From Bacteroidota bacterium (GTDB lineage Bacteria > Bacteroidota > Ignavibacteria > Ignavibacteriales > Ignavibacteriaceae), in contig JAIUOE010000002.1 of NCBI GenBank assembly GCA_020161395.1, positions 1-64,000 on the forward strand: 64,000 bases of DNA, read 5' to 3'. The position numbers and the translations under genes were made by a program. Within the stretch, counting starts at the first letter, position 1; every line of letters begins with the position of its first letter. Below the pieces are notes generated by a model. It did no database searches. It saw only the letters and a list, made by a program, of their open reading frames with translations, and was not told the origin of the DNA. Shown here one piece after another: positions 1 through 64,000 of the stretch.

Positions 1-199
1 CTTGACACCCTCATGGAGATTCTATGTCCACCCTTTCGGTAACTAAGAGGACAAAGCGAATATATAAACGAAATTTGTGCAGAAAATGAAGAAAACTTGG
101 GTGCTCCTATTGCTTTTTAACATAACAGTTATGAGTTATGAGTTTGAGACTTTTTGAGGTTCGAGGTTTAAAATTTGAGTCGTTAAAACCTTTATTTTT

Positions 200-230
200 G
201 GAAAAGGAGCGACAATCGTCCTCGATTGTC
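200..230. repeat. Dispersed palindrome, copy 1
   Basis: An inverted repeat with arms GACAATCG and CGATTGTC and a short loop, flanked by GGAAAAGGAGC. The same palindrome with the flank CTCCTTTTCC recurs, in the opposite orientation, near 11531, 13407 and 52600. It resembles a REP-type intergenic element. Confidence 0.7.
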
Positions 231-253
231 GAACCGCAAAAGCTCTTTTTTAA

Positions 254-300
254 AACAGAACACGGATAATCCGGAAAATCCGTTTTATCCGTGTTCTGTT
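254..300. repeat. Long intergenic hairpin
   Basis: Perfect 16-bp inverted arms (254-269 and 285-300) around a 15-nt loop. There is no clear T-run on either strand, so it is a weak terminator candidate. It could end transcription of the minus-strand cargo gene at 383 or be a repeat remnant. Confidence 0.6.
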
Positions 301-382
301 AAATTTCCCGGCACCCAACTCCGGTCAGTCTTTTCCCCCACCTTTATAAGGAGGGGGATCAAGGGGGCGGTACGGGCGGTAC

Positions 383-1813
383 CTATTTCAACAACAACAT
401 CTTCCGGCTCGAAGTAAAATCACCGGCTTTAATCTCATATATATAAAGTCCGCTGTTCAACTTTGCAGCATTAAACTCAACCGAATGGTTACCCGCAGGC
501 ATCACACCGTTTACAAGTTCAGCAACTTTTTCACCAAGAGTGTTATACACTCTTAACGAAACATTTGAAGAAGAAGGCAATGAAAAACATATCACAGTTG
601 ATGGATTGAATGGATTTGGATAATTCTGTGAAAGATTAAATTCTACAGGAGTCATATCCACTTCAACCGACTGTGAGTACGAGGAAGTGCCGTCAAAATC
701 AATCTGTTTCAATCTGTAAGCAATTTTACCCGAAACTGGGTTTTCATCTGCGAAGGAATACGATTTTGGAGCAGTTGTGGTACCGTTTCCTGCTACACTT
801 CCTATTGTTCTCCAGGCTCCGTTATCTTTTCTCTCCACTTCAAATGCACGATTGTTCACTTCCGTTGCAGTCGACCATGAAAGGATAACCTTGCTTCCTG
901 AAGTGGTGGCAGAAAATGAAGTCAGTTCAACCGGAAGTGGTGCGAGTTCCGAGGGAATCATCATCGCAGTAAGCCCGGCAGTTGGATTTACGGTGTTTAC
1001 ACTTCCCCAAACACCATCTGCATCGGTTGCAGCATTGGGATAGGCTGTTCCGTCCATCATTCTGGCTTCAATTCTTCTTACTCCCAACGGATTGGTATTG
1101 GGTATAATCACGCCCCATGATCCGGTGATTGCATTTACGCTGTCGCTGTAAAAGGGTGCGTATGAATTGGCGGTTGTGTTTGCCGTACCGTCATTTTCAA
1201 CAAAAGTGGCGGCAAGGGGTCTTCCTGTTCCGGCTTCGTTGTCATAGAGCACAACAAAACTTTTCGCAGGAGCTGTAGATCTGCTCCAGAGTCCGGAACC
1301 TGCATTTGTTGGAGCAGTATCAAATTTTATTACCTGTGTCGAATCCGTTGATGTCAGTCTTGTGACAACAGTTGTTCCGTTCGCACCATCATTTATATTG
1401 ATTCGCAGGAACACATAATTACCCGGGATAAAACGGGTTGCATTTCCTGTAGGTTCGTTTACAAACCAGCCGGTGTAGTTGCCGGTAGCATCGGTTGTGA
1501 ATGTACCATAGTTGCCATAAGTGGCTAATGAAGGTCCCGAAGTTCTTACAAAATCACTGTCGGATCTTACAAAAATCACATTACCTGCTCCATTCGCCGT
1601 TGGCAGATCGGTTGAAATGACAAACTGATTGAAATATCTGTAGGTGGCATTTGGGGTAAGTCCTGATAGAGTCGCAAAATATGCAAAAGGCATTCTGGCA
1701 GCGTTTGTACCGTTTATACCCTCAATAAATTTTGGCTGGATGGTTACATTCAAGGTCTGACCGAACACCAAACCCGAAAACAACAAAAACAAAGGAAAAA
1801 TCTTTTTTAACAT
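383..1813 (-). CDS. T9SS cargo protein with C-terminal sorting domain
   Basis: A secreted surface protein of unknown specific function. Residues 1-18 form a signal peptide ending FGQ. Residues about 19-290 are beta-rich and show no domain I recognise. Residues about 294-390 are a fibronectin-III-like linker starting with VELTSF. Residues about 390-476 are the T9SS type A sorting domain with NYPNPFNPST, an LGEKVAELVNG segment and the lysine-rich end KMLLLK. The linker and sorting domain are shared with nine other proteins in this window. A good -33/-7 promoter lies at 1900-1930, giving an 80-nt leader. The export route is confident from the C-terminus; the role of the N-terminal part is unknown. 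Confidence 0.9.
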   Translation of the reverse strand: MLKKIFPLFLLFSGLVFGQTLNVTIQPKFIEGINGTNAARMPFAYFATLSGLTPNATYRYFNQFVISTDLPTANGAGNVIFVRSDSDFVRTSGPSLATYGNYGTFTTDATGNYTGWFVNEPTGNATRFIPGNYVFLRININDGANGTTVVTRLTSTDSTQVIKFDTAPTNAGSGLWSRSTAPAKSFVVLYDNEAGTGRPLAATFVENDGTANTTANSYAPFYSDSVNAITGSWGVIIPNTNPLGVRRIEARMMDGTAYPNAATDADGVWGSVNTVNPTAGLTAMMIPSELAPLPVELTSFSATTSGSKVILSWSTATEVNNRAFEVERKDNGAWRTIGSVAGNGTTTAPKSYSFADENPVSGKIAYRLKQIDFDGTSSYSQSVEVDMTPVEFNLSQNYPNPFNPSTVICFSLPSSSNVSLRVYNTLGEKVAELVNGVMPAGNHSVEFNAAKLNSGLYIYEIKAGDFTSSRKMLLLK

Positions 1814-1899
1814 TTTATGTCCATTTTTTTATAAATAACCGGGTCCCTTGCCGGAAATCGTTTATTTATCTTCGGCATAAAACCCAAAATTAAGTCCTT

Positions 1900-1930
1900 C
1901 AAACTTACGATTAACCTGCCTTACTAACAA
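1900..1930 (-). promoter_or_regulatory. Bacteroidota-type -33/-7 promoter of the 383-1813 gene
   Basis: Reading the minus strand, TTG (1930-1928) is followed after exactly 20 nt by TAAGTTTG (1907-1900), matching TTG-N19/20-TAnnTTTG. Transcription would start near 1893, 80 nt before the ATG at 1813. Confidence 0.6.
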
Positions 1931-2017
1931 GTCAATTAGAACGATAATAATTATTTAACAAACAATGACTTTGTGAATTGGCAAATAATTCAATTGAACC
2001 TTTGTCCTGACAGAAAA

Positions 2018-2048
2018 TACAAACCCCCTCCGTTTTTGTCAGAGGGGG
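2018..2048 (-). terminator. Rho-independent terminator after the small membrane protein gene
   Basis: On the minus strand CCCCCTC (2048-2042) pairs with GAGGGGG (2030-2024) around an 11-nt loop and is followed by a T-rich tract. It closes the unit made of the 2284-5502 cargo gene and the 2074-2268 gene. Confidence 0.75.
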
Positions 2049-2073
2049 CAGTAGATGTGAGGTTAAAAACAAT

Positions 2074-2268
2074 CTATTTTAAGGCAGCGTATGCCAGAAT
2101 TTTCATAAAAACAAGCAAAGAAACTGACGCTGCACCGAACCACGAGAGAGCACGAACAATCCTGTCCCGCTTCAACCCGCGATGGTACAGCTTGTCATAA
2201 TCGCCGTTTTTTCTGATATAGTCGCCTTTTTGCACATTCCATTTGTAATACGAATTTTCACTCATCAT
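2074..2268 (-). CDS. Small single-helix membrane protein linked to a T9SS cargo gene
   Basis: A 64-residue protein of unknown function. The polar N-terminal half carries YYKW, GDYI and YDKLY; residues about 41-63 form one hydrophobic helix including ASVSLLVF. A clear ribosome binding site (AGGAGGAG) precedes the double ATG. The gene begins 15 bp after the stop of the 2284-5502 cargo gene and is followed by a terminator, so the two form one transcript. A second copy at 8423-8614 is about 57% identical over 63 aligned residues without gaps and sits in the same place after another cargo gene. That conservation and placement make both genes real despite their size. Confidence 0.8.
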   Translation of the reverse strand: MMSENSYYKWNVQKGDYIRKNGDYDKLYHRGLKRDRIVRALSWFGAASVSLLVFMKILAYAALK

Positions 2269-2283
2269 AATATAAACTCCTCC

Positions 2284-5200
2284 TTATTTCATTAAAATCA
2301 TTTTTTTAATTGAACTGAAATCTCCTGTCTTTATCTCATAGAAATAAAGCCCGCTGGGGAGATTCTTTGCATCAAACGACACTTCGTGGTAACCTGCTTC
2401 CATCTGTCCGTTAAAAAGTGTAGCCACCTTTTCACCGAGAGTATTGAATACATTCAAAGCAACAGTTCCACTTACAGGCATCGAAAAACGAATCATTGTT
2501 GATGGATTAAATGGATTCGGATAATTCTGATACAGAGCAAAATTAGTCGGATTCAACTCCACTTCAACAACAGATGAGTACTCGGTGGTGCCATCATTGT
2601 CAATCTGTTTCAATCTGTACTGAACCCTGTTCCCGATCGCACCATTATCAACGAAACTGTAATACTTCGGTGAATTAGCCGTTCCGTGTCCCTCCACAAA
2701 ACCGATCTTCTGCCAGTTGCCGTTAGTACTTCTCTCAACCTCAAACCCGTTATTGTCAACCTCAGTCTTCGTCTCCCAATTAAGAGTGACGGTGGTGCCG
2801 GAAGATTTTGCAGTGAAGGAGGTGAGTTCCACGGGGAGGGGGGCATCACTACTGTTTGGGATGAATGCAATATTAGCCGCCAAAGTATGAGAATATTGTG
2901 TGTTGGAAGTATTGTAATCATTTCTTACATATGTAGTTCCCGATGGAGTCAGACTAATCATTCCATCCCCTGACCATGTGGCTGCATCTGTCATTCCGGC
3001 AACATAAGAAGTGATTGTTCCCCAAGCGACAGCATATAAAATATTTGATGGGGTGGATGCCTGCCTCAGTTGCAACTGTCCGGAAGTTCCCATTCCACTT
3101 GTAAAACTTTTATCCCTGGTTACAGCCACACTCCCAACAGTTACAGTAGCATTGGATGCCAAAAGATAGTATTTTCTTGAGGGAATGATCGTGGAAGTAG
3201 CGAAAGGGATATTTAGACCCGTCCCACCCGATGCAGCGAAATACTGTAATTCATATCCATTCAGGTCGAAATCGGAGTTCGTATTGTTGAAAAGTACTAT
3301 AAATTCATCGGAAGCAGCACCATAATCTACAGAAAGATGAGAAATCATTACCTGGACAGGTTGTTTGATGTAACTAAATGCTGTGCCAACATTTGTTGTT
3401 CCATTATCAAGTTGCACTTGTACACTTATTCCATCATTTGCATCAACGATTGAAGGTAGTGCTATAGTGAAAGTTGCAACTCCACTGATGTCTGTAACCG
3501 TAGTTAAATTGATGTCAGTTACAGTGACAGTTCTTGCAGTCCCGTCGATGGTATAACTTTCATCTGTTGTCGCAGTTGCATCTGTTATTGTTGCATCGTA
3601 CTTGAATGTATATCCGGATACCAGGTTATTATATTGGTCCTTCGCCGTAACGGTTACGGTTCTGGTTGTGTTCAATCCCAGTGCTGCAGATATTGTTGCG
3701 GTCGAATTGCTTGTTGGAGCACCAGCATTTATCTGCTGAGTGACAGATGCTGTTGTATAACCTGTGGCTTCAACAGTCACTAATTTGCTGCCCTCGGTGG
3801 TTAGAAGTGAATTGCCTCCCGATGGCTTTAATGTGATCATGCCATTTATCACTTCATAATCGGTCGTTACAGTCAAACCTGTCCCACCAATTTTTACTGC
3901 GGTGATTGCTGCTGTCCATGCTGCATTTGCAGAGAAAGCAATATCAATATTATTATCAACAGTGTTTGAAGAATTATCAGCAGTCAGTGTGGGAGGGCTC
4001 TTGTAAAATGTATGAGTGCTTCCAGCTGTAAAACTTGATCCAGAATTTGTCACTGTGACACTAAAAGTGAAATCTGCTGCTCCAGGAGTATCAGTACTGA
4101 TTGTTCTTAAGGTTGTCGCTGCAGCATCAACATCTGCTGTTAAAAACAAGTAAGCGGAGCCAACAGCAAAGTCGCGAGAGAAACCTGTAAAAAGCAATAA
4201 ATCTCCGGCTGTACCATCACTCAGAGAGGAGATGCTTCCGAGCTCGATATCACCAATATCCAAAGTGGCATCTGTAGAATAATAAAGCTTGAATCCCCCG
4301 CTTTGAATATCAGAAGCTGTGTAATTTCCTGATGTTGTAAACCCGGCATCTGTCATTGTCACATCTGCCCCTGTAACCGAGAGTTGAGTCCTGTAAATAA
4401 TATTTTTGGTTGTTCCAACCACGATTTGTGCCGAACCCGGGTCCGTACCTGTGAATGAAACATTAGGATCCGGACCAGAACCCACCGTTGTCTCATTTCC
4501 CACTAATTTTGATGATGTCAAATAATCCAAAGACGCACTATTATATTCATAGATCGCAACATGATAAGTAGTTCCAGCCGTTAAACCGGTTACTTCAACA
4601 GAATTCCCGGTTCCATTAAAAACAACAAAATTATTTGCTGAAGTAGTACCTCCTGATCCAAAAATTGAATTTGCTGTATAAGCACTTCCATCAACAGGAT
4701 CTCCATTAACAGCTGATCCGGATTTCATCACTACAAGTCTTTTCTCTCCGTTTCCATTAGTCCAATTTAATGTCATGGAGATACTACTAAAGGGTGAGAT
4801 AGAAAGTCCTGTTGCGGCTGAAGTTGGTTCATTCACAGAAGAATTTGCCGTCCAACCAGCCACTGGTGATAGTATTGTGTTCATCAATGTATTATTTAAA
4901 TCTCTAATCTCAATTCTCTTAACATTTGAAGTGCCATCACATACAAGACTGAAGTTACCCGAAGTTAGCTCTGTTGATGTTGCGGATAAAAGAGTACCCC
5001 CGGAGATGGCACTATAGCCTAACACAACATATCGATTTGTTAATGTATATCCCCCGATGGTACTTACATTCCCAGAAAGTGTAAATGGTGATGAGATTGA
5101 AGTAGCTGCAGGTAATACAACGGTTTGGTAGTTTGTACTATAACTTGGTCCCAATCTGTCTCTATATGAAGCAGAGGTAGTAGTGTTGTTTCCTCTTTGG

Positions 5201-5502
5201 TAAATTATCCAGAATGTTGAACTACTACTTGGTGTACCGGGAACAGAAGGTCCAGCAGAATATGTACTTGAAGAGACAAATGTCGTACCATTCCAGCAGT
5301 TATATTGATTTGTACTAAACAATCGATATTTCGCATCATTAGAGGAATAACTCGAGAGCGTCATTAATACCGCACTATATGATGTGGGGGAGCTTAAATC
5401 CACAAAAGATGGACGAAGAGTAACTGTCGCACTTTGCCCCCATCCGTCAAAGACGAGGAGCGCCGTTAAAATAATTAATGAAGAAAAGAACTTGTTAAAC
5501 AT
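2284..5502 (-). CDS. Large multidomain T9SS cargo protein (FN3, Ig-like, lamin-tail)
   Basis: A 1072-residue surface protein. Order: signal peptide (1-22, ending GWGQ); an unassigned beta domain; a fibronectin-III-like domain (about 226-340); a region of unknown type; a segment resembling the DUF1533/Shr haemoprotein-interacting fold (about 502-595); a Big1-like Ig domain (about 600-710); a lamin-tail-like domain (about 717-835); the VELTSF linker (from about 890); and the T9SS sorting domain with NYPNPFNP near 994 and the end KMILMK. A ribosome binding site AAGGAAA precedes the ATG. The best promoter (5738-5767) implies a leader of about 230 nt. An adhesin or surface-layer role is inferred, not shown. 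Confidence 0.88.
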   Translation of the reverse strand: MFNKFFSSLIILTALLVFDGWGQSATVTLRPSFVDLSSPTSYSAVLMTLSSYSSNDAKYRLFSTNQYNCWNGTTFVSSSTYSAGPSVPGTPSSSSTFWIIYQRGNNTTTSASYRDRLGPSYSTNYQTVVLPAATSISSPFTLSGNVSTIGGYTLTNRYVVLGYSAISGGTLLSATSTELTSGNFSLVCDGTSNVKRIEIRDLNNTLMNTILSPVAGWTANSSVNEPTSAATGLSISPFSSISMTLNWTNGNGEKRLVVMKSGSAVNGDPVDGSAYTANSIFGSGGTTSANNFVVFNGTGNSVEVTGLTAGTTYHVAIYEYNSASLDYLTSSKLVGNETTVGSGPDPNVSFTGTDPGSAQIVVGTTKNIIYRTQLSVTGADVTMTDAGFTTSGNYTASDIQSGGFKLYYSTDATLDIGDIELGSISSLSDGTAGDLLLFTGFSRDFAVGSAYLFLTADVDAAATTLRTISTDTPGAADFTFSVTVTNSGSSFTAGSTHTFYKSPPTLTADNSSNTVDNNIDIAFSANAAWTAAITAVKIGGTGLTVTTDYEVINGMITLKPSGGNSLLTTEGSKLVTVEATGYTTASVTQQINAGAPTSNSTATISAALGLNTTRTVTVTAKDQYNNLVSGYTFKYDATITDATATTDESYTIDGTARTVTVTDINLTTVTDISGVATFTIALPSIVDANDGISVQVQLDNGTTNVGTAFSYIKQPVQVMISHLSVDYGAASDEFIVLFNNTNSDFDLNGYELQYFAASGGTGLNIPFATSTIIPSRKYYLLASNATVTVGSVAVTRDKSFTSGMGTSGQLQLRQASTPSNILYAVAWGTITSYVAGMTDAATWSGDGMISLTPSGTTYVRNDYNTSNTQYSHTLAANIAFIPNSSDAPLPVELTSFTAKSSGTTVTLNWETKTEVDNNGFEVERSTNGNWQKIGFVEGHGTANSPKYYSFVDNGAIGNRVQYRLKQIDNDGTTEYSSVVEVELNPTNFALYQNYPNPFNPSTMIRFSMPVSGTVALNVFNTLGEKVATLFNGQMEAGYHEVSFDAKNLPSGLYFYEIKTGDFSSIKKMILMK

Positions 5503-5668
5503 GATTTTCCTTTTGCTTGTTCTTGAAAAAACCTAACCAAACCAGTGATTGAATAAGAGACATCAAAATCGCATCCAAAAAAGAATGGAAGATGACAAAT
5601 CAGATTCTGAAGAATATTGCCGGTTTATGAGCTAAAAAGAAAGTTTCTAAGCAGGAAAATTGTGTGAG

Positions 5669-5690
5669 AGGGTCCTGTTTTGGGACCTCA
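5669..5690 (-). other. Hairpin in the leader of the 2284-5502 gene
   Basis: An imperfect palindrome (GAGGGTCC / GGGACCTC on the plus strand) lies between the predicted promoter and the start codon of the large cargo gene, about midway in its leader. Confidence 0.45.
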
Positions 5691-5737
5691 TTTGTGTAGT
5701 GTTGTGTTTTTCAACGCAATTGGGAAAAGGCGTTATT

Positions 5738-5767
5738 CAAATATATAAAATTCCGGACTTATTGCAA
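5738..5767 (-). promoter_or_regulatory. -33/-7 promoter of the large cargo gene
   Basis: On the minus strand TTG (5767-5765), a 19-nt spacer and TATATTTG (5745-5738). Transcription would start near 5731, leaving a leader of about 230 nt before the ATG at 5502. Confidence 0.55.
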
Positions 5768-5804
5768 GTGATATTTTCGATATCTTAAAATTAAATTATT
5801 GTGA

Positions 5805-6112
5805 CCTGGATGGGAACACGATGGGAACACGATGGACAAGATATTACACGATGGACAGGACAGTGCCCCCGGGAATTGTCGGTTTAACTCAAAACTCTGG
5901 ACAGTCTCCCTAAAATCTCACAGAATGGAGCTCACCAAAATTATGGGGACAACCCCAAAACACAGAAGCGGTATCTTGTCTATCCTGTTTTATCCAGTCT
6001 ATCCTGTTTTATCGTGCCCATCGTGTTCCAATCCTGTCTATCCTGTAATATCGTGTCCATCGTGTTCCAATCCTGTCTATCCTGTAATATCGTGTCCATC
6101 GTGTTCCCAGCC
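5805..6112. repeat. Short-repeat arrays in opposite orientations around an IS end
   Basis: Between 5805 and 5862 the plus strand carries units of the type CACGATGGACAAGAT. Between about 5971 and 6112 the same unit runs in reverse (ATCCTGTCTATCCTGT, CCATCGTGTTCC). The two halves enclose about 100 bp that contain an IS256-type end (5886-5911). Reading frames across this stretch are translations of the repeats, not genes. Confidence 0.75.
5863..5930. mobile_element. IS256-type end remnant or internally deleted derivative
   Basis: AAAACTCTGGACAGTCTCCC is identical to the right end of the complete element at 8235-8254. On its left, GTGCCCCCGGGAATTGTC is similar to the left junction of that element. 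This fits a deleted, MITE-like derivative made of the two ends only, but a solo end is also possible. Confidence 0.5.
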
Positions 6113-6116
6113 TTAG

Positions 6117-6491
6117 TCACAAATGATTTTTATTAAAGAGACGGTGGTATTCCATTTTTGGGGTACCGAAATTTATAATCAGTCCATCTTTTGCATTGTA
6201 TGCTTCCAGATAATTAATTGCCTGAGCCAGGTGGACAGGTTCGGTAACTGATGTAGCTTTCAATTCAACCATTACTGCATCCTCAACGAAGAAATCAACC
6301 CTTCGCTCACCAATCACCTCACCTTTGTAATGAATTGGCATGGTAAATTCACGGATGAATGATATACCGGCATTCTTTAATTCAATCGCCAAAGCACGCT
6401 GATAGATTATCTCCCGAAATCCACTGCCGAGCGTTTTGTGTACACTAAGGGCACACCCGATAACCTTGTAAGTAATTTGATCAATAGTCAT
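6117..6491 (-). CDS. GxxExxY family protein (PD-(D/E)XK-like putative nuclease)
   Basis: A 124-residue protein that matches the GxxExxY family: the signature appears as GFREIIY near residues 24-30. RRVDFFVEDAVMVELKA (about 69-85) supplies the D...ExK pattern of PD-(D/E)XK enzymes, and INFG near the end is also typical. Full length for the family. DNA cleavage is expected from the fold but has not, to my knowledge, been settled for the family. The gene starts 5 bp from one short-repeat array and is followed within 60 bp by another in opposite orientation, so it sits inside an inverted-array unit. A role in mobility of that unit is inference. Confidence 0.8.
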   Translation of the reverse strand: MTIDQITYKVIGCALSVHKTLGSGFREIIYQRALAIELKNAGISFIREFTMPIHYKGEVIGERRVDFFVEDAVMVELKATSVTEPVHLAQAINYLEAYNAKDGLIINFGTPKMEYHRLFNKNHL

Positions 6492-6544
6492 ATTTTACCA
6501 AATGATAGTAGATTATCCCTGAAAATAACAAATGTGACAATAAT

Positions 6545-6800
6545 ACACAAGACGGGAACAAGACGGGAACAAGATAGACAAGATATTTCACGATGGACAA
6601 GATGGGAACAGGATACACAAGATATTTCACGATGGACAAGATATTTCACGATGGACAAGATATTTACATGATGGACAAGATGGGAACACGATGGACAAGA
6701 TGGGAACACGATAGACAAGATATTTACATGATGGACAAGATGGGAACACGATAGACTACATATTTCACGATAGACTAGATATTTCACGATGGACAAGATA
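6545..6800. repeat. Degenerate tandem array, 14-bp core GATGGACAAGAT type
   Basis: About twelve units with the core CACGATGGACAAGAT, joined by two alternating linkers (ATTT or GGGAA), giving periods of 19 or 20 bp. The orientation is opposite to the arrays at 5971-6112 and 8292-8368. There are no unique spacers, so it is not a CRISPR array. It ends where the IS256-type element begins. Confidence 0.8.
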
Positions 6801-6870
6801 ATGCCCACAAAAGGGAGTGTCAGTAGTTTTGTGTAATTGGTAGAAATGTATAGTTTGGGAAGGAGCCCAG

Positions 6871-6892
6871 TTCCACCCCCGAGGGGGTGGAA
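6871..6892. repeat. Strong hairpin in the IS leader
   Basis: TTCCACCCCC and GGGGGTGGAA form a near-perfect 22-bp palindrome between the left IS end and the transposase start. It may limit read-through transcription from outside into the transposase gene, as hairpins near IS ends do elsewhere, or be an inserted palindrome. Confidence 0.55.
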
Positions 6893-6964
6893 ATGGGGGC
6901 GAAAAAGTACCCTGTTTTCCTTTCCCCTTTTTTATCCATTTTATCAATTAATTTCGGAGAATTT

Positions 6965-8191
6965 ATGAAGCTCACAAAAGAAGCTATTGACCAACTGCAA
7001 AAAGACCTCGCCGGTGCTAAAACATATGAGGATCTCATGGGGAAGAACGGTGCCATCAAGAACCTCATGAAGCATGCCCTCGAATCAATGCTCGATGCCG
7101 AACTCTCAGATCACCTCGGCTACGAAAAGCACTCCCCCGATGGTGATAACTCAGGTAACTCCCGCAACGGGAAATCCAGGAAGACAGTCAAGAATGATCA
7201 GGGCAAGATCGAGATCGAAGTTCCTAGGGACAGGAATGGATTGTTTGATCCAGTCGTTGTCAAAAAGTACCAGACAACCGTCGGTCCGATAGAAGACAAG
7301 ATCATCTCGATGTACGCCAAGGGGATGACCGTCAGGGATATCCAATCCCACCTGGAGGAAATTTACGGGCTCGATGTCTCACCTTCTTTTATCTCAACCG
7401 TTACCGACAAAGTTGTCGAATCGGCTAAGACCTGGCAAACCAGACCCCTGCAAAAAGCCTATGTCTTTGTCTTCTTCGATGCAATCCACTACAAGGTCAA
7501 GGAAGACGGTAAAGTCCTCACAAAAGCCGCTTATACGGCTCTGGGAGTCAATCCTGAAGGAAATAAGGAACTTCTCGGGATTTGGATCGGTGATTCTGAA
7601 TCAGCCTCCTACTGGCTCTCAGTATTCAATGAGATCAAGACAAGGGGTGTCGAGGATATCTTTGTCGCCTCAGTGGACGGGCTCAAAGGGCTGGTTGATG
7701 CCATCAATATTGTCTACCCGGAATGCAGGGTGCAAAGGTGTATTATCCATCAGATCAGGTACTCCACAAGGTTCATTCCGGAGAAGTTTAGAAAAGAGTT
7801 CCTTAAAGATCTTAAATCAATTTACAATGCCGTCAATGAAAAGTCTGCTCAGGCTGCTCTCGGTGAGCTTGAACAAAAATGGGGACAGAAGTACTCTCAG
7901 ACTCTTAAGTCCTGGAGGGCGAACTGGGACTCTCTTTCAGTGATGTTCGAGTTTCCTCAGGAAATCCGGAAGGTTATCTACACTACCAATGCTGTGGAGG
8001 CTCTGCACAGGTAATTCAGGAAGGTTACTAAATCGAGTACCATTTTCCCTAACGATGATGCTTTACTGAAAATGTTGTATCTTGCCTATCGTGACATGTC
8101 GAAAAAGTGGACTATGATACTTAGAGACTGGAAAACAATTATCTCTCAACTCTGTATTATCTTTGGAGAGAGATTTGAAAAATATCTGTGA
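6965..8191 (+). pseudogene. IS256-family (Mutator-type) transposase, interrupted by a stop codon
   Basis: The frame would encode 408 residues, the normal length for the family. It starts at the ATG at 6965 after GGAG. The three DDE residues can be placed: D in VFFDAIHYKV, D in ASVDGLKG and E in TTNAVEALHR. Directly after LHR a TAA (8012-8014) replaces the glutamine codon usual in LHRQFRK, and the same frame continues for 59 residues (FRKVTKS..., LYLAYRD..., ending at the TGA 8189-8191). A single C-to-T change therefore explains the break. The truncated 349-residue product keeps all catalytic residues but lacks the C-terminal helix region, so it is probably inactive. Confidence 0.85.
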
Positions 8192-8291
8192 TTGCGCACA
8201 GGGTGCGCAATCAGTTGGTTCTACTCATTTACACAAAACTCTGGACAGTCTCCCACAAAACTTGGGGGTTTACCTCAAAATTCGGGTGCCG

Positions 8292-8368
8292 TATCCTGTC
8301 CATCTTGTTTTATCGTGCCCATCGTGTTCCAATCCTGTCTATCCTGTTCCAATCCTGTCTATCCTGTC
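8292..8368. repeat. Reverse-orientation short-repeat array right of the IS
   Basis: Units of the type CCAATCCTGTCTATCCTGT and CCCATCGTGTTCC, the reverse complement of the array at 6545-6800. Together they flank the IS as inverted arrays, as at 5805-6112. Confidence 0.7.
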
Positions 8369-8369
8369 T

Positions 8370-8400
8370 AAAAAAGCCCGCAAATCTTTCGAAGTGCGGG
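8370..8400 (-). terminator. Rho-independent terminator after the second small membrane protein gene
   Basis: On the minus strand CCCGCA, a 12-nt loop and TGCGGG are followed by CTTTTTTAG. It ends the transcript of the 8641-10980 cargo gene and the 8423-8614 gene, the same arrangement as at 2018-2048. Confidence 0.8.
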
Positions 8401-8422
8401 TTCAATCTTTTTTCAGGAGTTG

Positions 8423-8614
8423 TCAGTTCCAGGCGGCGTACGACAATATCTTGATGAAAACCAGAAGCGATACCGAGGCAACACCCAACCATGTGAGTTT
8501 GCGTACCAGTTTCTCTCTTTTTCTGTTTTTCAGATAAAGTTTATCGTATTCTGAATTGTCGGCGATGTAATCACCGCTCTTGACATCCCAGTTGTAATAT
8601 TGATTTTGTTTCAA
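8423..8614 (-). CDS. Small single-helix membrane protein, second copy
   Basis: The second member of the small membrane family (see 2074-2268): YYNW, GDYI, YDKLY, then one helix with ASVSLLVF and KIL. I place the start at a TTG (8614) because it has an AGGA site 6-7 nt upstream and because the product then aligns end to end, 63 residues without gaps, with the first copy. A GTG at 8644 overlapping the upstream stop would add ten residues but has no ribosome binding site. It lies 26 bp after the stop of the 8641-10980 cargo gene and before a terminator. The function is unknown; an inner-membrane helper of a specific cargo type is a guess from position. Confidence 0.75.
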   Translation of the reverse strand: MKQNQYYNWDVKSGDYIADNSEYDKLYLKNRKREKLVRKLTWLGVASVSLLVFIKILSYAAWN

Positions 8615-8640
8615 ATCTGTCCTTTTAGCATTTATTAAAA

Positions 8641-10980
8641 TCACTTTATTAAAATCATTTTTTTTATCGAACTGAAATCTCCAGCCTTTATCTCGTAGAA
8701 ATAAAGTCCGCTGGGGAGATTCTTAGCGTCGAACGACACTTCATGGTAACCGGCTTCCATTTGTCCGTTAAGAAGTGAAGCCACTTTTTCCCCTAGCGTG
8801 TTGAAAACATTCAGAACTACATTTCCATTTACCGGCATCGAGAAACGGATTATCGTCGATGGATTAAATGGATTGGGATAGTTCTGATACAACGCAAATG
8901 TTGTGGGATTAAGTTCCACTTCCACTTCAGGTGAGTACTCAAATGTACCATCATTGTCGATCTGTTTCAGTCTGTACTGAATTTTATTCCCGATCGCACC
9001 ATTGTCCACAAAACTGTAATACTTCGGAGAGTTCGCAGTTCCGTGTCCCTCAACAAATCCTATCTTGTCCCAGTTTCCTGAGACATTCCGTTCAACCTCA
9101 AAACCGTTGTTGTCAACTTCGGTCTTCGTCTCCCAGTTAAGGGTGACAGTCGAACCTTTAGCAGAAGCTGTGAAAGAGGTAAGTTCGACGGGAAGGGCGG
9201 TAGGCTCTCCACCTGTAAAATCAGAGAAAGAGGTCAGACCTGATGCAGTTAAAAAGTTTGATGTTGTATTGACAGTGCTGGCAGGTTGACTCCAACCGGT
9301 TCCGGCAGAAAACTTTCCAAGTTTTAAGTTCGCCTCATTAGCAGGTTCAGAAACATCAGCGTCAACATAATAGAATTCCACATCATAATTTGGCGAAGTT
9401 ATGCCGGAGGGAGTCAGAGTCCAGTATCTGTTTAAGAAAAGTGTACCGGGTCCTTTTTCCGGATGAGAGGTGTTCTTAACTTTCACACCGACATAAGCGG
9501 ATGAAAATGTTCCCGAATTTATAAGTAAAGTTACTGGAGAATATTCAACTGTGCCTGAGTTATCTCCCACAGGGAAAGTAAAAATGTCGGGAGCGGTAAA
9601 TACTTTCCGTAATTCGCCTCCACCACTAGCTATTATCATCTTGGTAGCCGAGGGTGAAGTAATGCTGAGACTGGTTAGTGTAAGATTGTTTGACCCAAGG
9701 TCCAAATTTCCCAAGGTCATATCAACCGTTGTTGCCGTAGTTGATTGGCTTAAAGTCACACCGGATGAATTGTTAATCTTTAATGTACCTGAAATGTTCG
9801 TCGGCAATGATGGGCCAGTTACCTGAGCACTAACCCCACTATACTCATAAATCCCACCAAAATTGTAAGTTCTGGTTCCTGTAACTTGAATATTTCCCGT
9901 GGAAGGAACATTAGATATACCATCAGGTGAACCTATTTTAAGGGTAGCTCCAGATGCTAAAGAAAAGGCTCCTGCACCGGTTACGGTATCTGTACCACAA
10001 TCAAGCGTCCCATTCACTGTCAAGGTACGACTAGTTGCAATAGGTAAATTGTTGTTTAATGTTAATGATTTCGAAGTGTTAACAGCCCAATTAATTCGAG
10101 TATTGGTTAATGTGCCAGAAGAAAATGTAAACTGTGACGAGGCACCATTAAAATTAATAGTACTCACGGTTGAATTCGCCAACAATGTTCCGCCACTAAT
10201 AGTCAAATTACCACCTATATTTAGGGTGCCAGCACCCGTAGAATTTGCAAGATCCAGAGTTCCTCCCGAGAGGAGTACATTTCCGGTTACTGCCATATCC
10301 ACTGTTGAAGAGCCACTCGAAAAATAAAATAAGCCACCCTCCACGGCCAGATTACCTCCTACAGTCACAGACTTGTTACCTGCTGAAGCTACAAGAGCAT
10401 GTCTAAAAGATCCACCACCCGTGGCTTTCACTGTAAGATTTCCTTGGACAGCAGTTAGGTTACCACCCCATCCAAAACTAGCGGCTGCACTTCCAACATT
10501 GATAATGAGATTGCCATAACCACTCCCACCAGGTGCTGAAGTTCCGGAAGGGTTAGCCTTTAACTCTATTGTACTACCGGAAGAGAAACTCTCTGTTCCT
10601 TGAAATAAAGTGGAACCAAGATTAACCGCTATATTAACAACACAGTTACTTCCATTATCCATCTGAAAAGTTGTGGCAGCAGCAAGTGTCACCGTGTGAC
10701 CTATAGTCAGCGTCCCCCCATCTTCGATCCAAAGTTTGCTATTAGTTCCGGAGATCGTCCAGGTATTGGATGTCGTCATATTATGACCGTTCTGAATCAC
10801 AAAAACATCACCGCTAGTGAAATTACCGGGAGTTGTTGGGCTGCCTAAACCATCTCGTGTCGATTTCCAGTTTGCGAGTGTGTTGGGAGCTACACTTCCC
10901 TGTGAATAATATGTAGCTGTCCACCCCTCAAAAGCGAGCAAAGATGTTATAAAAAGAAGTAAAGTAATATGTCTAAACAT
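8641..10980 (-). CDS. T9SS cargo protein with adhesin-like repeats
   Basis: A 779-residue surface protein. The ATG at 10980 has GGAGAG just upstream and begins a clean signal peptide (MFRH..., ending near EGWTA); a longer reading to 11037 would bury the signal. Residues about 30-500 are rich in G, S, T and N with short beta-repeat units (GTLT, GNLT, SGGTL), like beta-solenoid adhesins. The VELTSF linker starts near 595 and the T9SS sorting domain near 700, ending KMILIK. The linker and sorting domain closely resemble those of the 2284-5502 protein. Its leader region shares about 140 bp with that of the 11686-13044 gene. The small membrane protein gene follows. Confidence 0.87.
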   Translation of the reverse strand: MFRHITLLLFITSLLAFEGWTATYYSQGSVAPNTLANWKSTRDGLGSPTTPGNFTSGDVFVIQNGHNMTTSNTWTISGTNSKLWIEDGGTLTIGHTVTLAAATTFQMDNGSNCVVNIAVNLGSTLFQGTESFSSGSTIELKANPSGTSAPGGSGYGNLIINVGSAAASFGWGGNLTAVQGNLTVKATGGGSFRHALVASAGNKSVTVGGNLAVEGGLFYFSSGSSTVDMAVTGNVLLSGGTLDLANSTGAGTLNIGGNLTISGGTLLANSTVSTINFNGASSQFTFSSGTLTNTRINWAVNTSKSLTLNNNLPIATSRTLTVNGTLDCGTDTVTGAGAFSLASGATLKIGSPDGISNVPSTGNIQVTGTRTYNFGGIYEYSGVSAQVTGPSLPTNISGTLKINNSSGVTLSQSTTATTVDMTLGNLDLGSNNLTLTSLSITSPSATKMIIASGGGELRKVFTAPDIFTFPVGDNSGTVEYSPVTLLINSGTFSSAYVGVKVKNTSHPEKGPGTLFLNRYWTLTPSGITSPNYDVEFYYVDADVSEPANEANLKLGKFSAGTGWSQPASTVNTTSNFLTASGLTSFSDFTGGEPTALPVELTSFTASAKGSTVTLNWETKTEVDNNGFEVERNVSGNWDKIGFVEGHGTANSPKYYSFVDNGAIGNKIQYRLKQIDNDGTFEYSPEVEVELNPTTFALYQNYPNPFNPSTIIRFSMPVNGNVVLNVFNTLGEKVASLLNGQMEAGYHEVSFDAKNLPSGLYFYEIKAGDFSSIKKMILIK

Positions 10981-11096
10981 ATCTCTCCATTGTTTATTTG
11001 TGGATAAATATTTAAAATTTACATGAAAAGGTAACATCGGCTGTTTTAAGCAAATGTTAAGAAATGGTGTTTATGCCTGAAGAAAGAAGGAAAAAG

Positions 11097-11240
11097 AATA
11101 ATTTGCAGGTTAAAACCAAGGTTCGCGAAATTCTCCGTGACCGATGAACAGTAGAACTATAGTTTTGGGGGAAATGGGAGGGTAAATACCTCGTGCAGCG
11201 GCAACTATAACTGTCGGTCGTGTTTGGGAAAAAGCTCTTG
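11097..11240 (-). promoter_or_regulatory. Duplicated structured 5' leader element, copy 1
   Basis: About 140 bp nearly identical to 13158-13300. Read on the minus strand, GACCGA...CAGT...ATAGTT (near 11220-11202) can pair with AACTAT...ACTG...TCGGTC (near 11164-11139), forming a long imperfect stem over a C-rich interior. It lies between the likely promoter region and the start of the 8641-10980 cargo gene. It matches no riboswitch family I can name with confidence. Confidence 0.55.
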
Positions 11241-11522
11241 GTAAAAATACCCATTTTTTTAGTAGTATACAAAATTTATTTAATAGAAGTCGAATTTATT
11301 TCGTATAAAATTTGGCAATCTTTATACAAACAAGGGATATTGATTTTCTACCCATATGTCGCCACAAGGGCAATGGAGTATTGCAGACCTTTTTTTCTAC
11401 GAACATGTCACACGCCCGGGTGTGTTGATTTGGAAATTGATTTTTCTATCGTATGAAAGTTAAATCAATAGCATGGGGTTTTAACCCCATGAAAATAAAA
11501 AAAACCCATAGAATTAGAAAAT

Positions 11523-11568
11523 TTCCCTGCAGCACAATCGGGACAATTGTCGCTCCTTTTCCGAAATC
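11523..11568. repeat. Dispersed palindrome, copy 2
   Basis: ACAATCGGGACAATTGT followed by CGCTCCTTTTCCGAAATC, matching copies near 200 (inverted), 13395 and 52597. One arm has diverged. Confidence 0.65.
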
Positions 11569-11685
11569 TTAACAGAATACAGCTACAGTTTGTAGATAAT
11601 AGCATGAGCTTTTTTTTATTAACAGACCACCCCTCAGAGATTAGCTAACTAACAATTCATAAATCATAACTGAATCCATCTAAAA

Positions 11686-13044
11686 TCACTTCATTAAAAG
11701 CAATTTTCTGATCGCGATGAACTCTCCTGCACTGATCCTGTAGAAATATGGGCCGCTCGGAAGGGCTGCAGCATCGAAGGAGACTTCGTGAAAGCCGGCT
11801 TCCATCTGTCCGTTTAGTAGAGTTGAGACCTTCTCACCCAATGAGCTGAAGACATCGATCGTCACCAAACCGGCAACGGGTAGTGCGTAACGGATAACGG
11901 TTGCGGGATTGAACGGATTTGGATAATTCTGATATAACGCAAATGTTGTGGGTTTCAGTTCCACTTCCACCACAGGCGAGTACTCAAATGTACCGTCATT
12001 GTCAATCTGACGGAGTCTGTACTGAATTTTATTCCCGATTGCACTATTGTCCACAAAACTGTAGTACTTCGGCGAGTTCGCAGTACCGTGTCCCTCAACA
12101 AATCCGATCTTGTCCCAGTAACCGTTTGTGCTTCTCTCCACCTCAAATCCGTTGTTGTCAACTTCGGTCTTTGTCTCCCAGTTCAGGGTGACAGTAGATC
12201 CCTTCGCGGATGCTGTGAAGGAGGTCAATTCAACAGGCAGGATGCTTGTGGCTGTATTCGAATACACAAAATCGTCAAGAAAAATATTTGCAACATTACC
12301 TGTACTTGACTCACCGTAGAACATAAACGAATCCATATTCGCATTATTACCGATTCCCGCTTTTGCTAACTCATTTCCGACAAGTACTCCGTTAACCCAT
12401 AGATCATATTTATTTGCTGCGACGGTACCCGTACCGTAATCCATTGTTACAGCCGAGTTATTGGCAACTATATCAACTAAATAGTTATTTCCTTGCGCAA
12501 ATGGGGTGCCAGTTATACCGGTTGTTACCCAATTGCTACCAGTCCTTGTATTTGTGGTGATCGCACCACTTGCGCCAAATGTAAATCTCAATCCGACAAA
12601 AGTCTGAGTTCCGTCAAAAGAGGCAGTACTACTAAAAGTAGTTCCATCACCTAAAAAGAAAAACCAAATGCCACTTGCAGGTTCAGAATTGCCACTCGAA
12701 TTACCAAATCGCACTCTAAAGTTAAGCGTTGCAAATTTACCGGGTGTATAGTCGTAAATCGCAAATTTGTTTACAGACCCTGATGAAGAAGCTACACCTC
12801 TAAGACATGACCCTGTGCTAAACCCGCTAATGGTTGCTTGTGAATTAAAACTACCAGCAGCGGCGCCAATACGAATGTACCTGCTGCCACCACCTGTTTG
12901 CGGTGCCGGGGGGAATGTGGTATTGGTTCCAGCAGTGGTAATGCTCCAAACTTCAGTTCCAAAATTATAACTCCACGGTTGCCCCAACCCGTCAAATTCG
13001 AGGAAGGTCGTTATAAAAAGCATAAAGCCAATATGTTTAAACAT
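11686..13044 (-). CDS. T9SS cargo protein with lectin-like N-terminal domain
   Basis: A 452-residue surface protein. The ATG at 13044 follows AAAGGAGAG and starts a signal peptide (MFKH..., ending near GLGQ). Residues about 25-255 look like a concanavalin/LamG-type beta-sandwich (WFFFLGDG, FVGLRFTFG, YDLWVNGVLVG). The VELTSF linker is almost identical to that of the 8641 protein up to NYPNPFNP; after it the sorting domain diverges sharply (PATVIRYALP, DVFSSLGEKVS, end KLLLMK). No small membrane protein gene follows. Carbohydrate or surface binding is a plausible role from the fold, but I cannot confirm it. Confidence 0.87.
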   Translation of the reverse strand: MFKHIGFMLFITTFLEFDGLGQPWSYNFGTEVWSITTAGTNTTFPPAPQTGGGSRYIRIGAAAGSFNSQATISGFSTGSCLRGVASSSGSVNKFAIYDYTPGKFATLNFRVRFGNSSGNSEPASGIWFFFLGDGTTFSSTASFDGTQTFVGLRFTFGASGAITTNTRTGSNWVTTGITGTPFAQGNNYLVDIVANNSAVTMDYGTGTVAANKYDLWVNGVLVGNELAKAGIGNNANMDSFMFYGESSTGNVANIFLDDFVYSNTATSILPVELTSFTASAKGSTVTLNWETKTEVDNNGFEVERSTNGYWDKIGFVEGHGTANSPKYYSFVDNSAIGNKIQYRLRQIDNDGTFEYSPVVEVELKPTTFALYQNYPNPFNPATVIRYALPVAGLVTIDVFSSLGEKVSTLLNGQMEAGFHEVSFDAAALPSGPYFYRISAGEFIAIRKLLLMK

Positions 13045-13157
13045 ATCTCTCCTTTGATTTTTTGTGGATAAATAATTAAAATTCATATAAAAAAATAACA
13101 GTTGCAGTTTTTGCAATTGTTAGGAATGGGTGTTTTGCCCGCAGAAGATGGGAATAG

Positions 13158-13300
13158 AATAATTTACAGATTAAACCAAGGTTCGCGAAATTCTCCGTGA
13201 CCGATGAACAGTAGAACTATAGTTTTGGGGGAAACGGGAGGGGAAATACCTCGTGCAGCGGCAACTATAACTGTCGGTCATGTTCAGGAAAAAACTCTAC
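13158..13300 (-). promoter_or_regulatory. Duplicated structured 5' leader element, copy 2
   Basis: The second copy of the element at 11097-11240, with the same imperfect long stem on the minus strand. Here a good promoter lies just upstream, so the element would occupy roughly nucleotides 20-165 of a leader of about 280 nt. Confidence 0.6.
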
Positions 13301-13328
13301 ACAAAGATAATTTTTTTTTCGTATTATA

Positions 13329-13358
13329 CAAAATTAATTATTGTAAATACATAATCAA
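13329..13358 (-). promoter_or_regulatory. -33/-7 promoter of the 11686-13044 gene
   Basis: On the minus strand TTG (13358-13356), a 19-nt spacer and TAATTTTG (13336-13329). It places the start of transcription just before the structured leader element. Confidence 0.55.
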
Positions 13359-13394
13359 TTCGAATAATTTTCGCTGTGCTCGCAATGACCCGGA

Positions 13395-13444
13395 AATTTC
13401 CCTGCAGGACAATCGGGACGATTGTCGCTCCTTTTCCGAAATCA
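13395..13444. repeat. Dispersed palindrome, copy 3
   Basis: GACAATCGGGACGATTGTC followed by GCTCCTTTTCCGAAATC; it shares the preceding AATTTCCCTGCAG with copy 2. Confidence 0.7.
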
Positions 13445-13553
13445 TAACTGAATTCAAACCACATATCACTTGACAGAGGTAGGATAACTAATAAATCATA
13501 AATCATAAATCCTAATTAATTCCAGCTCATAGATCATAGTTCATCGTTCGTAG

Positions 13554-16397
13554 CTACTTGAGAAGGATCATCTTCTTCATCATCCTGAAATCGCCGGATT
13601 TCATCTCGTAGAAATAGACGCCGCTGTTCAGACCTGAAGCATCAAATTCAACTTTGTGGTCGCCTTGAGCCATGTAGCCGTTAACGAGTTGTGCAACTTT
13701 CTCCCCGAGGATGTTATAGATATTCAGGGTTACAGTTCCCGCTGACGGGATGCTGAAGCGAATCATGGTGTTAGGATTGAAAGGATTGGGATAGTTGTCA
13801 TACAATTTGTAATCGGTTATCAGGGTATTCAGTCCGTCATTTCCGATGGAATTAATCACACCCGGATAATATGCAGAAGAGACAATCCCCACAAGTCCAG
13901 TTGAACCAACGAGTGTACCTGTTCCGTTGTTCTTGCTTATTGCATACAAGTTTGCAGTTTCGGAGAGCATTCCTGTAAAGCCGAAAAGATTACCTGTTTC
14001 ATCGAAAAAGATGTCGCGCACGAGTTTGTTTGTACCGGTAAAACCAACTTTGACTGTATCACCCGTCCCGATGTTTACCTTTACAATCTGATCTTTACCG
14101 GAACCCAATGGCTTGTAGACAGCGGCGAAAAGCTGGTTGGTGAAAGGATCAAAAGCCATTGCATTGAGCGATGTCTTTACAGAATCGACCCGTATTGCAC
14201 TGTTTTGGGGTTCATCGTACCTGTAGAGCAGATTACGCTTTGAGAGCAGAAAGAGATTCCCGGAGGTGTCGAAAGCACAACTGAAAACCTCGGAAAGGTC
14301 AATCGTAGTTTTCGGATAAAGTTTCCCAGAATTTGCATCCATTTTGTGGAGAACTGTCCCCGCTCCCGAAGGCATTAAACCGTAAATCACACCCGTTTTA
14401 GGATGTGCAGCGATCGCAGTAAACGAAATGGCTCCGGATGTACCAAGAAGTGTTGCCTCCCCTGTCGATTTATTTATCGAGAATGTATTTCCGCTGTTGG
14501 TTGAATTGGTGACGACAAATATCTTTTGTTGTTCAGCCGGATTCAGATAATACGACTCAACCACGAGTGGAATCCTGTTGTCAGCGGGGTCATTATCAAG
14601 AATTACGAGCGTGTCTTTTAATATTCCCGCAACCTGAGGATCACAGACCACTTTTAGTTCCAGACTGTCGAATGAGGCAACTGTTGCAGGATATGTAGCG
14701 GGACCGAGCAGGGTAAAATTGGAATTTGATTTGTTAATTCCCGAGATCACCAATGGTTGTACACCCAGATTGATGAGTTGCACAGTAAGTGTATCCTTCT
14801 GAACCGCTCTCTCCATTGTGGCAAAATTGAGCGATGGTCTGTCGGTAAGAAGAGAAGCACCGGGCACCGGCATCATACGCACTTCCCCTATCCTGTTGCT
14901 CCAGGAATTTGAGGAAGAAACATATTCACTCATCATCCAAAAGGTCTCTCCCGAAGGGTCAAGTGACATACCGAGATAATCACCCCACCTGTTCCTTCCG
15001 CTGCCGTAGTCTTTTTGATACTGTCCCACGCCCGCCTGCAAACAGTATGCCTGAGTAAAGGAATTGGAGCCCGATTGTTTTCCGACATAATAAGCACTGA
15101 CATACTCCGACTGGCTGGATCTGCTGACGGTAAAAACGATATTCCCGCTCTTGTCGGTCATAATTGCCGGATAAAAATACCAGGTGTTCGCCGTCCCAAA
15201 TGTCAGTTGTTCCACTGGTGTGGCAGTGGAGGGATTCAATTTACACACTCTGACAGCAGAAAATGCACCGCTCGAAGGGTTGCGCGTGGAATGAGTCAAC
15301 CAGATAAAACCATCCCTGTACACAGGTTCGTTGGTCAGCTCGGGACCACTCGATTCGAGCAGAGCTCCACCGGGTTGCGATGCCTGTGGCGGATCACTGA
15401 ATGCTGTGACCGGGACTGCACTTCCCGTAAGTGAGGGAACACCCTGCTGATCGTATGTAATTTTATACAGAGCATAGGCATTAGACGAATAATATGGCAC
15501 ATGGACGAGATATGCCGTGTCCGCATTGTTGAAGTGAATAACCGGACGGATGTTGAAAACCCTCTGGCTGCTTCCGGGATACTTTACATCCCAGAAATCG
15601 TACCACTTGCAGGTATCGGTCGGATTATTGTAAATCTGATCTTTCTTTATCACTCTGATCTTTGCATAATCGAAATATCCACCAAAATTAAACTGATTTG
15701 AGGTAACATAAAAATTCACCGCATCGTATCCCACTCCCTGATAGTCACCCCAGTTGCTTGTAGTTGTATTCCCGTTCATATTCGATGGTAAAATCCAGTT
15801 TCTCCATGTACCGAGCGGATTTGAATCGTCGGAAACTGATATAAGAATTGAACCCGATTGTGGCAGATCCCTCTGATCGAGCCAGACCATAACCCACCTC
15901 TGAGCAAAATGATCGTAGACCACTTTCGGATCGAACGGATCAACCAAAAATGCAGAGAACCATGTGTTGGCACTGATCCTTTTCAAAAGATTTCCTTTTT
16001 TATCCCAAATACCAAAATCGGAATTAACTGTCCCCACGATATGATCGGGTCCGACAGCTACATGCGGATCGGGAGGAATTGAATTCGACTCGGTGTTTCC
16101 CTCAAAACTCTTAAGCAGGGCTACACCTCCCGCCTCTGCAGGATTTCCCCCTTCCCTGTAAATTTCCTTCTCCCCCGGAAGTTTTGCATCGGTAACAATC
16201 GACCAAGGCTCACCTTTGTATCTGATCTTGTTGCGAACAGTCTCAAATTTGGGTGAACGGACCACCGGCTGGTTCGTAAAAGAATTGGTACTTACATACA
16301 CACCGCTTGCGTATGATCCAACTGCGGGACCCTGTGCGGTCTGTGAATAAACGGTCGAAAATGCACAAAACAGCATAAAGAGGAGAAAATTCCTCAT
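13554..16397 (-). CDS. T9SS cargo protein, beta-propeller-like with anchor-D-type domain
   Basis: A 947-residue secreted protein. Signal peptide 1-19 (ending VYSQ). Residues about 90-520 include SNSIPPDPHVAVGPDHIVG and later repeated WD/GD-rich strands, resembling large surface proteins of the propeller type. Residues about 530-630 (LNFATMERA... to DNDPADNRIPLVV) look like the choice-of-anchor D / ASH-like domain. Residues about 650-840 form a second propeller-like part. The sorting domain starts with NYPNPFNPNT near 870 and ends KMILLK. GAGGTAAT precedes the ATG. It differs from the neighbouring cargo genes in lacking the VELTSF linker. Substrate unknown. Confidence 0.87.
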   Translation of the reverse strand: MRNFLLFMLFCAFSTVYSQTAQGPAVGSYASGVYVSTNSFTNQPVVRSPKFETVRNKIRYKGEPWSIVTDAKLPGEKEIYREGGNPAEAGGVALLKSFEGNTESNSIPPDPHVAVGPDHIVGTVNSDFGIWDKKGNLLKRISANTWFSAFLVDPFDPKVVYDHFAQRWVMVWLDQRDLPQSGSILISVSDDSNPLGTWRNWILPSNMNGNTTTSNWGDYQGVGYDAVNFYVTSNQFNFGGYFDYAKIRVIKKDQIYNNPTDTCKWYDFWDVKYPGSSQRVFNIRPVIHFNNADTAYLVHVPYYSSNAYALYKITYDQQGVPSLTGSAVPVTAFSDPPQASQPGGALLESSGPELTNEPVYRDGFIWLTHSTRNPSSGAFSAVRVCKLNPSTATPVEQLTFGTANTWYFYPAIMTDKSGNIVFTVSRSSQSEYVSAYYVGKQSGSNSFTQAYCLQAGVGQYQKDYGSGRNRWGDYLGMSLDPSGETFWMMSEYVSSSNSWSNRIGEVRMMPVPGASLLTDRPSLNFATMERAVQKDTLTVQLINLGVQPLVISGINKSNSNFTLLGPATYPATVASFDSLELKVVCDPQVAGILKDTLVILDNDPADNRIPLVVESYYLNPAEQQKIFVVTNSTNSGNTFSINKSTGEATLLGTSGAISFTAIAAHPKTGVIYGLMPSGAGTVLHKMDANSGKLYPKTTIDLSEVFSCAFDTSGNLFLLSKRNLLYRYDEPQNSAIRVDSVKTSLNAMAFDPFTNQLFAAVYKPLGSGKDQIVKVNIGTGDTVKVGFTGTNKLVRDIFFDETGNLFGFTGMLSETANLYAISKNNGTGTLVGSTGLVGIVSSAYYPGVINSIGNDGLNTLITDYKLYDNYPNPFNPNTMIRFSIPSAGTVTLNIYNILGEKVAQLVNGYMAQGDHKVEFDASGLNSGVYFYEMKSGDFRMMKKMILLK

Positions 16398-16470
16398 ATT
16401 ACCTCGAATATTAAATGTAATTGAAATTGGGGGAAAGAGTAAATTTAAATTTAACTATTTTAGTCTATAT

Positions 16471-16504
16471 AATTTTGATTAATTTTAACTGACTTTTGAG
16501 TCAA
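16471..16504 (+). promoter_or_regulatory. Possible -7 element and palindrome before the M24 peptidase gene
   Basis: TAATTTTG (16471-16478) matches the -7 pattern, but I see no clear -33. TGACTTTTGAGTCA (16491-16504) is a perfect inverted repeat just downstream and could be an operator. Confidence 0.35.
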
Positions 16505-16538
16505 AACGACCAACAACGATCATTAACCGGGATACAAC

Positions 16539-17741
16539 ATGGATCAACATAAAATTGAAAAACTGCAACAACTTATCAAGAAAAACAACCTCGACGGCTG
16601 GCTCTTTTACGATTTCAGAGGATCAAACGACCTCGCTCTAAGTGTACTCGAAATCCCTGCAAAAGCACATCTTACAAGAAGATTTTTCTATTTCGTCCCG
16701 GCAGAGGGTGAACCGCAAAAAGTGGCAATGGCAATCGAACTTCACAACCTCGCCCATCTTCCTGGCAGGATGCATCCCTACAGCAGTTATGAATCACTGA
16801 ACTGCATCATCGGAGAGATACTTAAAGGAGTGAAAAAAGTTGCCATGGAATATTCACCAATGAATGCAATTCCCTATCTCTCCAAACTGGATGCAGGCAC
16901 TTACGAGTTCCTGAAAACTTTTGGCATCGAAATCGTCTCGAGCGGCGACCTCCTCACCGAATTTACCGCCGTATGGACAAAAGAGCAGTATGATGATAAC
17001 ATCCCTGTCGCACATGCACTCACCGACATCGTAAAACTGTGCTGGAAATTTATTAGAGAAAAAATTGAGACCACCGGCGAAACCACCGAGTATGAAGTTC
17101 AAAAACTCATTATGGACGAGATCGAAAAAAGAGGATTTGAAACCGATCATGAAGTTATTGTTGGTGTAAATGGAAATGGTGCCAATCCACACTATTCCCC
17201 CACCCCCGAAGTATGGGAAAAAATTAAGAAGGATGATTTTGTTCTCATCGACCTTTGGGCAAAACCAAAGAAAGACAATGGAGTCTGGGCGGATATTACA
17301 TGGACAGGATATGTGGGTACCGAAGTTCCCGAACGATATGTAAAAGTATTCGAAATTGTAAAGGATGCCCGTGAAGCTGCTCTGAATCTCGTTACAGAGA
17401 GATTCGCCAAAGGTGAAACCGTCCGCGGCTGGGAAGTGGATGCAGCCTCCCGAAAAGTGATTGTGGATACCGGTTACGGCGAGTATTTTGTTCACAGGAC
17501 GGGACATTCAATAACTACCAATCTTCACGGCACAGGACCTCATAACGATAACTTCGAGACAAAAGATATGAGAATCATCCTTCCGGGCACATCATTCTCA
17601 ATCGAACCCGGCATTTACCTCAAAGGCGATTTCGGTGTTCGCTCCGAAATAGATGTTTACATCCACCCCGACGGCAAAGTCGAGCAAACAGGAGGGCCCA
17701 GACAGTTTCAAGTCATACCGATTATGAAGACTGAAGTGTGA
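16539..17741 (+). CDS. M24 family metallopeptidase (Xaa-Pro aminopeptidase-like)
   Basis: A 400-residue cytoplasmic peptidase with a creatinase-type N-terminal domain (about 1-160) and a pita-bread catalytic domain. The five metal ligands can be placed: D in VLIDLWAK, D in WADITWTG, H in HRTGHSI, E in SIEPGIYL and E in RSEIDVYI. The expected reaction is removal of an N-terminal residue before proline using two metal ions. There is no signal peptide. The gene runs against the histidine kinase gene, and their 3' ends overlap by 20 bp. Family assignment is firm; exact substrate preference is not. Confidence 0.92.
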   Translation: MDQHKIEKLQQLIKKNNLDGWLFYDFRGSNDLALSVLEIPAKAHLTRRFFYFVPAEGEPQKVAMAIELHNLAHLPGRMHPYSSYESLNCIIGEILKGVKKVAMEYSPMNAIPYLSKLDAGTYEFLKTFGIEIVSSGDLLTEFTAVWTKEQYDDNIPVAHALTDIVKLCWKFIREKIETTGETTEYEVQKLIMDEIEKRGFETDHEVIVGVNGNGANPHYSPTPEVWEKIKKDDFVLIDLWAKPKKDNGVWADITWTGYVGTEVPERYVKVFEIVKDAREAALNLVTERFAKGETVRGWEVDAASRKVIVDTGYGEYFVHRTGHSITTNLHGTGPHNDNFETKDMRIILPGTSFSIEPGIYLKGDFGVRSEIDVYIHPDGKVEQTGGPRQFQVIPIMKTEV

Positions 17742-18450
17742 GGCTCACCACCGTCCCCGCTTCTTTTTGCGATTGAATGTTTAGATCGATTTTGTTGAGG
17801 TCGCAGAAACCTTTGACTAAGAGGAGGCCGAGCCCCATCCCGTCAAAATTACGGGAGTAGCCGTTTGACTCCTGAGAAAAAGGTGTGAAGATTTCATTGA
17901 GATATTCGGGATTCATACCTATCCCGGTATCGATGATGGAGACAGAGAGAGTCTGGTCGGGGTTTCTGTGGATATCTATTTCAATAACGCCTTTTTCGGT
18001 GTAGTTGATAGCGTTGTCGATAATATTTGAGAAAATCTGAGTGACAGAATACCTGTCAGCTCTCACCTCACAGTTGAGGGTTGTGGAATTGATGATAAAC
18101 CGCAGCCCTTTTGCCTCCGCTTTTGGTTTGTAATCAGAGACAATCCTGGCGAGCACTTCGTGGAAGAGATCGAATTTCTCAAATTTTGGTTTGTAGTTTC
18201 CTGTTCTCACCAGTGAGGTATTAACGAGAAGGTCGATGGTCCTTCCCAGTCTTTCGCTGTCCTCAACCATGATGGTAGTAAGCCTTGAAATATCACGGTT
18301 ATTAAAGAAACTGAGATCGTGCTCCAGTTGTTTTGCCGCCTGCTGCAGCGCATTTACCGGGGTACGAATTTCATGCGAAATCCGGGAAAGGAAATCGTTT
18401 ATAAGATCGGCAGATTTATCCTGCATAAGGGGTGCCTTATCTTCTTTCAC
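17722..18450 (-). CDS. Orphan soluble histidine kinase
   Basis: A 242-residue kinase core without a sensor or membrane segment. The dimerisation/phospho-accepting helix shows SHEIRTP (H near residue 26), followed by the N-box IIDNAINY, G1 box DTGIGM and G2 region GMGLGL. The start is a GTG at 18450 with AAAGG upstream, 11 bp after the stop of the amylase gene; an internal ATG at 18426 lacks a ribosome binding site. Coupling to the amylase gene suggests co-transcription, but no response regulator lies alongside. Its input probably comes from a partner protein. Confidence 0.85.
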   Translation of the reverse strand: MKEDKAPLMQDKSADLINDFLSRISHEIRTPVNALQQAAKQLEHDLSFFNNRDISRLTTIMVEDSERLGRTIDLLVNTSLVRTGNYKPKFEKFDLFHEVLARIVSDYKPKAEAKGLRFIINSTTLNCEVRADRYSVTQIFSNIIDNAINYTEKGVIEIDIHRNPDQTLSVSIIDTGIGMNPEYLNEIFTPFSQESNGYSRNFDGMGLGLLLVKGFCDLNKIDLNIQSQKEAGTVVSLTLQSS

Positions 18451-18461
18451 TATTGGTGCCT

Positions 18462-21400
18462 TTACTTGACGAGCATCATTTTACGAACTTCTGAAAATTT
18501 TGGTGTTACAAGTTGATAGAAATATATACCGCTCGAAAACTGTGACATATCAGCATTTACCGCCCAGGTTCCCGCAGCTCTCTCCTCATCCAGAAGAGTC
18601 ATTAATTCCCTGCCCAATACATCATAAATCCTTAGCTGAACAACACTTCTCTCGGGAAGTGAAAATTGTATCCTCGTTGAAGGATTAAAGGGATTCGGGA
18701 AATTCTGAGCGAGTGAAAATTCTTTCGGAAGTGTCTCTCCGGGAATTTCCTTTATGTCTGAAATAAAGAGCGTAGGATCGGGAATTCCGTCATTGTTCCT
18801 GTCCGGTTCAACCAAAGCAAGGTTTATGAGGGAGTCGGGTCCGGCGTTTCCGTTTACATCTGGATTGTCAGGTGCTGAATCACCTGCACCATAGTTGAGT
18901 CCGCCTGCAATAAGAGCGACCATTTTCAACTTCACACCCGGAGGGATAAGACCCACACCGAGACCGTAGAGATCGTTCCATGCGACCGCCACTTCGGCAC
19001 CAAAGGCATTTTGTCCCCGCCTGCCGTTTATCTTGTTAGTCATGTTTGAACTTGTGCTGTCGACAATTTTATACATCCCGGGAGCAGTCTGATTGTATGC
19101 CGGGATGAAAAAATCGATGGCGTCTGCAGGGCGGAACCTGAAATTTTTGGCATAATCACCGTAATATCCCTGCTGTCCGTTGAAATTTGTCTCTCCGCCC
19201 GGTATTCCGGCATCGATATAAACCATCATTGTGTTGTAGGTATCGTTCAATTTGTAGTCTATGCCGATGTAAAGCGAATCTGCATCCCAGGTGGAATAGA
19301 TGCCGAGCAATTCATTATTTAGAGTGTCAACCGGTCGCCAGTAACTGTCAGTATCCGAATCTGCAACAATAAGCCACTCCGGTCGCCAGTCTGAAGTTCC
19401 TTTGATAATATTTCCGTCAATCACCGGTTTGCCATAGGTGGCAATAACAGTGTCAAGATTGGCTTTTACCCGAAGGTTGTAGTTTGCCGAGCCATATGCA
19501 CCTTTTCCATCAGTTACTTTAAGCTGTATTGCGTAGTAACCCGTATCAGAAAGCGAAGGAGTGCCGACAATTTTTCCTGTAATCTGATCTACATTCAGGA
19601 AATTCGGCGCCTGCGCAAAAAAGAATCTCAAACTGTCTGAATCAGGGTCTGATGCTGTCGGCTGACACTCATATCTTACAGTAGCTTTTATTGCTGTATC
19701 AGGAATCGCAGCTATTGCAGGAGGCAGATTCTTATAAACTGAAATTGCAAAGGTATCTTTCTCAGAGGCTCCTCCCGGGTCGGAAACAGTAACAATAACA
19801 TTCGTTCTTCCTGTGTCGGCAAAAACAGGAGTGCCTGTCAGAAGTCCTTTGTTGCTGACGGTCAGCCATCCGGGATTTCCCTGCAGACTGTAAACCAGTG
19901 CAGTGTCATTCGCATCAGAAGCTTTCACCTGATAGGTAAATAATGAATTGGTATAGGCAGTCTGATCCGCTACAGGCAGAAGCGCCGGCGGATTGTTCAG
20001 TCTTTTTGTTGTGTCGGGAACATATATTGTATAGCTTCTCGGTGGTGCCCAAAGTTTTATTCTGTTAGGTGGATTGCCGCCAATTCCGGAAACAACCTGT
20101 TTGTTTGCATCTCTGCCTGTGTAATCCTTGTACCAGGTTCCGACCGGTTTGTCGGTATCAACCCATACATCTATCCATTGAGTCGGGTTGTCATTCATCA
20201 CGATATAACCACCGGGCTGATTTCCATAACCGTTTCTTTTCGCGACATAGATATCGTTGGAGAGTTCGCCCTGGTTTGTGTTACCATCCTGCCGTATGTA
20301 GTATGGATTTAAGCCGGCTCTTTTTGTGGTTCCGCCGCCGAGGAAATTCTGCCTGATCCAGATAAGAGTGTCAATTTTTCCACCAACTCCATAGTCAATG
20401 TAATCTTTGAAAAACACGGAGGGTCTTCCCTCGGAGAATAGAATATAGGCATAGCCGAGAGCCTTGTCGTAAATAACAGGATCATGACCTGTGTCGATTT
20501 GCCCGTCCCAGCCTTTTCTGTCAAAATCGTGATTCTCGAGAAATGTCGAAACATCAAAACCGGAAAAACCGGAATTAATAAGCCCTGCCCCGTCAAGGTT
20601 GTTCATGTTAAATCCACCGTTTGTGGTGTTACACATGTCTCTCAGGTTATACCTCAAGGGAAAATCGAACATCGAAACATTTGCACCATTCTGATACTTG
20701 GCGACCTGCAACCAGTTACCTATCTCGGAAGTGCTGCCCCAAAGTTCAGCAACGGCATAACCGCCCGGATTTGATCCATTTAACCATTGTGCCATAAACG
20801 CAGGGTTTATCGATTTTACGGCATCCAGTCTGAAACCGTCATAACCGAGTTCCTGACGAAGGTACCTTCCCCATGCTATCAGGCTGTCTTTCACGCTCTG
20901 CTTGTTGTGATCAAGCCATTCACCAAAACGAAAGATGGGATCTGTCTGCACAAAGAGAGGATCAACCCAGCAATTCTGGGAATTGGGGTAGAATGATGCT
21001 GCAGTCTTCCTGAATCTTCCGGGACCCGAGGGGTACTGAAACAACATGTAGGCAGAGTCGGGAACAATGTAATTACCATTGTTCAAAGGGCGACACTCAT
21101 AAGGTATCTTCTGCTCGCCACCCATCATGTGCCTTACGACAGCGTCTGCAAAAACCTGCATCCCGACGCTGTGAAAGGCGTTTATCGCATTCTTTAGCTC
21201 GGCTTTGCTTCCAAACCGGGTCTCGAGGCTCCCCTTCTGATTGTAATCTCCAAAATCATAATGGTCATAAGGATCGTATCCCATCGACATCCCTCCACCG
21301 GCTCCTTTTGAGGATGATGGCAACCAGATTGCACTGAAACCGGCAGATGCAAGTCTTGTTGAGAGTATTGCAAGTGAATCCCACCAGATTCCCCCCGGAG

Positions 21401-21533
21401 GAGAGTTCCAGTAAAATCCCTGCATAAACACATCAGATTTTGGGGTTGTAAGAAGAGCACTTTTATCCTGCGCAGTAAGATTTGTCACGAAAATAAATGC
21501 CAAAACAGCGCATAATTTCATACGATTAGACAT
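18462..21533 (-). CDS. Secreted GH13 alpha-amylase with Ig-like domains and T9SS tail
   Basis: A 1023-residue extracellular starch-degrading enzyme. Signal peptide 1-21 (ending LTAQ). The GH13 barrel covers about 30-480: region I DAVVRH, region II GFRLDAVKS (nucleophile D), region III AVAELWG (acid/base E) and region IV FLENHD. Region I has Arg where most members have Asn before His. Then come two putative Ig-like domains (about 515-690, both starting NxPPA), a CBM9/DOMON-like domain (about 700-890, DGNIIKGTSDW, ADSLYIGIDY) and the sorting domain (NFPNPFNPST, end KMMLVK). Surface alpha-glucan breakdown is the likely role. Confidence 0.92.
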   Translation of the reverse strand: MSNRMKLCAVLAFIFVTNLTAQDKSALLTTPKSDVFMQGFYWNSPPGGIWWDSLAILSTRLASAGFSAIWLPSSSKGAGGGMSMGYDPYDHYDFGDYNQKGSLETRFGSKAELKNAINAFHSVGMQVFADAVVRHMMGGEQKIPYECRPLNNGNYIVPDSAYMLFQYPSGPGRFRKTAASFYPNSQNCWVDPLFVQTDPIFRFGEWLDHNKQSVKDSLIAWGRYLRQELGYDGFRLDAVKSINPAFMAQWLNGSNPGGYAVAELWGSTSEIGNWLQVAKYQNGANVSMFDFPLRYNLRDMCNTTNGGFNMNNLDGAGLINSGFSGFDVSTFLENHDFDRKGWDGQIDTGHDPVIYDKALGYAYILFSEGRPSVFFKDYIDYGVGGKIDTLIWIRQNFLGGGTTKRAGLNPYYIRQDGNTNQGELSNDIYVAKRNGYGNQPGGYIVMNDNPTQWIDVWVDTDKPVGTWYKDYTGRDANKQVVSGIGGNPPNRIKLWAPPRSYTIYVPDTTKRLNNPPALLPVADQTAYTNSLFTYQVKASDANDTALVYSLQGNPGWLTVSNKGLLTGTPVFADTGRTNVIVTVSDPGGASEKDTFAISVYKNLPPAIAAIPDTAIKATVRYECQPTASDPDSDSLRFFFAQAPNFLNVDQITGKIVGTPSLSDTGYYAIQLKVTDGKGAYGSANYNLRVKANLDTVIATYGKPVIDGNIIKGTSDWRPEWLIVADSDTDSYWRPVDTLNNELLGIYSTWDADSLYIGIDYKLNDTYNTMMVYIDAGIPGGETNFNGQQGYYGDYAKNFRFRPADAIDFFIPAYNQTAPGMYKIVDSTSSNMTNKINGRRGQNAFGAEVAVAWNDLYGLGVGLIPPGVKLKMVALIAGGLNYGAGDSAPDNPDVNGNAGPDSLINLALVEPDRNNDGIPDPTLFISDIKEIPGETLPKEFSLAQNFPNPFNPSTRIQFSLPERSVVQLRIYDVLGRELMTLLDEERAAGTWAVNADMSQFSSGIYFYQLVTPKFSEVRKMMLVK

Positions 21534-21735
21534 GGAGCGATCCGAATTTTTTCCGGTTAGTGAATGGTTTTACCAAAATTAAAATAACAATTAGGAATTT
21601 AAATAATTTGCGGAAATTATTAAAGATTATTTTAAGAGCAGTTTTAAGGGCAACTGCCTTCGGGAGTACATTTATTATAAAATTTTCATAAATTGAAAAT
21701 CAGATAAAAGAATTTTATTAAACTGTGGAGATTCA

Positions 21736-22350
21736 ATGAATACCAAAAAACTATACCTCACACTTGTAATCGGATTCACTCTTGTGTTTGCAGGTTGCAA
21801 TATTATCCAAAGCTTTGTAAATCTTTCCAGACTGCAATTTAAACTTCACGGTGTTACTTCCATTTCTGTGGCAGGAGTTTCACTGACCGGTAAAAAATCA
21901 CTTTCAGATCTGAATGTCTTCGAAATTGCAAAAGTAACTGAATCATTCTTTAAAGGATCACTGCCTCTTACATTCACTCTCGATCTTGCTGCGGTTAATC
22001 CCAATACAGGAAGTGGTGGCTATGCAAGAACCGATGCGCAACTCAAATCTCTCCCGTTTCGTCTTGTGGTTGACAGCAGAGAGCTCGTAACCGGCAATAT
22101 TAAAAATCCGGTCAGTATACCCGGAACAGGTGAAACCGAGCATCTGCCGATAGACCTGACCATCGATCTCGCTAAAGTGATAAAAGACCAGGGTTATGAG
22201 AGTTTGCTAAACCTTGCACTTCAGGTAAGTGGAGTGGGATCAGGGTCGAGTAATGTTTCGTTATACGCACGACCTGTCGTTTCCACGGTGCTCGGTGACA
22301 TCACCTATCCCGACGAAATACGGATAGTCGATGCCACTTTTTCCAAATAA
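21736..22350 (+). CDS. Lipoprotein of unknown function
   Basis: A 204-residue protein with a lipoprotein signal: residues 1-19 hydrophobic, lipobox VFAGC. After it come alternating beta-strand patterns such as LPLTFTLDLAAVNPN and IDLTIDLAKVI, which recall LEA14/WHy-type beta-sandwich proteins, but I cannot assign it firmly. GTGGAG precedes the ATG. It stands alone between the divergent amylase gene and tRNA-Thr. Location: membrane-anchored in the cell envelope. Confidence 0.75.
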   Translation: MNTKKLYLTLVIGFTLVFAGCNIIQSFVNLSRLQFKLHGVTSISVAGVSLTGKKSLSDLNVFEIAKVTESFFKGSLPLTFTLDLAAVNPNTGSGGYARTDAQLKSLPFRLVVDSRELVTGNIKNPVSIPGTGETEHLPIDLTIDLAKVIKDQGYESLLNLALQVSGVGSGSSNVSLYARPVVSTVLGDITYPDEIRIVDATFSK

Positions 22351-22384
22351 TTTTAACGAAAAGATATTTTTTTCGATCAGCATA

Positions 22385-22415
22385 TTGCATAATATTCAGA
22401 AAACTCCTATATTTG
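22385..22415 (+). promoter_or_regulatory. -33/-7 promoter of tRNA-Thr
   Basis: TTG (22385-22387), a 20-nt spacer and TATATTTG (22408-22415), 20 bp before the tRNA. An exact match to the Bacteroidota pattern. Confidence 0.7.
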
Positions 22416-22435
22416 TGATCTAAATTTTATTGATT

Positions 22436-22508
22436 GCTGGTGTAGCTCAGCTGGTAGAGCAGCTGATTTGTAATCAGCCGGTCGGGGGTTCAAATCCCTT
22501 CACCAGCT
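22436..22508 (+). tRNA. tRNA-Thr (anticodon TGT)
   Basis: A 73-nt cloverleaf: acceptor stem GCTGGTG / CACCAGC, D-arm GCTCAGCTGGTAGAGC, anticodon arm CTGATTTGTAATCAG with anticodon TGT, and T-arm GGGGGTTCAAATCCCTT. CCA is not encoded. It has its own promoter and terminator. Confidence 0.96.
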
Positions 22509-22518
22509 CAATAGTTTG

Positions 22519-22548
22519 AACCGGTTCTTCACAGAGCCGGTTTTTTTA
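22519..22548 (+). terminator. Terminator after tRNA-Thr
   Basis: AACCGGTTCT pairs with AGAGCCGGTT (one G-T pair) around a TCAC loop, followed by TTTTTATT. Confidence 0.85.
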
Positions 22549-22565
22549 TTTTAAAACTCTCGTTG

Positions 22566-23765
22566 TCACAAACTAAAATTCTTCAACCCCCAACCAATTC
22601 CCTCCGGAACAGTAATCACCCCGTCTTCATATTCAGGAGAATCAGCAACATTTACCTTGAAATAGGGTGCCTGCGAAATATGATCACCCGGAAGGTTCAC
22701 TTCTTCGCGTGAACAGAAGTGGATATTTGAGGTTTTCCCAAGTGCAGTTTCATACATTCCCCCGCACCAGACAGATACACCGTTCTCATGACACATTTTC
22801 GCAATTCTGATCGACTCAAGGAATCCGCCAACCCGTGGAGGCTTTATGTTGATTATCAGCTTATTTGTGTCAGAATTCTGCCGCCACAGCTCAATCGCCT
22901 GCCTTGTATGCATCTCATTCAGAATGCTCTCATCGAGGCATACGGGTGTTTTGAGGGCTGATAACTGTCTCGAATGATCGAGAATATCATCATTTCTTCC
23001 GGGTTGTTCAATCATTAAAAGGTTGTAATTGTCAAATTCCTTAAGTATCGCCACATGCACCGGGTTAAAAAGATCGTAACAGGCATTTGCATCCACCTGT
23101 AGTTTAATGTCGGGATATTTTCTTCTGACTGCCTCAATATATGTGACATCCTTCCCCGGTTTAACCTTTACTTTAACTCTTGATACATTTAACTCACCAA
23201 TCGCAATATCGATTTTCCTGATAAATGCTTCAATCGTTGGTTCAAGACCCACACTTGTACCCGCCGAAACACTTTTTCTCGTTCCACCCCACAGTTTGGA
23301 AACAGAAACACTGTGAATCTGTGCCACAGCATCCCAGTAGGCTCCTTCGACACCTGACTTTGCCATGTTGTGCCCTACGATCCATTTGAAACGGTCCAGA
23401 AAAGAAATTATATCGGTAAATGGAGGCAAACCCCTCACCGGCAGTCCGTCAATTTCTTCAACAGGCTTACCGGTTAGAGCCGAGATGATATAGCTCAGGG
23501 CAATCCCGACGCTCCTGTGGCATTCGTAATCGTACCACGGCGCACTAAGGGGTGAACACTCTCCTCTGCCTGTTACAAGATCACCCGATTCAGTTCTGAA
23601 TGTGATTTCCGGGAAAAGTCGGATCAGAGAGTCGAATCTGGCAAATGAGGTCTCAAAAGGAAAACTTAAATCAAATCTCCGTGTATGAATTTTTATTTGT
23701 TCGATATAGAGAGGAACCTGGTTTTCAAACACATTGAGGTATGAGAGTTCTTGTGAAGCATTCAT
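22566..23765 (-). CDS. Enolase-superfamily enzyme, OSBS / N-acylamino acid racemase-like
   Basis: A 399-residue enzyme of the muconate lactonising subgroup. The catalytic pieces are visible: KVKVKP (base lysines), D in LQVDANACY, E in MIEQPG, D in CLDESI and the second-side lysine in INIKPPRVGG. Such enzymes abstract a proton next to a carboxylate with Mg2+. KPPRVGG is close to the OSBS/NSAR motif, so o-succinylbenzoate synthase or N-succinylamino acid racemase are the main options. No other menaquinone gene lies nearby. Its ATG overlaps the TGA of the MFS gene by 4 nt, so the two are translationally coupled; a transported amino acid derivative as substrate is inference. Confidence 0.85.
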   Translation of the reverse strand: MNASQELSYLNVFENQVPLYIEQIKIHTRRFDLSFPFETSFARFDSLIRLFPEITFRTESGDLVTGRGECSPLSAPWYDYECHRSVGIALSYIISALTGKPVEEIDGLPVRGLPPFTDIISFLDRFKWIVGHNMAKSGVEGAYWDAVAQIHSVSVSKLWGGTRKSVSAGTSVGLEPTIEAFIRKIDIAIGELNVSRVKVKVKPGKDVTYIEAVRRKYPDIKLQVDANACYDLFNPVHVAILKEFDNYNLLMIEQPGRNDDILDHSRQLSALKTPVCLDESILNEMHTRQAIELWRQNSDTNKLIINIKPPRVGGFLESIRIAKMCHENGVSVWCGGMYETALGKTSNIHFCSREEVNLPGDHISQAPYFKVNVADSPEYEDGVITVPEGIGWGLKNFSL

Positions 23766-25099
23766 TTTCTTAAGTCCGGAATTTTTCTTAAATGTTTGGG
23801 ATTTAATAACATGGCAAAACCAGCAGTGGCGATGATTGCGAAAAACCAGTAGCTGATCTGTGTGGCAATCAACATTTCATCAAAGTTTTCCTTTTGAATT
23901 TTTGCTTCTTTGCCGACGAGAAAAAGAAAAGCAAGTCCGCAGATGATAATTCCTGTCTGCATTCCGACACTGAGCATCACATAATTTGATGCAACAGCAC
24001 TCCCCTGTCTGCTTTCAGGAACTGAGCCGAGCATAATCGAAGTGTTTGGTGCTGAGAAAAGAGCGATTCCCGATCCTGTCAAAATCATTGCAAAGTAGAT
24101 GAGATACATCGGAGTGGTTTCTCCGAGATTTGCCAGAATAACAAGCGAAAGAGCTATCAATCCCATCCCTGCGGCTGAGACTTTCCCGGGGGAGGTCTTG
24201 TCAGCCACATACCCCGCAAGAGGTGAAACCAAAAGTTGAAGTACGGGTTGTATAAGTATTACAATACCTGATTTTACGGGCGACATCTCCCTGTTACACT
24301 GAAGGTAAAGTCCGAGCAGATACTGCGATGCATATGTGGTTAAAAATGTTATAAATACTAAAATATTGGTAACTGCATACACAGAATTCGATCTGAACAG
24401 TTTGATGTCATAGATCGGTTCAGCACTCTTGTACTGGGAAAAAATAAACGATGCAAGACCTGCGGCAAATCCGGCAAATAAAACCCACCCCAGAGGTTCA
24501 TTCAGTCTGTTGGCGCTCCCCTGTAGGAAAATCAGTGTGAGTGCATAAAATACGATGCCCGGAAGATCAAATTTCCTTGAGGCCTCTTTGTCAACTTCAC
24601 GATCGGGTACCACAAATTTAATAATCATTAATGCAATACCCCCTGCAATTGCTGCAGAGATGAATATACTCCTCCATCCGAAAGACTGGGTCAGGAATCC
24701 ACCGATAAAATTGCCTGCAGTGGTACCGGAATAAACGAGCCCCGATAAAATTCCAAGTGCGGTTGTTCTGTATTTCGCAGGAATTGTTGTCGTTATAATT
24801 GGTGTATTTGAAACAACAAGGGATGAAGCGGCAATTCCCTGAATAGTTCTGAAAATAAGAAGTGAAAGGAAACTGTGTGCAAAAAAGATAACAAGCAGGT
24901 TGGATATAATGAAAAATGAGGCACCAAAAAGAAGTGTTTTCTTTGGCCCAAGTATATCGGATACCTTCCCCAAAGGAACGATACAGATGCTCGAAAGAAG
25001 GAGATAAACCGAATTTATCAGACCGAGGTCGGCAGGATTCACCACAAACTCCTCCCCAATCACCTTCAGCGCAAGGTTTACTGAGGCAAGAAGATACAT
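23762..25099 (-). CDS. MFS transporter, drug:H+ antiporter-2 (DHA2)-like
   Basis: About 445 residues of a 12-14-helix inner-membrane transporter. The loop motif GKVSDILGPKKTLL between helices 2 and 3 is the MFS signature A, and GNFIGGFL fits the family. The start is a problem: the ATG at 25099 cuts the first helix in half. The same frame is open upstream to 25195 and would supply KPKHILIIVATGITSFLS, but it contains no ATG, GTG or TTG. An ATG with a CAGGA site lies one frame off at 25179. Either a rare start codon (ATT at 25195) or a one-base frameshift is involved. It is the first gene of a pair with the racemase-like gene. Confidence 0.85.
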   Translation of the reverse strand: MYLLASVNLALKVIGEEFVVNPADLGLINSVYLLLSSICIVPLGKVSDILGPKKTLLFGASFFIISNLLVIFFAHSFLSLLIFRTIQGIAASSLVVSNTPIITTTIPAKYRTTALGILSGLVYSGTTAGNFIGGFLTQSFGWRSIFISAAIAGGIALMIIKFVVPDREVDKEASRKFDLPGIVFYALTLIFLQGSANRLNEPLGWVLFAGFAAGLASFIFSQYKSAEPIYDIKLFRSNSVYAVTNILVFITFLTTYASQYLLGLYLQCNREMSPVKSGIVILIQPVLQLLVSPLAGYVADKTSPGKVSAAGMGLIALSLVILANLGETTPMYLIYFAMILTGSGIALFSAPNTSIMLGSVPESRQGSAVASNYVMLSVGMQTGIIICGLAFLFLVGKEAKIQKENFDEMLIATQISYWFFAIIATAGFAMLLNPKHLRKIPDLRK

Positions 25100-25373
25100 T
25101 GACAGGAATGATGTGATTCCGGTGGCAACAATTATCAGAATATGTTTTGGTTTCAGAGTGGCAAACCTCGTACGGGCATTGAGAAAATCCTGAATTCAAC
25201 TTAATAAATGAGGACGATATAGTCAACAGAATCAATCAATTTTTCCGATTAATTGTCGATTTGTCAACAAAACCGTTCTTTTTCTTTGTAATTCTTGAAC
25301 AAAATGTTAGTTTGCATCATGGTATAATCCTTTATCCTTACTTAGCTATCCATTTCATCGGAACGAGACTAAA

Positions 25374-27389
25374 ATGATCGATCAAGAAATCGAAACCGGT
25401 AAAAACTATCATACGGTCACCATAATATTCGTTCTTCTCATCGTGATTGTGACTGTCACCAGTTTTTACTATTACAGTCAGACAAAACAAAACCTGATGA
25501 CAGAAAAGTTTGATGAAGTGAAAGCCATCGCAGGGCAAAAATCAGAAAGAGTGTCAAACTGGATTGGTGAAAGAAAAGCCGAAGGCAAATACCTCGCCAC
25601 AAATTCTGTCTTGACGGAAGCAATTTCAAATAACTCATTTTTGATTGATCCAGACAGCAAACACAGAATAACGGATCTCTTCGAACAACTGAGGGTTAAT
25701 CACGACTATTCTACAATTTCACTAATCGACCTGAACGGAAATTTTCTTGTCCGGACGGGTGATTCGATTCATCAGGTTAACCTGTCTAATGAATTTAGCG
25801 CTTCAGATACCGGCAGATTCGCAAGCATTTCGACAAAGGGGTTATCCGATTCAATCCCCTCTTTGGCTTTTCTGACCCCGGTTTTCAGTCCCGCAAATAT
25901 TAAGACAGGATATGTTTTCCAAAAAATCGATATAAGAGTCGATGCAAAACTGATATTTGAAAGCATTACACCGGATAATGACCCCTACCTGATGAGGCTG
26001 TTCTATTTTAATGAAGGAAAGATTTACTCCCTGCTCGATTCATCCCGATCAGGCTCTCTTCATTCCGGTGAGTCAGAAAAAATCTTTCCTGATGAAATCC
26101 TTGAAACCGGAAGTACCGGCAAAAGTGGCAGAATCCAGGCAAGCGGATTCAATGATCTGTATACACTTGGTTATCTGAAAAGACTTTCAAATTTTGACAT
26201 ATTTGTCTATTGCGGAGTGAGTGGTGATCAACTCGAACAACCTCTGAAACCGATTTTTTTGCTCCTTACTATCATCATTGTCATTACCATTGTGCTCTCT
26301 GCGCTGGCAATATCGCTCGTAATCAAACGGCAGGAGGTAACTTACTCCAAGAAAATTGCCGAATCAAGAGCCTTTCTCGAGAGCATCAGAGAGGGGATGT
26401 CAGATGGTTTTGCAGTTTTCGATTCAGACTTGAGATTCATAGCTGTCAATTCCAGAGCCATTTCGGTAATCGGGAAAACCAAAAGTGAGATCATCGGGAA
26501 ATCAGCTTTCGAAGTGTTGCCCGATCTTAAAAACTCAGGTTTCTACTACAGTTTTGAAGAAGTAAAAAAAACCGGAAAACCTTATACAAGCATCGATTAC
26601 TACCCGGCATGGGATGTCTATTTTCAGAATAAACTTTTCCCGGTGACGGGAGGCTTTGCTGTCTTTTTCTCGGATATTACAGGTGAAATAAAACTAAAAG
26701 AACAGCTTAGCGAAACATATAAACAACTTGAAGGACTGACTCTCCACATGCAGGTCGTTGCAGAGAACGACAGAGAGTCAATAGCGAGAGAAATTCATGA
26801 CGAATTGGGGCAGGTGCTCACCTCCCTTAAAATGAACCTCGCCATGATGAAGAATGCCATTAAGACCGGCAGCCAGGGCGATCATTGTGAATTCCTCCTT
26901 GAGGAAATAAATACCATGGGCAAACAGATAGATGCAACCGTAAAAAGAATACGGCGGATAATCACAGAACTCCGGCCTGAAGTGCTCGATCATCTTGGTT
27001 TTGTTGCTGCCATCGAATGGCTCGTTGAGGAATCTCCCGCCAAAAACCTGATCGATTACAGATTCTCATCAAATGTGGAACATCTTGATCTGGATAAAAC
27101 CACCGCCACTTCTCTCTTCAGAATTGTGCAGGAAGCCTGTACCAACATAAACAGACACTCGGGTGCAAAAAATGCTTCGATTAAAATTGAAAAACAAACC
27201 GATAAACTTCTAGTAACCATCTCCGACGACGGAAAAGGGTTTTTCGTCAATGATCTCAAAGGTGTCTCTACCTTTGGTTTGCTCGGAATGAGGGAGAGGG
27301 CAAAATTGATAAATGCCGAACTTGGCATCGAATCAGCGGAAAACACGGGAACCACAATTTCAATCAGCGTAGAACTAAAAAATAATTAA
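25374..27389 (+). CDS. Membrane sensor histidine kinase, NarL-family (HisKA_3)
   Basis: A 671-residue sensor. Helix 1 (about 14-34), an extracytoplasmic sensor region (35-290, Cache-like), helix 2 (about 293-318), a PAS domain (about 330-440), then HisKA_3 with the acceptor histidine in AREIHDELGQV (near 474) and an HATPase_c domain (about 560-668, ISDDGKGF, GLLGMRERA). It would sense a ligand outside the inner membrane and phosphorylate the response regulator encoded 71 bp downstream. The pair is a standard two-component operon. Confidence 0.92.
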   Translation: MIDQEIETGKNYHTVTIIFVLLIVIVTVTSFYYYSQTKQNLMTEKFDEVKAIAGQKSERVSNWIGERKAEGKYLATNSVLTEAISNNSFLIDPDSKHRITDLFEQLRVNHDYSTISLIDLNGNFLVRTGDSIHQVNLSNEFSASDTGRFASISTKGLSDSIPSLAFLTPVFSPANIKTGYVFQKIDIRVDAKLIFESITPDNDPYLMRLFYFNEGKIYSLLDSSRSGSLHSGESEKIFPDEILETGSTGKSGRIQASGFNDLYTLGYLKRLSNFDIFVYCGVSGDQLEQPLKPIFLLLTIIIVITIVLSALAISLVIKRQEVTYSKKIAESRAFLESIREGMSDGFAVFDSDLRFIAVNSRAISVIGKTKSEIIGKSAFEVLPDLKNSGFYYSFEEVKKTGKPYTSIDYYPAWDVYFQNKLFPVTGGFAVFFSDITGEIKLKEQLSETYKQLEGLTLHMQVVAENDRESIAREIHDELGQVLTSLKMNLAMMKNAIKTGSQGDHCEFLLEEINTMGKQIDATVKRIRRIITELRPEVLDHLGFVAAIEWLVEESPAKNLIDYRFSSNVEHLDLDKTTATSLFRIVQEACTNINRHSGAKNASIKIEKQTDKLLVTISDDGKGFFVNDLKGVSTFGLLGMRERAKLINAELGIESAENTGTTISISVELKNN

Positions 27390-27460
27390 TCTTTTCTTGC
27401 TTCACAGTAAAAAAATGATTATTATTCAGTCAGGTTATCTTTTTTTAATTGAAATGTTAA

Positions 27461-28093
27461 ATGATTAAAATATTCCTCGCCGATGATCATATTCTCATTC
27501 GTGAAGGTCTGAAACGAATAATTAATATCGAGCCCGACATACGGGTGACAGGTGAATCTGATGATCCTGTTGAGATTCTTAGAGCCACCAAAGAAAAAGA
27601 ATACGATATTCTGGTACTCGATATTACACTGCCCAAAAAGAGCGGTTTGGAAATCCTGAAGGAAGTGCGTGCCATCGACCCCTCCGCACGGGTACTTATT
27701 CTGAGCATGCATCCCGAGGACCGCTTTGCCATCAGGTCTTTGAAAGCCGGCGCGTATGGTTACCTGACAAAGGAAAGTGCGGGTGACGACATTATTCTCG
27801 CCATTAAAAAAATAGCATCTGGTAGAAGATATTTAAGTGAAACTCTCGCTGAGACTCTTGCCGGTGGATTGGATATCGACAAGAAAAAACTGCCTCACGA
27901 AGTCCTCTCCGACAGGGAATTTGAAATATTGAGGTTTATTGCACAGGGAAAATCCCTTACCGACATTGGCAACGAATTGTCCATTAGCGTTAGTACAGTC
28001 GGTACCTACAGAGGCAGGATTCTTGAAAAATTGAAACTTACAAACAATGCTGAATTAATCCTGTATGTTCTTGAGAACCATCTTATTGATTAA
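27461..28093 (+). CDS. NarL/FixJ-type response regulator
   Basis: A 210-residue DNA-binding regulator. The receiver domain (1-120) has DDH, the phospho-acceptor D in LVLDITLP and K in YLTKES. A LuxR-type helix-turn-helix follows (about 145-205: LSDREFEILRFIAQGKS, SVSTVGTYRGRILEKL). It pairs with the upstream HisKA_3 kinase. Target genes are not evident from the sequence. Confidence 0.93.
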   Translation: MIKIFLADDHILIREGLKRIINIEPDIRVTGESDDPVEILRATKEKEYDILVLDITLPKKSGLEILKEVRAIDPSARVLILSMHPEDRFAIRSLKAGAYGYLTKESAGDDIILAIKKIASGRRYLSETLAETLAGGLDIDKKKLPHEVLSDREFEILRFIAQGKSLTDIGNELSISVSTVGTYRGRILEKLKLTNNAELILYVLENHLID

Positions 28094-28186
28094 GTCGTAA
28101 TTTTACGACAACAACTATCCGCCTTTTCCTATATAGTCACCTCTTAATCCAACTTATCTTTCGGACATCATTTTTTAGAAGTCGTA

Positions 28187-28552
28187 ATGGATATATTGAT
28201 TATTGACGATGCCGACAGTGTAAGACACAATATTATTCGGATGATACAGCAGAAAACCCCTGATTTTGTCATCCATCAGGCATCCACCTGCACCGAAGCA
28301 ATCCAAAAAATTGAGCGAAAAGTACACGATGTTGTCATTGTCGACATAAAACTGCCTGACGGGAGCGGGTTTGACATAATGGAACGAATCAAAGTTCTGT
28401 CCCCTTCCCCTTTAGTCATATTTCTGTCAAACTTTAGCAACTCAAAATTTAAGGAGAAAGCCCTCTCACTGGGAGCTTCCTACTTTTTTGATAAAACAGA
28501 GGAATTTGACCAGCTCATGAGGCTGGTACAAAACGATTTCAGATCGTTGTAG
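28187..28552 (+). CDS. Single-domain response regulator
   Basis: A 121-residue CheY-like receiver with no output domain. The acidic pair IDDAD, phospho-acceptor D in VIVDIKLPDGSG, S in FLSNFSN and K in FFDKTEE are in place. It follows the NarL-type regulator by 93 bp on the same strand, so it may serve the same signalling route as a phosphate sink, relay or inhibitor. That link is inferred from position. Confidence 0.88.
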   Translation: MDILIIDDADSVRHNIIRMIQQKTPDFVIHQASTCTEAIQKIERKVHDVVIVDIKLPDGSGFDIMERIKVLSPSPLVIFLSNFSNSKFKEKALSLGASYFFDKTEEFDQLMRLVQNDFRSL

Positions 28553-28940
28553 AATTAATTCGACTCTAAAATCAGCTATTTTCTATATTAACAGTTTTAC
28601 ACATTAGGTATTTTTCTAATGTAAATTATATTTTACTTGTCTTTTTCAGTTTTTAAGGTGTAAAAAGAAAAAGACAACCGTCGAGGATTTTGCATGTTAT
28701 AATCAGATAAATTTCAGGTCTTGCAGGATTTTCAGATATTCCGGATATTATCACGATGTTCTTCACTATTTGAAATTTTTCCAATGAGATTTAAAATTTA
28801 TCTGATTTTTTATTCTTCCGCCTCTGTGAACAACAGCGGAAACGAAACCGAAAGTTACAATTGTTATTTTATAACTCTTTGGTACTAAGTAATTGATGAT
28901 GATGAGATCCAGATAATGGTTTGTATCTCCCCGATACATA
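28553..28940. other. AT-rich gene-free stretch
   Basis: Between the convergent single-domain regulator gene and the M28 peptidase gene. It is AT-rich. I see no gene, repeat array or RNA here other than the terminator just downstream. Confidence 0.5.
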
Positions 28941-28975
28941 AAAGGCTGCCCGATCCACGAGCAGCCTTTCTCATT
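28941..28975 (-). terminator. Terminator after the M28 peptidase gene
   Basis: A perfect 9-bp stem AAAGGCTGC / GCAGCCTTT with an 11-nt loop; on the minus strand it is followed by TTATGT, and on the plus strand by CTCATTTT. It probably works in both directions. Confidence 0.7.
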
Positions 28976-28988
28976 TTAAAGAGGAGAT

Positions 28989-31337
28989 TTATTTAAGAAG
29001 TATAATCTTCCTGACCGCAGAAAACCTTCCCGATGTCATCCTGACCATGTAGGTACCCGATGAAAGATTCTCTCCACTGATCGAACAGAAATGTTTTCCG
29101 GCGGGCAAAGTCTCATTTACGAGATTTCTGACTTTATTGCCCTGGATGTCAAAAAGGTCGATAACAACACTTCCGGCTTCAGCCAGTGAAAACTGCATTT
29201 TTGATACCGGATTAAACGGATTAGGATAATTCTGCTCAAGTCCGTAATCAAAAACCGGCGACACCTCAACTTCAATTGCATTAAAATATGTTGCAGTCCC
29301 GTCGAGATCAACCTGTTTCAACCTGTAGGCATAGGTTCCTGCCTGCAGGTTTTCATCCGTAAACGAGTATGCTCTCGATGAGGTCGAGTTGCCATTTCCT
29401 TTAACGAATCCGACAGTCGTGAAATTACCCGAAGCATTTCTTCTTTCAACATTAAAGCCGTAATTGTTTGTTTCGGTAGCTGTCGTCCATTCAAGCTTAA
29501 CCGCATCATTTAAAGGTGTGGCTGAGAATGAGACAAGCTCAACAGGGACAACCGAGTATTTGAATATCTTTATGTCATCTACATAAAAACCATCTGCGTT
29601 TAAAGATCCGTCTGATCTGAAAAGGAACCTGATCATCACATTTTGACCGACATACGATGACAAATCAATCGACTCATTCAACCAGGAACCACGGGTTCCG
29701 TTGTAGAGGGGCTGTCCGGCGGGTTGGAAGCTTCCGGCACCGGTTATCATTCCTGAAGCTCTGAGCGGTGTCCAGACACCACCATTGTTGGTTGAGATGA
29801 GAACCTGAACATAGTCATATCCCGATTCCAAATCCCACTGGGCTGAATAGCTCAATCCGGCTCCGAGTATGCCGTTCAAATTAATGCTTGCGGTTTGTGT
29901 CATGGTTGCAGTTATATTTGAGCCGTAGTTTCCTGTCGGTGATTCAGAAAAAGATGTTGGGGGAGAAACCGATTTTACAGTCGACAATCCCCAGTTGTTT
30001 GAGATTACCCAACCGCTTGTTGTGTTCGCGCTGTCGTTCATCACCACATCAGATTGAGCAACATAGAATCTGTAGAAGGATGACGGTGGGGTGGTTCCCG
30101 GTGGATTTACACCCGAACCGCCTGCCGGAGCAGTAACAATAACATTACCCGGTGCATCCTGTGCTGCAATGTAATATTCCACAATCGTACCCATCTGTTG
30201 AGCAGGGATATTAAATGTGTAGTCACCACCCGCTCTGCTGGATGCTGATCCCGTTACGAATGAAAATTGTGAAAAGCCGCCACTTCCTGTTGCTGTTCTG
30301 TAGTACAGCCGGGGCGCAGCAGTTCCCGTGCCCACATCCAGACCAGTCTGAAGTGAAGCTACAGCAGGAATTGCCTGACTGTAAGCAGCAGAGGCTACCG
30401 GTGTATGTGCAATCTTCAAATTCAGATTTAATGCAAAACTTGAAAATGTTGCAATGGCAAGTTTCGCCATCTTGTGAAAGTATGGCTGGTTGAAGTACGC
30501 TACTTTATCGTTCGTAGTGTGATAGTAGGCGTTAAAATCGTTGTCATCATCCTCTATCAAAAGCATTGCACTGTAACCTTTGCTCCAGAATGATGCATGA
30601 TCGCTTGCTGTCGTACCAGGAGTTTTTTGAACGGGTACAATACCTAAATTAAGGCTGGAATTCAATGCGACCATTTTGTTAAAAAGATCCATCGATTGGG
30701 CGGTTGCCCTGACATGAAGATTTGCCTTTCCGTCATTATTTGCATCATAGGCTATCATGTCCATGTTAATCACTCCAAGAATCGAATCTCCGGCTGTGGC
30801 TGCCTGATTTGCATAGTAAGCTGATCCGACAAGTCCCTGTTCCTCCTCATCCCAAAGTGCAAACACCAGGGTAAAGGGGAATTGATATTGAGACAGGATT
30901 CGGGCAGCTTCCATCACACCTGCGGTACCGCTTCCGTTGTCGTCCGAGCCGGGTGCTGTAGTGCCTGAAGGCATATCATCGAAATGGGCACAGATTATAT
31001 ATTTTTGATTGGGAAACTGGGTACCTGTTTTTACACCGATAACATTCTTGCCCGTTGTGCTGAAGCTCTGCTGAGTTGCGGTTATCCCGTAACCCTGGAG
31101 CTTTTCCTGAATATACTGTGTAGCTTTGTCGTTGGATGCATTGTTTTTATGCCGTGATACTATGGTGTATGGCTGGCCTCCAATAGTTACAGGAACATTA
31201 CCCGAAAGTTCATTAACGAATTTCATTAAGGTATCGAGACTTACCTGATTTACTATGGTTTGAACGCTCGTTTGAGGAAATATTGCAGTGGATAAGAAAA
31301 AAACTGCCAAAACCGAAATTGAGTATATCTTACGCAT
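28989..31337 (-). CDS. Secreted M28 family metallopeptidase with T9SS tail
   Basis: A 782-residue exported aminopeptidase. Signal peptide 1-21. The M28 zinc peptidase domain (about 60-300) shows the metal ligands and catalytic acids in order: H in CAHFDD, D in GSDDNGSG, EE in WDEEEQG, D in INMDMIAYD and H in YYHTTND. A beta domain follows (about 310-430), then a jelly-roll/MAM-like domain (about 440-600: SLNADGFYVDDIKIF), the VELVSF linker and the sorting domain (NYPNPFNPVS, end KIILLK). It would digest peptides at or outside the cell surface. Start chosen at the ATG of the signal peptide. Confidence 0.92.
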   Translation of the reverse strand: MRKIYSISVLAVFFLSTAIFPQTSVQTIVNQVSLDTLMKFVNELSGNVPVTIGGQPYTIVSRHKNNASNDKATQYIQEKLQGYGITATQQSFSTTGKNVIGVKTGTQFPNQKYIICAHFDDMPSGTTAPGSDDNGSGTAGVMEAARILSQYQFPFTLVFALWDEEEQGLVGSAYYANQAATAGDSILGVINMDMIAYDANNDGKANLHVRATAQSMDLFNKMVALNSSLNLGIVPVQKTPGTTASDHASFWSKGYSAMLLIEDDDNDFNAYYHTTNDKVAYFNQPYFHKMAKLAIATFSSFALNLNLKIAHTPVASAAYSQAIPAVASLQTGLDVGTGTAAPRLYYRTATGSGGFSQFSFVTGSASSRAGGDYTFNIPAQQMGTIVEYYIAAQDAPGNVIVTAPAGGSGVNPPGTTPPSSFYRFYVAQSDVVMNDSANTTSGWVISNNWGLSTVKSVSPPTSFSESPTGNYGSNITATMTQTASINLNGILGAGLSYSAQWDLESGYDYVQVLISTNNGGVWTPLRASGMITGAGSFQPAGQPLYNGTRGSWLNESIDLSSYVGQNVMIRFLFRSDGSLNADGFYVDDIKIFKYSVVPVELVSFSATPLNDAVKLEWTTATETNNYGFNVERRNASGNFTTVGFVKGNGNSTSSRAYSFTDENLQAGTYAYRLKQVDLDGTATYFNAIEVEVSPVFDYGLEQNYPNPFNPVSKMQFSLAEAGSVVIDLFDIQGNKVRNLVNETLPAGKHFCSISGENLSSGTYMVRMTSGRFSAVRKIILLK

Positions 31338-31492
31338 TTAGTGCCTTATTTAAAGCGGAATTGAAAACAAATTAAATTATTGATCAACAGTAAAATACGG
31401 AAAAATATTATTTTAATCTCCCAAAATCTCTCTGTTTTTTCCATCTTGCCATAATTGCTGCTTCACATTCTTTACAGGTAATTCTAATTTCA

Positions 31493-31500
31493 TATATTTG
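31493..31500 (+). promoter_or_regulatory. -7 element of the tRNA-Arg (and eno) transcript
   Basis: TATATTTG, an exact -7 match, 40 bp before the tRNA. The -33 position holds only TTT. It is probably the promoter for both tRNA-Arg and eno. Confidence 0.45.
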
Positions 31501-31540
31501 TAGATGTGTTTTGGAAAATTCCGGAACAATTTAATGGTAT

Positions 31541-31614
31541 GCCCCCGTAGCTCAGGTGGATAGAGCAGCAGTTTCCTAAACTGTTTGTCGGGTGTTCGAG
31601 TCGCCCCGGGGGCA
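31541..31614 (+). tRNA. tRNA-Arg (anticodon CCT)
   Basis: A 74-nt cloverleaf: acceptor stem GCCCCCG / CGGGGGC, D-arm GCTCAGGTGGATAGAGC, anticodon arm GCAGTTTCCTAAACTGT with anticodon CCT, and T-arm CGGGTGTTCGAGTCGCCC. CCA is not encoded. It ends only 28 bp before the eno start codon, with no terminator between. Confidence 0.95.
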
Positions 31615-31630
31615 CCCACTCTTACTTTAA

Positions 31631-32935
<1,305 letters not shown>

Positions 32936-32949
32936 TACCCTCTGATTTT

Positions 32950-33000
32950 AAGGTATGAAGGTTGACGGCATATGCCCTCGACCTCATACCTTTCTTATTT
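32950..33000 (+). terminator. Terminator after eno
   Basis: AAGGTATGA.GGT pairs with ACC.TCATACCTT across an inner loop, followed by TCTTATTTT. Confidence 0.7.
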
Positions 33001-33156
33001 TAAACCGTTTCTGTCCCATTTTACCCTAAAATTGTAACCAAAATCACAGTTGAGAAAAATTTTCTTCTCAAAAATCCATATTTAAAGACTTTTTGTTTTG
33101 TTTAATAATTAAAATTGTTATTTTAACAGAGCATTTTCATTAATTCAAGAGACAAA

Positions 33157-33675
33157 ATGAAAAGTATAATCGTGTTTTTATTCGTTGCAATGATCGTTTT
33201 TGTAGCTTTTAACGGATGCAAAAAAGATGATGCAACAACCAACCCGACAACCCCGACTACGAAAACAATGACGCTTGCTCATTTTGGCGTGGATTTTTCA
33301 GAGGGTAAGGTCGGAGATCCTGCAACACCACTTGCGAACGAAAAAATTGACGGTGAAACAATTGCGTGGTGTCCTAATGGAAGTGGTGGTGGATGGATGA
33401 CGGGAATCTGGTACCGGTCGAGAGATGATAAAATTTACCGGATTGGTCCCGGCGATCTTGCCACTATAACATCCATTGATACAACAAAATGGTCATCTAA
33501 TGTTTGCGGTACAGCTCTGAAGAATGGAGACATCTGGGCAGCAAAGGCACTTGATGGTTATGTTGTTTTCAAAGTGACCAATGTAGCCGCTGATTCGGCT
33601 TCCATCGCTAATGGAGCGGCAAACTGGCCTGCTACTGTGGAATACAAATTCTCTACAACTACTAAATTTAACTAA
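33157..33675 (+). CDS. Lipoprotein of unknown function
   Basis: A 172-residue envelope lipoprotein: hydrophobic residues 4-18, lipobox FNGC, then a T/P-rich linker (PTTPTT). The rest has two cysteines (AWCPNG, NVCGTA) that could form a disulfide and a G-rich GSGGGWMTGIWY segment. I do not recognise a domain. It stands alone between eno and the convergent uvrA, with its own terminator. Confidence 0.8.
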   Translation: MKSIIVFLFVAMIVFVAFNGCKKDDATTNPTTPTTKTMTLAHFGVDFSEGKVGDPATPLANEKIDGETIAWCPNGSGGGWMTGIWYRSRDDKIYRIGPGDLATITSIDTTKWSSNVCGTALKNGDIWAAKALDGYVVFKVTNVAADSASIANGAANWPATVEYKFSTTTKFN

Positions 33676-33678
33676 ATT

Positions 33679-33704
33679 GAGGCTGCTTCGGCAGCCTTTT
33701 TATA
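33679..33704 (+). terminator. Terminator with UUCG tetraloop
   Basis: GGCTGC-TTCG-GCAGCC followed by TTTTTAT directly after the lipoprotein gene. It overlaps the 3' end of uvrA on the other strand by a few bases. Confidence 0.85.
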
Positions 33705-36507
33705 AAAACTTCCCTGTTACACTCTTCCTGTTTTTAGCGATCTCCTCAGGTGTTCCCTCGGCAACTATTCTCCCTCCGGCTTCACCTCCACCGGGACCGA
33801 GATCAATAACATTATCGGCAGCCTTGACTACATCAAGATTGTGCTCGACCACAACAACTGTGTTCCCTTTATCGACGAGTTTGTTTATGACTTTTAAGAG
33901 TACATTAACATCCTCAAAATGGAGCCCGGTTGTTGGTTCATCCATAAAATAGATTGTTTTACCGGTTGAGATTTTACTCAGTTCGGTTGCCAGTTTCACC
34001 CTTTGAGCCTCCCCGCCTGACAGAGTGGTAGCCTGTTGACCCAGTCTGATATAACCCAGCCCAACATCGTATATCGATTGAATTTTTCTGCTGATTCTTG
34101 GCATATCAGCAAAAAAATCGAGTGCTTCGGTTACCGTCATCTCGAGAACATCATCTATCGATTTCTTTTTGTAGAGTACCTCGAGAGTTTCTCTGTTATA
34201 CCGCCGTCCGTTGCAGACATCACATTTCACATATACATCGGGCAGGAAGTTCATCTCTATCTTCTTTAGTCCGTCTCCCCCGCAGGCTTCACATCTTCCA
34301 CCTGCAACATTAAAACTGAATCTGCCCGGTGCATAACCCCTCATTTTCGATTCAGGAAGTTGTGCGAATAAATCTCTGATATATGTAAATAATCCTGTAT
34401 ATGTCGCAGGATTGGAACGGGGTGTTCTCCCGATCGGTGACTGATCAACTTCAATCACTTTATCAAGATGCTCCAAACCGCTGACGCTGTCGTATGGAAG
34501 TGGTACATCTTTTGTATTGTAAACATCTTTCATCAGAATTTTTACAAGCGTTTCATTTACCAGCGTTGATTTCCCCGATCCACTGACGCCTGTGATTGCG
34601 GTAAATGTTCCAAGTGGAATCGATATTTCGACCGATTTGAGGTTGTTCCCTCTGGCTCCCTTTACCGTCAAAAAATTACCGTTTCCCTTTCGCCGGATTT
34701 CAGGAATGCCGACACTCTTTCTGTTGTGCAGATAATCAAGAGTCAACGAACCCTTAATCGAGTTTCTCTTCATCAGTGTAGTTGTGTCACCCATTGCCAC
34801 CACTTCACCCCCGTGCTCTCCGGCAGCGGGTCCGAGATCTATCAAATAATCTGAACTCTCGATTGTCTCTTTGTCATGCTCGACGACTATTATGGTGTTG
34901 TTCAGATCCCTTAGCATCTTGAGGGAATTGATTAATTTGATATTATCCCTCTGGTGAAGCCCGATCGACGGTTCATCAAGTACATACAGCACCCCTGCCA
35001 GTTGTGTCCCTATCTGTGTTGCCAGCCTGATTCGTTGAGATTCCCCCCCCGACAAAGTTCTGGCACTGCGAGACAGGGTCAGATAATCCAGACCGACATT
35101 CAAAAGGAATTCGAGCCTCGATCGTATCTCCTTTAAAATCGGCTTTGCAATTATCTCATCTCTTCCCACCAGGATGCTGCTGTCAAAGAATTTTTTGCAG
35201 TCTGCAATTGAAAGTGCTGTCACCTCGCTGATATTTTTTCCGGCGAAACTGACCGCAAGCGATTCCTTTTTTAGCCTTCCTCCTTCACACGATTTACATC
35301 TGCCAATATTCATGAACGATTCGACCCATTCACGGATTTTTGCCGAGGAAGTGGAGGTAAAATAATTTTGCAGATATCCGATCACCCCGCTAAATCTGTG
35401 CTTGTATGCAACTTCCCTCTTCCCGCCATAACTGTAGAAGAACTCATACTTTTCCGTCGATCCATTCAGAATAAGGTCAATGGATTCTTTTTTAATATCC
35501 TTGAGAGGTGTGTCGAAATCAAATCCGAATTTCTTTGCGAGGGTTTCGAGCTGATTGAAGATGTAGATTGATCTCGGTTTTCCGAGGGCGGCAATTCCTT
35601 CCTGATTGATTGTTTTATTCCAGTCAGGAATAATCAAATTCAAATCGAATTCCTTTTTCTCTCCAAGTCCGTCACACTCGGGACAGGCACCAAAAGCCGA
35701 ATTGAAGGAAAATGAATTTGGGGCGAGCTCCTGATAATCTATTCCGCAATTAGGGCAGCTAAGGTGACGACTGAACAGATGGTCCTCTTTTCCGTCATCA
35801 ACCATCATTACTCCGTTTCCATAGTTGAGCGCGACATCAACCGATGATTCAAGGCGGGAGTGAATTTCAGGCTTTACAACAAATTTGTCAATAAGTATGT
35901 CGATATTATGAATCTTGTACCTGTCAACCTGAAATCCTTTTTCAATCTCTTTTATTTCACCGTCAACTCTAACCTTAATAAAACCGTCCTTCGCAATTTC
36001 TTCGAAGAGCTCCCGATAGTGTCCCTTCCTGCCCCTTATAACCGGCGCAAAGAGAGAAATTTTCTTCCCCTCATACTCCCTTCCGATTCTTTCAAGAATC
36101 TGACCGGGATTCTGCTTCTGAACCTGAGTGCCGCAGTTGTAGCAATTGATTACGCCGAGCCGCGCATAAAGCAAGCGAAGATAGTCATATATCTCGGTTA
36201 CAGTTCCGACAGTGGATCTTGGGTTTCCCGAAGTCACCTTCTGTTCTATTGAAATTGCAGGGCTCAGTCCTTCAATTAAATCCACATCGGGTTTTTCCAG
36301 CATATCAAGAAACTGCCTAGCATAGGCGGAAAGGCATTCGATGTAACGGCGCTGACCTTCTGCATAGATGGTATCAAAAGCGAGGGATGATTTACCCGAC
36401 CCCGAGAGGCCTGTAATTACAGTAAATGAATTTCTTGGTATCTCTACATCGATGTTTTTTAGGTTGTGGACGCGCGCGCCTTTTACAATAATCTTGTCTT
36501 GGAACAA
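33700..36507 (-). CDS. uvrA: Excinuclease ABC subunit A
   Basis: The DNA damage recognition ATPase of nucleotide excision repair, which loads UvrB. Two ABC modules are clear: Walker [10 protein letters not shown] and GVSGSGKST, signatures LSGGESQR and LSGGEAQR, and the Walker B region of each (LDEPS, MDEPT). Two zinc modules are present: CPNCG...CPECDG and CEACGG...CDVCNG. I take the TTG at 36507, preceded by GGAAAG, as the start: it gives [15 protein letters not shown] at the N-terminus, as in other UvrA proteins, and 935 residues. The open frame to 36573 would add an atypical extension overlapping the divergent gene. Confidence 0.96.
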
Positions 36508-36574
36508 TTTCTTTCCGGTTTGAACGATGAAAACTATATATTTAAAACAATCTTTTCCTGAAATAAATTTCAAT

Positions 36575-37207
36575 ATGCCCGAGAAAATTCAAGCTTATTC
36601 CACTATAAAATCAAAAGCAGACTCGAAATATAAAGAGAAGGGATCAATCTTTCTCGCATTCGCTCATCCCATATATTCCCTCACGGAATTCGAGGAACTT
36701 CTTGCCCGCTACAGAAAAGAATATTACGATGCGGTGCATCATTGTTCCGCTTTTCGGCTGATTAACGGCACAATGAAATATTCGGACGATGGAGAACCTT
36801 CCGGGACTGCCGGTCTGCGAATCATGAATGCAATAGAACATCAGAACCTGAATAATGTGTGTCTGATTGTTGTTCGTTATTTTGGCGGTGTAAAACTCGG
36901 AGTAGGTCCCCTCGGAAAAGCCTACTACGAAACTTCTCTTGCTGCACTGATGGCGGGAGAGAAGATAACCATGCAGAGGTTCGTCAGATATCTGTTTTCA
37001 GCTCCCTATGAGCTGTCATCATTTATGTTCAGACATCTAAGCGGGGACAATGTAAAAATTAACTCCACGGATTATGCAGCCGGATTAACATTGGATTGTT
37101 TTATTAAATCGGATTCTGTCGATGTTATTCTCGAGAACATCCTTACTTCAGCAAACGGTGAAGTGGAAGTGATAGACGGAAAAGAGGAAAAATATTTTGA
37201 AATTTGA
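36575..37207 (+). CDS. YigZ/IMPACT family protein
   Basis: A 210-residue protein of the YigZ/IMPACT (UPF0029) family. KEKGSIFLAFAHP, the HHCSAFRL segment, DDGEPSGTAG and RYFGGVKLGVGPLGKAY are family hallmarks. The C-terminal part is the small alpha/beta domain (DUF1949-like). Members are cytoplasmic and are thought to act around translation or peptide handling; the exact role is not settled. The start at 36575 fits family length; the ATG at 36527 lies inside the divergent uvrA leader. Confidence 0.9.
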   Translation: MPEKIQAYSTIKSKADSKYKEKGSIFLAFAHPIYSLTEFEELLARYRKEYYDAVHHCSAFRLINGTMKYSDDGEPSGTAGLRIMNAIEHQNLNNVCLIVVRYFGGVKLGVGPLGKAYYETSLAALMAGEKITMQRFVRYLFSAPYELSSFMFRHLSGDNVKINSTDYAAGLTLDCFIKSDSVDVILENILTSANGEVEVIDGKEEKYFEI

Positions 37208-37258
37208 AGTTTGAGGTTTGAAGTTTGAAGTTTGAAATGTTGAAGGCTGAGGGCTGAA
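37204..37258. repeat. TTTGAAGTTTGAGG-type tandem repeat
   Basis: Repeated GTTTGAAG / GTTTGAGG units directly at the stop codon of the YigZ gene. Similar sequence occurs near 140-180 and 52295-52330, and in the opposite orientation inside the coding region at 38675-38844. Confidence 0.75.
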
Positions 37259-37275
37259 TTTCTGAAAACCAATAG

Positions 37276-37295
37276 CCCGGGAATTCATTCCCGGG
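37276..37295. terminator. Hairpin between convergent genes
   Basis: CCCGGGAAT / ATTCCCGGG, a perfect 9-bp stem with a 2-nt loop between the YigZ gene and the minus-strand gene ending at 37299. The T-run is weak, so termination is only likely. Confidence 0.5.
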
Positions 37296-37298
37296 AGC

Positions 37299-37886
37299 TC
37301 AAAATTCATTCATCATTAGAGTTTCCTGAAGCAGATTTTTGATTTTATATTCCACTTCCCTCCCGTCAGGAGGAAGTTTCCCGTATGACCACTTGTTTTC
37401 AAATGGACTATAAGAAAACCTGATTGCCAGATCTCTTACGATATCGTAATGATAAACATTTATCCATCGTAGTTTAGCTAATGATGTGAATCCGAGTATT
37501 ATCGGTTCCACTTCTGAGAGCATAACAAATCTCTCTTTTCCGTGTTTTGATTTATTCAACAGTATCGACTTGATAACCGGATGAAGCGGCAACTCGACGA
37601 GTTTCAAAGCTGTATGTTTGCAGGTATATCGAATTTCAAGAGTGGACCGAAATTTCTCTCTTTGCGTAAGATAATCACCACACCAGCAATCCATTTTTTC
37701 AATTTTATTGACTGTTGCAAAATCGAGCTGTTTGGAATCATTAATCTTCGGCTGAAAGTAAAATCGTGAATTATGCTCTTCCATGCTCATTACTGCATCA
37801 CGAAGATCGTCAAATTCACGAATCCCCTTCTTCACGGGTCTTTTGGTTTTAGTCTCGGAGATTCTGTACTTTTGAGGATTTTTCAC
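37299..37886 (-). CDS. Conserved-looking protein with a SWIM-like CxC...CxH motif
   Basis: A 195-residue cytoplasmic protein I cannot assign to a named family. CWC near residue 72 and CKH near residue 94 give the order CxC-x(about 20)-CxH, the pattern of SWIM-type zinc fingers. The first 35 residues are highly basic; the C-terminal half has WSYGKLPPDGREVEYKIK. Initiation appears to be at a GTG (37886) without a clear ribosome binding site, so the start is uncertain. A nucleic-acid or protein binding role is possible from the motif only. Confidence 0.7.
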   Translation of the reverse strand: MKNPQKYRISETKTKRPVKKGIREFDDLRDAVMSMEEHNSRFYFQPKINDSKQLDFATVNKIEKMDCWCGDYLTQREKFRSTLEIRYTCKHTALKLVELPLHPVIKSILLNKSKHGKERFVMLSEVEPIILGFTSLAKLRWINVYHYDIVRDLAIRFSYSPFENKWSYGKLPPDGREVEYKIKNLLQETLMMNEF

Positions 37887-37988
37887 AGGGATTTATTTTT
37901 TAACCGTCTAAATTACGATTTTTTTTCGTGGTGGCAACCCCGTCTAAGTTTATTATTTTACACTTTGAAAAAATAAAGTTTTTGCAAA

Positions 37989-39542
37989 ATGACCCATTCA
38001 GAAGCATGTGACATTCTCGGAATCAGAGAAGGAGCCGAACCTGATATTGTGACCAAAGCTTTTAACAAGCTAAACAGTGATATCACCCGGCAGATTGAAT
38101 CCGCAGGTTCAAAATTTCTCCGAGAAACATTGATAAAGAACCGAAAGGCACTAACCGAAGCCTACCATTTTTTAATCAAAGGATCCGAGACCGAAGGATC
38201 ACTCTCCTTTTCTGATGCGTATAAAATGCTTTTAAATGACGAATCTGATTCAATCCAGATCATTGAAGACCGGTTTATTAAATTAAAAAGCGAATATGAG
38301 TTTGGTTTAAGGGCTCCAAACAAAAAGATAAGGGAAATCGCCACTGCTGATATTAAAATAATCTCTGATGTCTTTGAGCATATCATCAGCAATGTAAAAA
38401 GTCCGGCAGCAGACGAAATTCCCCGGGCTTATCTTGAGTCGATTCGTGATGATGAAAGAAAAAAACTGGAGCTCGAATTTGAGCGGAAATATGACTCCCT
38501 GAAAAGAAGTTTTGATGAGTCGAATGAGAGATTCGAGGACAAAATCTCTGCACTTTCATCTGAAAAAACCCGCATATTAAACGACTTGACAAAACTGATT
38601 GAGCTGATTGCCACTGAACAATTTTCTGAAGCCACTCAATTGTCTCTCAAACTTGAAAGCAAGTATTCACTGAACTTCAGAACCTCGGAACTTCAGAACC
38701 TCAGAACCTCGGAACCTCAGACTTCTGAGTTCAAACCTCAGACTTCAGATTTCAAACCTCAAACTTCTGACTTCAAACCTCAAACTTCAGATTTCAAACC
38801 TCAAACTTCTGATTTCAAACCTCAAACCTCAGATTTCAAACCTCTTCCCGGTGACTCGGGCTTTGGGATAGAAAATGTCTCGTTTGATTTTGCGGATGAC
38901 CACATAGACAGGATGTTGCTCGACCAGAGCAAAAAACTCAGTCCCAAAATCGAAACACCTCCCGCTGTCAATGGTGATAATCTTGATTCCCGTACAGTTG
39001 CCGAAAAACTTTTCAGCGAGGGTAGATTTCAGGATGCCCTTTTCTACTTTAAAGAAGCAAAGGGCGATCAGCCCGAAGACTACTCGCTTGATGTTTATAT
39101 TCAGGAACTCGAACACCTCGTCACACAGGAAAACGAAGAGTCGGGCAACAAACAAAAAACACAGGAGAATTACGAAAAAGAGGCGTATGAGGAAGTGTTA
39201 AAGGAGGCAAATACACTCCGTGCGGCAAAGAATTTTTCGGATGCACTTGAAATTTACAACTCACTTTTATTAAGCGATCCTGACAATCCTTATTTATTAT
39301 ATTGCAAAACTGAATGTGAAGACGAGTTGAAGAGACACCGGGAAACCGGAATCAGTTCGGGGCTTGCGACGAAACCGACTCAGACTGAACTCCTTTCACT
39401 GAAAAGGAACGGGGATGATCTTATGAACAAGAAAAATTTCGCGGGTGCTCTTGAACTTTACAAGAAGGCACTTAAGATCAATCCCAAAGACATTTATCTT
39501 CAGATTGTTATCGATCAATGTACGAGGGAAATTGCCAGGTAG
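37989..39542 (+). CDS. J-like and TPR protein with an expanded in-frame repeat
   Basis: A 517-residue cytoplasmic protein. Residues 1-65 resemble a J-domain outline (ILGIREGA, KAFNKL, LTEAYHFL) but lack the HPD triplet. Residues about 155-215 are charged and likely coiled coil. Residues about 229-286 contain six copies of a seven-residue unit (QTSDFKP/QTSEFKP) encoded by a 21-bp tandem repeat of the same type seen in intergenic regions. Residues about 330-517 carry TPR-like pairs (FSEGRFQDALFYFKEA, ALEIYNSLLLSDPDN, NKKNFAGALELYKKAL). A scaffold or cochaperone-like role is possible. No neighbour clarifies it. Confidence 0.8.
   Translation: MTHSEACDILGIREGAEPDIVTKAFNKLNSDITRQIESAGSKFLRETLIKNRKALTEAYHFLIKGSETEGSLSFSDAYKMLLNDESDSIQIIEDRFIKLKSEYEFGLRAPNKKIREIATADIKIISDVFEHIISNVKSPAADEIPRAYLESIRDDERKKLELEFERKYDSLKRSFDESNERFEDKISALSSEKTRILNDLTKLIELIATEQFSEATQLSLKLESKYSLNFRTSELQNLRTSEPQTSEFKPQTSDFKPQTSDFKPQTSDFKPQTSDFKPQTSDFKPLPGDSGFGIENVSFDFADDHIDRMLLDQSKKLSPKIETPPAVNGDNLDSRTVAEKLFSEGRFQDALFYFKEAKGDQPEDYSLDVYIQELEHLVTQENEESGNKQKTQENYEKEAYEEVLKEANTLRAAKNFSDALEIYNSLLLSDPDNPYLLYCKTECEDELKRHRETGISSGLATKPTQTELLSLKRNGDDLMNKKNFAGALELYKKALKINPKDIYLQIVIDQCTREIAR
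38675..38844. repeat. 21-bp tandem repeat inside a coding region
   Basis: Six units of the type CCTCAAACTTCAGATTTCAAA preceded by degenerate AACCTCGG units. It is the reverse complement of the TTTGAAGTTTGAGG intergenic family. The 21-bp period keeps the frame open. Confidence 0.85.
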
Positions 39543-39543
39543 G

Positions 39544-39888
39544 TTATTGTTTTTTTAGTGTATCAACCTGCATTTCGGAAACTTCAGCATCAACTTCAAG
39601 CATAAACTCTTTGAATTCCTTAGGATTTCTCATATAAAAATCCACGGTTTTGTCATAAAAAGCTTTTGTTACACCATGTTTCTTCAATATCCCCTCTAAT
39701 GCAGGTTTTACAAACATGGTTGAAGTGCCGACAGTATCCTGCGCCTTGATCAGATCAAGATATATGGCAACAAATTTATCGTTGGGGATTATCTCCTCTT
39801 TTTCCGAACAACCGGTGAGGAGCAGACCCGAAATCGACAGAAAAACCAATACAAAGGTATTCTTCAACAAAGGGAAACCCTTACTCAC
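39544..39888 (-). CDS. DUF4296-like lipoprotein
   Basis: A 114-residue envelope lipoprotein: hydrophobic residues 11-25 and lipobox LTGCS. The rest is helical, with IPNDKFVAIYLDLIKAQ and the C-terminal pattern FYMRNPKEFKEFMLEVD typical of the Bacteroidota DUF4296 family. The start is a GTG overlapping the stop of the rhomboid gene by 8 bp, so the two are coupled. Its function is unknown. Confidence 0.82.
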   Translation of the reverse strand: MSKGFPLLKNTFVLVFLSISGLLLTGCSEKEEIIPNDKFVAIYLDLIKAQDTVGTSTMFVKPALEGILKKHGVTKAFYDKTVDFYMRNPKEFKEFMLEVDAEVSEMQVDTLKKQ

Positions 39889-40840
39889 GCTTTTTATTCA
39901 TCCGCTTGCTGGCTTCAAAAAGGATGTCTTTTTCCTTGGCAGTGAGATTTGTGTAACCTGATACACTGATCTTATCTAAAATTCTGTCTATCTCATCCTG
40001 ATCAATATCACTGTCTGAAACATCTTTAAATTTTGCATCAACTACCTGATCAGTCGATTTTTTTGTCTTAAAACTGAAATTGAAACCGCCACGGCTGCTG
40101 CTAGTTCTGTCACCGTAAATGGAAGGTCCCTCATCCTCATCATCTGCAAAAGGGTTGGAACGCCCGGAAAAGCCCGATGGTCCGCCCCCCTTAAGTTTTC
40201 TCTTAAGCGGAAAAAATACCGATTTATCGAAAAACAGGAAGAGAAATCCGGTAATAGCCCCTCCGATATGAGCAAGATGAGCCACATTGGAACCGGGGTT
40301 CTTGAACATAAAAAGATCAAGAAGGATCATAAATCCGATCAAGTATTTTGCTTTCACGGGTAAAAGAAAATAAATATAGATATATCTGTCGGGATTGAAG
40401 AGAGCGAATGCTATCATGACACCATATAGTGAACCTGAAGCGCCGATTGTTGGACCTGCTGCTATCCCGAAAAGCGGAGTAAGAAGGTGAAGCAATCCGG
40501 CTCCTACACCTGAAGCGAGATAGAAAATTAAAAATTTCTTTGAACCAAGAGTGTATTCTACTTCAGTTCCGAACATCCAAAGGGCAAAAAGGTTGAAAAA
40601 TATGTGTGAGAAATCTGCATGCATAAACTGATAGGAAAAAAGCTGCCACGGTCCGAACCCGCCTCCCAATGGAAACAGGGCGAAGAGCTCAGTAAAATAG
40701 TAACCAAGAGGTGTTCCACCGGACACTATTCCGCTTAACATCATTTCCAGGAAGAAAACTACAACATTGGCAATTAAAAGAGATTTTATAACCGGAGAGA
40801 TGTATGAAAATCCGGCGGGACGGTAATTTCCGTTCGACAT
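39881..40840 (-). CDS. Rhomboid family intramembrane serine protease
   Basis: A 319-residue inner-membrane protease with about six helices. The catalytic serine lies in GASGSLYG and the histidine in AHLAHIGG; HADFSHIFFNLFALW is the helix-2 signature with the oxyanion histidine and asparagine. The last 80 residues are soluble and acidic (about 220-319) with a helical DQDEIDRILDKIS segment common in Bacteroidota rhomboids. AAGGA precedes the ATG. Substrates are unknown; coupling to a lipoprotein gene hints at an envelope role. Confidence 0.92.
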   Translation of the reverse strand: MSNGNYRPAGFSYISPVIKSLLIANVVVFFLEMMLSGIVSGGTPLGYYFTELFALFPLGGGFGPWQLFSYQFMHADFSHIFFNLFALWMFGTEVEYTLGSKKFLIFYLASGVGAGLLHLLTPLFGIAAGPTIGASGSLYGVMIAFALFNPDRYIYIYFLLPVKAKYLIGFMILLDLFMFKNPGSNVAHLAHIGGAITGFLFLFFDKSVFFPLKRKLKGGGPSGFSGRSNPFADDEDEGPSIYGDRTSSSRGGFNFSFKTKKSTDQVVDAKFKDVSDSDIDQDEIDRILDKISVSGYTNLTAKEKDILFEASKRMNKKRE

Positions 40841-40896
40841 TTTTTTCCTTTATTTAATTGCAGGGCTGTGTTGTAAACAGCCCCGCAGTTCAAACA

Positions 40897-42093
40897 TTAT
40901 GCATTATTAAGTACATCCACACCCGGGAGCACTTTTCCCTCGAGGAATTCGAGAGAGGCTCCGCCACCTGTGGAGACATGACTGACCTTTTCTTTCAATC
41001 CGGCTTTCGCTATCGCGGCTGCTGAATCACCACCACCTACTACGGTAATTGTACCGAGTGCGGTTGCGTCAACGAGTGCCTGAGCTACTGCATTCGTGCC
41101 GGTTGCAAAATTGTCAAATTCAAAAACTCCCATTGGACCGTTCCAAACAACTGTTTTTGAATTTTTAATTGCTTCAGAAAACAATTTAACTGTTTCAGGT
41201 CCAATATCCAATCCCATCTTGTCAGCCGGTATTTTATCAGTTTTAACGGCTTCTGAAGGTGATTCGTTACTGAACTCAGCTGCAACCATAACATCAACAG
41301 GAAGCAAAAAGTTTAATTTTTTAGTTTTTATTGTTTCAAGCAACTGACCGGCAAGTTCCACTTTTTCAGCCTCGAGCAGTGAGGTACCGATTTCGTATCC
41401 CATTGCCTTGAAGAAAGTGTATGCCATACCACCACCGATGATAAGTGTATCCACTTTATCGAGGATGTTGTTGATGACATCGATCTTGCCCGAGATTTTA
41501 GCTCCGCCAAGAATGGCACAGTATGGTCTTACAGGCTCATTCAATGCACCACCCAAATAATCGAGTTCTTTTTGCATTAAATAACCTGATACGGCAATTT
41601 TAATGAATTTCGTTACACCCTCGGTTGAAGCATGTGCTCTGTGAGCAGATCCGAATGCATCATTTACATAAAGGTCAGCAACTTCAGATAATTTTTTCGC
41701 AAAAACGGGATCATTTGCTTCCTCTTCAGCATAAAAACGAAGATTTTCAAGCAACATTACCTCGCCGGGTTTTAAATCGTCTGCCATTGCTTTTACCGAT
41801 TCACCGATACAGTCAGTTGCAAATTTCACTTCCATGCCCAGGAGCTCCGAAAGTCTGTCAGCTACAGGTTGCAGGCTGTACTTCGGATTTACTTTTCCTT
41901 TCGGTCTGCCGAGGTGGCTCATAAGGATGGCTTTTCCACCCTCTGCAATTATCTTTTTGATTGTTGGTAACGATTCAACGATACGGTTGTCATCAGTCAC
42001 CTTAAGGTTCTCATCGAGCGGGACATTAAAATCCACTCTAACGAGAACTTTTTTGCCTTTTAAATCGACACTGTCAATTGTAAGTTTTTTCAT
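40897..42093 (-). CDS. pgk: Phosphoglycerate kinase
   Basis: A 398-residue glycolytic enzyme that transfers phosphate between 1,3-bisphosphoglycerate and [50 protein letters not shown] and the C-terminal GGGDSAAAI and [13 protein letters not shown] are in place. I start at the ATG at 42093 ([10 protein letters not shown]); the open frame to 42150 runs back through the gap terminator and is not credible. It lies downstream of gap on the same strand with a strong terminator between. Confidence 0.97.
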
Positions 42094-42118
42094 ATAACTG
42101 TCGCTTTTGTAATCTATA

Positions 42119-42150
42119 ATAAAAAAAAGACGCAGCCGAAACTGCGTCAC
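42119..42150 (-). terminator. Strong terminator between gap and pgk
   Basis: On the minus strand GACGCAG-TTTCGG-CTGCGTC followed by nine T. It would stop most gap transcripts before pgk, so pgk depends on read-through or its own promoter. Confidence 0.9.
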
Positions 42151-42168
42151 TAATCTTTAATCAGTTAA

Positions 42169-43185
<1,017 letters not shown>

Positions 43186-43198
43186 TTATTTAGACTTC

Positions 43199-43229
43199 CA
43201 AATTTACCTACATTTCAGCTATTTATCAA
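43199..43229 (-). promoter_or_regulatory. -33/-7 promoter of gap
   Basis: On the minus strand TTG (43229-43227), a 20-nt spacer and TAAATTTG (43206-43199). Transcription would start about 30 nt before the ATG. Confidence 0.7.
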
Positions 43230-43320
43230 TGCAATATTTTATATTTATATACTATTATCCTCTATCTGTTTTACTGTTTTCAAAGGCAGCTTAAAAAAAT
43301 AATGGTCAAATTTCAAGATT

Positions 43321-43347
43321 TATATTTGATATTGTGATAAATATCAC
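43321..43347 (+). promoter_or_regulatory. -7 element and Crp/Fnr-like palindrome before the Crp/Fnr gene
   Basis: TATATTTG (43321-43328) matches the -7 pattern. Six bp later GTGATA-AA-TATCAC (43334-43347) is a perfect inverted repeat of the Crp/Fnr half-site type. It would overlap the transcription start, a place suited to autorepression. I see no clear -33 element. Confidence 0.5.
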
Positions 43348-43376
43348 TAAATTACAGAAAAAAAAAGGAACTTTTA

Positions 43377-44057
43377 ATGGACGAGCTGGATTTTCCAAAA
43401 TTCGTACCTTTATTTGAAAATCTTGACGACGAAACTATTCATAAGATTTCTGATCTCGGTAAAAGAAAAATGTTTCCGAAGGACACCGTTGTGCTCATGG
43501 AACACGAAACCGGGAACGCCCTTTTTGTGATAATGTCGGGCAAAGTCAAAGTGAGTCGCGAGAGCGATGACGGCAGAGAAGTCATACTTACCTACCTGAA
43601 TCCCAACGACTTCTTCGGCGAAATGGCGCTGCTTGATGGTCTCGCCCGCTCAGCCACTGTTACTTCCATCGAAGAAACTGAGCTCTTCATTATAGAAAGG
43701 GCTGATTTCCTCGACCTCCTCTACAATCACCCCGAAGTATCGATCAGTCTCTTGCAGGAACTTACTAAAAGACTTCGCGGAGCAGACATGAAAATTAAAT
43801 CCCTCTCCCTCAAGGATGCCGAAGGAAAGGTTGCTACTGTTATCCTTCAGATTGCCGACGAAATCGGCAAAATCCGGCAGGGTGTTGTTGAGATTGAAAA
43901 ACTCCCCTTCCAGCACGATCTGGCAAACATGGCAGGCACTTCGCGCGAAACGATTTCGAGAACCTTGCACAGTTTTGTAAAGAAAGGACTTATCGAACTC
44001 GATGGTAACAAATTGCGCATCCCAAATTATGAGGAGTTCAGGAAGTTCTTTTCGTAA
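43377..44057 (+). CDS. Crp/Fnr family transcriptional regulator
   Basis: A 226-residue regulator: cyclic-nucleotide-binding-like domain (about 10-120), dimer helix, and a C-terminal winged helix (about 150-220) with recognition helix TSRETISRTL. The phosphate-binding cassette FFGEMALLDGLARSATV keeps G-E and R-S, as in cAMP-binding members. There is no cysteine, so it is not an Fe-S FNR. AAAAGGA lies upstream of the ATG. A palindrome of the family's half-site type lies in its own promoter. The PHP gene follows 3 bp after the stop. Confidence 0.92.
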   Translation: MDELDFPKFVPLFENLDDETIHKISDLGKRKMFPKDTVVLMEHETGNALFVIMSGKVKVSRESDDGREVILTYLNPNDFFGEMALLDGLARSATVTSIEETELFIIERADFLDLLYNHPEVSISLLQELTKRLRGADMKIKSLSLKDAEGKVATVILQIADEIGKIRQGVVEIEKLPFQHDLANMAGTSRETISRTLHSFVKKGLIELDGNKLRIPNYEEFRKFFS

Positions 44058-44060
44058 TTG

Positions 44061-44882
44061 ATGAATTTTAAAGCGGATTTACATACTCATACTACCCATT
44101 CAGACGGCTGGCTCTCAGTAGAGAGCCTGCTGCGTAGAGCCATACTCCAAAAGCTGGATGTGCTCGCCATTACCGACCACGATACTGTTTCCGGTTATAT
44201 TGAAGCACTCGATAAAAACAAAAAATACGGGATAAAACTTGTACCCGGAATAGAACTGAGTGCACAGTACGAAAATTACGAAGTTCATGTACTCGGTTAC
44301 TGGTTCGATCCCTCAAACCCTGATCTCAATGCCTACAGCGAAACATTGAAACTCGACCGCTATCAAAGGTGCGAGCGAATTGTCGAAAATTTGCGAAATG
44401 CAGGTCACGACATCTCAATGGATGATGTCAAATATGAGTGCAAAGGTGATTTCTTCGGAAGACCACACATAGCAAAGGCTTTGATCAGAAAAAAAATAGC
44501 GCGTAACTTCACCCATGCCTTTAAGGAATTTCTCGGCAATAATTCAACTTCCTATGAAAAAAAATTCTTCATCACTCCTGCAGATGCGATTGCTCTGATC
44601 CACAAAGCCGGAGGTATAGCCGTGCTTGCCCATCCCGGGTATCTGAATGATACTTCGCTGGATATAATCCTCCAGGAAAAATTTGATGCCATCGAGGCAA
44701 TTCACCCGTCGCACACACTTCCGCAGCAACAAAAACTGATTGGAATAGCCAAACAACTGGGCATCCCCTGGTCCGGTGGATCGGATTTCCATGGCGGCAC
44801 TTCAACAGAGAGAGGGTATATCGGCTCATATTACCTCTCCCGTGAAGAATTTGCTGCAGTCGAATCTCTCAAAAAGATGTAA
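44061..44882 (+). CDS. PHP-domain phosphoesterase
   Basis: A 273-residue metal-dependent phosphoesterase. [39 protein letters not shown] and GSDFHGG give the PHP metal ligands in order, in the layout of YciV/RNase AM-type enzymes that act on nucleotides or RNA ends. ATG at 44061, 3 bp after the Crp/Fnr stop, so they are co-transcribed. The substrate is inferred from the subfamily only. Confidence 0.9.
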
Positions 44883-44953
44883 ATTATTCAGTTTTTTTAT
44901 ATTTACCCATTCTTTATGTTTCGGTACTTTATTTTTCCGATTTAAGGACAACC

Positions 44954-45421
44954 ATGAAAGAAATTAACGGATTTTTACAGGCTGACGGCTTAAAATTTGC
45001 AATTGTAGTAAGCCGCTTCAATGACTTCATTACAAATAAACTTCTTGACGGCGCTGTTGACTGCCTCCTTCGCCATGGTGCTGATGACAACAATATCACT
45101 GTTGTCAGAGTACCGGGTGCGTTTGAAATTCCATTCGTGGCGAAAGCTGTCGCAGAAAAAAGGGAATACGATGTTGTGATTTGTCTTGGTGCAGTTATCA
45201 GAGGTGCCACTCCTCACTTCGATTTCGTAGCCTCCGAATCTGCAAAAGGTGTCGCCAATGCTTCCCTCGCCACGGGTGTTCCCCTCATCTACGGTATTCT
45301 TACCACCGATACAATTGAACAGGCGGTTGAAAGAGCAGGAACAAAAGCCGGGAACAAGGGCTGGGACGCTGCCCTTACAGCCATTGAAACAGCCAACCTG
45401 TTAAGTGAATTAAAAAAGTAA
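44954..45421 (+). CDS. ribH: 6,7-dimethyl-8-ribityllumazine synthase
   Basis: A 155-residue riboflavin pathway enzyme that condenses a ribitylaminouracil with dihydroxybutanone phosphate. SRFN near residue 20, [24 protein letters not shown] and the [13 protein letters not shown] end are hallmarks. AAGGA precedes the ATG. The PorZ-like gene begins 13 bp after its stop, an unusual partnership. Confidence 0.96.
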
Positions 45422-45434
45422 CCACCCGCACCCT

Positions 45435-47690
45435 ATGCCTAAATTTATCTTCACTCTACTTTTCTTTGCCTCATTACAGTTTCTTTTTGCACAGGAAGCT
45501 TCAAACTGGAAGATTTACTCGAACAAGAGTAATCTCTCCTCGGCTGTTTACGACGGTAGGATGATTTGGGCAGGTTCCGATGGCGGCGCCTGGTCTTTTT
45601 CAATCAACGATTCTGCATTTTCAGAATTTACAAAAGCCAATGGACTAAACGGCTCCCCGGTAACCGCTGTTGTCATCGACAATTTCAAAAAGGTCTGGTT
45701 AGGAAGCAAAAACGGTACGATCGATGTTTACGACCCGGCTTCTGGCACATTCAAACGGGTGATGTCTATCGCATCTTCAGGTAAACCACAAAGAGGAATC
45801 AACGATTTAGTACTCTCCGGTGATACGGTCATCGCGTGTACAGATTTTGGCATTTCGCTGATCAACAGCAAAACACTGGATTTCTACGATACCTACATAA
45901 AATTCGGAAGTATCGCAGCAAATTCGAAAGTTTATTCTGTCTACCGCGATAATCTCTTTTATGTGGCAACACAGGGAGGTCTGGCTGTTCAAAAACCGGG
46001 CACAGTGAATCTTAATGATCCAAACGCCTGGGATATTTATACAAACATTCCCGGTTCAGGGACTACCGTTTTTCAAATGGTCACCTTCGATAATGGCTCC
46101 TGCCTTGTCGGGACAAACAAAGGATTATTCAAATTTACTTCCGGTGCTTTCACTTCATACAGTCAGGAACTCGACAATAAATCGGTGAAAAAACTGAGAA
46201 AACAGGGCGCAAGAACCTGGATCGTAGCCGATTATCCTGTTGCAGGCGGAACAAGGACCGGATTTTACGCTTTCGAAAACGGGGCTCTTGCATCCTCAAT
46301 CACCGATCTCCCTGTAATGTACGATTTGATCACTTCCGTCGATGGTTACCTTTATGCCCCCGGTATCGAAGGACTCTATCGCTACCGTTTCGGAACAGGT
46401 GGTCTGGTTATCTTCCCAAACTCCCCTTCCGCCAATCTCTTCAGTGGTATCACAGTCGATGCAAAAGGGAATATCTTCTCGGGAAGCGGCAGGGATTTAA
46501 CAGGTAAAGGCTTTTATAAATATGACGGGAGCAAGTGGACAAATTATAACGCGACCAACACACCCGTCCTCCCGACAAATTCATATTTTTGCTCCTACAC
46601 AGCTACAGACGGAAATGTCTATATCGGCAGTTATGGAAAAGGTTTTGTCAGAATAAAAGCCGATGGTCAGATTATTCCCTTTACAAATAAAAACACACCA
46701 CTTGTCGGTATCAGCTCCGATCCAAATTTCCTCGTTGTTTCTGCATTTAAAAATGATTCCAAAGGAAATCTTTGGGTCTTGAACTTCGATGCAGGCGACA
46801 GAAAGACTCTTAATCTGCTCACCCCCGACAGTACATGGTATGGTTTTGAAAACCCCCTCGGCACCGGGCTGACCAATTACTCATATCTCGAAGTTGATCA
46901 GAATGATACCAAGTGGTTCTCCAGTCCGTTGAGGAATTCGATTTACTACTTTAATGAAAAGAATACTCCCTCCAATACTTCTGATGACATTTCGGGCCAG
47001 TTAAACGAGGCGGGTGGATTAAACGGACAGAAAATAAATGCCCTGGCAATCGACAAAAGGGGTGATCTCTGGGTCGGCACCGACCTTGGTGTTCAGATTG
47101 TCACATCCCTTAGCACCGTTCTGCAAAACAGTTCAACCGCTAAACCGAGAGTTTCCACGGTTTTTTCTCTAAGACAGCAAAAAATTAATTCGATAGTAGT
47201 AGATCCGGTTAACAGAAAATGGGTGGGAACAGATGCAGGTCTCTTTTTAGTGTCTGCTGACGGTACCAGCCTGATTGCATTCTATGATGCATCAAACAGC
47301 CCTTTGCTCACGAACGAAATTACTATCATGGGAATTGATTCCAAATCAGGCAGAATATTCGCAGGACAAACAGGCGGACTTATTTCGTTTACCACAAGTA
47401 CTCCTGCACCCAACGCTGACTACTCCGCTCTTACTGTTTATCCAAGCCCCTTTAAACCCGGAAAAGGTATCAATCTTACTATTGACGGCTTAATCAAAGA
47501 TTCCGATATAAGCATCCTTGATATCTCCGGAAACAAGATTACATCGTTTTCATCACCGGGTGGAAGAATCGCCTCGTGGGACGGAAAAGACAAATCCGGC
47601 AACTTGGTAGCTACCGGAGTCTATATAATTGTTGTTTCCGATAAGGAAGGCAACACCGTCTCAAAAACAAAAACGGCTGTCATCCGGTAG
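45435..47690 (+). CDS. Secreted beta-propeller protein, PorZ-like, with FlgD-type C-terminal domain
   Basis: A 751-residue exported protein: signal peptide 1-19 (ending FAQ), then two-component-regulator-type propeller repeats (DNFKKVWLGSKNG, DAKGNIFSGSG, DKRGDLWVGTDLG, DPVNRKWVGTDAG), and a C-terminal Ig-like domain (about 665-751: YPSPFKPGKG, ILDISGNKI, WDGKDKSGN). Length, N-terminal layout (NWKIYSNKSNLS, then FTKANGLNGSPVTAV) and propeller type resemble PorZ, a T9SS surface component in Porphyromonas. Its C-terminal domain differs from the cargo sorting domain of its neighbours. PorZ identity is moderate; a generic surface propeller is the alternative. Confidence 0.75.
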   Translation: MPKFIFTLLFFASLQFLFAQEASNWKIYSNKSNLSSAVYDGRMIWAGSDGGAWSFSINDSAFSEFTKANGLNGSPVTAVVIDNFKKVWLGSKNGTIDVYDPASGTFKRVMSIASSGKPQRGINDLVLSGDTVIACTDFGISLINSKTLDFYDTYIKFGSIAANSKVYSVYRDNLFYVATQGGLAVQKPGTVNLNDPNAWDIYTNIPGSGTTVFQMVTFDNGSCLVGTNKGLFKFTSGAFTSYSQELDNKSVKKLRKQGARTWIVADYPVAGGTRTGFYAFENGALASSITDLPVMYDLITSVDGYLYAPGIEGLYRYRFGTGGLVIFPNSPSANLFSGITVDAKGNIFSGSGRDLTGKGFYKYDGSKWTNYNATNTPVLPTNSYFCSYTATDGNVYIGSYGKGFVRIKADGQIIPFTNKNTPLVGISSDPNFLVVSAFKNDSKGNLWVLNFDAGDRKTLNLLTPDSTWYGFENPLGTGLTNYSYLEVDQNDTKWFSSPLRNSIYYFNEKNTPSNTSDDISGQLNEAGGLNGQKINALAIDKRGDLWVGTDLGVQIVTSLSTVLQNSSTAKPRVSTVFSLRQQKINSIVVDPVNRKWVGTDAGLFLVSADGTSLIAFYDASNSPLLTNEITIMGIDSKSGRIFAGQTGGLISFTTSTPAPNADYSALTVYPSPFKPGKGINLTIDGLIKDSDISILDISGNKITSFSSPGGRIASWDGKDKSGNLVATGVYIIVVSDKEGNTVSKTKTAVIR

Positions 47691-47691
47691 A

Positions 47692-48264
47692 TCAGTTCAG
47701 ATACAGTATCCAAAAGACCACCGGAACAAGGATACCTGCAGCCAGTATCCACTTCCCTCTCCCCTGAAGACCGTTTTTTCCTTTTACCATTATAACTCCT
47801 GATATAGCGAGGAACGCAAGCAGGACGGCAAAAACATCCGCAACCCATGTCCAGATTTTCTTCGGTTTGTTCAAATGCAGAAAATTTACTTCCTTCAAAA
47901 CCGGTTTTCCACTCGTTGTTTCAATCGACAGTTCACCCGTCGCCATGTTAAAATCGATCACTTTTCCCTCAAAAAAGAGTTTGATCTTTTCATCGGATTC
48001 AGAGAAAGTCTCCATCGGTTTCTCTTTTATTTTCAGATGTGCAAGCACTATGCTGTCTATCTTCTCAGAAGCCCAATAAACACGAGGAAGTGTATCAGCC
48101 TTTAAGACCTCGGTTGTGATGCTGTAGCTTGGGTTCCAGTCATCGATATGATTTACCGCAACCCCTGAAATTGCATAAATAATTGTCAGCCCCGCAATAA
48201 AATAACCGATATCCCTGTGCCATTTTCGTAAAAATATCCTTATTTTCTTCTCTCCCTCACTCAT
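47692..48264 (-). CDS. PepSY-associated membrane protein
   Basis: A 190-residue inner-membrane protein with helices at about 18-38, 142-162 and 170-188. The N-terminal KWHRDIGYFIAGLTIIYAISG and the later FLHLNKPKKIWTWVADVFAVLLAFLAISG are the PepSY-associated TM pattern; the histidines in WHRD and FLHL may bind haem, as in related oxidoreductases. GGAGAAG precedes the ATG. Iron or electron-transfer roles are typical of the family, not shown here. Confidence 0.85.
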   Translation of the reverse strand: MSEGEKKIRIFLRKWHRDIGYFIAGLTIIYAISGVAVNHIDDWNPSYSITTEVLKADTLPRVYWASEKIDSIVLAHLKIKEKPMETFSESDEKIKLFFEGKVIDFNMATGELSIETTSGKPVLKEVNFLHLNKPKKIWTWVADVFAVLLAFLAISGVIMVKGKNGLQGRGKWILAAGILVPVVFWILYLN

Positions 48265-48277
48265 ATTCTTCTCCGGA

Positions 48278-48320
48278 AATTAAAAAAAAAGTCTTACACC
48301 CTTTTAGAGTGCAAGACCTT
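48278..48320 (-). terminator. Terminator after the DUF4920 gene
   Basis: On the minus strand GTCTTGCAC pairs with GTGTAAGAC (one G-T pair), followed by TTTTTTTTT. Confidence 0.8.
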
Positions 48321-48341
48321 AAAGAAAGGCAGTTAAGCCTC

Positions 48342-48806
48342 TTAAAATATTTTGGCGCCGATGCCTTTGATTCTGTAAACAGTTTTACCCGATTTGATGG
48401 TGGAAGGGTCAAATTTTGTCCCCTGTTCTTCAGCTTTGTGCTGCTCTGCTTCAATCAACTCCTCTTTTGTATAGACGAGTTCTTCCACTTCACCTTCGAC
48501 CAAAGCTTTATGTCCCTTTTTGCTTACCGGGAACACAATAACGCCATCTTCAACTTTGATTTTGATTTTCTGACCTTTTTTATCACCGGAGATTTCCATC
48601 CAACAGCCTCTTTTTTCACATACATCTAGTATAGTGCCTTCCACGAGGACTTTTTTACCTATATATTTTTTAGGAGAATCGAGAATTGTCGAAATCTTTG
48701 TTTTTGTTTTAAGAGTTGTTCCTTTTCCGTAAACATCACCTTTTTGTGAATAAGCAACTCCGGAAAGAATGCATAATGCTAAAATGAAGCTAAATACAGC
48801 TTTCAT
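48342..48806 (-). CDS. DUF4920 domain exported protein
   Basis: A 154-residue protein: signal peptide 1-20 (ending AYSQ), then an OB-like domain with KKYIGKKVLVEGTILDVCEK and RGCWMEI, the DUF4920 core with its paired cysteines (CEKRGCW). The ATG at 48806 follows AAGGATT and starts the signal peptide; the upstream frame to 48866 is not needed. The family is periplasmic and of unknown function, sometimes proposed to bind metal or haem. Confidence 0.85.
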   Translation of the reverse strand: MKAVFSFILALCILSGVAYSQKGDVYGKGTTLKTKTKISTILDSPKKYIGKKVLVEGTILDVCEKRGCWMEISGDKKGQKIKIKVEDGVIVFPVSKKGHKALVEGEVEELVYTKEELIEAEQHKAEEQGTKFDPSTIKSGKTVYRIKGIGAKIF

Positions 48807-48910
48807 GTTTAATCCTTTTTTTAATGATTGATTGTTCAAATATAATCTAAAATTTTTGTTTCTCATTTCCCTTTTGACATCAGCTTTTGAAGAATGGTTT
48901 AACCAGGATA

Positions 48911-51757
48911 TCAGCCTGTATCTTCTGCGACCAGCAATTCCTGAATGAATGTTGTAAACTTTACCATATCCAGGGGTTTCGTGTGGAAAAAGTCGAAACC
49001 TTCATCAATAATCCTCATTTTATCGTTATTCAATGCATACCCTGTCACTGCGATAAACGGAATATGTTCGTATCCGGGGAGACTTCTTATCCTCTTCATT
49101 GTATCCACCCCGTCTATGCCCTCTCCAAGGTTGATATCCATGATGACTACCGAATATTTTTTCTCTGTTGCCATCCTGACAGCAGCTTCCCCGCTCCTTA
49201 CGGTATCAACGGTGCAAATCCGTCTCAGGTACAGAGCTATCACATCAGAATTTATTTTGCTGTCCTCGACAAGAAGTATTTCGTTCATATTCGATTTTTG
49301 CAATTGCCTGTTAAACTGCTTTATCAGTTCCTTGTCACCGGAGTCATCATTCGGCACGCCGTCGGGTTGCAGAACAATAGTTAGTGAAGTTCTTTTACCA
49401 GGTACACTTTCGATTTTTATTGTACCACCCAGCTTCTTCAGAATCTCTTTTGTTATCTTTAGTCCAAATCCACCGGCAGGCATTGCTTTGGAAATGTCGG
49501 CAGTGAAAGACCCCGCCTCCCTGAAAATTGAATCGATTATCTCTTTTTTGATTCCGGGACCGGTATCTGTCACCCTGATTAGAAGTTCATCCGACTCACC
49601 AGGTGTTCTCATCACTTCCACTCTTATCGAGCCTTCTGTTGTAAACCTGACGGCATTGTCGAGAAGATTGCCCGTGGCTTTTGCTATTAATCCGGCATCA
49701 GTTACTATTTTTATCCCCTCCTGCACATAAGTATCAAACCGAAGACCTTTGTCCTCTGCCGTCTCTTTGTAATAGGCAAATATTTCCTGAAGTGCTGCTC
49801 CGATATCTGTAAGCCTCAAATCCACCCGCCATGAATCCTTTTCCATATCGAGGATATTGGCAACCGAGTCAAGTTTTTTGATCACCCTGTCCGCAGAGTG
49901 CTTTATTGATTTCAACAATTTTCGCTGATTGTAATCAGTAACTTCAGATATCAGTACATCAAGAAATCCTGTAATCCCGTTCAGAGGATCCCTGATTTCC
50001 AGACCCAGATTTTCGAGAATCGCCACTTTCTCCCTGTGGAGCAGATCAAAATTATCCCGTTGCTTCCTGATGTCACTTTCAAGTTTTTTACGCGAAGTCA
50101 CATCCTGCTTATATGCAACAAGTTTATCAATAGCTCCGCTTCTGTCTTTTATTGCAGAAATGGAGGCAGAATCCCAATAGTGGCTGCCGTCTTTCTTTTT
50201 GTTGATTATGTCACCCTGCCAAATTTCACCCGAAAGAACAACTTTCCACAGATTTTCATAGAACTGTGGCGGTAAAACACCCGATTTAAGTATCGAAGGT
50301 TTCTGTCCCAGCATCTCCTCCGGCAAGTAACCTGTGATATCGGCAATTCGCTTATTGATATATTTGATGATGCCTGAAGGGTCGGTTACGACAATTCCGA
50401 CAGGTGCCTGTTCAATAATTTCACGGAAGAAATCCGATTTTGTAAGTTCTTCATAATGCCAGGTCAGATCATGTGCCACACCGGTAATCATCGCAGGATT
50501 ACCTGCCTTGTCGAAATTCACCTCAACCACCGACCTGATATATCTGATTTTCTTTGTTTCAGGATCAATTATTCTGTAATCAACCGAGTAGCCTTTGAAA
50601 TCATTAATCAATGATGTGGCTGCTTTTTCAACTTTTTCCCTGTCTTCAACGGCAATCAACTCATTCATCTTCGTCTGAAGGAATTTCAGTTCCTCAGGGT
50701 CGTCACGCATAACTCTTCGAATCCCGAAAAGATCGAAAATGTCATCGCTGATCCACACTTTCCCCTGATTCAGATCAATTTCCCAGTTTCCCGACAGAGT
50801 CAGTTTATTTAAGCGTGACATTCTTTCATAATTAACCCGGTCCTCTATAAATTCTTTCTGCACCTCTCCCGGATAACGAAGAAGCAATATCCACCCGATG
50901 TGTCGTTCATCCTCTGCCTTTACAGGAGATATTACTCCCGTGATCGAACTTTCACGAACTCCGAATTTTAGCCGGGCGGTATTCCCGAGTCGGAAGTTTA
51001 AGCCCGACACCCTCACCTGTTCAAGAATTGATTTAAGATTCTGCCCCGTGTCAAGGTCGTCAATTTGTACTATGTCAGTCAGCTTTTTGTTCACAAACTG
51101 GTCATACGACAGATCAAGCGTCACTTCTGCACTATAGTTAAGATAGGTTACAACTCCGCTTTTATCTACCATGATCAGCGGGTCACCGACAGCAGCTATG
51201 GCAGAACCCAGATCCTTGTTCGATTTAGTCAGGCTGTCGATTTCGGAGTATCGAAGTGAAAAATCCCTCTGACTAGCGAAACACCCAAGAAGGAGCCCGT
51301 TGTTATCGTAAATGTTTACAAACTCGGTCTCAATCCAGATCTGCATCCCGGGAGAAATCTCCTCCGAAGTTTCGAGGTGCAGCCAGCCGGTCTTCAAAAG
51401 TTTTCTCCAGGCAGACTTCCCGCTCTTTACATCATAATAGAAATATCTCTCGGGCGAAACACCCATAAGATTTCCGTGGAAACCGGGATTTAATTCCGTA
51501 GCCCGTTTGTTGAAAATGGTGATCTGTTGAGTTTTGAAGATATGTTCGAAGAGCTGGGGATCCTCATTTTCGGGGTCCCATTCGACAGGTTGATTCAGCA
51601 TCATGGCAAAAAAGCCGTCGGGTGATGCTTCAAAAAGAAGTCTTAAGATATAATTGGTGTAGGGTTCTGTATGAACAGAACTGATTTTAGGCAGTATTCC
51701 GTCAGAATTTTTGGCAGGGTTTATCACTGTTGCCCTTCTTGACCTCGCTTCGTCCAT
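48911..51757 (-). CDS. PAS-rich hybrid histidine kinase lacking the acceptor histidine
   Basis: A 948-residue cytoplasmic signalling protein: N-terminal unassigned region, PAS domains (about 175-290, 330-430 and 440-560), a HisKA-like helix, an HATPase domain (about 680-800) and a C-terminal receiver (about 830-945). In the H-box the usual SHEIRTP reads GLEIRDP (about 583-589), so leucine replaces the phospho-accepting histidine. The ATP-binding boxes remain (LLDNAVRF, DTGPGI, GGFGLKI) and the receiver keeps D in VIMDINLG and K in HTKPLD. ATG at 51757 follows GAGGCGG, 10 bp after the lipoprotein gene. It probably senses and regulates by binding rather than autophosphorylation. Confidence 0.87.
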   Translation of the reverse strand: MDEARSRRATVINPAKNSDGILPKISSVHTEPYTNYILRLLFEASPDGFFAMMLNQPVEWDPENEDPQLFEHIFKTQQITIFNKRATELNPGFHGNLMGVSPERYFYYDVKSGKSAWRKLLKTGWLHLETSEEISPGMQIWIETEFVNIYDNNGLLLGCFASQRDFSLRYSEIDSLTKSNKDLGSAIAAVGDPLIMVDKSGVVTYLNYSAEVTLDLSYDQFVNKKLTDIVQIDDLDTGQNLKSILEQVRVSGLNFRLGNTARLKFGVRESSITGVISPVKAEDERHIGWILLLRYPGEVQKEFIEDRVNYERMSRLNKLTLSGNWEIDLNQGKVWISDDIFDLFGIRRVMRDDPEELKFLQTKMNELIAVEDREKVEKAATSLINDFKGYSVDYRIIDPETKKIRYIRSVVEVNFDKAGNPAMITGVAHDLTWHYEELTKSDFFREIIEQAPVGIVVTDPSGIIKYINKRIADITGYLPEEMLGQKPSILKSGVLPPQFYENLWKVVLSGEIWQGDIINKKKDGSHYWDSASISAIKDRSGAIDKLVAYKQDVTSRKKLESDIRKQRDNFDLLHREKVAILENLGLEIRDPLNGITGFLDVLISEVTDYNQRKLLKSIKHSADRVIKKLDSVANILDMEKDSWRVDLRLTDIGAALQEIFAYYKETAEDKGLRFDTYVQEGIKIVTDAGLIAKATGNLLDNAVRFTTEGSIRVEVMRTPGESDELLIRVTDTGPGIKKEIIDSIFREAGSFTADISKAMPAGGFGLKITKEILKKLGGTIKIESVPGKRTSLTIVLQPDGVPNDDSGDKELIKQFNRQLQKSNMNEILLVEDSKINSDVIALYLRRICTVDTVRSGEAAVRMATEKKYSVVIMDINLGEGIDGVDTMKRIRSLPGYEHIPFIAVTGYALNNDKMRIIDEGFDFFHTKPLDMVKFTTFIQELLVAEDTG

Positions 51758-51767
51758 AAAACCGCCT

Positions 51768-52190
51768 CTATTCCTTAATGTAAATGGAAGTGAAACCAAT
51801 TCCCTGCGATTCAGGGTTATGTGACCAGCTTTTGTCATTTCCGGTACTGATAAAGTATATTCCCGGTTTTAATTTAATGTCAGGCTCCACTTCCCATAAA
51901 GCGGACGCTACACTATTCCGCCCGGGCTTTCCCTCAGCCTGCCACTTCCCGATCACTTTTCCCGGTCTGTCGGTCAGAATTATCTCACCCGCAGGGGCTC
52001 CCTTTCCGTCATTCCAGTGGAAAGTTCTGATTTTTGCTATCTCAATCTCCGAATACACTTCAAACTGAAAAGGCATCGCTGCCCCCTGAGTTACAGGAGA
52101 ATTATTCTCATTAGAATAAGCCTTTTTCACATTCGAAGAACAGCCCGCAAGCAAAAGAGGCAAAAGGAAAACAAACACTTTATATTTCAT
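51768..52190 (-). CDS. Small lipoprotein of unknown function
   Basis: A 140-residue envelope lipoprotein: MKYKVFVFLLPLLLAGCSS is a complete lipoprotein signal. The rest looks like one beta-sandwich (FEVYSEIEIAKIRTFHW, GEIILTDRPGKVIGKW, LKPGIYFIS). I chose the ATG at 52190 for the signal peptide; an ATG at 52199 is equally possible. It is co-transcribed with the hybrid kinase 10 bp downstream. Confidence 0.75.
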   Translation of the reverse strand: MKYKVFVFLLPLLLAGCSSNVKKAYSNENNSPVTQGAAMPFQFEVYSEIEIAKIRTFHWNDGKGAPAGEIILTDRPGKVIGKWQAEGKPGRNSVASALWEVEPDIKLKPGIYFISTGNDKSWSHNPESQGIGFTSIYIKE

Positions 52191-52332
52191 TAATGGCATA
52201 CCGCTAAAATTCATACAATCCGAAAAGATAATTTACTTCATTTAACTGAAATAATTAAATTATTTTTAGACCGGTGCGGAATAGGTCACAATATTGAAGT
52301 TTGAGGTTTGAGGTTTGAATCCTGAATTTTGT

Positions 52333-52523
52333 TTCTACCAACATGTAACCCCGCTCCGGGGGTAATTAAGGATGGGTGGATTCCCTTCTACCAACATGTA
52401 ACCCCGCTCCGGGGGTAATTAAGGATGGGTGGATTCCCTTCTACCAACATGTAACCCCGCTCCGGGGGTAATTAAGGATGGGTGGATTACCTTCTACCAA
52501 CATGTAACCCCGCTCCGGGGGAA
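52333..52523. repeat. 53-bp tandem repeat, 3.6 copies
   Basis: Starts at 52333, 52386, 52439 and 52492 give an exact 53-bp period. Each unit holds CTACCAACATGTAACCCCGC and the hairpin CCCCGCTCCGGGG. Copies are almost identical, which suggests recent expansion. There are no unique spacers. Confidence 0.9.
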
Positions 52524-52596
52524 ATATCCTTCGCATCCTTATTGATCTTGATTATCGTGTTCAATGAAGATGTCGCCGCAAGGGTGTCATTGGTCG

Positions 52597-52636
52597 GCAG
52601 GACAATCGAGACGATTGTCGCTCCTTTTCCGAAATC
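52597..52636. repeat. Dispersed palindrome, copy 4
   Basis: GACAATCGAGACGATTGTC followed by GCTCCTTTTCCGAAATC, the best preserved copy of the family. Confidence 0.75.
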
Positions 52637-52796
52637 AAAGCTTTTCTCTTATCCGTGAGATCTGTGATAAATCCGTGGAACCATTAACCATCCGTGGAAC
52701 CTTCCTCCTCTGCGAAATTCCGTCTAATCTGCGTGTACCGTGCCCGCCGTGGTGGGTCTGCGTCCCAAAAACAGCTAATAGTTCATAGTTCATAGA

Positions 52797-54317
52797 TCAT
52801 AGCTGTTTCTTCTCCAGCGTCTTGTTCCCTACCCCGTGGCAAGCGCTGCACTTCTGGGTTTTGAAGGAAACTTCTATACCACCGGGATGGGTGAATTCAA
52901 GACCCTGCATTGATATTTGTGATCCTTTTTGCGGAGTGGTTTGAGCAAGAAGGACATGACAACTGTTGCAGTCGTTTGTCAGGACTTTCCCGTCGTCGGT
53001 GACATGATTGCCGTCGTGGCAGCGGAAGCAGCCATCGTAGTTCATGTGTCCGAGGTTGTTGGGATAATGTCTCCAGCTTACCCGCATTTCTGGGAAGTAG
53101 TTACGGGAATATATTTTTTGCACTTCTTTTATCGCGATGGCTATTTTTTGTCCGTTTTTCTTTGCGATTTCCGGATAGTTGTTTTTATAGAAGTTTGTGA
53201 TTGTGGAGGCAATTTTCGATTGTGCCTCGTCCTTTGTCTGGTAGGTGGCATCAAGTGCCTGAGTGGTTACACTTTTGATGTATGGAAGTGTGGAGTCAAT
53301 AACGCCGCGGGACATCGAGATGTTAATTATGCGGCTTGGCTCGTTATAGATGTGTGCCGGTCTGTTGTGGCAGTCGATACAATCCATTTTCCTTATTTCT
53401 TCACTTCCTTCTGTGGCTTTTTTGGACTTACCTCTCACCTTGTAAATCGTTTCCTTGCCCGTTTCTTTGTTCACGGCTTTTACCCAGTCAATTGTCTGAC
53501 GGGTATGATCTGTAGCCGTGTAGTAAATGTCATTGGCTATGTCCATGTGCCAGTGGATACCGTTTCTGTTGCCAAGTTCGGTGTTTCCCCCACCGACTCT
53601 CATGAGGAGAGTAAGCGAAGATTTTGTGTTTTTTTCGTCTGAAAGATAGTAGTCGAGATCAACTTTCTTTTCGCTGAAGAAGTGTTTGGGCCAGTGGCAC
53701 TGTTCACATGTTTCCTGAGCGGGACGCAAATTCTCGATCGGAGTCGGAATTGGTCTTGAATATTTATTGAAAGTAACCGAGTAAAGCTGATAGGAACCCG
53801 ATATTTTGGCTCTTACAAACCAGCCCGCTCCCTCGCCTATGTGACACTTCACGCATCCTACTTTGGAGTGGGGCGAATTTTTGTAGGCTGTGTATTCCGG
53901 TTCCATTACCGTGTGGCAGACAGTACCGCAAAATTCATCTGAGTCGGTGTATTCATACGCCTTAAAACTTCCAAAAGCGGAAAAGAGAAGCAGGAAGATG
54001 GTGCCAACCGAGAAAAAGATTGTGGCGGTCAGTTGCTTTGGATCGTTCAAATCAATTTTTGGGAATTTCCTCGCTTTGAAATCGATTTGTTTCGACCGCT
54101 TGTGTTCCCTGTACCATCCGTAGGCGATGATGATCAGTCCGGTTATAAGAAAAACAGGTAAAATCACGAAAGCGATGATGCCCATGTAGGGTTTATGAAC
54201 CTCGCTGAATGACTCAATAATCATGAGGAAAATGATCAATCCAAAACTTATCCCTGCGAGAACAGCTCCGCCGATCGAGATTGGATTGTAAACTGAGGTT
54301 GGAAATATCTTTTTCAT
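52797..54317 (-). CDS. NapC/NirT-like membrane multihaem cytochrome c, seven haem motifs
   Basis: A 506-residue inner-membrane cytochrome. Helices at about 13-33, 44-68 and 97-119, then a periplasmic haem domain. Motifs in order: CGTVCH (a CX3CH form), CVKCH, CEQCH, CIDCH, CFRCH, CNSCH and CSACH. The first two with EPEYTAYKNSPH are typical of NapC/NirT quinol dehydrogenases, so it probably passes electrons from the quinone pool to periplasmic partners. The 13-haem cytochrome gene lies 17 bp upstream on the same strand, a likely redox partner. The last codons overlap a short intergenic repeat. Confidence 0.9.
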   Translation of the reverse strand: MKKIFPTSVYNPISIGGAVLAGISFGLIIFLMIIESFSEVHKPYMGIIAFVILPVFLITGLIIIAYGWYREHKRSKQIDFKARKFPKIDLNDPKQLTATIFFSVGTIFLLLFSAFGSFKAYEYTDSDEFCGTVCHTVMEPEYTAYKNSPHSKVGCVKCHIGEGAGWFVRAKISGSYQLYSVTFNKYSRPIPTPIENLRPAQETCEQCHWPKHFFSEKKVDLDYYLSDEKNTKSSLTLLMRVGGGNTELGNRNGIHWHMDIANDIYYTATDHTRQTIDWVKAVNKETGKETIYKVRGKSKKATEGSEEIRKMDCIDCHNRPAHIYNEPSRIINISMSRGVIDSTLPYIKSVTTQALDATYQTKDEAQSKIASTITNFYKNNYPEIAKKNGQKIAIAIKEVQKIYSRNYFPEMRVSWRHYPNNLGHMNYDGCFRCHDGNHVTDDGKVLTNDCNSCHVLLAQTTPQKGSQISMQGLEFTHPGGIEVSFKTQKCSACHGVGNKTLEKKQL

Positions 54318-54334
54318 CCTGGCTCTTTCAAATT

Positions 54335-55759
54335 TTATTTATCGTTCCGTGAAGTGTCTGTTTTCTTTTTTCTGCGGATAAAAATGAATCCGGCGATCAA
54401 AGCGATTCCCATCAGAATAAAAGCAACCATTAGAAATGTGCTTCCTTTATCCGAAGTTGGGGTTTCCTCTTTTTTCTCAACCGTTTTCACCGGTTTATCA
54501 GCAACTTTGTGAATCGTGCCGGAGATGAAATCGGTTTCTGCTCCAGGGTGACACTTCCCGCAGGTTGCTTGTAGATTTTTCTTGTTTACTGATGAACCGG
54601 CATCTTTTGAATTGATAATCTTGTGTGGTCCGTGACAACTTGCACAGTTCGATACAGTAACCTTGTTGTCTTTTACTTCTATGCCGTGATAATTATTTTT
54701 CGAAACTTTGGTTTTGTTGTTCGAGAGGGCATAATCAGGAGAAATCTCGACTGGCTGATGGCAACCGGCACAGACTTTTTCGGTCTTCACTTTGGCTGTT
54801 TCATGTTCATTATGACATGAGGAACAAACGGGAGCATCCTTCACTTTTTTATTAAAAGCATCAAAATGGACGCTTGAAGAATAATCCGCCTTGATATCTT
54901 TATGGCAGGCACCACATGTATTAGGTATGTTGCCGGCAAATACATTCGAAGCCTGATCCTCTTTGCCCTTTACTTTGTGGCTTCCATGACAATCGACACA
55001 TGAAGCAGCTTCCCCGTTACCTCCCTTTATAAGTTTTGAGTGGGTGCTTGAATCAGCGTTCGAGATAAACTTTTTATTGAAAGCAAATCTTGAAGTTACG
55101 GCAGTTACATTATTGTGACAGGAGAGACACAAATTCTGCTGAGCGGATTTGAGTCTGACCTTATCAGTCCCGTAACTTCCTGTTGTAATCTGTTCCTTGT
55201 GGCAGGTAATGCAACCCGGCTTTTCATTGGCACCGGTTCCGTATCCATGGATACTGTAGTAAAAATCCCCGTTTTGAACAGTGTGGCACTTGGCGCAAAC
55301 TGCAATTGAATTGGTTCTACCGATATTTTTGAAAGGCTTTGCATCATGAGTGCCGTGACACGACTTGCAACTTACATCTTTCCCCTCTGCCAGCGGTTTT
55401 GCATAGAACATTTGAGGATGGAAAAGGTGTCTTATTTTGGCATCTTTATGGCAGGTCATACAATCGATTGGCTGGATGTTCTCCTTGTGAGGCATTTCTT
55501 CAGGATTAAATCCCGCATGACATGAAACGCATTCAAGTTTTTTGTGGGGTGAAGCAGCCAGAATCTTCTCATCAACGAACAGTGATCTCTGTTTTCCGTT
55601 GCGCTCCATCGTCAGGGTGTTGTCTGAATGGCAGGCAAGACAGTCATCATTTGATGAAGTGGAAAACTTTCCTTTGTTGTCGGCAATCAGATTGATCTGA
55701 AAAAAGAGTATGATCAGGAAAAACGATGCAGACAAGTAAAGATGTTTGAAGTTTGTCAT
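54335..55759 (-). CDS. Periplasmic 13-haem cytochrome c with C-terminal membrane anchor
   Basis: A 474-residue protein with signal peptide (about 1-26), thirteen CXXCH motifs between about residues 40 and 410 (first DDCLACHSD, last ATCGKCHPG), many CHGxH pairs supplying distal ligands, and one C-terminal helix (about 440-460) followed by RRKKK. The N-terminal module (SNDDCLACHSD ... RNGK ... SLFV ... HAGF) is homologous to that of the 19-haem protein at 57557. It is the first gene of a pair with the NapC/NirT-like gene. An electron carrier across the periplasm is the likely role. Confidence 0.9.
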   Translation of the reverse strand: MTNFKHLYLSASFFLIILFFQINLIADNKGKFSTSSNDDCLACHSDNTLTMERNGKQRSLFVDEKILAASPHKKLECVSCHAGFNPEEMPHKENIQPIDCMTCHKDAKIRHLFHPQMFYAKPLAEGKDVSCKSCHGTHDAKPFKNIGRTNSIAVCAKCHTVQNGDFYYSIHGYGTGANEKPGCITCHKEQITTGSYGTDKVRLKSAQQNLCLSCHNNVTAVTSRFAFNKKFISNADSSTHSKLIKGGNGEAASCVDCHGSHKVKGKEDQASNVFAGNIPNTCGACHKDIKADYSSSVHFDAFNKKVKDAPVCSSCHNEHETAKVKTEKVCAGCHQPVEISPDYALSNNKTKVSKNNYHGIEVKDNKVTVSNCASCHGPHKIINSKDAGSSVNKKNLQATCGKCHPGAETDFISGTIHKVADKPVKTVEKKEETPTSDKGSTFLMVAFILMGIALIAGFIFIRRKKKTDTSRNDK

Positions 55760-56093
55760 AGTTGATCTTTAGTTTTATTTAAGAAAACGATTCGATTGTT
55801 ATCTGCTTTATGAAATATGAAACAACTTGTTCCGCAATAATTATGCCAAATTAAATCGCCTAAAATTACATTGTTTTGGCACCTGCGGATGAATGACATC
55901 TCACTTTTAAGAAAAAAGAAGACTTTAAATTCTTATTTGAAAGAATGACCGGTTTTTCCTTCACTTTCTAAGAGATTAAATAATGGGAATTTTGGGTAAA
56001 GAGGAATTTTATCTTTTGCAGAAAAGATATTTTATGTATAAATTACGCTCTGAAATCAACAATATCATTAAACGCTTTTCCGGAGCAAACAGA
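55760..56093. other. AT-rich divergent intergenic region
   Basis: Between the divergent 13-haem cytochrome and IMPDH-like genes. It is AT-rich and must hold both promoters, but I see no clear -33/-7 pair, operator or RNA. Part of it could be coding if the IMPDH-like gene starts at the ATG at 55983. Confidence 0.4.
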
Positions 56094-57188
56094 ATGCACA
56101 AAACCTATCTAACATTTGATGACATAAGCATTATCCCGAGAGTAAAATCGACAATCAACAGCAGAAGTGAGGTGGATCTGAGTGTCTCTCCGGTCGCCGA
56201 TACACTCTTGGATGCCCCAATTGTTGCCTCTCCCATGGATACTGTTTGTAACGGAAACATGGCAGCGAAGATGAATCAGTTTGGCCTGGTCGGACTTATT
56301 CATCGGTTTCAGCCGATCGAAAGTCAGAAAATCGAACTAAAAAACGCCATCGATATTGTTGTCGACTCGGAACTGAACAGTCGTGATCATGTAAATCTCG
56401 GAGTTGCCACAGGAGTTTCAGGTGATTATCAGGAACGACTGGGAGAGCTTGACTCCATCATGAGAAACTACCGGCTGAAGGAGAGAAAGGCAAAATTTTC
56501 GTTCTGGATCTGCTTTGATACCGCGAACGGTTTCTCCTCTCTCATGGAGAATGCCGTAAAATGGTACAATTCCGTTTATTCCGGCTACATCACCGTTGCC
56601 GGCAATGTCGCAAGCAAGGAAGGATACCTCTTTCTCAGTGATCTTGGAATCAATGTTGTACGAGTGGGAATTGGTGGCGGATCAGCCTGCAGCACTTCCA
56701 TAGCCACAGGAATTGGCGGCGGTCTTATCTCGATTCTTGAAGAAATAAGGGGAGTGAAACAGGAACACTGCCTCGTGATGGCTGACGGTGGCATCAGGTA
56801 TTCAGGTGATGTGGTGAAGTCGCTTGCTCTGGGAGCAGATCTCTGCATGCTCGGTCGACTTTTCGCAGGATTTGATGAATCACCCGGGGCAATTATTAAA
56901 GCAATTGACGGTAAAAAATACAAACTCTTTAGAGGACTTGCGTCAAAATCCGCTTCGGAAATTCTCGGTCAGCAGAAAAAAGCAGTGGAAGGTATCGAGA
57001 CGCTTGTGGAATACAAAGGTAGTATCGATGAGTTTGTTCAGGAATTTTTATACGGCATCAGGTCCGGCTTGAGTTACTGTGACTGCCGAAGTATTGGCGA
57101 GTTCAGAAATTATGTGGATACCACTGAGGATGTTATCGTGGTCAATTCCCAGAATGCATTTATTGAGAGAGTGCCAAAACTGGTTTAA
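56094..57188 (+). CDS. IMP dehydrogenase/GMP reductase family protein
   Basis: A 364-residue TIM-barrel enzyme of purine metabolism. TFDDISIIPR, the catalytic loop GIGGGSACSTS with its cysteine, MADGGIRYSGDVVKSLALGAD and the later GLASKSA segment fit the family. There is no CBS pair and the length is near that of GMP reductases, so reduction of GMP to IMP is more likely than IMPDH activity. I take the ATG at 56094 (GGAG 8 nt upstream); in-frame ATGs at 55983 and 56034 would add an N-terminal extension not typical of the family. Confidence 0.87.
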   Translation: MHKTYLTFDDISIIPRVKSTINSRSEVDLSVSPVADTLLDAPIVASPMDTVCNGNMAAKMNQFGLVGLIHRFQPIESQKIELKNAIDIVVDSELNSRDHVNLGVATGVSGDYQERLGELDSIMRNYRLKERKAKFSFWICFDTANGFSSLMENAVKWYNSVYSGYITVAGNVASKEGYLFLSDLGINVVRVGIGGGSACSTSIATGIGGGLISILEEIRGVKQEHCLVMADGGIRYSGDVVKSLALGADLCMLGRLFAGFDESPGAIIKAIDGKKYKLFRGLASKSASEILGQQKKAVEGIETLVEYKGSIDEFVQEFLYGIRSGLSYCDCRSIGEFRNYVDTTEDVIVVNSQNAFIERVPKLV

Positions 57189-57246
57189 TGCAGTAATCCA
57201 ATAATGCAGTAATCCAATAATCCAATAATCCAATAATTCAGTAATA
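57188..57246. repeat. AATCCAATA-type tandem repeat
   Basis: Short units (CAGTAATCCAATAATGCAG, then AATCCAATAATCC) immediately after the IMPDH-like stop codon, followed by an inverted TCCGG...CCGGA pair (about 57252-57270). Confidence 0.7.
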
Positions 57247-57556
57247 TGGATTTCCGGCTGGATTTCCGGACTAATTTCTTTTTTCATTTGTGAGAAAAAA
57301 AGTGTTGAAAATCTAAATAATGAGATTTTTTTACTGTTGAATTATTAAACAGTACCTGATTATCTCGGCTGATTTTGGATAAAAGAGCACTTCGTCCCCA
57401 TAATATTTATTTATACCGGCTTTTAATCGACATTTTTTAACTTCCCTTGAAAGAAGGTTCTCTCCGGTTAATTTTTTTGATCCTTTGAAAGACGATGGCA
57501 CAATTTTTGCTTATTTAATGCAAATTCAATTAATGCACTTTAATTCCGTTTGAACC
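57247..57556. other. Gene-free region before the 19-haem cytochrome gene
   Basis: AT-rich, about 310 bp, and presumably the promoter region of the cytochrome gene. I see no convincing -33/-7 pair and no ribosome binding site before the ATG at 57557. Confidence 0.4.
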
Positions 57557-60196
57557 ATGAAAAAAATATCTCTACTGCTCTTTATAATTTTCATCTCCAC
57601 AGTTCACATTTATGCACAAAAATCGAATGATGACTGCCTTGCATGTCACAGTGATGAATCGCTGAGTACAACCCGAAACGGGAAGCCGGTATCCCTCTTT
57701 GTCGAGGGAGGAAGATACCAGGCATCGGTGCACGGTTCAATGGAGTGTATGGATTGCCATACAGGTTTTAACGGTGAGGAACTGCCTCACAAAGCAGGCA
57801 ACAACATCTACAAAGTTGATTGCAGTGGTTGCCACGATGTAAAGGCATTCAAAAGCAGTATCCACGGTACAAAGAATGTGGAATGCTGGTCGTGTCACAC
57901 GAAACACGCCATCCTTCCCGCTTCCAACATGACGAACGGAAGAGTGGAACTTTGTATGACATGCCATACTTCAGGTGGAGTAAAACAATTTACTACAGGT
58001 GGTCACTTCAAAGCCTACAAAGCCGGTAACAAAGTAAACTGCGTTACCTGCCATGGAAACAGTTCCCATGACATTAAAAAGACTGCTTTTAACAAGTTCA
58101 CTGAAACACAACTTTGCAACAAGTGTCACGCTGTTCATAAAACACAGTTCTCGGTGGAATTACACGCACAGGCAAATCAGGCAGCATTTCCCCGCTGCAC
58201 AAGCTGCCACGGTGAACATCTTGCTGCAGTGAACAGATTTTCGAGGAACTCACAGGAATGCATGAATTGTCATATGAATGCATCCATCTTCCATCCGAAA
58301 AACAATGAAAAACTTGTCGATTTTATCAAGACCTATCAGACGAGCGTCCATGCACGCCTCCAGTCGAATGGTGTGGAAGCTGCCTCATGTGGAGATTGCC
58401 ATGGTAACCATACTGCAGAAGGACTTGAGGCTACAAAAAACAAAGTAAAAAGAGAAAATATTAATGCGATGTGCGGCAGATGCCATCAGGATGCCATGAA
58501 AGAATTCAATGCCTCTGCGCACGGACTTGCTGCTCAAAAATACAAAGATGTTGCTCCTGTTTGTACTGACTGCCATGGAGAACACCAGATCTCAAGTGTC
58601 AAAAGTCCTGAGTTTGCGAAGATTAAAATCAAAGAAATGTGCATGAACTGTCATGTGAAGAATGAAAAAGTTCTGAAACTGACAAAGACAACCAAAAACG
58701 ATATTCAGCATTATGAAAATTCTGCACACTGGAAAGCACTGAAAGCAGGAAACGAAAAAGCTGCGGTTTGTTCCGATTGTCATACAGGACATGCCATGCT
58801 TCCTGCAAAAGATCCAAATTCTTCGATTAACAAGCATAATATTGCAGCAACTTGTGGCAAATCCGGTTGCCATGTAAAACAAAAAATTGATTACAATGCG
58901 AGTGTCCATTTCAAATCACTCAAATCAGGCAAAGACGATTCACCTGGTTGTGCTGACTGCCATGGTAATCATCAGATAGAGAATACTGATAGATTCCAGA
59001 ATGAGGGATTAAAAAGTCAGTTTATCGCAAAACTCTGTTCTGATTGCCACGCAAGCGTACAATTGGCGGAAAAATACAGCTTTTCACAGATTAATGCAGA
59101 CAGCTATTACAAAAGTTATCATGGTCTCGCTGTAAGAGGTGGATCTAAAACCGCAGCCAACTGTGCAAGCTGCCACCACTATCATGATATCAGACCAAGT
59201 TCCGATCCCCTTTCATCGATTAACCGGGCTAACCTCTCGAAAACCTGTGGCAAGTGTCATCCAAATGCAAAGATTGACGATGAATTTGCCAAGGTGCATG
59301 TAACAAATACGGAAGAGGAATCAATCCTTCTTTGGATAGTAAAAACGAGTTATATCCTGATTATATTCGGTACCATTGGAATAATGTTTATCCACAATGT
59401 ACTTGATCTCTTCCGCAAACTGCAGGAAAAGAAGAAGCACAAACACCAGATTAAGAAGCTGAAAGAAGAAGGCAAATATTATGTAAGGATGACCAAAAAC
59501 GAAAGAATCCAGCATTTCTTCCTTCTGACATCTTTCATTGGTCTGGTAATTTCAGGTTTTGGGCTCGTTTATCCCGATGCTTTCTGGGTAAGAGGAATCA
59601 GATATGTCCTCGGTGAGTATGCATTTGAAATCAGAGGTCTGTCACACAGAATCCTCGGCATAATTATGATAATTGTCTCTTTCTATCATGTCTGGTATCT
59701 TTTCTTCCATGAAAACGGAAAGAAACTGTTAAAAGATTTCCTCCCGGCATGGCACGACTGGGATGATGTGAAGGTAAACTTTAAATATCTCACCTTCAGA
59801 AGTGAGGAAAAACCCGCTTTCAGAAGATTCAGCTACATGGAAAAAGCTGAATACTGGGCACTTGTGTGGGGTACGGTGGTAATGTCGCTCACCGGTCTCC
59901 TCCTGATGTTCAACGACTTCTTTTTGGCAAAAGCACCAAAAATATGGTTCGACATCTCGACACTGATTCATTATTACGAGGCATGGCTCGCCACTTTAGC
60001 AATTATTGTTTGGCACTTCTACTATGTAATCTTCAGCCCTGAAGTCTATCCTCTGAACACAGCGTTCATTACAGGCAAGATGAGTGAAGAGCTTATGGAA
60101 GCTGAGCACCCTCTTGAACTCGCAAGACTGAAAGCCCTTGAAGAGGAAGAGAAGAAAGAATCAAAAGAGGAATCTGGCGAGAACGAGGAGAACTAA
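57557..60196 (+). CDS. Nineteen-haem cytochrome c fused to a haem-b-like membrane domain
   Basis: An 879-residue fusion. Signal peptide 1-20 (ending YAQ), then nineteen haem motifs between about residues 28 and 575: eighteen CXXCH and one CX4CH (CGKSGCH). The C-terminal part has five helices (about 588-612, 651-672, 698-718, 765-785, 809-826) with histidines at helix ends or inside (QHFFL, LSHRIL, FYHVW, IHYY, VWHFYY), as in cytochrome b561-type domains, and a charged E/K-rich tail. Such a layout could take electrons from quinol in the membrane and pass them along the haem wire. The N-terminal module matches that of the 13-haem protein. Confidence 0.9.
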   Translation: MKKISLLLFIIFISTVHIYAQKSNDDCLACHSDESLSTTRNGKPVSLFVEGGRYQASVHGSMECMDCHTGFNGEELPHKAGNNIYKVDCSGCHDVKAFKSSIHGTKNVECWSCHTKHAILPASNMTNGRVELCMTCHTSGGVKQFTTGGHFKAYKAGNKVNCVTCHGNSSHDIKKTAFNKFTETQLCNKCHAVHKTQFSVELHAQANQAAFPRCTSCHGEHLAAVNRFSRNSQECMNCHMNASIFHPKNNEKLVDFIKTYQTSVHARLQSNGVEAASCGDCHGNHTAEGLEATKNKVKRENINAMCGRCHQDAMKEFNASAHGLAAQKYKDVAPVCTDCHGEHQISSVKSPEFAKIKIKEMCMNCHVKNEKVLKLTKTTKNDIQHYENSAHWKALKAGNEKAAVCSDCHTGHAMLPAKDPNSSINKHNIAATCGKSGCHVKQKIDYNASVHFKSLKSGKDDSPGCADCHGNHQIENTDRFQNEGLKSQFIAKLCSDCHASVQLAEKYSFSQINADSYYKSYHGLAVRGGSKTAANCASCHHYHDIRPSSDPLSSINRANLSKTCGKCHPNAKIDDEFAKVHVTNTEEESILLWIVKTSYILIIFGTIGIMFIHNVLDLFRKLQEKKKHKHQIKKLKEEGKYYVRMTKNERIQHFFLLTSFIGLVISGFGLVYPDAFWVRGIRYVLGEYAFEIRGLSHRILGIIMIIVSFYHVWYLFFHENGKKLLKDFLPAWHDWDDVKVNFKYLTFRSEEKPAFRRFSYMEKAEYWALVWGTVVMSLTGLLLMFNDFFLAKAPKIWFDISTLIHYYEAWLATLAIIVWHFYYVIFSPEVYPLNTAFITGKMSEELMEAEHPLELARLKALEEEEKKESKEESGENEEN

Positions 60197-60263
60197 CTCA
60201 CCCCTGAGGAGAGCTAAAAAAACAAGTTTGTATTGTTGATAAAGAATGATTGAGTTAGATGTT

Positions 60264-60294
60264 AAAGGCTGTCAGAAATGGCAGCCTTTTTTTA
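60264..60294 (+). terminator. Bidirectional terminator after the cytochrome gene
   Basis: AAAGGCTGTC pairs with GGCAGCCTTT around a short loop, followed on the plus strand by TTTTATC. On the minus strand it would serve the three-gene cargo operon ending at 60296. Confidence 0.8.
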
Positions 60295-60295
60295 T

Positions 60296-61111
60296 CTATT
60301 TTAGAAGCAACATTTTCCCGAATAACGCTTTTCCGGCTGCCAGGATTTTATAAAAATAAACTCCACTCGGGAGATTTGCTCCTTCGAAATCGATGCTCTG
60401 TTTGCCGGAGTCACGCTTAAGATCTTTTATTTCTCCAACAATTTCACCAGAAGAATTGTAAACAATCAGTGAAACCTCTGCTGCAAAGGGCAACTGAAAT
60501 GAGATTTTGGTGGATGGATTAAATGGATTTGGATAGTTCCCGTCAAGTTTGAATGAAGAAACTTCCCCACTTTCATCGATACTCGTTACATTTCTGCTTA
60601 TATCAACCACAAATTTGGGACCAAACGCCCACAGATCATACTCGTTCGGAATAAAATCGTGGTTAGTGCTCAACCCGACAGAATAAATCGTATCCTGAGT
60701 TTTATTAACGGGCGCAGTGTAGTAAAAATCCCACCAGATGGATTGAGCACCGGGAGGAAACGCTTTTGGATACATTTGAGTAAGTTCATTGTCGAGCAGG
60801 CGGGATGAAGAATCTGCAGCACCGAGTGTACCAAAACGGGAAGCGACATTGTATCCACCCCCCAGAGCCGGTCCACCGGCGACATACACCCTGTATAGAG
60901 CAGTTTCACCGGGTCGAAGTGAGTGTGGACCCTCGACCCGGGTAAAAACTGTTGAATCCTGTGGTATTGTGTGACATACACAGCCAAGCCCGTTAAGCTC
61001 TGTGCATGAGATTACATCAGTGTCCGCTGTTCCATGTTTCGGTGGATCCGTTATCGTAAATCCGATGAACAGAACCGATACAAGAATTACAGAAATCTGA
61101 AAATACTTCAT
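60296..61111 (-). CDS. T9SS cargo protein, anchor-V/Reeler-like, with CVCH motif
   Basis: A 271-residue secreted protein. The ATG at 61111 starts a signal-type segment (MKYFQISVILV...) one base after the stop of the upstream gene; a longer frame to 61240 would read through that gene. Residues about 38-160 form a Reeler/choice-of-anchor-V-like domain beginning LNGLGCVCH. The sorting domain (NYPNPFNPST, end KMLLLK) covers about 185-271. It is a paralogue of the 61113 gene, and together they look like a tandem duplication. The related family usually has CXXCH at this place; here it is CXCH. Confidence 0.85.
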   Translation of the reverse strand: MKYFQISVILVSVLFIGFTITDPPKHGTADTDVISCTELNGLGCVCHTIPQDSTVFTRVEGPHSLRPGETALYRVYVAGGPALGGGYNVASRFGTLGAADSSSRLLDNELTQMYPKAFPPGAQSIWWDFYYTAPVNKTQDTIYSVGLSTNHDFIPNEYDLWAFGPKFVVDISRNVTSIDESGEVSSFKLDGNYPNPFNPSTKISFQLPFAAEVSLIVYNSSGEIVGEIKDLKRDSGKQSIDFEGANLPSGVYFYKILAAGKALFGKMLLLK

Positions 61112-61112
61112 A

Positions 61113-62174
61113 TTACTTCGACAAAACCATTTTTCTTGTAAGAGAAGCACCTTCTGTTTGCAATTTGTAGAAGTATAATCCACTTGGCAGATTATCAGCC
61201 TTGAAACTGACTGAATGCGCACCTGCCGGCACCACTCCATTTACCAAAGTCGCTACTTTCTCACCAAGAGAATTATAGACACTTAATAATACATTTCCAG
61301 ACGAAGGCATTCTGAAACTGATCACAGTTGAAGGATTGAAGGGATTGGGATAATTCTGGCTAAGCGAATATCCGTTAATAACCTCAATTTCCACCTCAAT
61401 TACATTTGAATATTCGAACTCGCCTGAAAAGTCAACCTGCTTCAACCGGTACTGAATTCTTCCCTGCACAAGACTAAAATCGGTAAAAGAGTAGCTGTTT
61501 GGCTTGGTGGTTGTACCATTCCCCTTCACTTCACCAATTACCTCCCATTTGCCGGTCGAGTTTTTCTGAATTTCGAAACCGCGGTTGTTCAATTCAGTAG
61601 CAGTTGTCCATGACAGCTCAACACCATTGTTTGTCTGTGATGCAGAAAATGATGTCAGTTCAACAGGTACAACCTGTGAAATCTGAACCGGGAAATTCGG
61701 AGAGAAATTCCAGTTATCCAGATCAGTCGGAGTGCCATCACCGTTCACACTGTTGCCTGCGGCATAAATGGTATCAGTGCCTGGAGAGGCAGGAGCAGTA
61801 TATTTGAATGTCCAGTAAACGGAATCAGGACCACCAAAAACTCTTGGAGTGTTGTGGGTTAATTCCTGACCAATTTTCTGTACACCAGGGTCGGTGCTGG
61901 CAAGAACTCCAAACCTTGCAGCGACATTAAAACCGCCTTTTACTGCCGGACCTCCTTTAAGTGATACCGTGTAATCGTTAGTGCTGCCGGGAGTCACCTG
62001 ATTTGGTCCCCAGATTCTGACTGTTACCGATGGTGTAGGGGTGGGATTATGGCAGACACACCCGTCACCATTTAGTTTGGTAATACCTGTGATGCCTGTA
62101 CTGTATTGAATCCCGCCATAGACGATTGCACAAACGAGGAAGAAAACCGACAAATAATAGATAGATTTTTTCAT
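61113..62174 (-). CDS. T9SS cargo protein, anchor-V/Reeler-like, with CVCH motif (paralogue)
   Basis: A 353-residue secreted protein: signal-type segment 1-20, LNGDGCVCH near residue 39, Reeler/anchor-V-like domain (about 40-170: VTPGSTNDYTVSLKGGPA, GGFNVAARFG), VELTSF linker (from about 173), and sorting domain (NYPNPFNPST, end KMVLSK). It starts 10 bp after the 62185 gene and ends 1 bp before the 60296 gene, so three cargo genes form one operon. It differs from its paralogue by keeping the linker. Confidence 0.87.
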   Translation of the reverse strand: MKKSIYYLSVFFLVCAIVYGGIQYSTGITGITKLNGDGCVCHNPTPTPSVTVRIWGPNQVTPGSTNDYTVSLKGGPAVKGGFNVAARFGVLASTDPGVQKIGQELTHNTPRVFGGPDSVYWTFKYTAPASPGTDTIYAAGNSVNGDGTPTDLDNWNFSPNFPVQISQVVPVELTSFSASQTNNGVELSWTTATELNNRGFEIQKNSTGKWEVIGEVKGNGTTTKPNSYSFTDFSLVQGRIQYRLKQVDFSGEFEYSNVIEVEIEVINGYSLSQNYPNPFNPSTVISFRMPSSGNVLLSVYNSLGEKVATLVNGVVPAGAHSVSFKADNLPSGLYFYKLQTEGASLTRKMVLSK

Positions 62175-62184
62175 TTCTGTCTCT

Positions 62185-63723
62185 CTATTTGATTAAAGTG
62201 AGTTTTTTGGTTAAAGACCTGTCACCTGCCTTCAGAGTATAAAGATACACACCGGAATTTAGATGTGACGCGTCAAACTCGACGGAATGGTTTCCTGCAG
62301 GAAGTGTCTTGCTGTTTATTATTTTGGTTACTTCTCTTCCTGTGATATCGAATATCGAGAGAGTAACTTCTGTCTGTTCAGTTATGGAGAATGCAATATT
62401 GGTTGTCGGATTAAAAGGATTTGGATAATTTTGCGAAAGCATAAAGACTGAAGGTATCTCGGTTGTTACTTCGATGGTGTTTGAATATTCAAATTTCCCG
62501 TCGTAATCCACCTGTTTCAGTCTGTAAAGATAAGACCCTGTCACACCGGGTTTATCACTGAAAACATATCTGCGCGGGGTAGTAGTGGTTCCGTGTCCTT
62601 CCATCTCACCAACCCGGGTCCAAGTATTCCTGTCAGTAGCAAGTGCTCTTTCAATCTCAAATCTTGCATTATTAAGCTCTGTTGCTGTGGTCCAACCCAG
62701 GAACACTTCGTTGTCGATAACCGAAGCATAGAATGACGACAGTTCGACAGGTACATAAGGAACCGTTGCTTTATAAATTCCGGGTGATTGTGCTGCGAAA
62801 ATCGTAAGGGTGTCTATAATATTTACGCTGTAGTTACTCGCAGTCAGAGAGGTGGTGATCCAGGTCAGACCGCCGTCCTTGCTCACATAGATATTACTTC
62901 CCGAGTATCTTCCGGTCATAATAAAATCTGAATTTTCAGGAGCTATGTCCACACCCCACATGCTCAAACCGTTGAAAAAAGGAATTGAAGTCCAGGTCAG
63001 TCCAAAATCAGTTGATTTCAGAAAACCACCGCCTCCACCCCATTTTGTAGCCCATGCGGTTCCCTTTTTTCTCAGATCCACAGCAATGGTTGGAATCTCA
63101 CCGGAAGTGACATAAACCTGTGTCCATGTAACACCATAATTGGTTGAGCGAAAAATCCCTGTGGTATTGTCACCAACAAGGATAATGTGCGAACTGTCAG
63201 GGAACACCTCTATATCACAGGGAGTGGTAAACCCGGAAGCAGTACTGACTTGAGTCCATGTCGAACCGAAATCATACGATTTGTAAAAAACATTGTTGCT
63301 CATCGTGTATATGGTGTCCGGATGAGATGGATCAGGAGTCATCGGAATCCCAAAATAGGAGAAACTTGCGTTATCAAGTGTCACTGTCCATGTCTGACCT
63401 GCATTTGTGGTCTTTACTATCTTGTCAGTGCTGGCTTCAATTGCGGCTATCATTACCTGACTGTTTTTTGCAGTCGTAATAATATTCTTCACTCTGGTGG
63501 AACCTGAAATAGATGTTCCCCAGGGAGCAAAGGTTTCACCTCTGTCAGTGCTTCTGTAAATTTGAGCGACTGTCCCGTAGTAAATAATATTGGAATTGTT
63601 TGGATCACTTGTGATTGGATCCCCGAGACTCGACCCGCTTTGTTTCAGGGTCCATGAATAAGTTTGTGCAAAAGCTGCTGTTGAAAATGCAGCCAGGAGG
63701 AAAAAAGAAATGAGAGTTCTCAC
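62185..63723 (-). CDS. T9SS cargo protein with BNR/sortilin-like propeller
   Basis: A 512-residue secreted protein: signal peptide 1-19 (ending AFAQ); propeller repeats of the BNR/VPS10 type (YRSTDRGETF, KTTNAGQTWT, YKSYDFGSTWT, FRSTNYGVTWT, LKSTDFGLTWT, YVSKDGGLTW); VELSSF linker (from about 325); and sorting domain (NYPNPFNPTT, end KLTLIK). Initiation seems to be at a GTG (63723). It is the first gene of the three-gene cargo operon. Such propellers often bind carbohydrate or protein; the ligand is unknown. Confidence 0.87.
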   Translation of the reverse strand: MRTLISFFLLAAFSTAAFAQTYSWTLKQSGSSLGDPITSDPNNSNIIYYGTVAQIYRSTDRGETFAPWGTSISGSTRVKNIITTAKNSQVMIAAIEASTDKIVKTTNAGQTWTVTLDNASFSYFGIPMTPDPSHPDTIYTMSNNVFYKSYDFGSTWTQVSTASGFTTPCDIEVFPDSSHIILVGDNTTGIFRSTNYGVTWTQVYVTSGEIPTIAVDLRKKGTAWATKWGGGGGFLKSTDFGLTWTSIPFFNGLSMWGVDIAPENSDFIMTGRYSGSNIYVSKDGGLTWITTSLTASNYSVNIIDTLTIFAAQSPGIYKATVPYVPVELSSFYASVIDNEVFLGWTTATELNNARFEIERALATDRNTWTRVGEMEGHGTTTTPRRYVFSDKPGVTGSYLYRLKQVDYDGKFEYSNTIEVTTEIPSVFMLSQNYPNPFNPTTNIAFSITEQTEVTLSIFDITGREVTKIINSKTLPAGNHSVEFDASHLNSGVYLYTLKAGDRSLTKKLTLIK

Positions 63724-63860
63724 TATTCTTACTCGATATTTATTATGTGATTTGGTAATTATTCGGTAGGAGAATTATTATTTATACGGAGCAAAATAAT
63801 CAAAATATTTTTATCTACAAAACAATCAAGTACAAAATATTGACTTTTTTTTAATAAATC

Positions 63861-63998
63861 TTAAAATGAGTTGGTTCTGAAGAAGGAATCGACCATTTCC
63901 CTTATTTTTAGTTTTAGCTTTTCCGGTTTAATTATCTCGATCTGATCCTGCCACCGTAAACACCAGCTTGCAAGTTTTTTGTTTACTGGTCCTCTGGT
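63861..63998 (-). CDS. WYL-domain regulator, C-terminal fragment (cut by window end)
   Basis: The last 45 codons of a minus-strand gene that continues beyond 64000. SWCLRWQDQIEIIKPEKLK and the following helix (KIREMVDSFF) match the WCX end of WYL-type transcriptional regulators (tryptophan, then a ...EI(I/V)xPExL pattern). No more of the gene is available, so the call rests on this short segment. Confidence 0.5.
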   Translation of the reverse strand, partial: TRGPVNKKLASWCLRWQDQIEIIKPEKLKLKIREMVDSFFRTNSF

Positions 63999-64000
63999 CT

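Follow-up and report, generated by a model that had tools for sequence, protein, structure and literature searches.

A one-helix membrane protein family of the order Ignavibacteriales with a branch often placed behind type A T9SS cargo genes

The SprF-like proteins are larger than the proteins described here and are located in the outer membrane; CydX and AcrZ exemplify the small inner-membrane proteins with a single helix that modulate a bigger partner. According to the literature consulted, the SprF rule places a partner gene directly downstream of a type B T9SS cargo gene (PMC12618676), and PorP/SprF-like pairs such as SprB-SprF and Fjoh_3952-Fjoh_3951 often include one partner per cargo (PMC12618676; PMC9143113). 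In F. johnsoniae, the same sources report an SprF-like gene next to 9 of 12 type B genes, along with orphans (PMC12618676; PMC9143113). In a literature search conducted mostly at the abstract level, we came across no report of T9SS cargos with a small one-helix protein as partner.

The window, i.e. the whole stretch of 64,000 nucleotides analysed here, contains two small genes which resemble the PorP/SprF-like partners in being located directly downstream of T9SS cargo genes, 15 bp (small gene 1) and 26 bp (small gene 2) from the stop codon (Table 1). They differ from them in coding for one-helix proteins of about 64 aa, predicted to be inserted into the inner membrane with the N-terminus inside, and in following type A instead of type B cargos; no PorP/SprF-type family match was obtained for the small proteins in Pfam or NCBIfam. 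With the CydX/AcrZ kind they share size and topology, and they have no match in Pfam or NCBIfam; we know of no motif in that kind of protein comparable to the one described below. The type A proteins recognised by Por_Secre_tail (PF18962/TIGR04183) are the products of the genes preceding the small genes of the cargo-linked branch, not the small proteins themselves.

Table 1 Location of the small genes, cargo genes and hairpins discussed in the text
Feature	Position	Strand	Details
Terminator-like hairpin 3' of small gene 1	2023-2049	(-)	intrinsic type; pattern scan and folding
Small membrane protein 1 gene	2074-2268	(-)	ATG start, 64 aa; KWNVQKGDY motif, basic stretch, single C-terminal helix
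T9SS type A cargo preceding small gene 1	2284-5502	(-)	1072 aa; module ~2557-2823, sorting domain ~2296-2523
Terminator-like hairpin 3' of small gene 2, then T run	~8377-8400	(-)	folding, z -2.5
Small membrane protein 2 gene	8423-8614	(-)	TTG start, 63 aa, within longer frame 8423-8644
T9SS type A cargo preceding small gene 2	8641-11037	(-)	at most 798 aa; module ~8914-9180, sorting domain ~8653-8880
Third cargo, no small gene behind	11686-13116	(-)	same module, 80-84% identical; sorting domain diverged, 68%

The initial annotation had described the two products as one-helix proteins of about 63 residues with a gapless identity of about 57%, and three alignments agree with this (56-59%, gapless), as do the distances to the cargo genes, given there as 15-26 bp. 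The terminators proposed behind both genes were also recovered as hairpins, the second of which is absent from the pattern-scan list and is equalled in folding by 5 of 200 shuffles. The frame of a near-identical copy of small gene 2 in a same-genus genome likewise has no ATG at its start, so the TTG start fits. When each gene was paired with a same-genus genome, the dN/dS values were 0.11 for small gene 1 and 0.05 for small gene 2; both are therefore more than chance frames and, judged by these ratios, purifying selection acts on both. In the structure model of small protein 1, residues 1-16 have no secondary structure and low confidence, and residues 22-63 form a helix.

The two cargos preceding the small genes have unrelated N-terminal parts (best BLASTP E value 0.22), and their modules and sorting domains are 79% and 91% identical, respectively, in accordance with the initial description of nearly alike sorting domains on different proteins. 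The true start of the 8641-11037 cargo probably lies further in, at MFRHITLL. The third cargo, whose first ~38 residues are related to the start of the 8641-11037 cargo (58%, E 5e-13), had been noted for its diverged sorting domain and for having no small gene; both points hold, with only TBLASTN matches of E 2-4 found behind it. Por_Secre_tail (PF18962) matches the C-termini of the 2284-5502 and 8641-11037 cargos with 41.4 and 38.0 bits, above the curated cut-off of 27, and TIGR04183, named type A, with 36.0 and 36.1 bits (cut-off 23). CHU_C, which we take to be linked with type B sorting domains, scores below its cut-off on the window cargos. On these profile scores, the two window cargos followed by small genes are of type A and not of type B.

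Of 164 Ignavibacteriales genomes, 86 contain members of the small-protein family, and the other 78 are negative with up to 38 best candidates scored per genome. Among 395 genomes drawn from the phylum outside this order, none yielded a convincing member, with up to 15 best candidates scored per genome. Two matches in another class are N-terminal tails of PBP1A-like proteins lacking the W of the motif and were judged to be chance matches, since no such motif is present in PBP1A-like proteins from four Ignavibacteriales genomes. Within Ignavibacteriaceae, 47 of 80 genomes have no match at an E value of 0.001; the family is multicopy, and cargo-linked copies occur in nine genera. Neither the window proteins with a few relatives nor a 26-row profile matched a family in Pfam, NCBIfam, PHROGs or the PDB sequences: the best Pfam and NCBIfam scores are far below cut-off, PHROGs returned zero, and the best PDB E value is 0.12. 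A search of viral contigs with the family alignment and one of plasmids with small protein 1 gave no match. A search of genome contigs returned three loci, all from two genomes already encountered. This is a one-helix membrane protein family with no earlier description, so far confined to this one order.

Three parts make up a member: the short motif on the N-terminal side, then a basic stretch, and finally a single hydrophobic helix at the C-terminus. The signature W-x-[IV]-x-x-G-D-[YF], after which x-R is frequent, is located about 30 residues ahead of the helix. In 140 aligned members, with rows lined up by a loose motif pattern and two fragments of a split copy excluded, W and G are found in all 140, and D and the Y or F in 139 each. 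The motif is rare elsewhere: of 139 pattern matches in open frames totalling 1.38 million residues, only 4 belong to non-members, and 2 more were found in control frames. The 15 residues ahead of the helix contain on average 6.0 K and R, compared to 0.6 after it, the N side being richer in 140/140 members; the hydropathy of the helix is at least 1.6 in 138/140, and a median of 3 residues extends beyond the helix window. From this layout the proteins are predicted to reside in the inner membrane, the motif facing the cytoplasm and hardly any residues protruding on the other side.

The survey covered 142 places in 123 stretches including the window, with the stronger of the matches listed and the two pieces of a frameshifted copy both counted; genes were called as simple longest open frames, and near-copies from related genomes inflate the counts, which are not independent events. 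A cargo gene precedes the member in 40 of the 142 places. The remaining 102 were not scored so, which contradicts, at the family level, the expectation that homologues would mostly lie behind cargo genes; in 5 of the 142 the upstream side is beyond a contig end. By Pfam assignment of neighbours, the recurrent non-cargo places are lptB/ALDH (38) and nagK (12), and in the latter type the member heads a NagK/AmpG operon. Overall, this is not a secretion-bound family.

The cargo-linked copies are concentrated in one of two branches, the split having weak support (SH-aLRT 76 on 63 columns). The branch containing the window proteins has an upstream sorting-domain gene in 42/61 cases versus 3/79 in the rest, counting same-strand upstream genes at any distance and skipping intervening family members, and this bias is again a likeness to the PorP/SprF-like arrangement. 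The recurrent places unrelated to secretion are occupied by members of the other branch. On the member tree the cargo-linked label requires 14 changes versus 35.1 in shuffles, none of 500 being as low. Among Ignavibacteriaceae members, 29/88 lie directly behind a sorting-domain gene within 120 bp, compared to 13/323 genes in preset stretches of the source genome. The gap is no longer than 24 bp in 23 of 34 directly adjacent pairs (with simple longest-frame starts), and these short distances suggest that cargo and small gene are co-transcribed. PF18962 was found in 25 of 27 scanned cargos preceding small genes of the cargo-linked branch; the 27 are what remains of 34 once four near-duplicates, and three cargos followed by members outside this branch, are excluded.

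The divergence of the small protein correlates with that of the cargo 3' end, i.e. module plus sorting domain (r=0.70 for 31 pairs, reached by 0/300 within-genome shuffles); the two diverge in step and thus behave as a cassette. The unit of sorting domain and small protein initially proposed is upheld to this extent and by its recurrence in nine genera, but not as a matter of sorting-domain subtype. A third small gene of the source genome lies 16 bp after the gene for a 1771-aa cargo, and the sorting domain of this cargo shares only 45-47% identity with those of the 2284-5502 and 8641-11037 cargos, whereas the cargo at 383-1813, with 66-67% identity, has no small gene; subtype was rejected as the determinant. 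Three more copies in this genome, including one interrupted by a frameshift, do not follow cargo genes; the two small genes initially described are real but not the only ones. In a tree of 80 sorting domains, the 31 followed by a member require 14 changes versus 24.8 in shuffles, being clustered without forming one clade. The module ahead of the sorting domain is present in 31 of 34 followed cargos as read from their sequences, in 7 of 10 sorting-domain frames in the window and in 1 of 26 in a preset 400-kb sample of the source genome. It was likewise rejected as the determinant and reflects a preference only: of 62 module places in the source genome, ranked with a profile biased by being built from followed cargos, 3 have a small gene and 59 do not.

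We tentatively favour an explanation in which the motif would be a docking peptide to which a single shared partner, cytoplasmic or in the inner membrane, binds, each family member acting as a membrane tether for that partner. The cargo-linked copies would be made together with a particular cargo, and the partner may act at the inner-membrane stage of cargo biogenesis (synthesis, Sec export or regulation thereof) rather than at the outer-membrane step. The weak branch split, the inflation by near-copies and the many matchless Ignavibacteriaceae genomes count against it, and so varied a set of neighbours could indicate that the family has several unconnected functions instead of a shared one. 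It is almost as likely that the proteins serve a cell function unrelated to secretion and that a few ancestral copies landed behind cargo genes and were copied along with duplicated or shared 3' ends. Joint duplication alone predicts the co-divergence, module and sorting domain are indeed found on unrelated N-terminal parts, and most places, most modules of the source genome and the 47 matchless genomes show no such pairing. Against such hitchhiking, the pairing is found repeatedly, with short gaps, in nine genera, and purifying selection acts on a terminal small gene that would be easily lost; the clustering of cargo-linked copies on the tree also speaks against it but would fit it too.

A dedicated T9SS helper or anchor, a small counterpart of SprF that would touch the cargo or the inner-membrane T9SS motor with its helix and outer end, is unlikely. 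Its gene order copies the SprF rule as given in PMC12618676, and the cargo-linked branch co-diverges with the cargo 3' end, which keeps part of the export or anchoring role initially suggested. However, the window cargos are of type A, hardly any residues follow the helix, and the motif is shared by members that have no cargo gene nearby. A general export or anchoring requirement is impossible given the 3/62 module places and the 47/80 genomes, four of which were examined and have 40-68 module places each, and the predicted cytoplasmic orientation of the conserved part argues against surface anchoring. A family of membrane-active peptides, either toxin-like in the style of type I toxins or stress-related, would be small, one-helix, multicopy and often away from a shared operon, as observed, but the cytoplasmic part with its invariant motif, the recurrent neighbourhoods and the placement behind cargo genes make it highly improbable.

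In its fullest form, the docking explanation states that order-wide tail-anchored proteins show an invariant WxIxxGDY to one shared partner and that one branch is a cargo-matched inner-membrane companion of type A cargos, passed on together with module and sorting domain, all forming one 3' cassette fitted to unrelated surface proteins; taken as a whole this is rather unlikely. If true, the branch would, to our knowledge, be the first case of T9SS cargos having a dedicated partner in the inner membrane and would suggest an unrecognised inner-membrane step for type A cargos, the literature consulted describing partner genes directly behind cargo genes for type B (SprF). Even if the small genes hitchhike, the family is a widespread undescribed microprotein and a clean testable case, and its motif should have a partner.

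Sugar transferase (Bac_transf) neighbours were encountered 7 times in ~1.2 Mb of loci versus once in 0.4 Mb of control sequence, which is not convincing. Putative ribosome-binding sites were seen for 21/40 cargo-linked copies and 28/101 others.

The arrangement reported in the initial annotation, namely two small genes closely spaced behind T9SS cargo genes, the hairpins behind both and the absence of such a gene behind the third cargo, was borne out on re-check. The two cargo-small gene pairs are putative operons. Both cargos belong to T9SS type A, and the start codon of small protein 2 is TTG (8614). The dN/dS values of the window small genes paired with those of a same-genus genome are 0.11 and 0.05, and five of seven further pairs (three same-genus orthologue pairs and two within-genome near-copy pairs) give 0.06-0.11, with the other two, both from another family of the order, giving 0.24 and 0.33; the small proteins are therefore constrained.

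Features of the window and their coordinates
Feature	Coordinates	Strand	Remarks
Small gene 1	2074-2268	-	64 aa
First cargo gene	2284-5502	-	
Module, first cargo	2557-2823		alignment A4
Imperfect short repeats, type 'gtccatcgtgttcc / tatcctgt'	5960-6120, 6540-6800, 8290-8370		intergenic, flanking the transposase and behind small gene 2
PDDEXK_3 gene	6117-6491	-	
Mutator-family transposase frame	6887-8014	+	PF00872, last part of profile missing
Small gene 2	8423-8614	-	63 aa
Second cargo gene	8641-11037	-	
Module, second cargo	8914-9180		alignment A4
Third cargo gene	11686-13116	-	
Module, third cargo	11959-12225		alignment A4

The transposase frame and the PDDEXK_3 gene lie between the first cargo and small gene 2. 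In a stretch from a same-genus genome (L076) only 374 bp separate the two pairs of cargo and small gene, and this gap holds no called genes, so the transposase region of the window was probably inserted later and has probably started to decay.

No matches to the small proteins were found in Pfam, NCBIfam, PHROGs or PDB sequences. Two near relatives are named, Chlorobiota bacterium CHB2 and Ignavibacteriaceae bacterium SB14. With a 26-row profile, 33 of the 80 genomes searched in the family and 86 of the 164 in the order proved to have members, and a phylum-wide draw gave matches in 26 of 395 genomes, 24 of them inside the order and two outside it judged false. The window's own genome carries six members. 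Five are intact, and the sixth (L007:6629-6837; G000 C1:532646-532827), ahead of acs, is interrupted by a frameshift that reflects either decay or a sequencing error; its same-genus counterpart in the same place (L079) is intact.

The motif W-x-[IV]-x-x-G-D-[YF], seldom seen outside the family, is near-invariant among 140 aligned members, and its W precedes the most hydrophobic window by 26-38 residues (median 30). Basic residues lie ahead of this window and almost none after it, and the structure model built from five sequences has, at moderate confidence (mean pLDDT 73), a single helix and an N-terminus without structure. Taken together, these features predict a tail-anchored inner-membrane protein, N-in, with a peptide-like docking motif. 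An N-terminal extension is present in eight members and in seven of these includes an [LI]PxxWW pattern; in the long variants of about 120-145 aa (L151, L156, L177 with two, L180, L187 and L189) this extension precedes the common motif and helix, and the two scanned had no Pfam matches.

Of 142 surveyed loci, 40 are behind a sorting-domain gene, directly or after another member (steps of up to 250 bp), and 38 are next to lptB or the gene that usually adjoins it. Most of these 38 are flanked by an aldehyde dehydrogenase gene on one side and a convergent lptB on the other, and two, both long variants, have only an ABC ATPase gene nearby. Smaller groups lie ahead of the NagK-AmpG operon (12), by acs (6), by an MTA-phosphorylase-like gene (5), by rsmB (4) and near genes for a histidine kinase or a chloride channel (7), leaving 30 by unassigned genes.

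The tree of 140 members has a weak split into 61 and 79 (SH-aLRT 76). An upstream same-strand sorting-domain gene, at any distance and with other members skipped, is found for 42/61 versus 3/79, and a sorting-domain neighbour of any kind for 49/61 versus 5/79. Mapped onto the tree, the cargo label requires 14 changes, compared with 35.1 when shuffled (0/500 as low), near-copies contributing to this. Members directly behind a sorting-domain gene, within 120 bp, number 29 of 88 in the family of genomes and 2/48 and 1/6 in the order's two other families. As a control, preset stretches of the own genome (400 kb with 25 sorting-domain genes) were examined: of their 323 genes, 13 lie within 120 bp behind a sorting-domain gene and seven within 40 bp, with no family member among them.

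Across 31 cargo-small gene pairs, small-protein identity tracks that of the cargo's last 185 residues (r 0.70 overall; r 0.68 within genomes), values reached by 0/300 and 1/300 within-genome shuffles, respectively. The sorting domain is common to 25 of 27 scanned cargos, the N-parts being diverse: an Ig-like match, FlgD_ig, occurs in seven (in the window cargos it overlaps the sorting domain), and each remaining listed family occurs in one to three cargos. Given this co-divergence and diversity, the small gene behaves together with the module and the sorting domain as a 3' cassette, attached in nine genera to cargo bodies that are unrelated to one another.

Comparison of sorting domains showed that their subtype, with which the initial annotation linked the small gene, does not determine its presence, and the module is ruled out as well, as only 3 of 62 module places in the own genome have a small gene. 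Because the small gene follows neither and four genomes without any family match still hold 40-68 module copies, a general role in export or anchoring is excluded, which leaves a cargo-specific accessory role or hitchhiking of the small gene as candidates. We tentatively favour, at somewhat over one chance in three, the small protein being a tether that would hold a single shared partner, cytoplasmic or in the inner membrane, at the membrane; in the cargo branch this partner would act while the cargo is still at the inner-membrane stage of its biogenesis. Hitchhiking, at about one in three, is nearly level with the tether. The closest precedent for a partner gene directly behind a cargo gene is SprF, whose gene comes immediately after that of a type B cargo (PMC12618676), but the small proteins belong to another protein family, are predicted in a different membrane and go with another type of cargo, and were therefore rejected as SprF-group members.

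The module (LxWxTxTE ... YRLKQIDxDG), about 95 residues long, lies ahead of the sorting domain in many cargos, and no Pfam match is listed over it in the window cargos. Each of the nine family genomes that were searched has it at 40-90 places, and each of the two from a sister family at 2-3. The window's own genome (4.07 Mb) has a very large T9SS cargo set, with at least 150 sorting-domain places at E 0.01 and 233 candidates.
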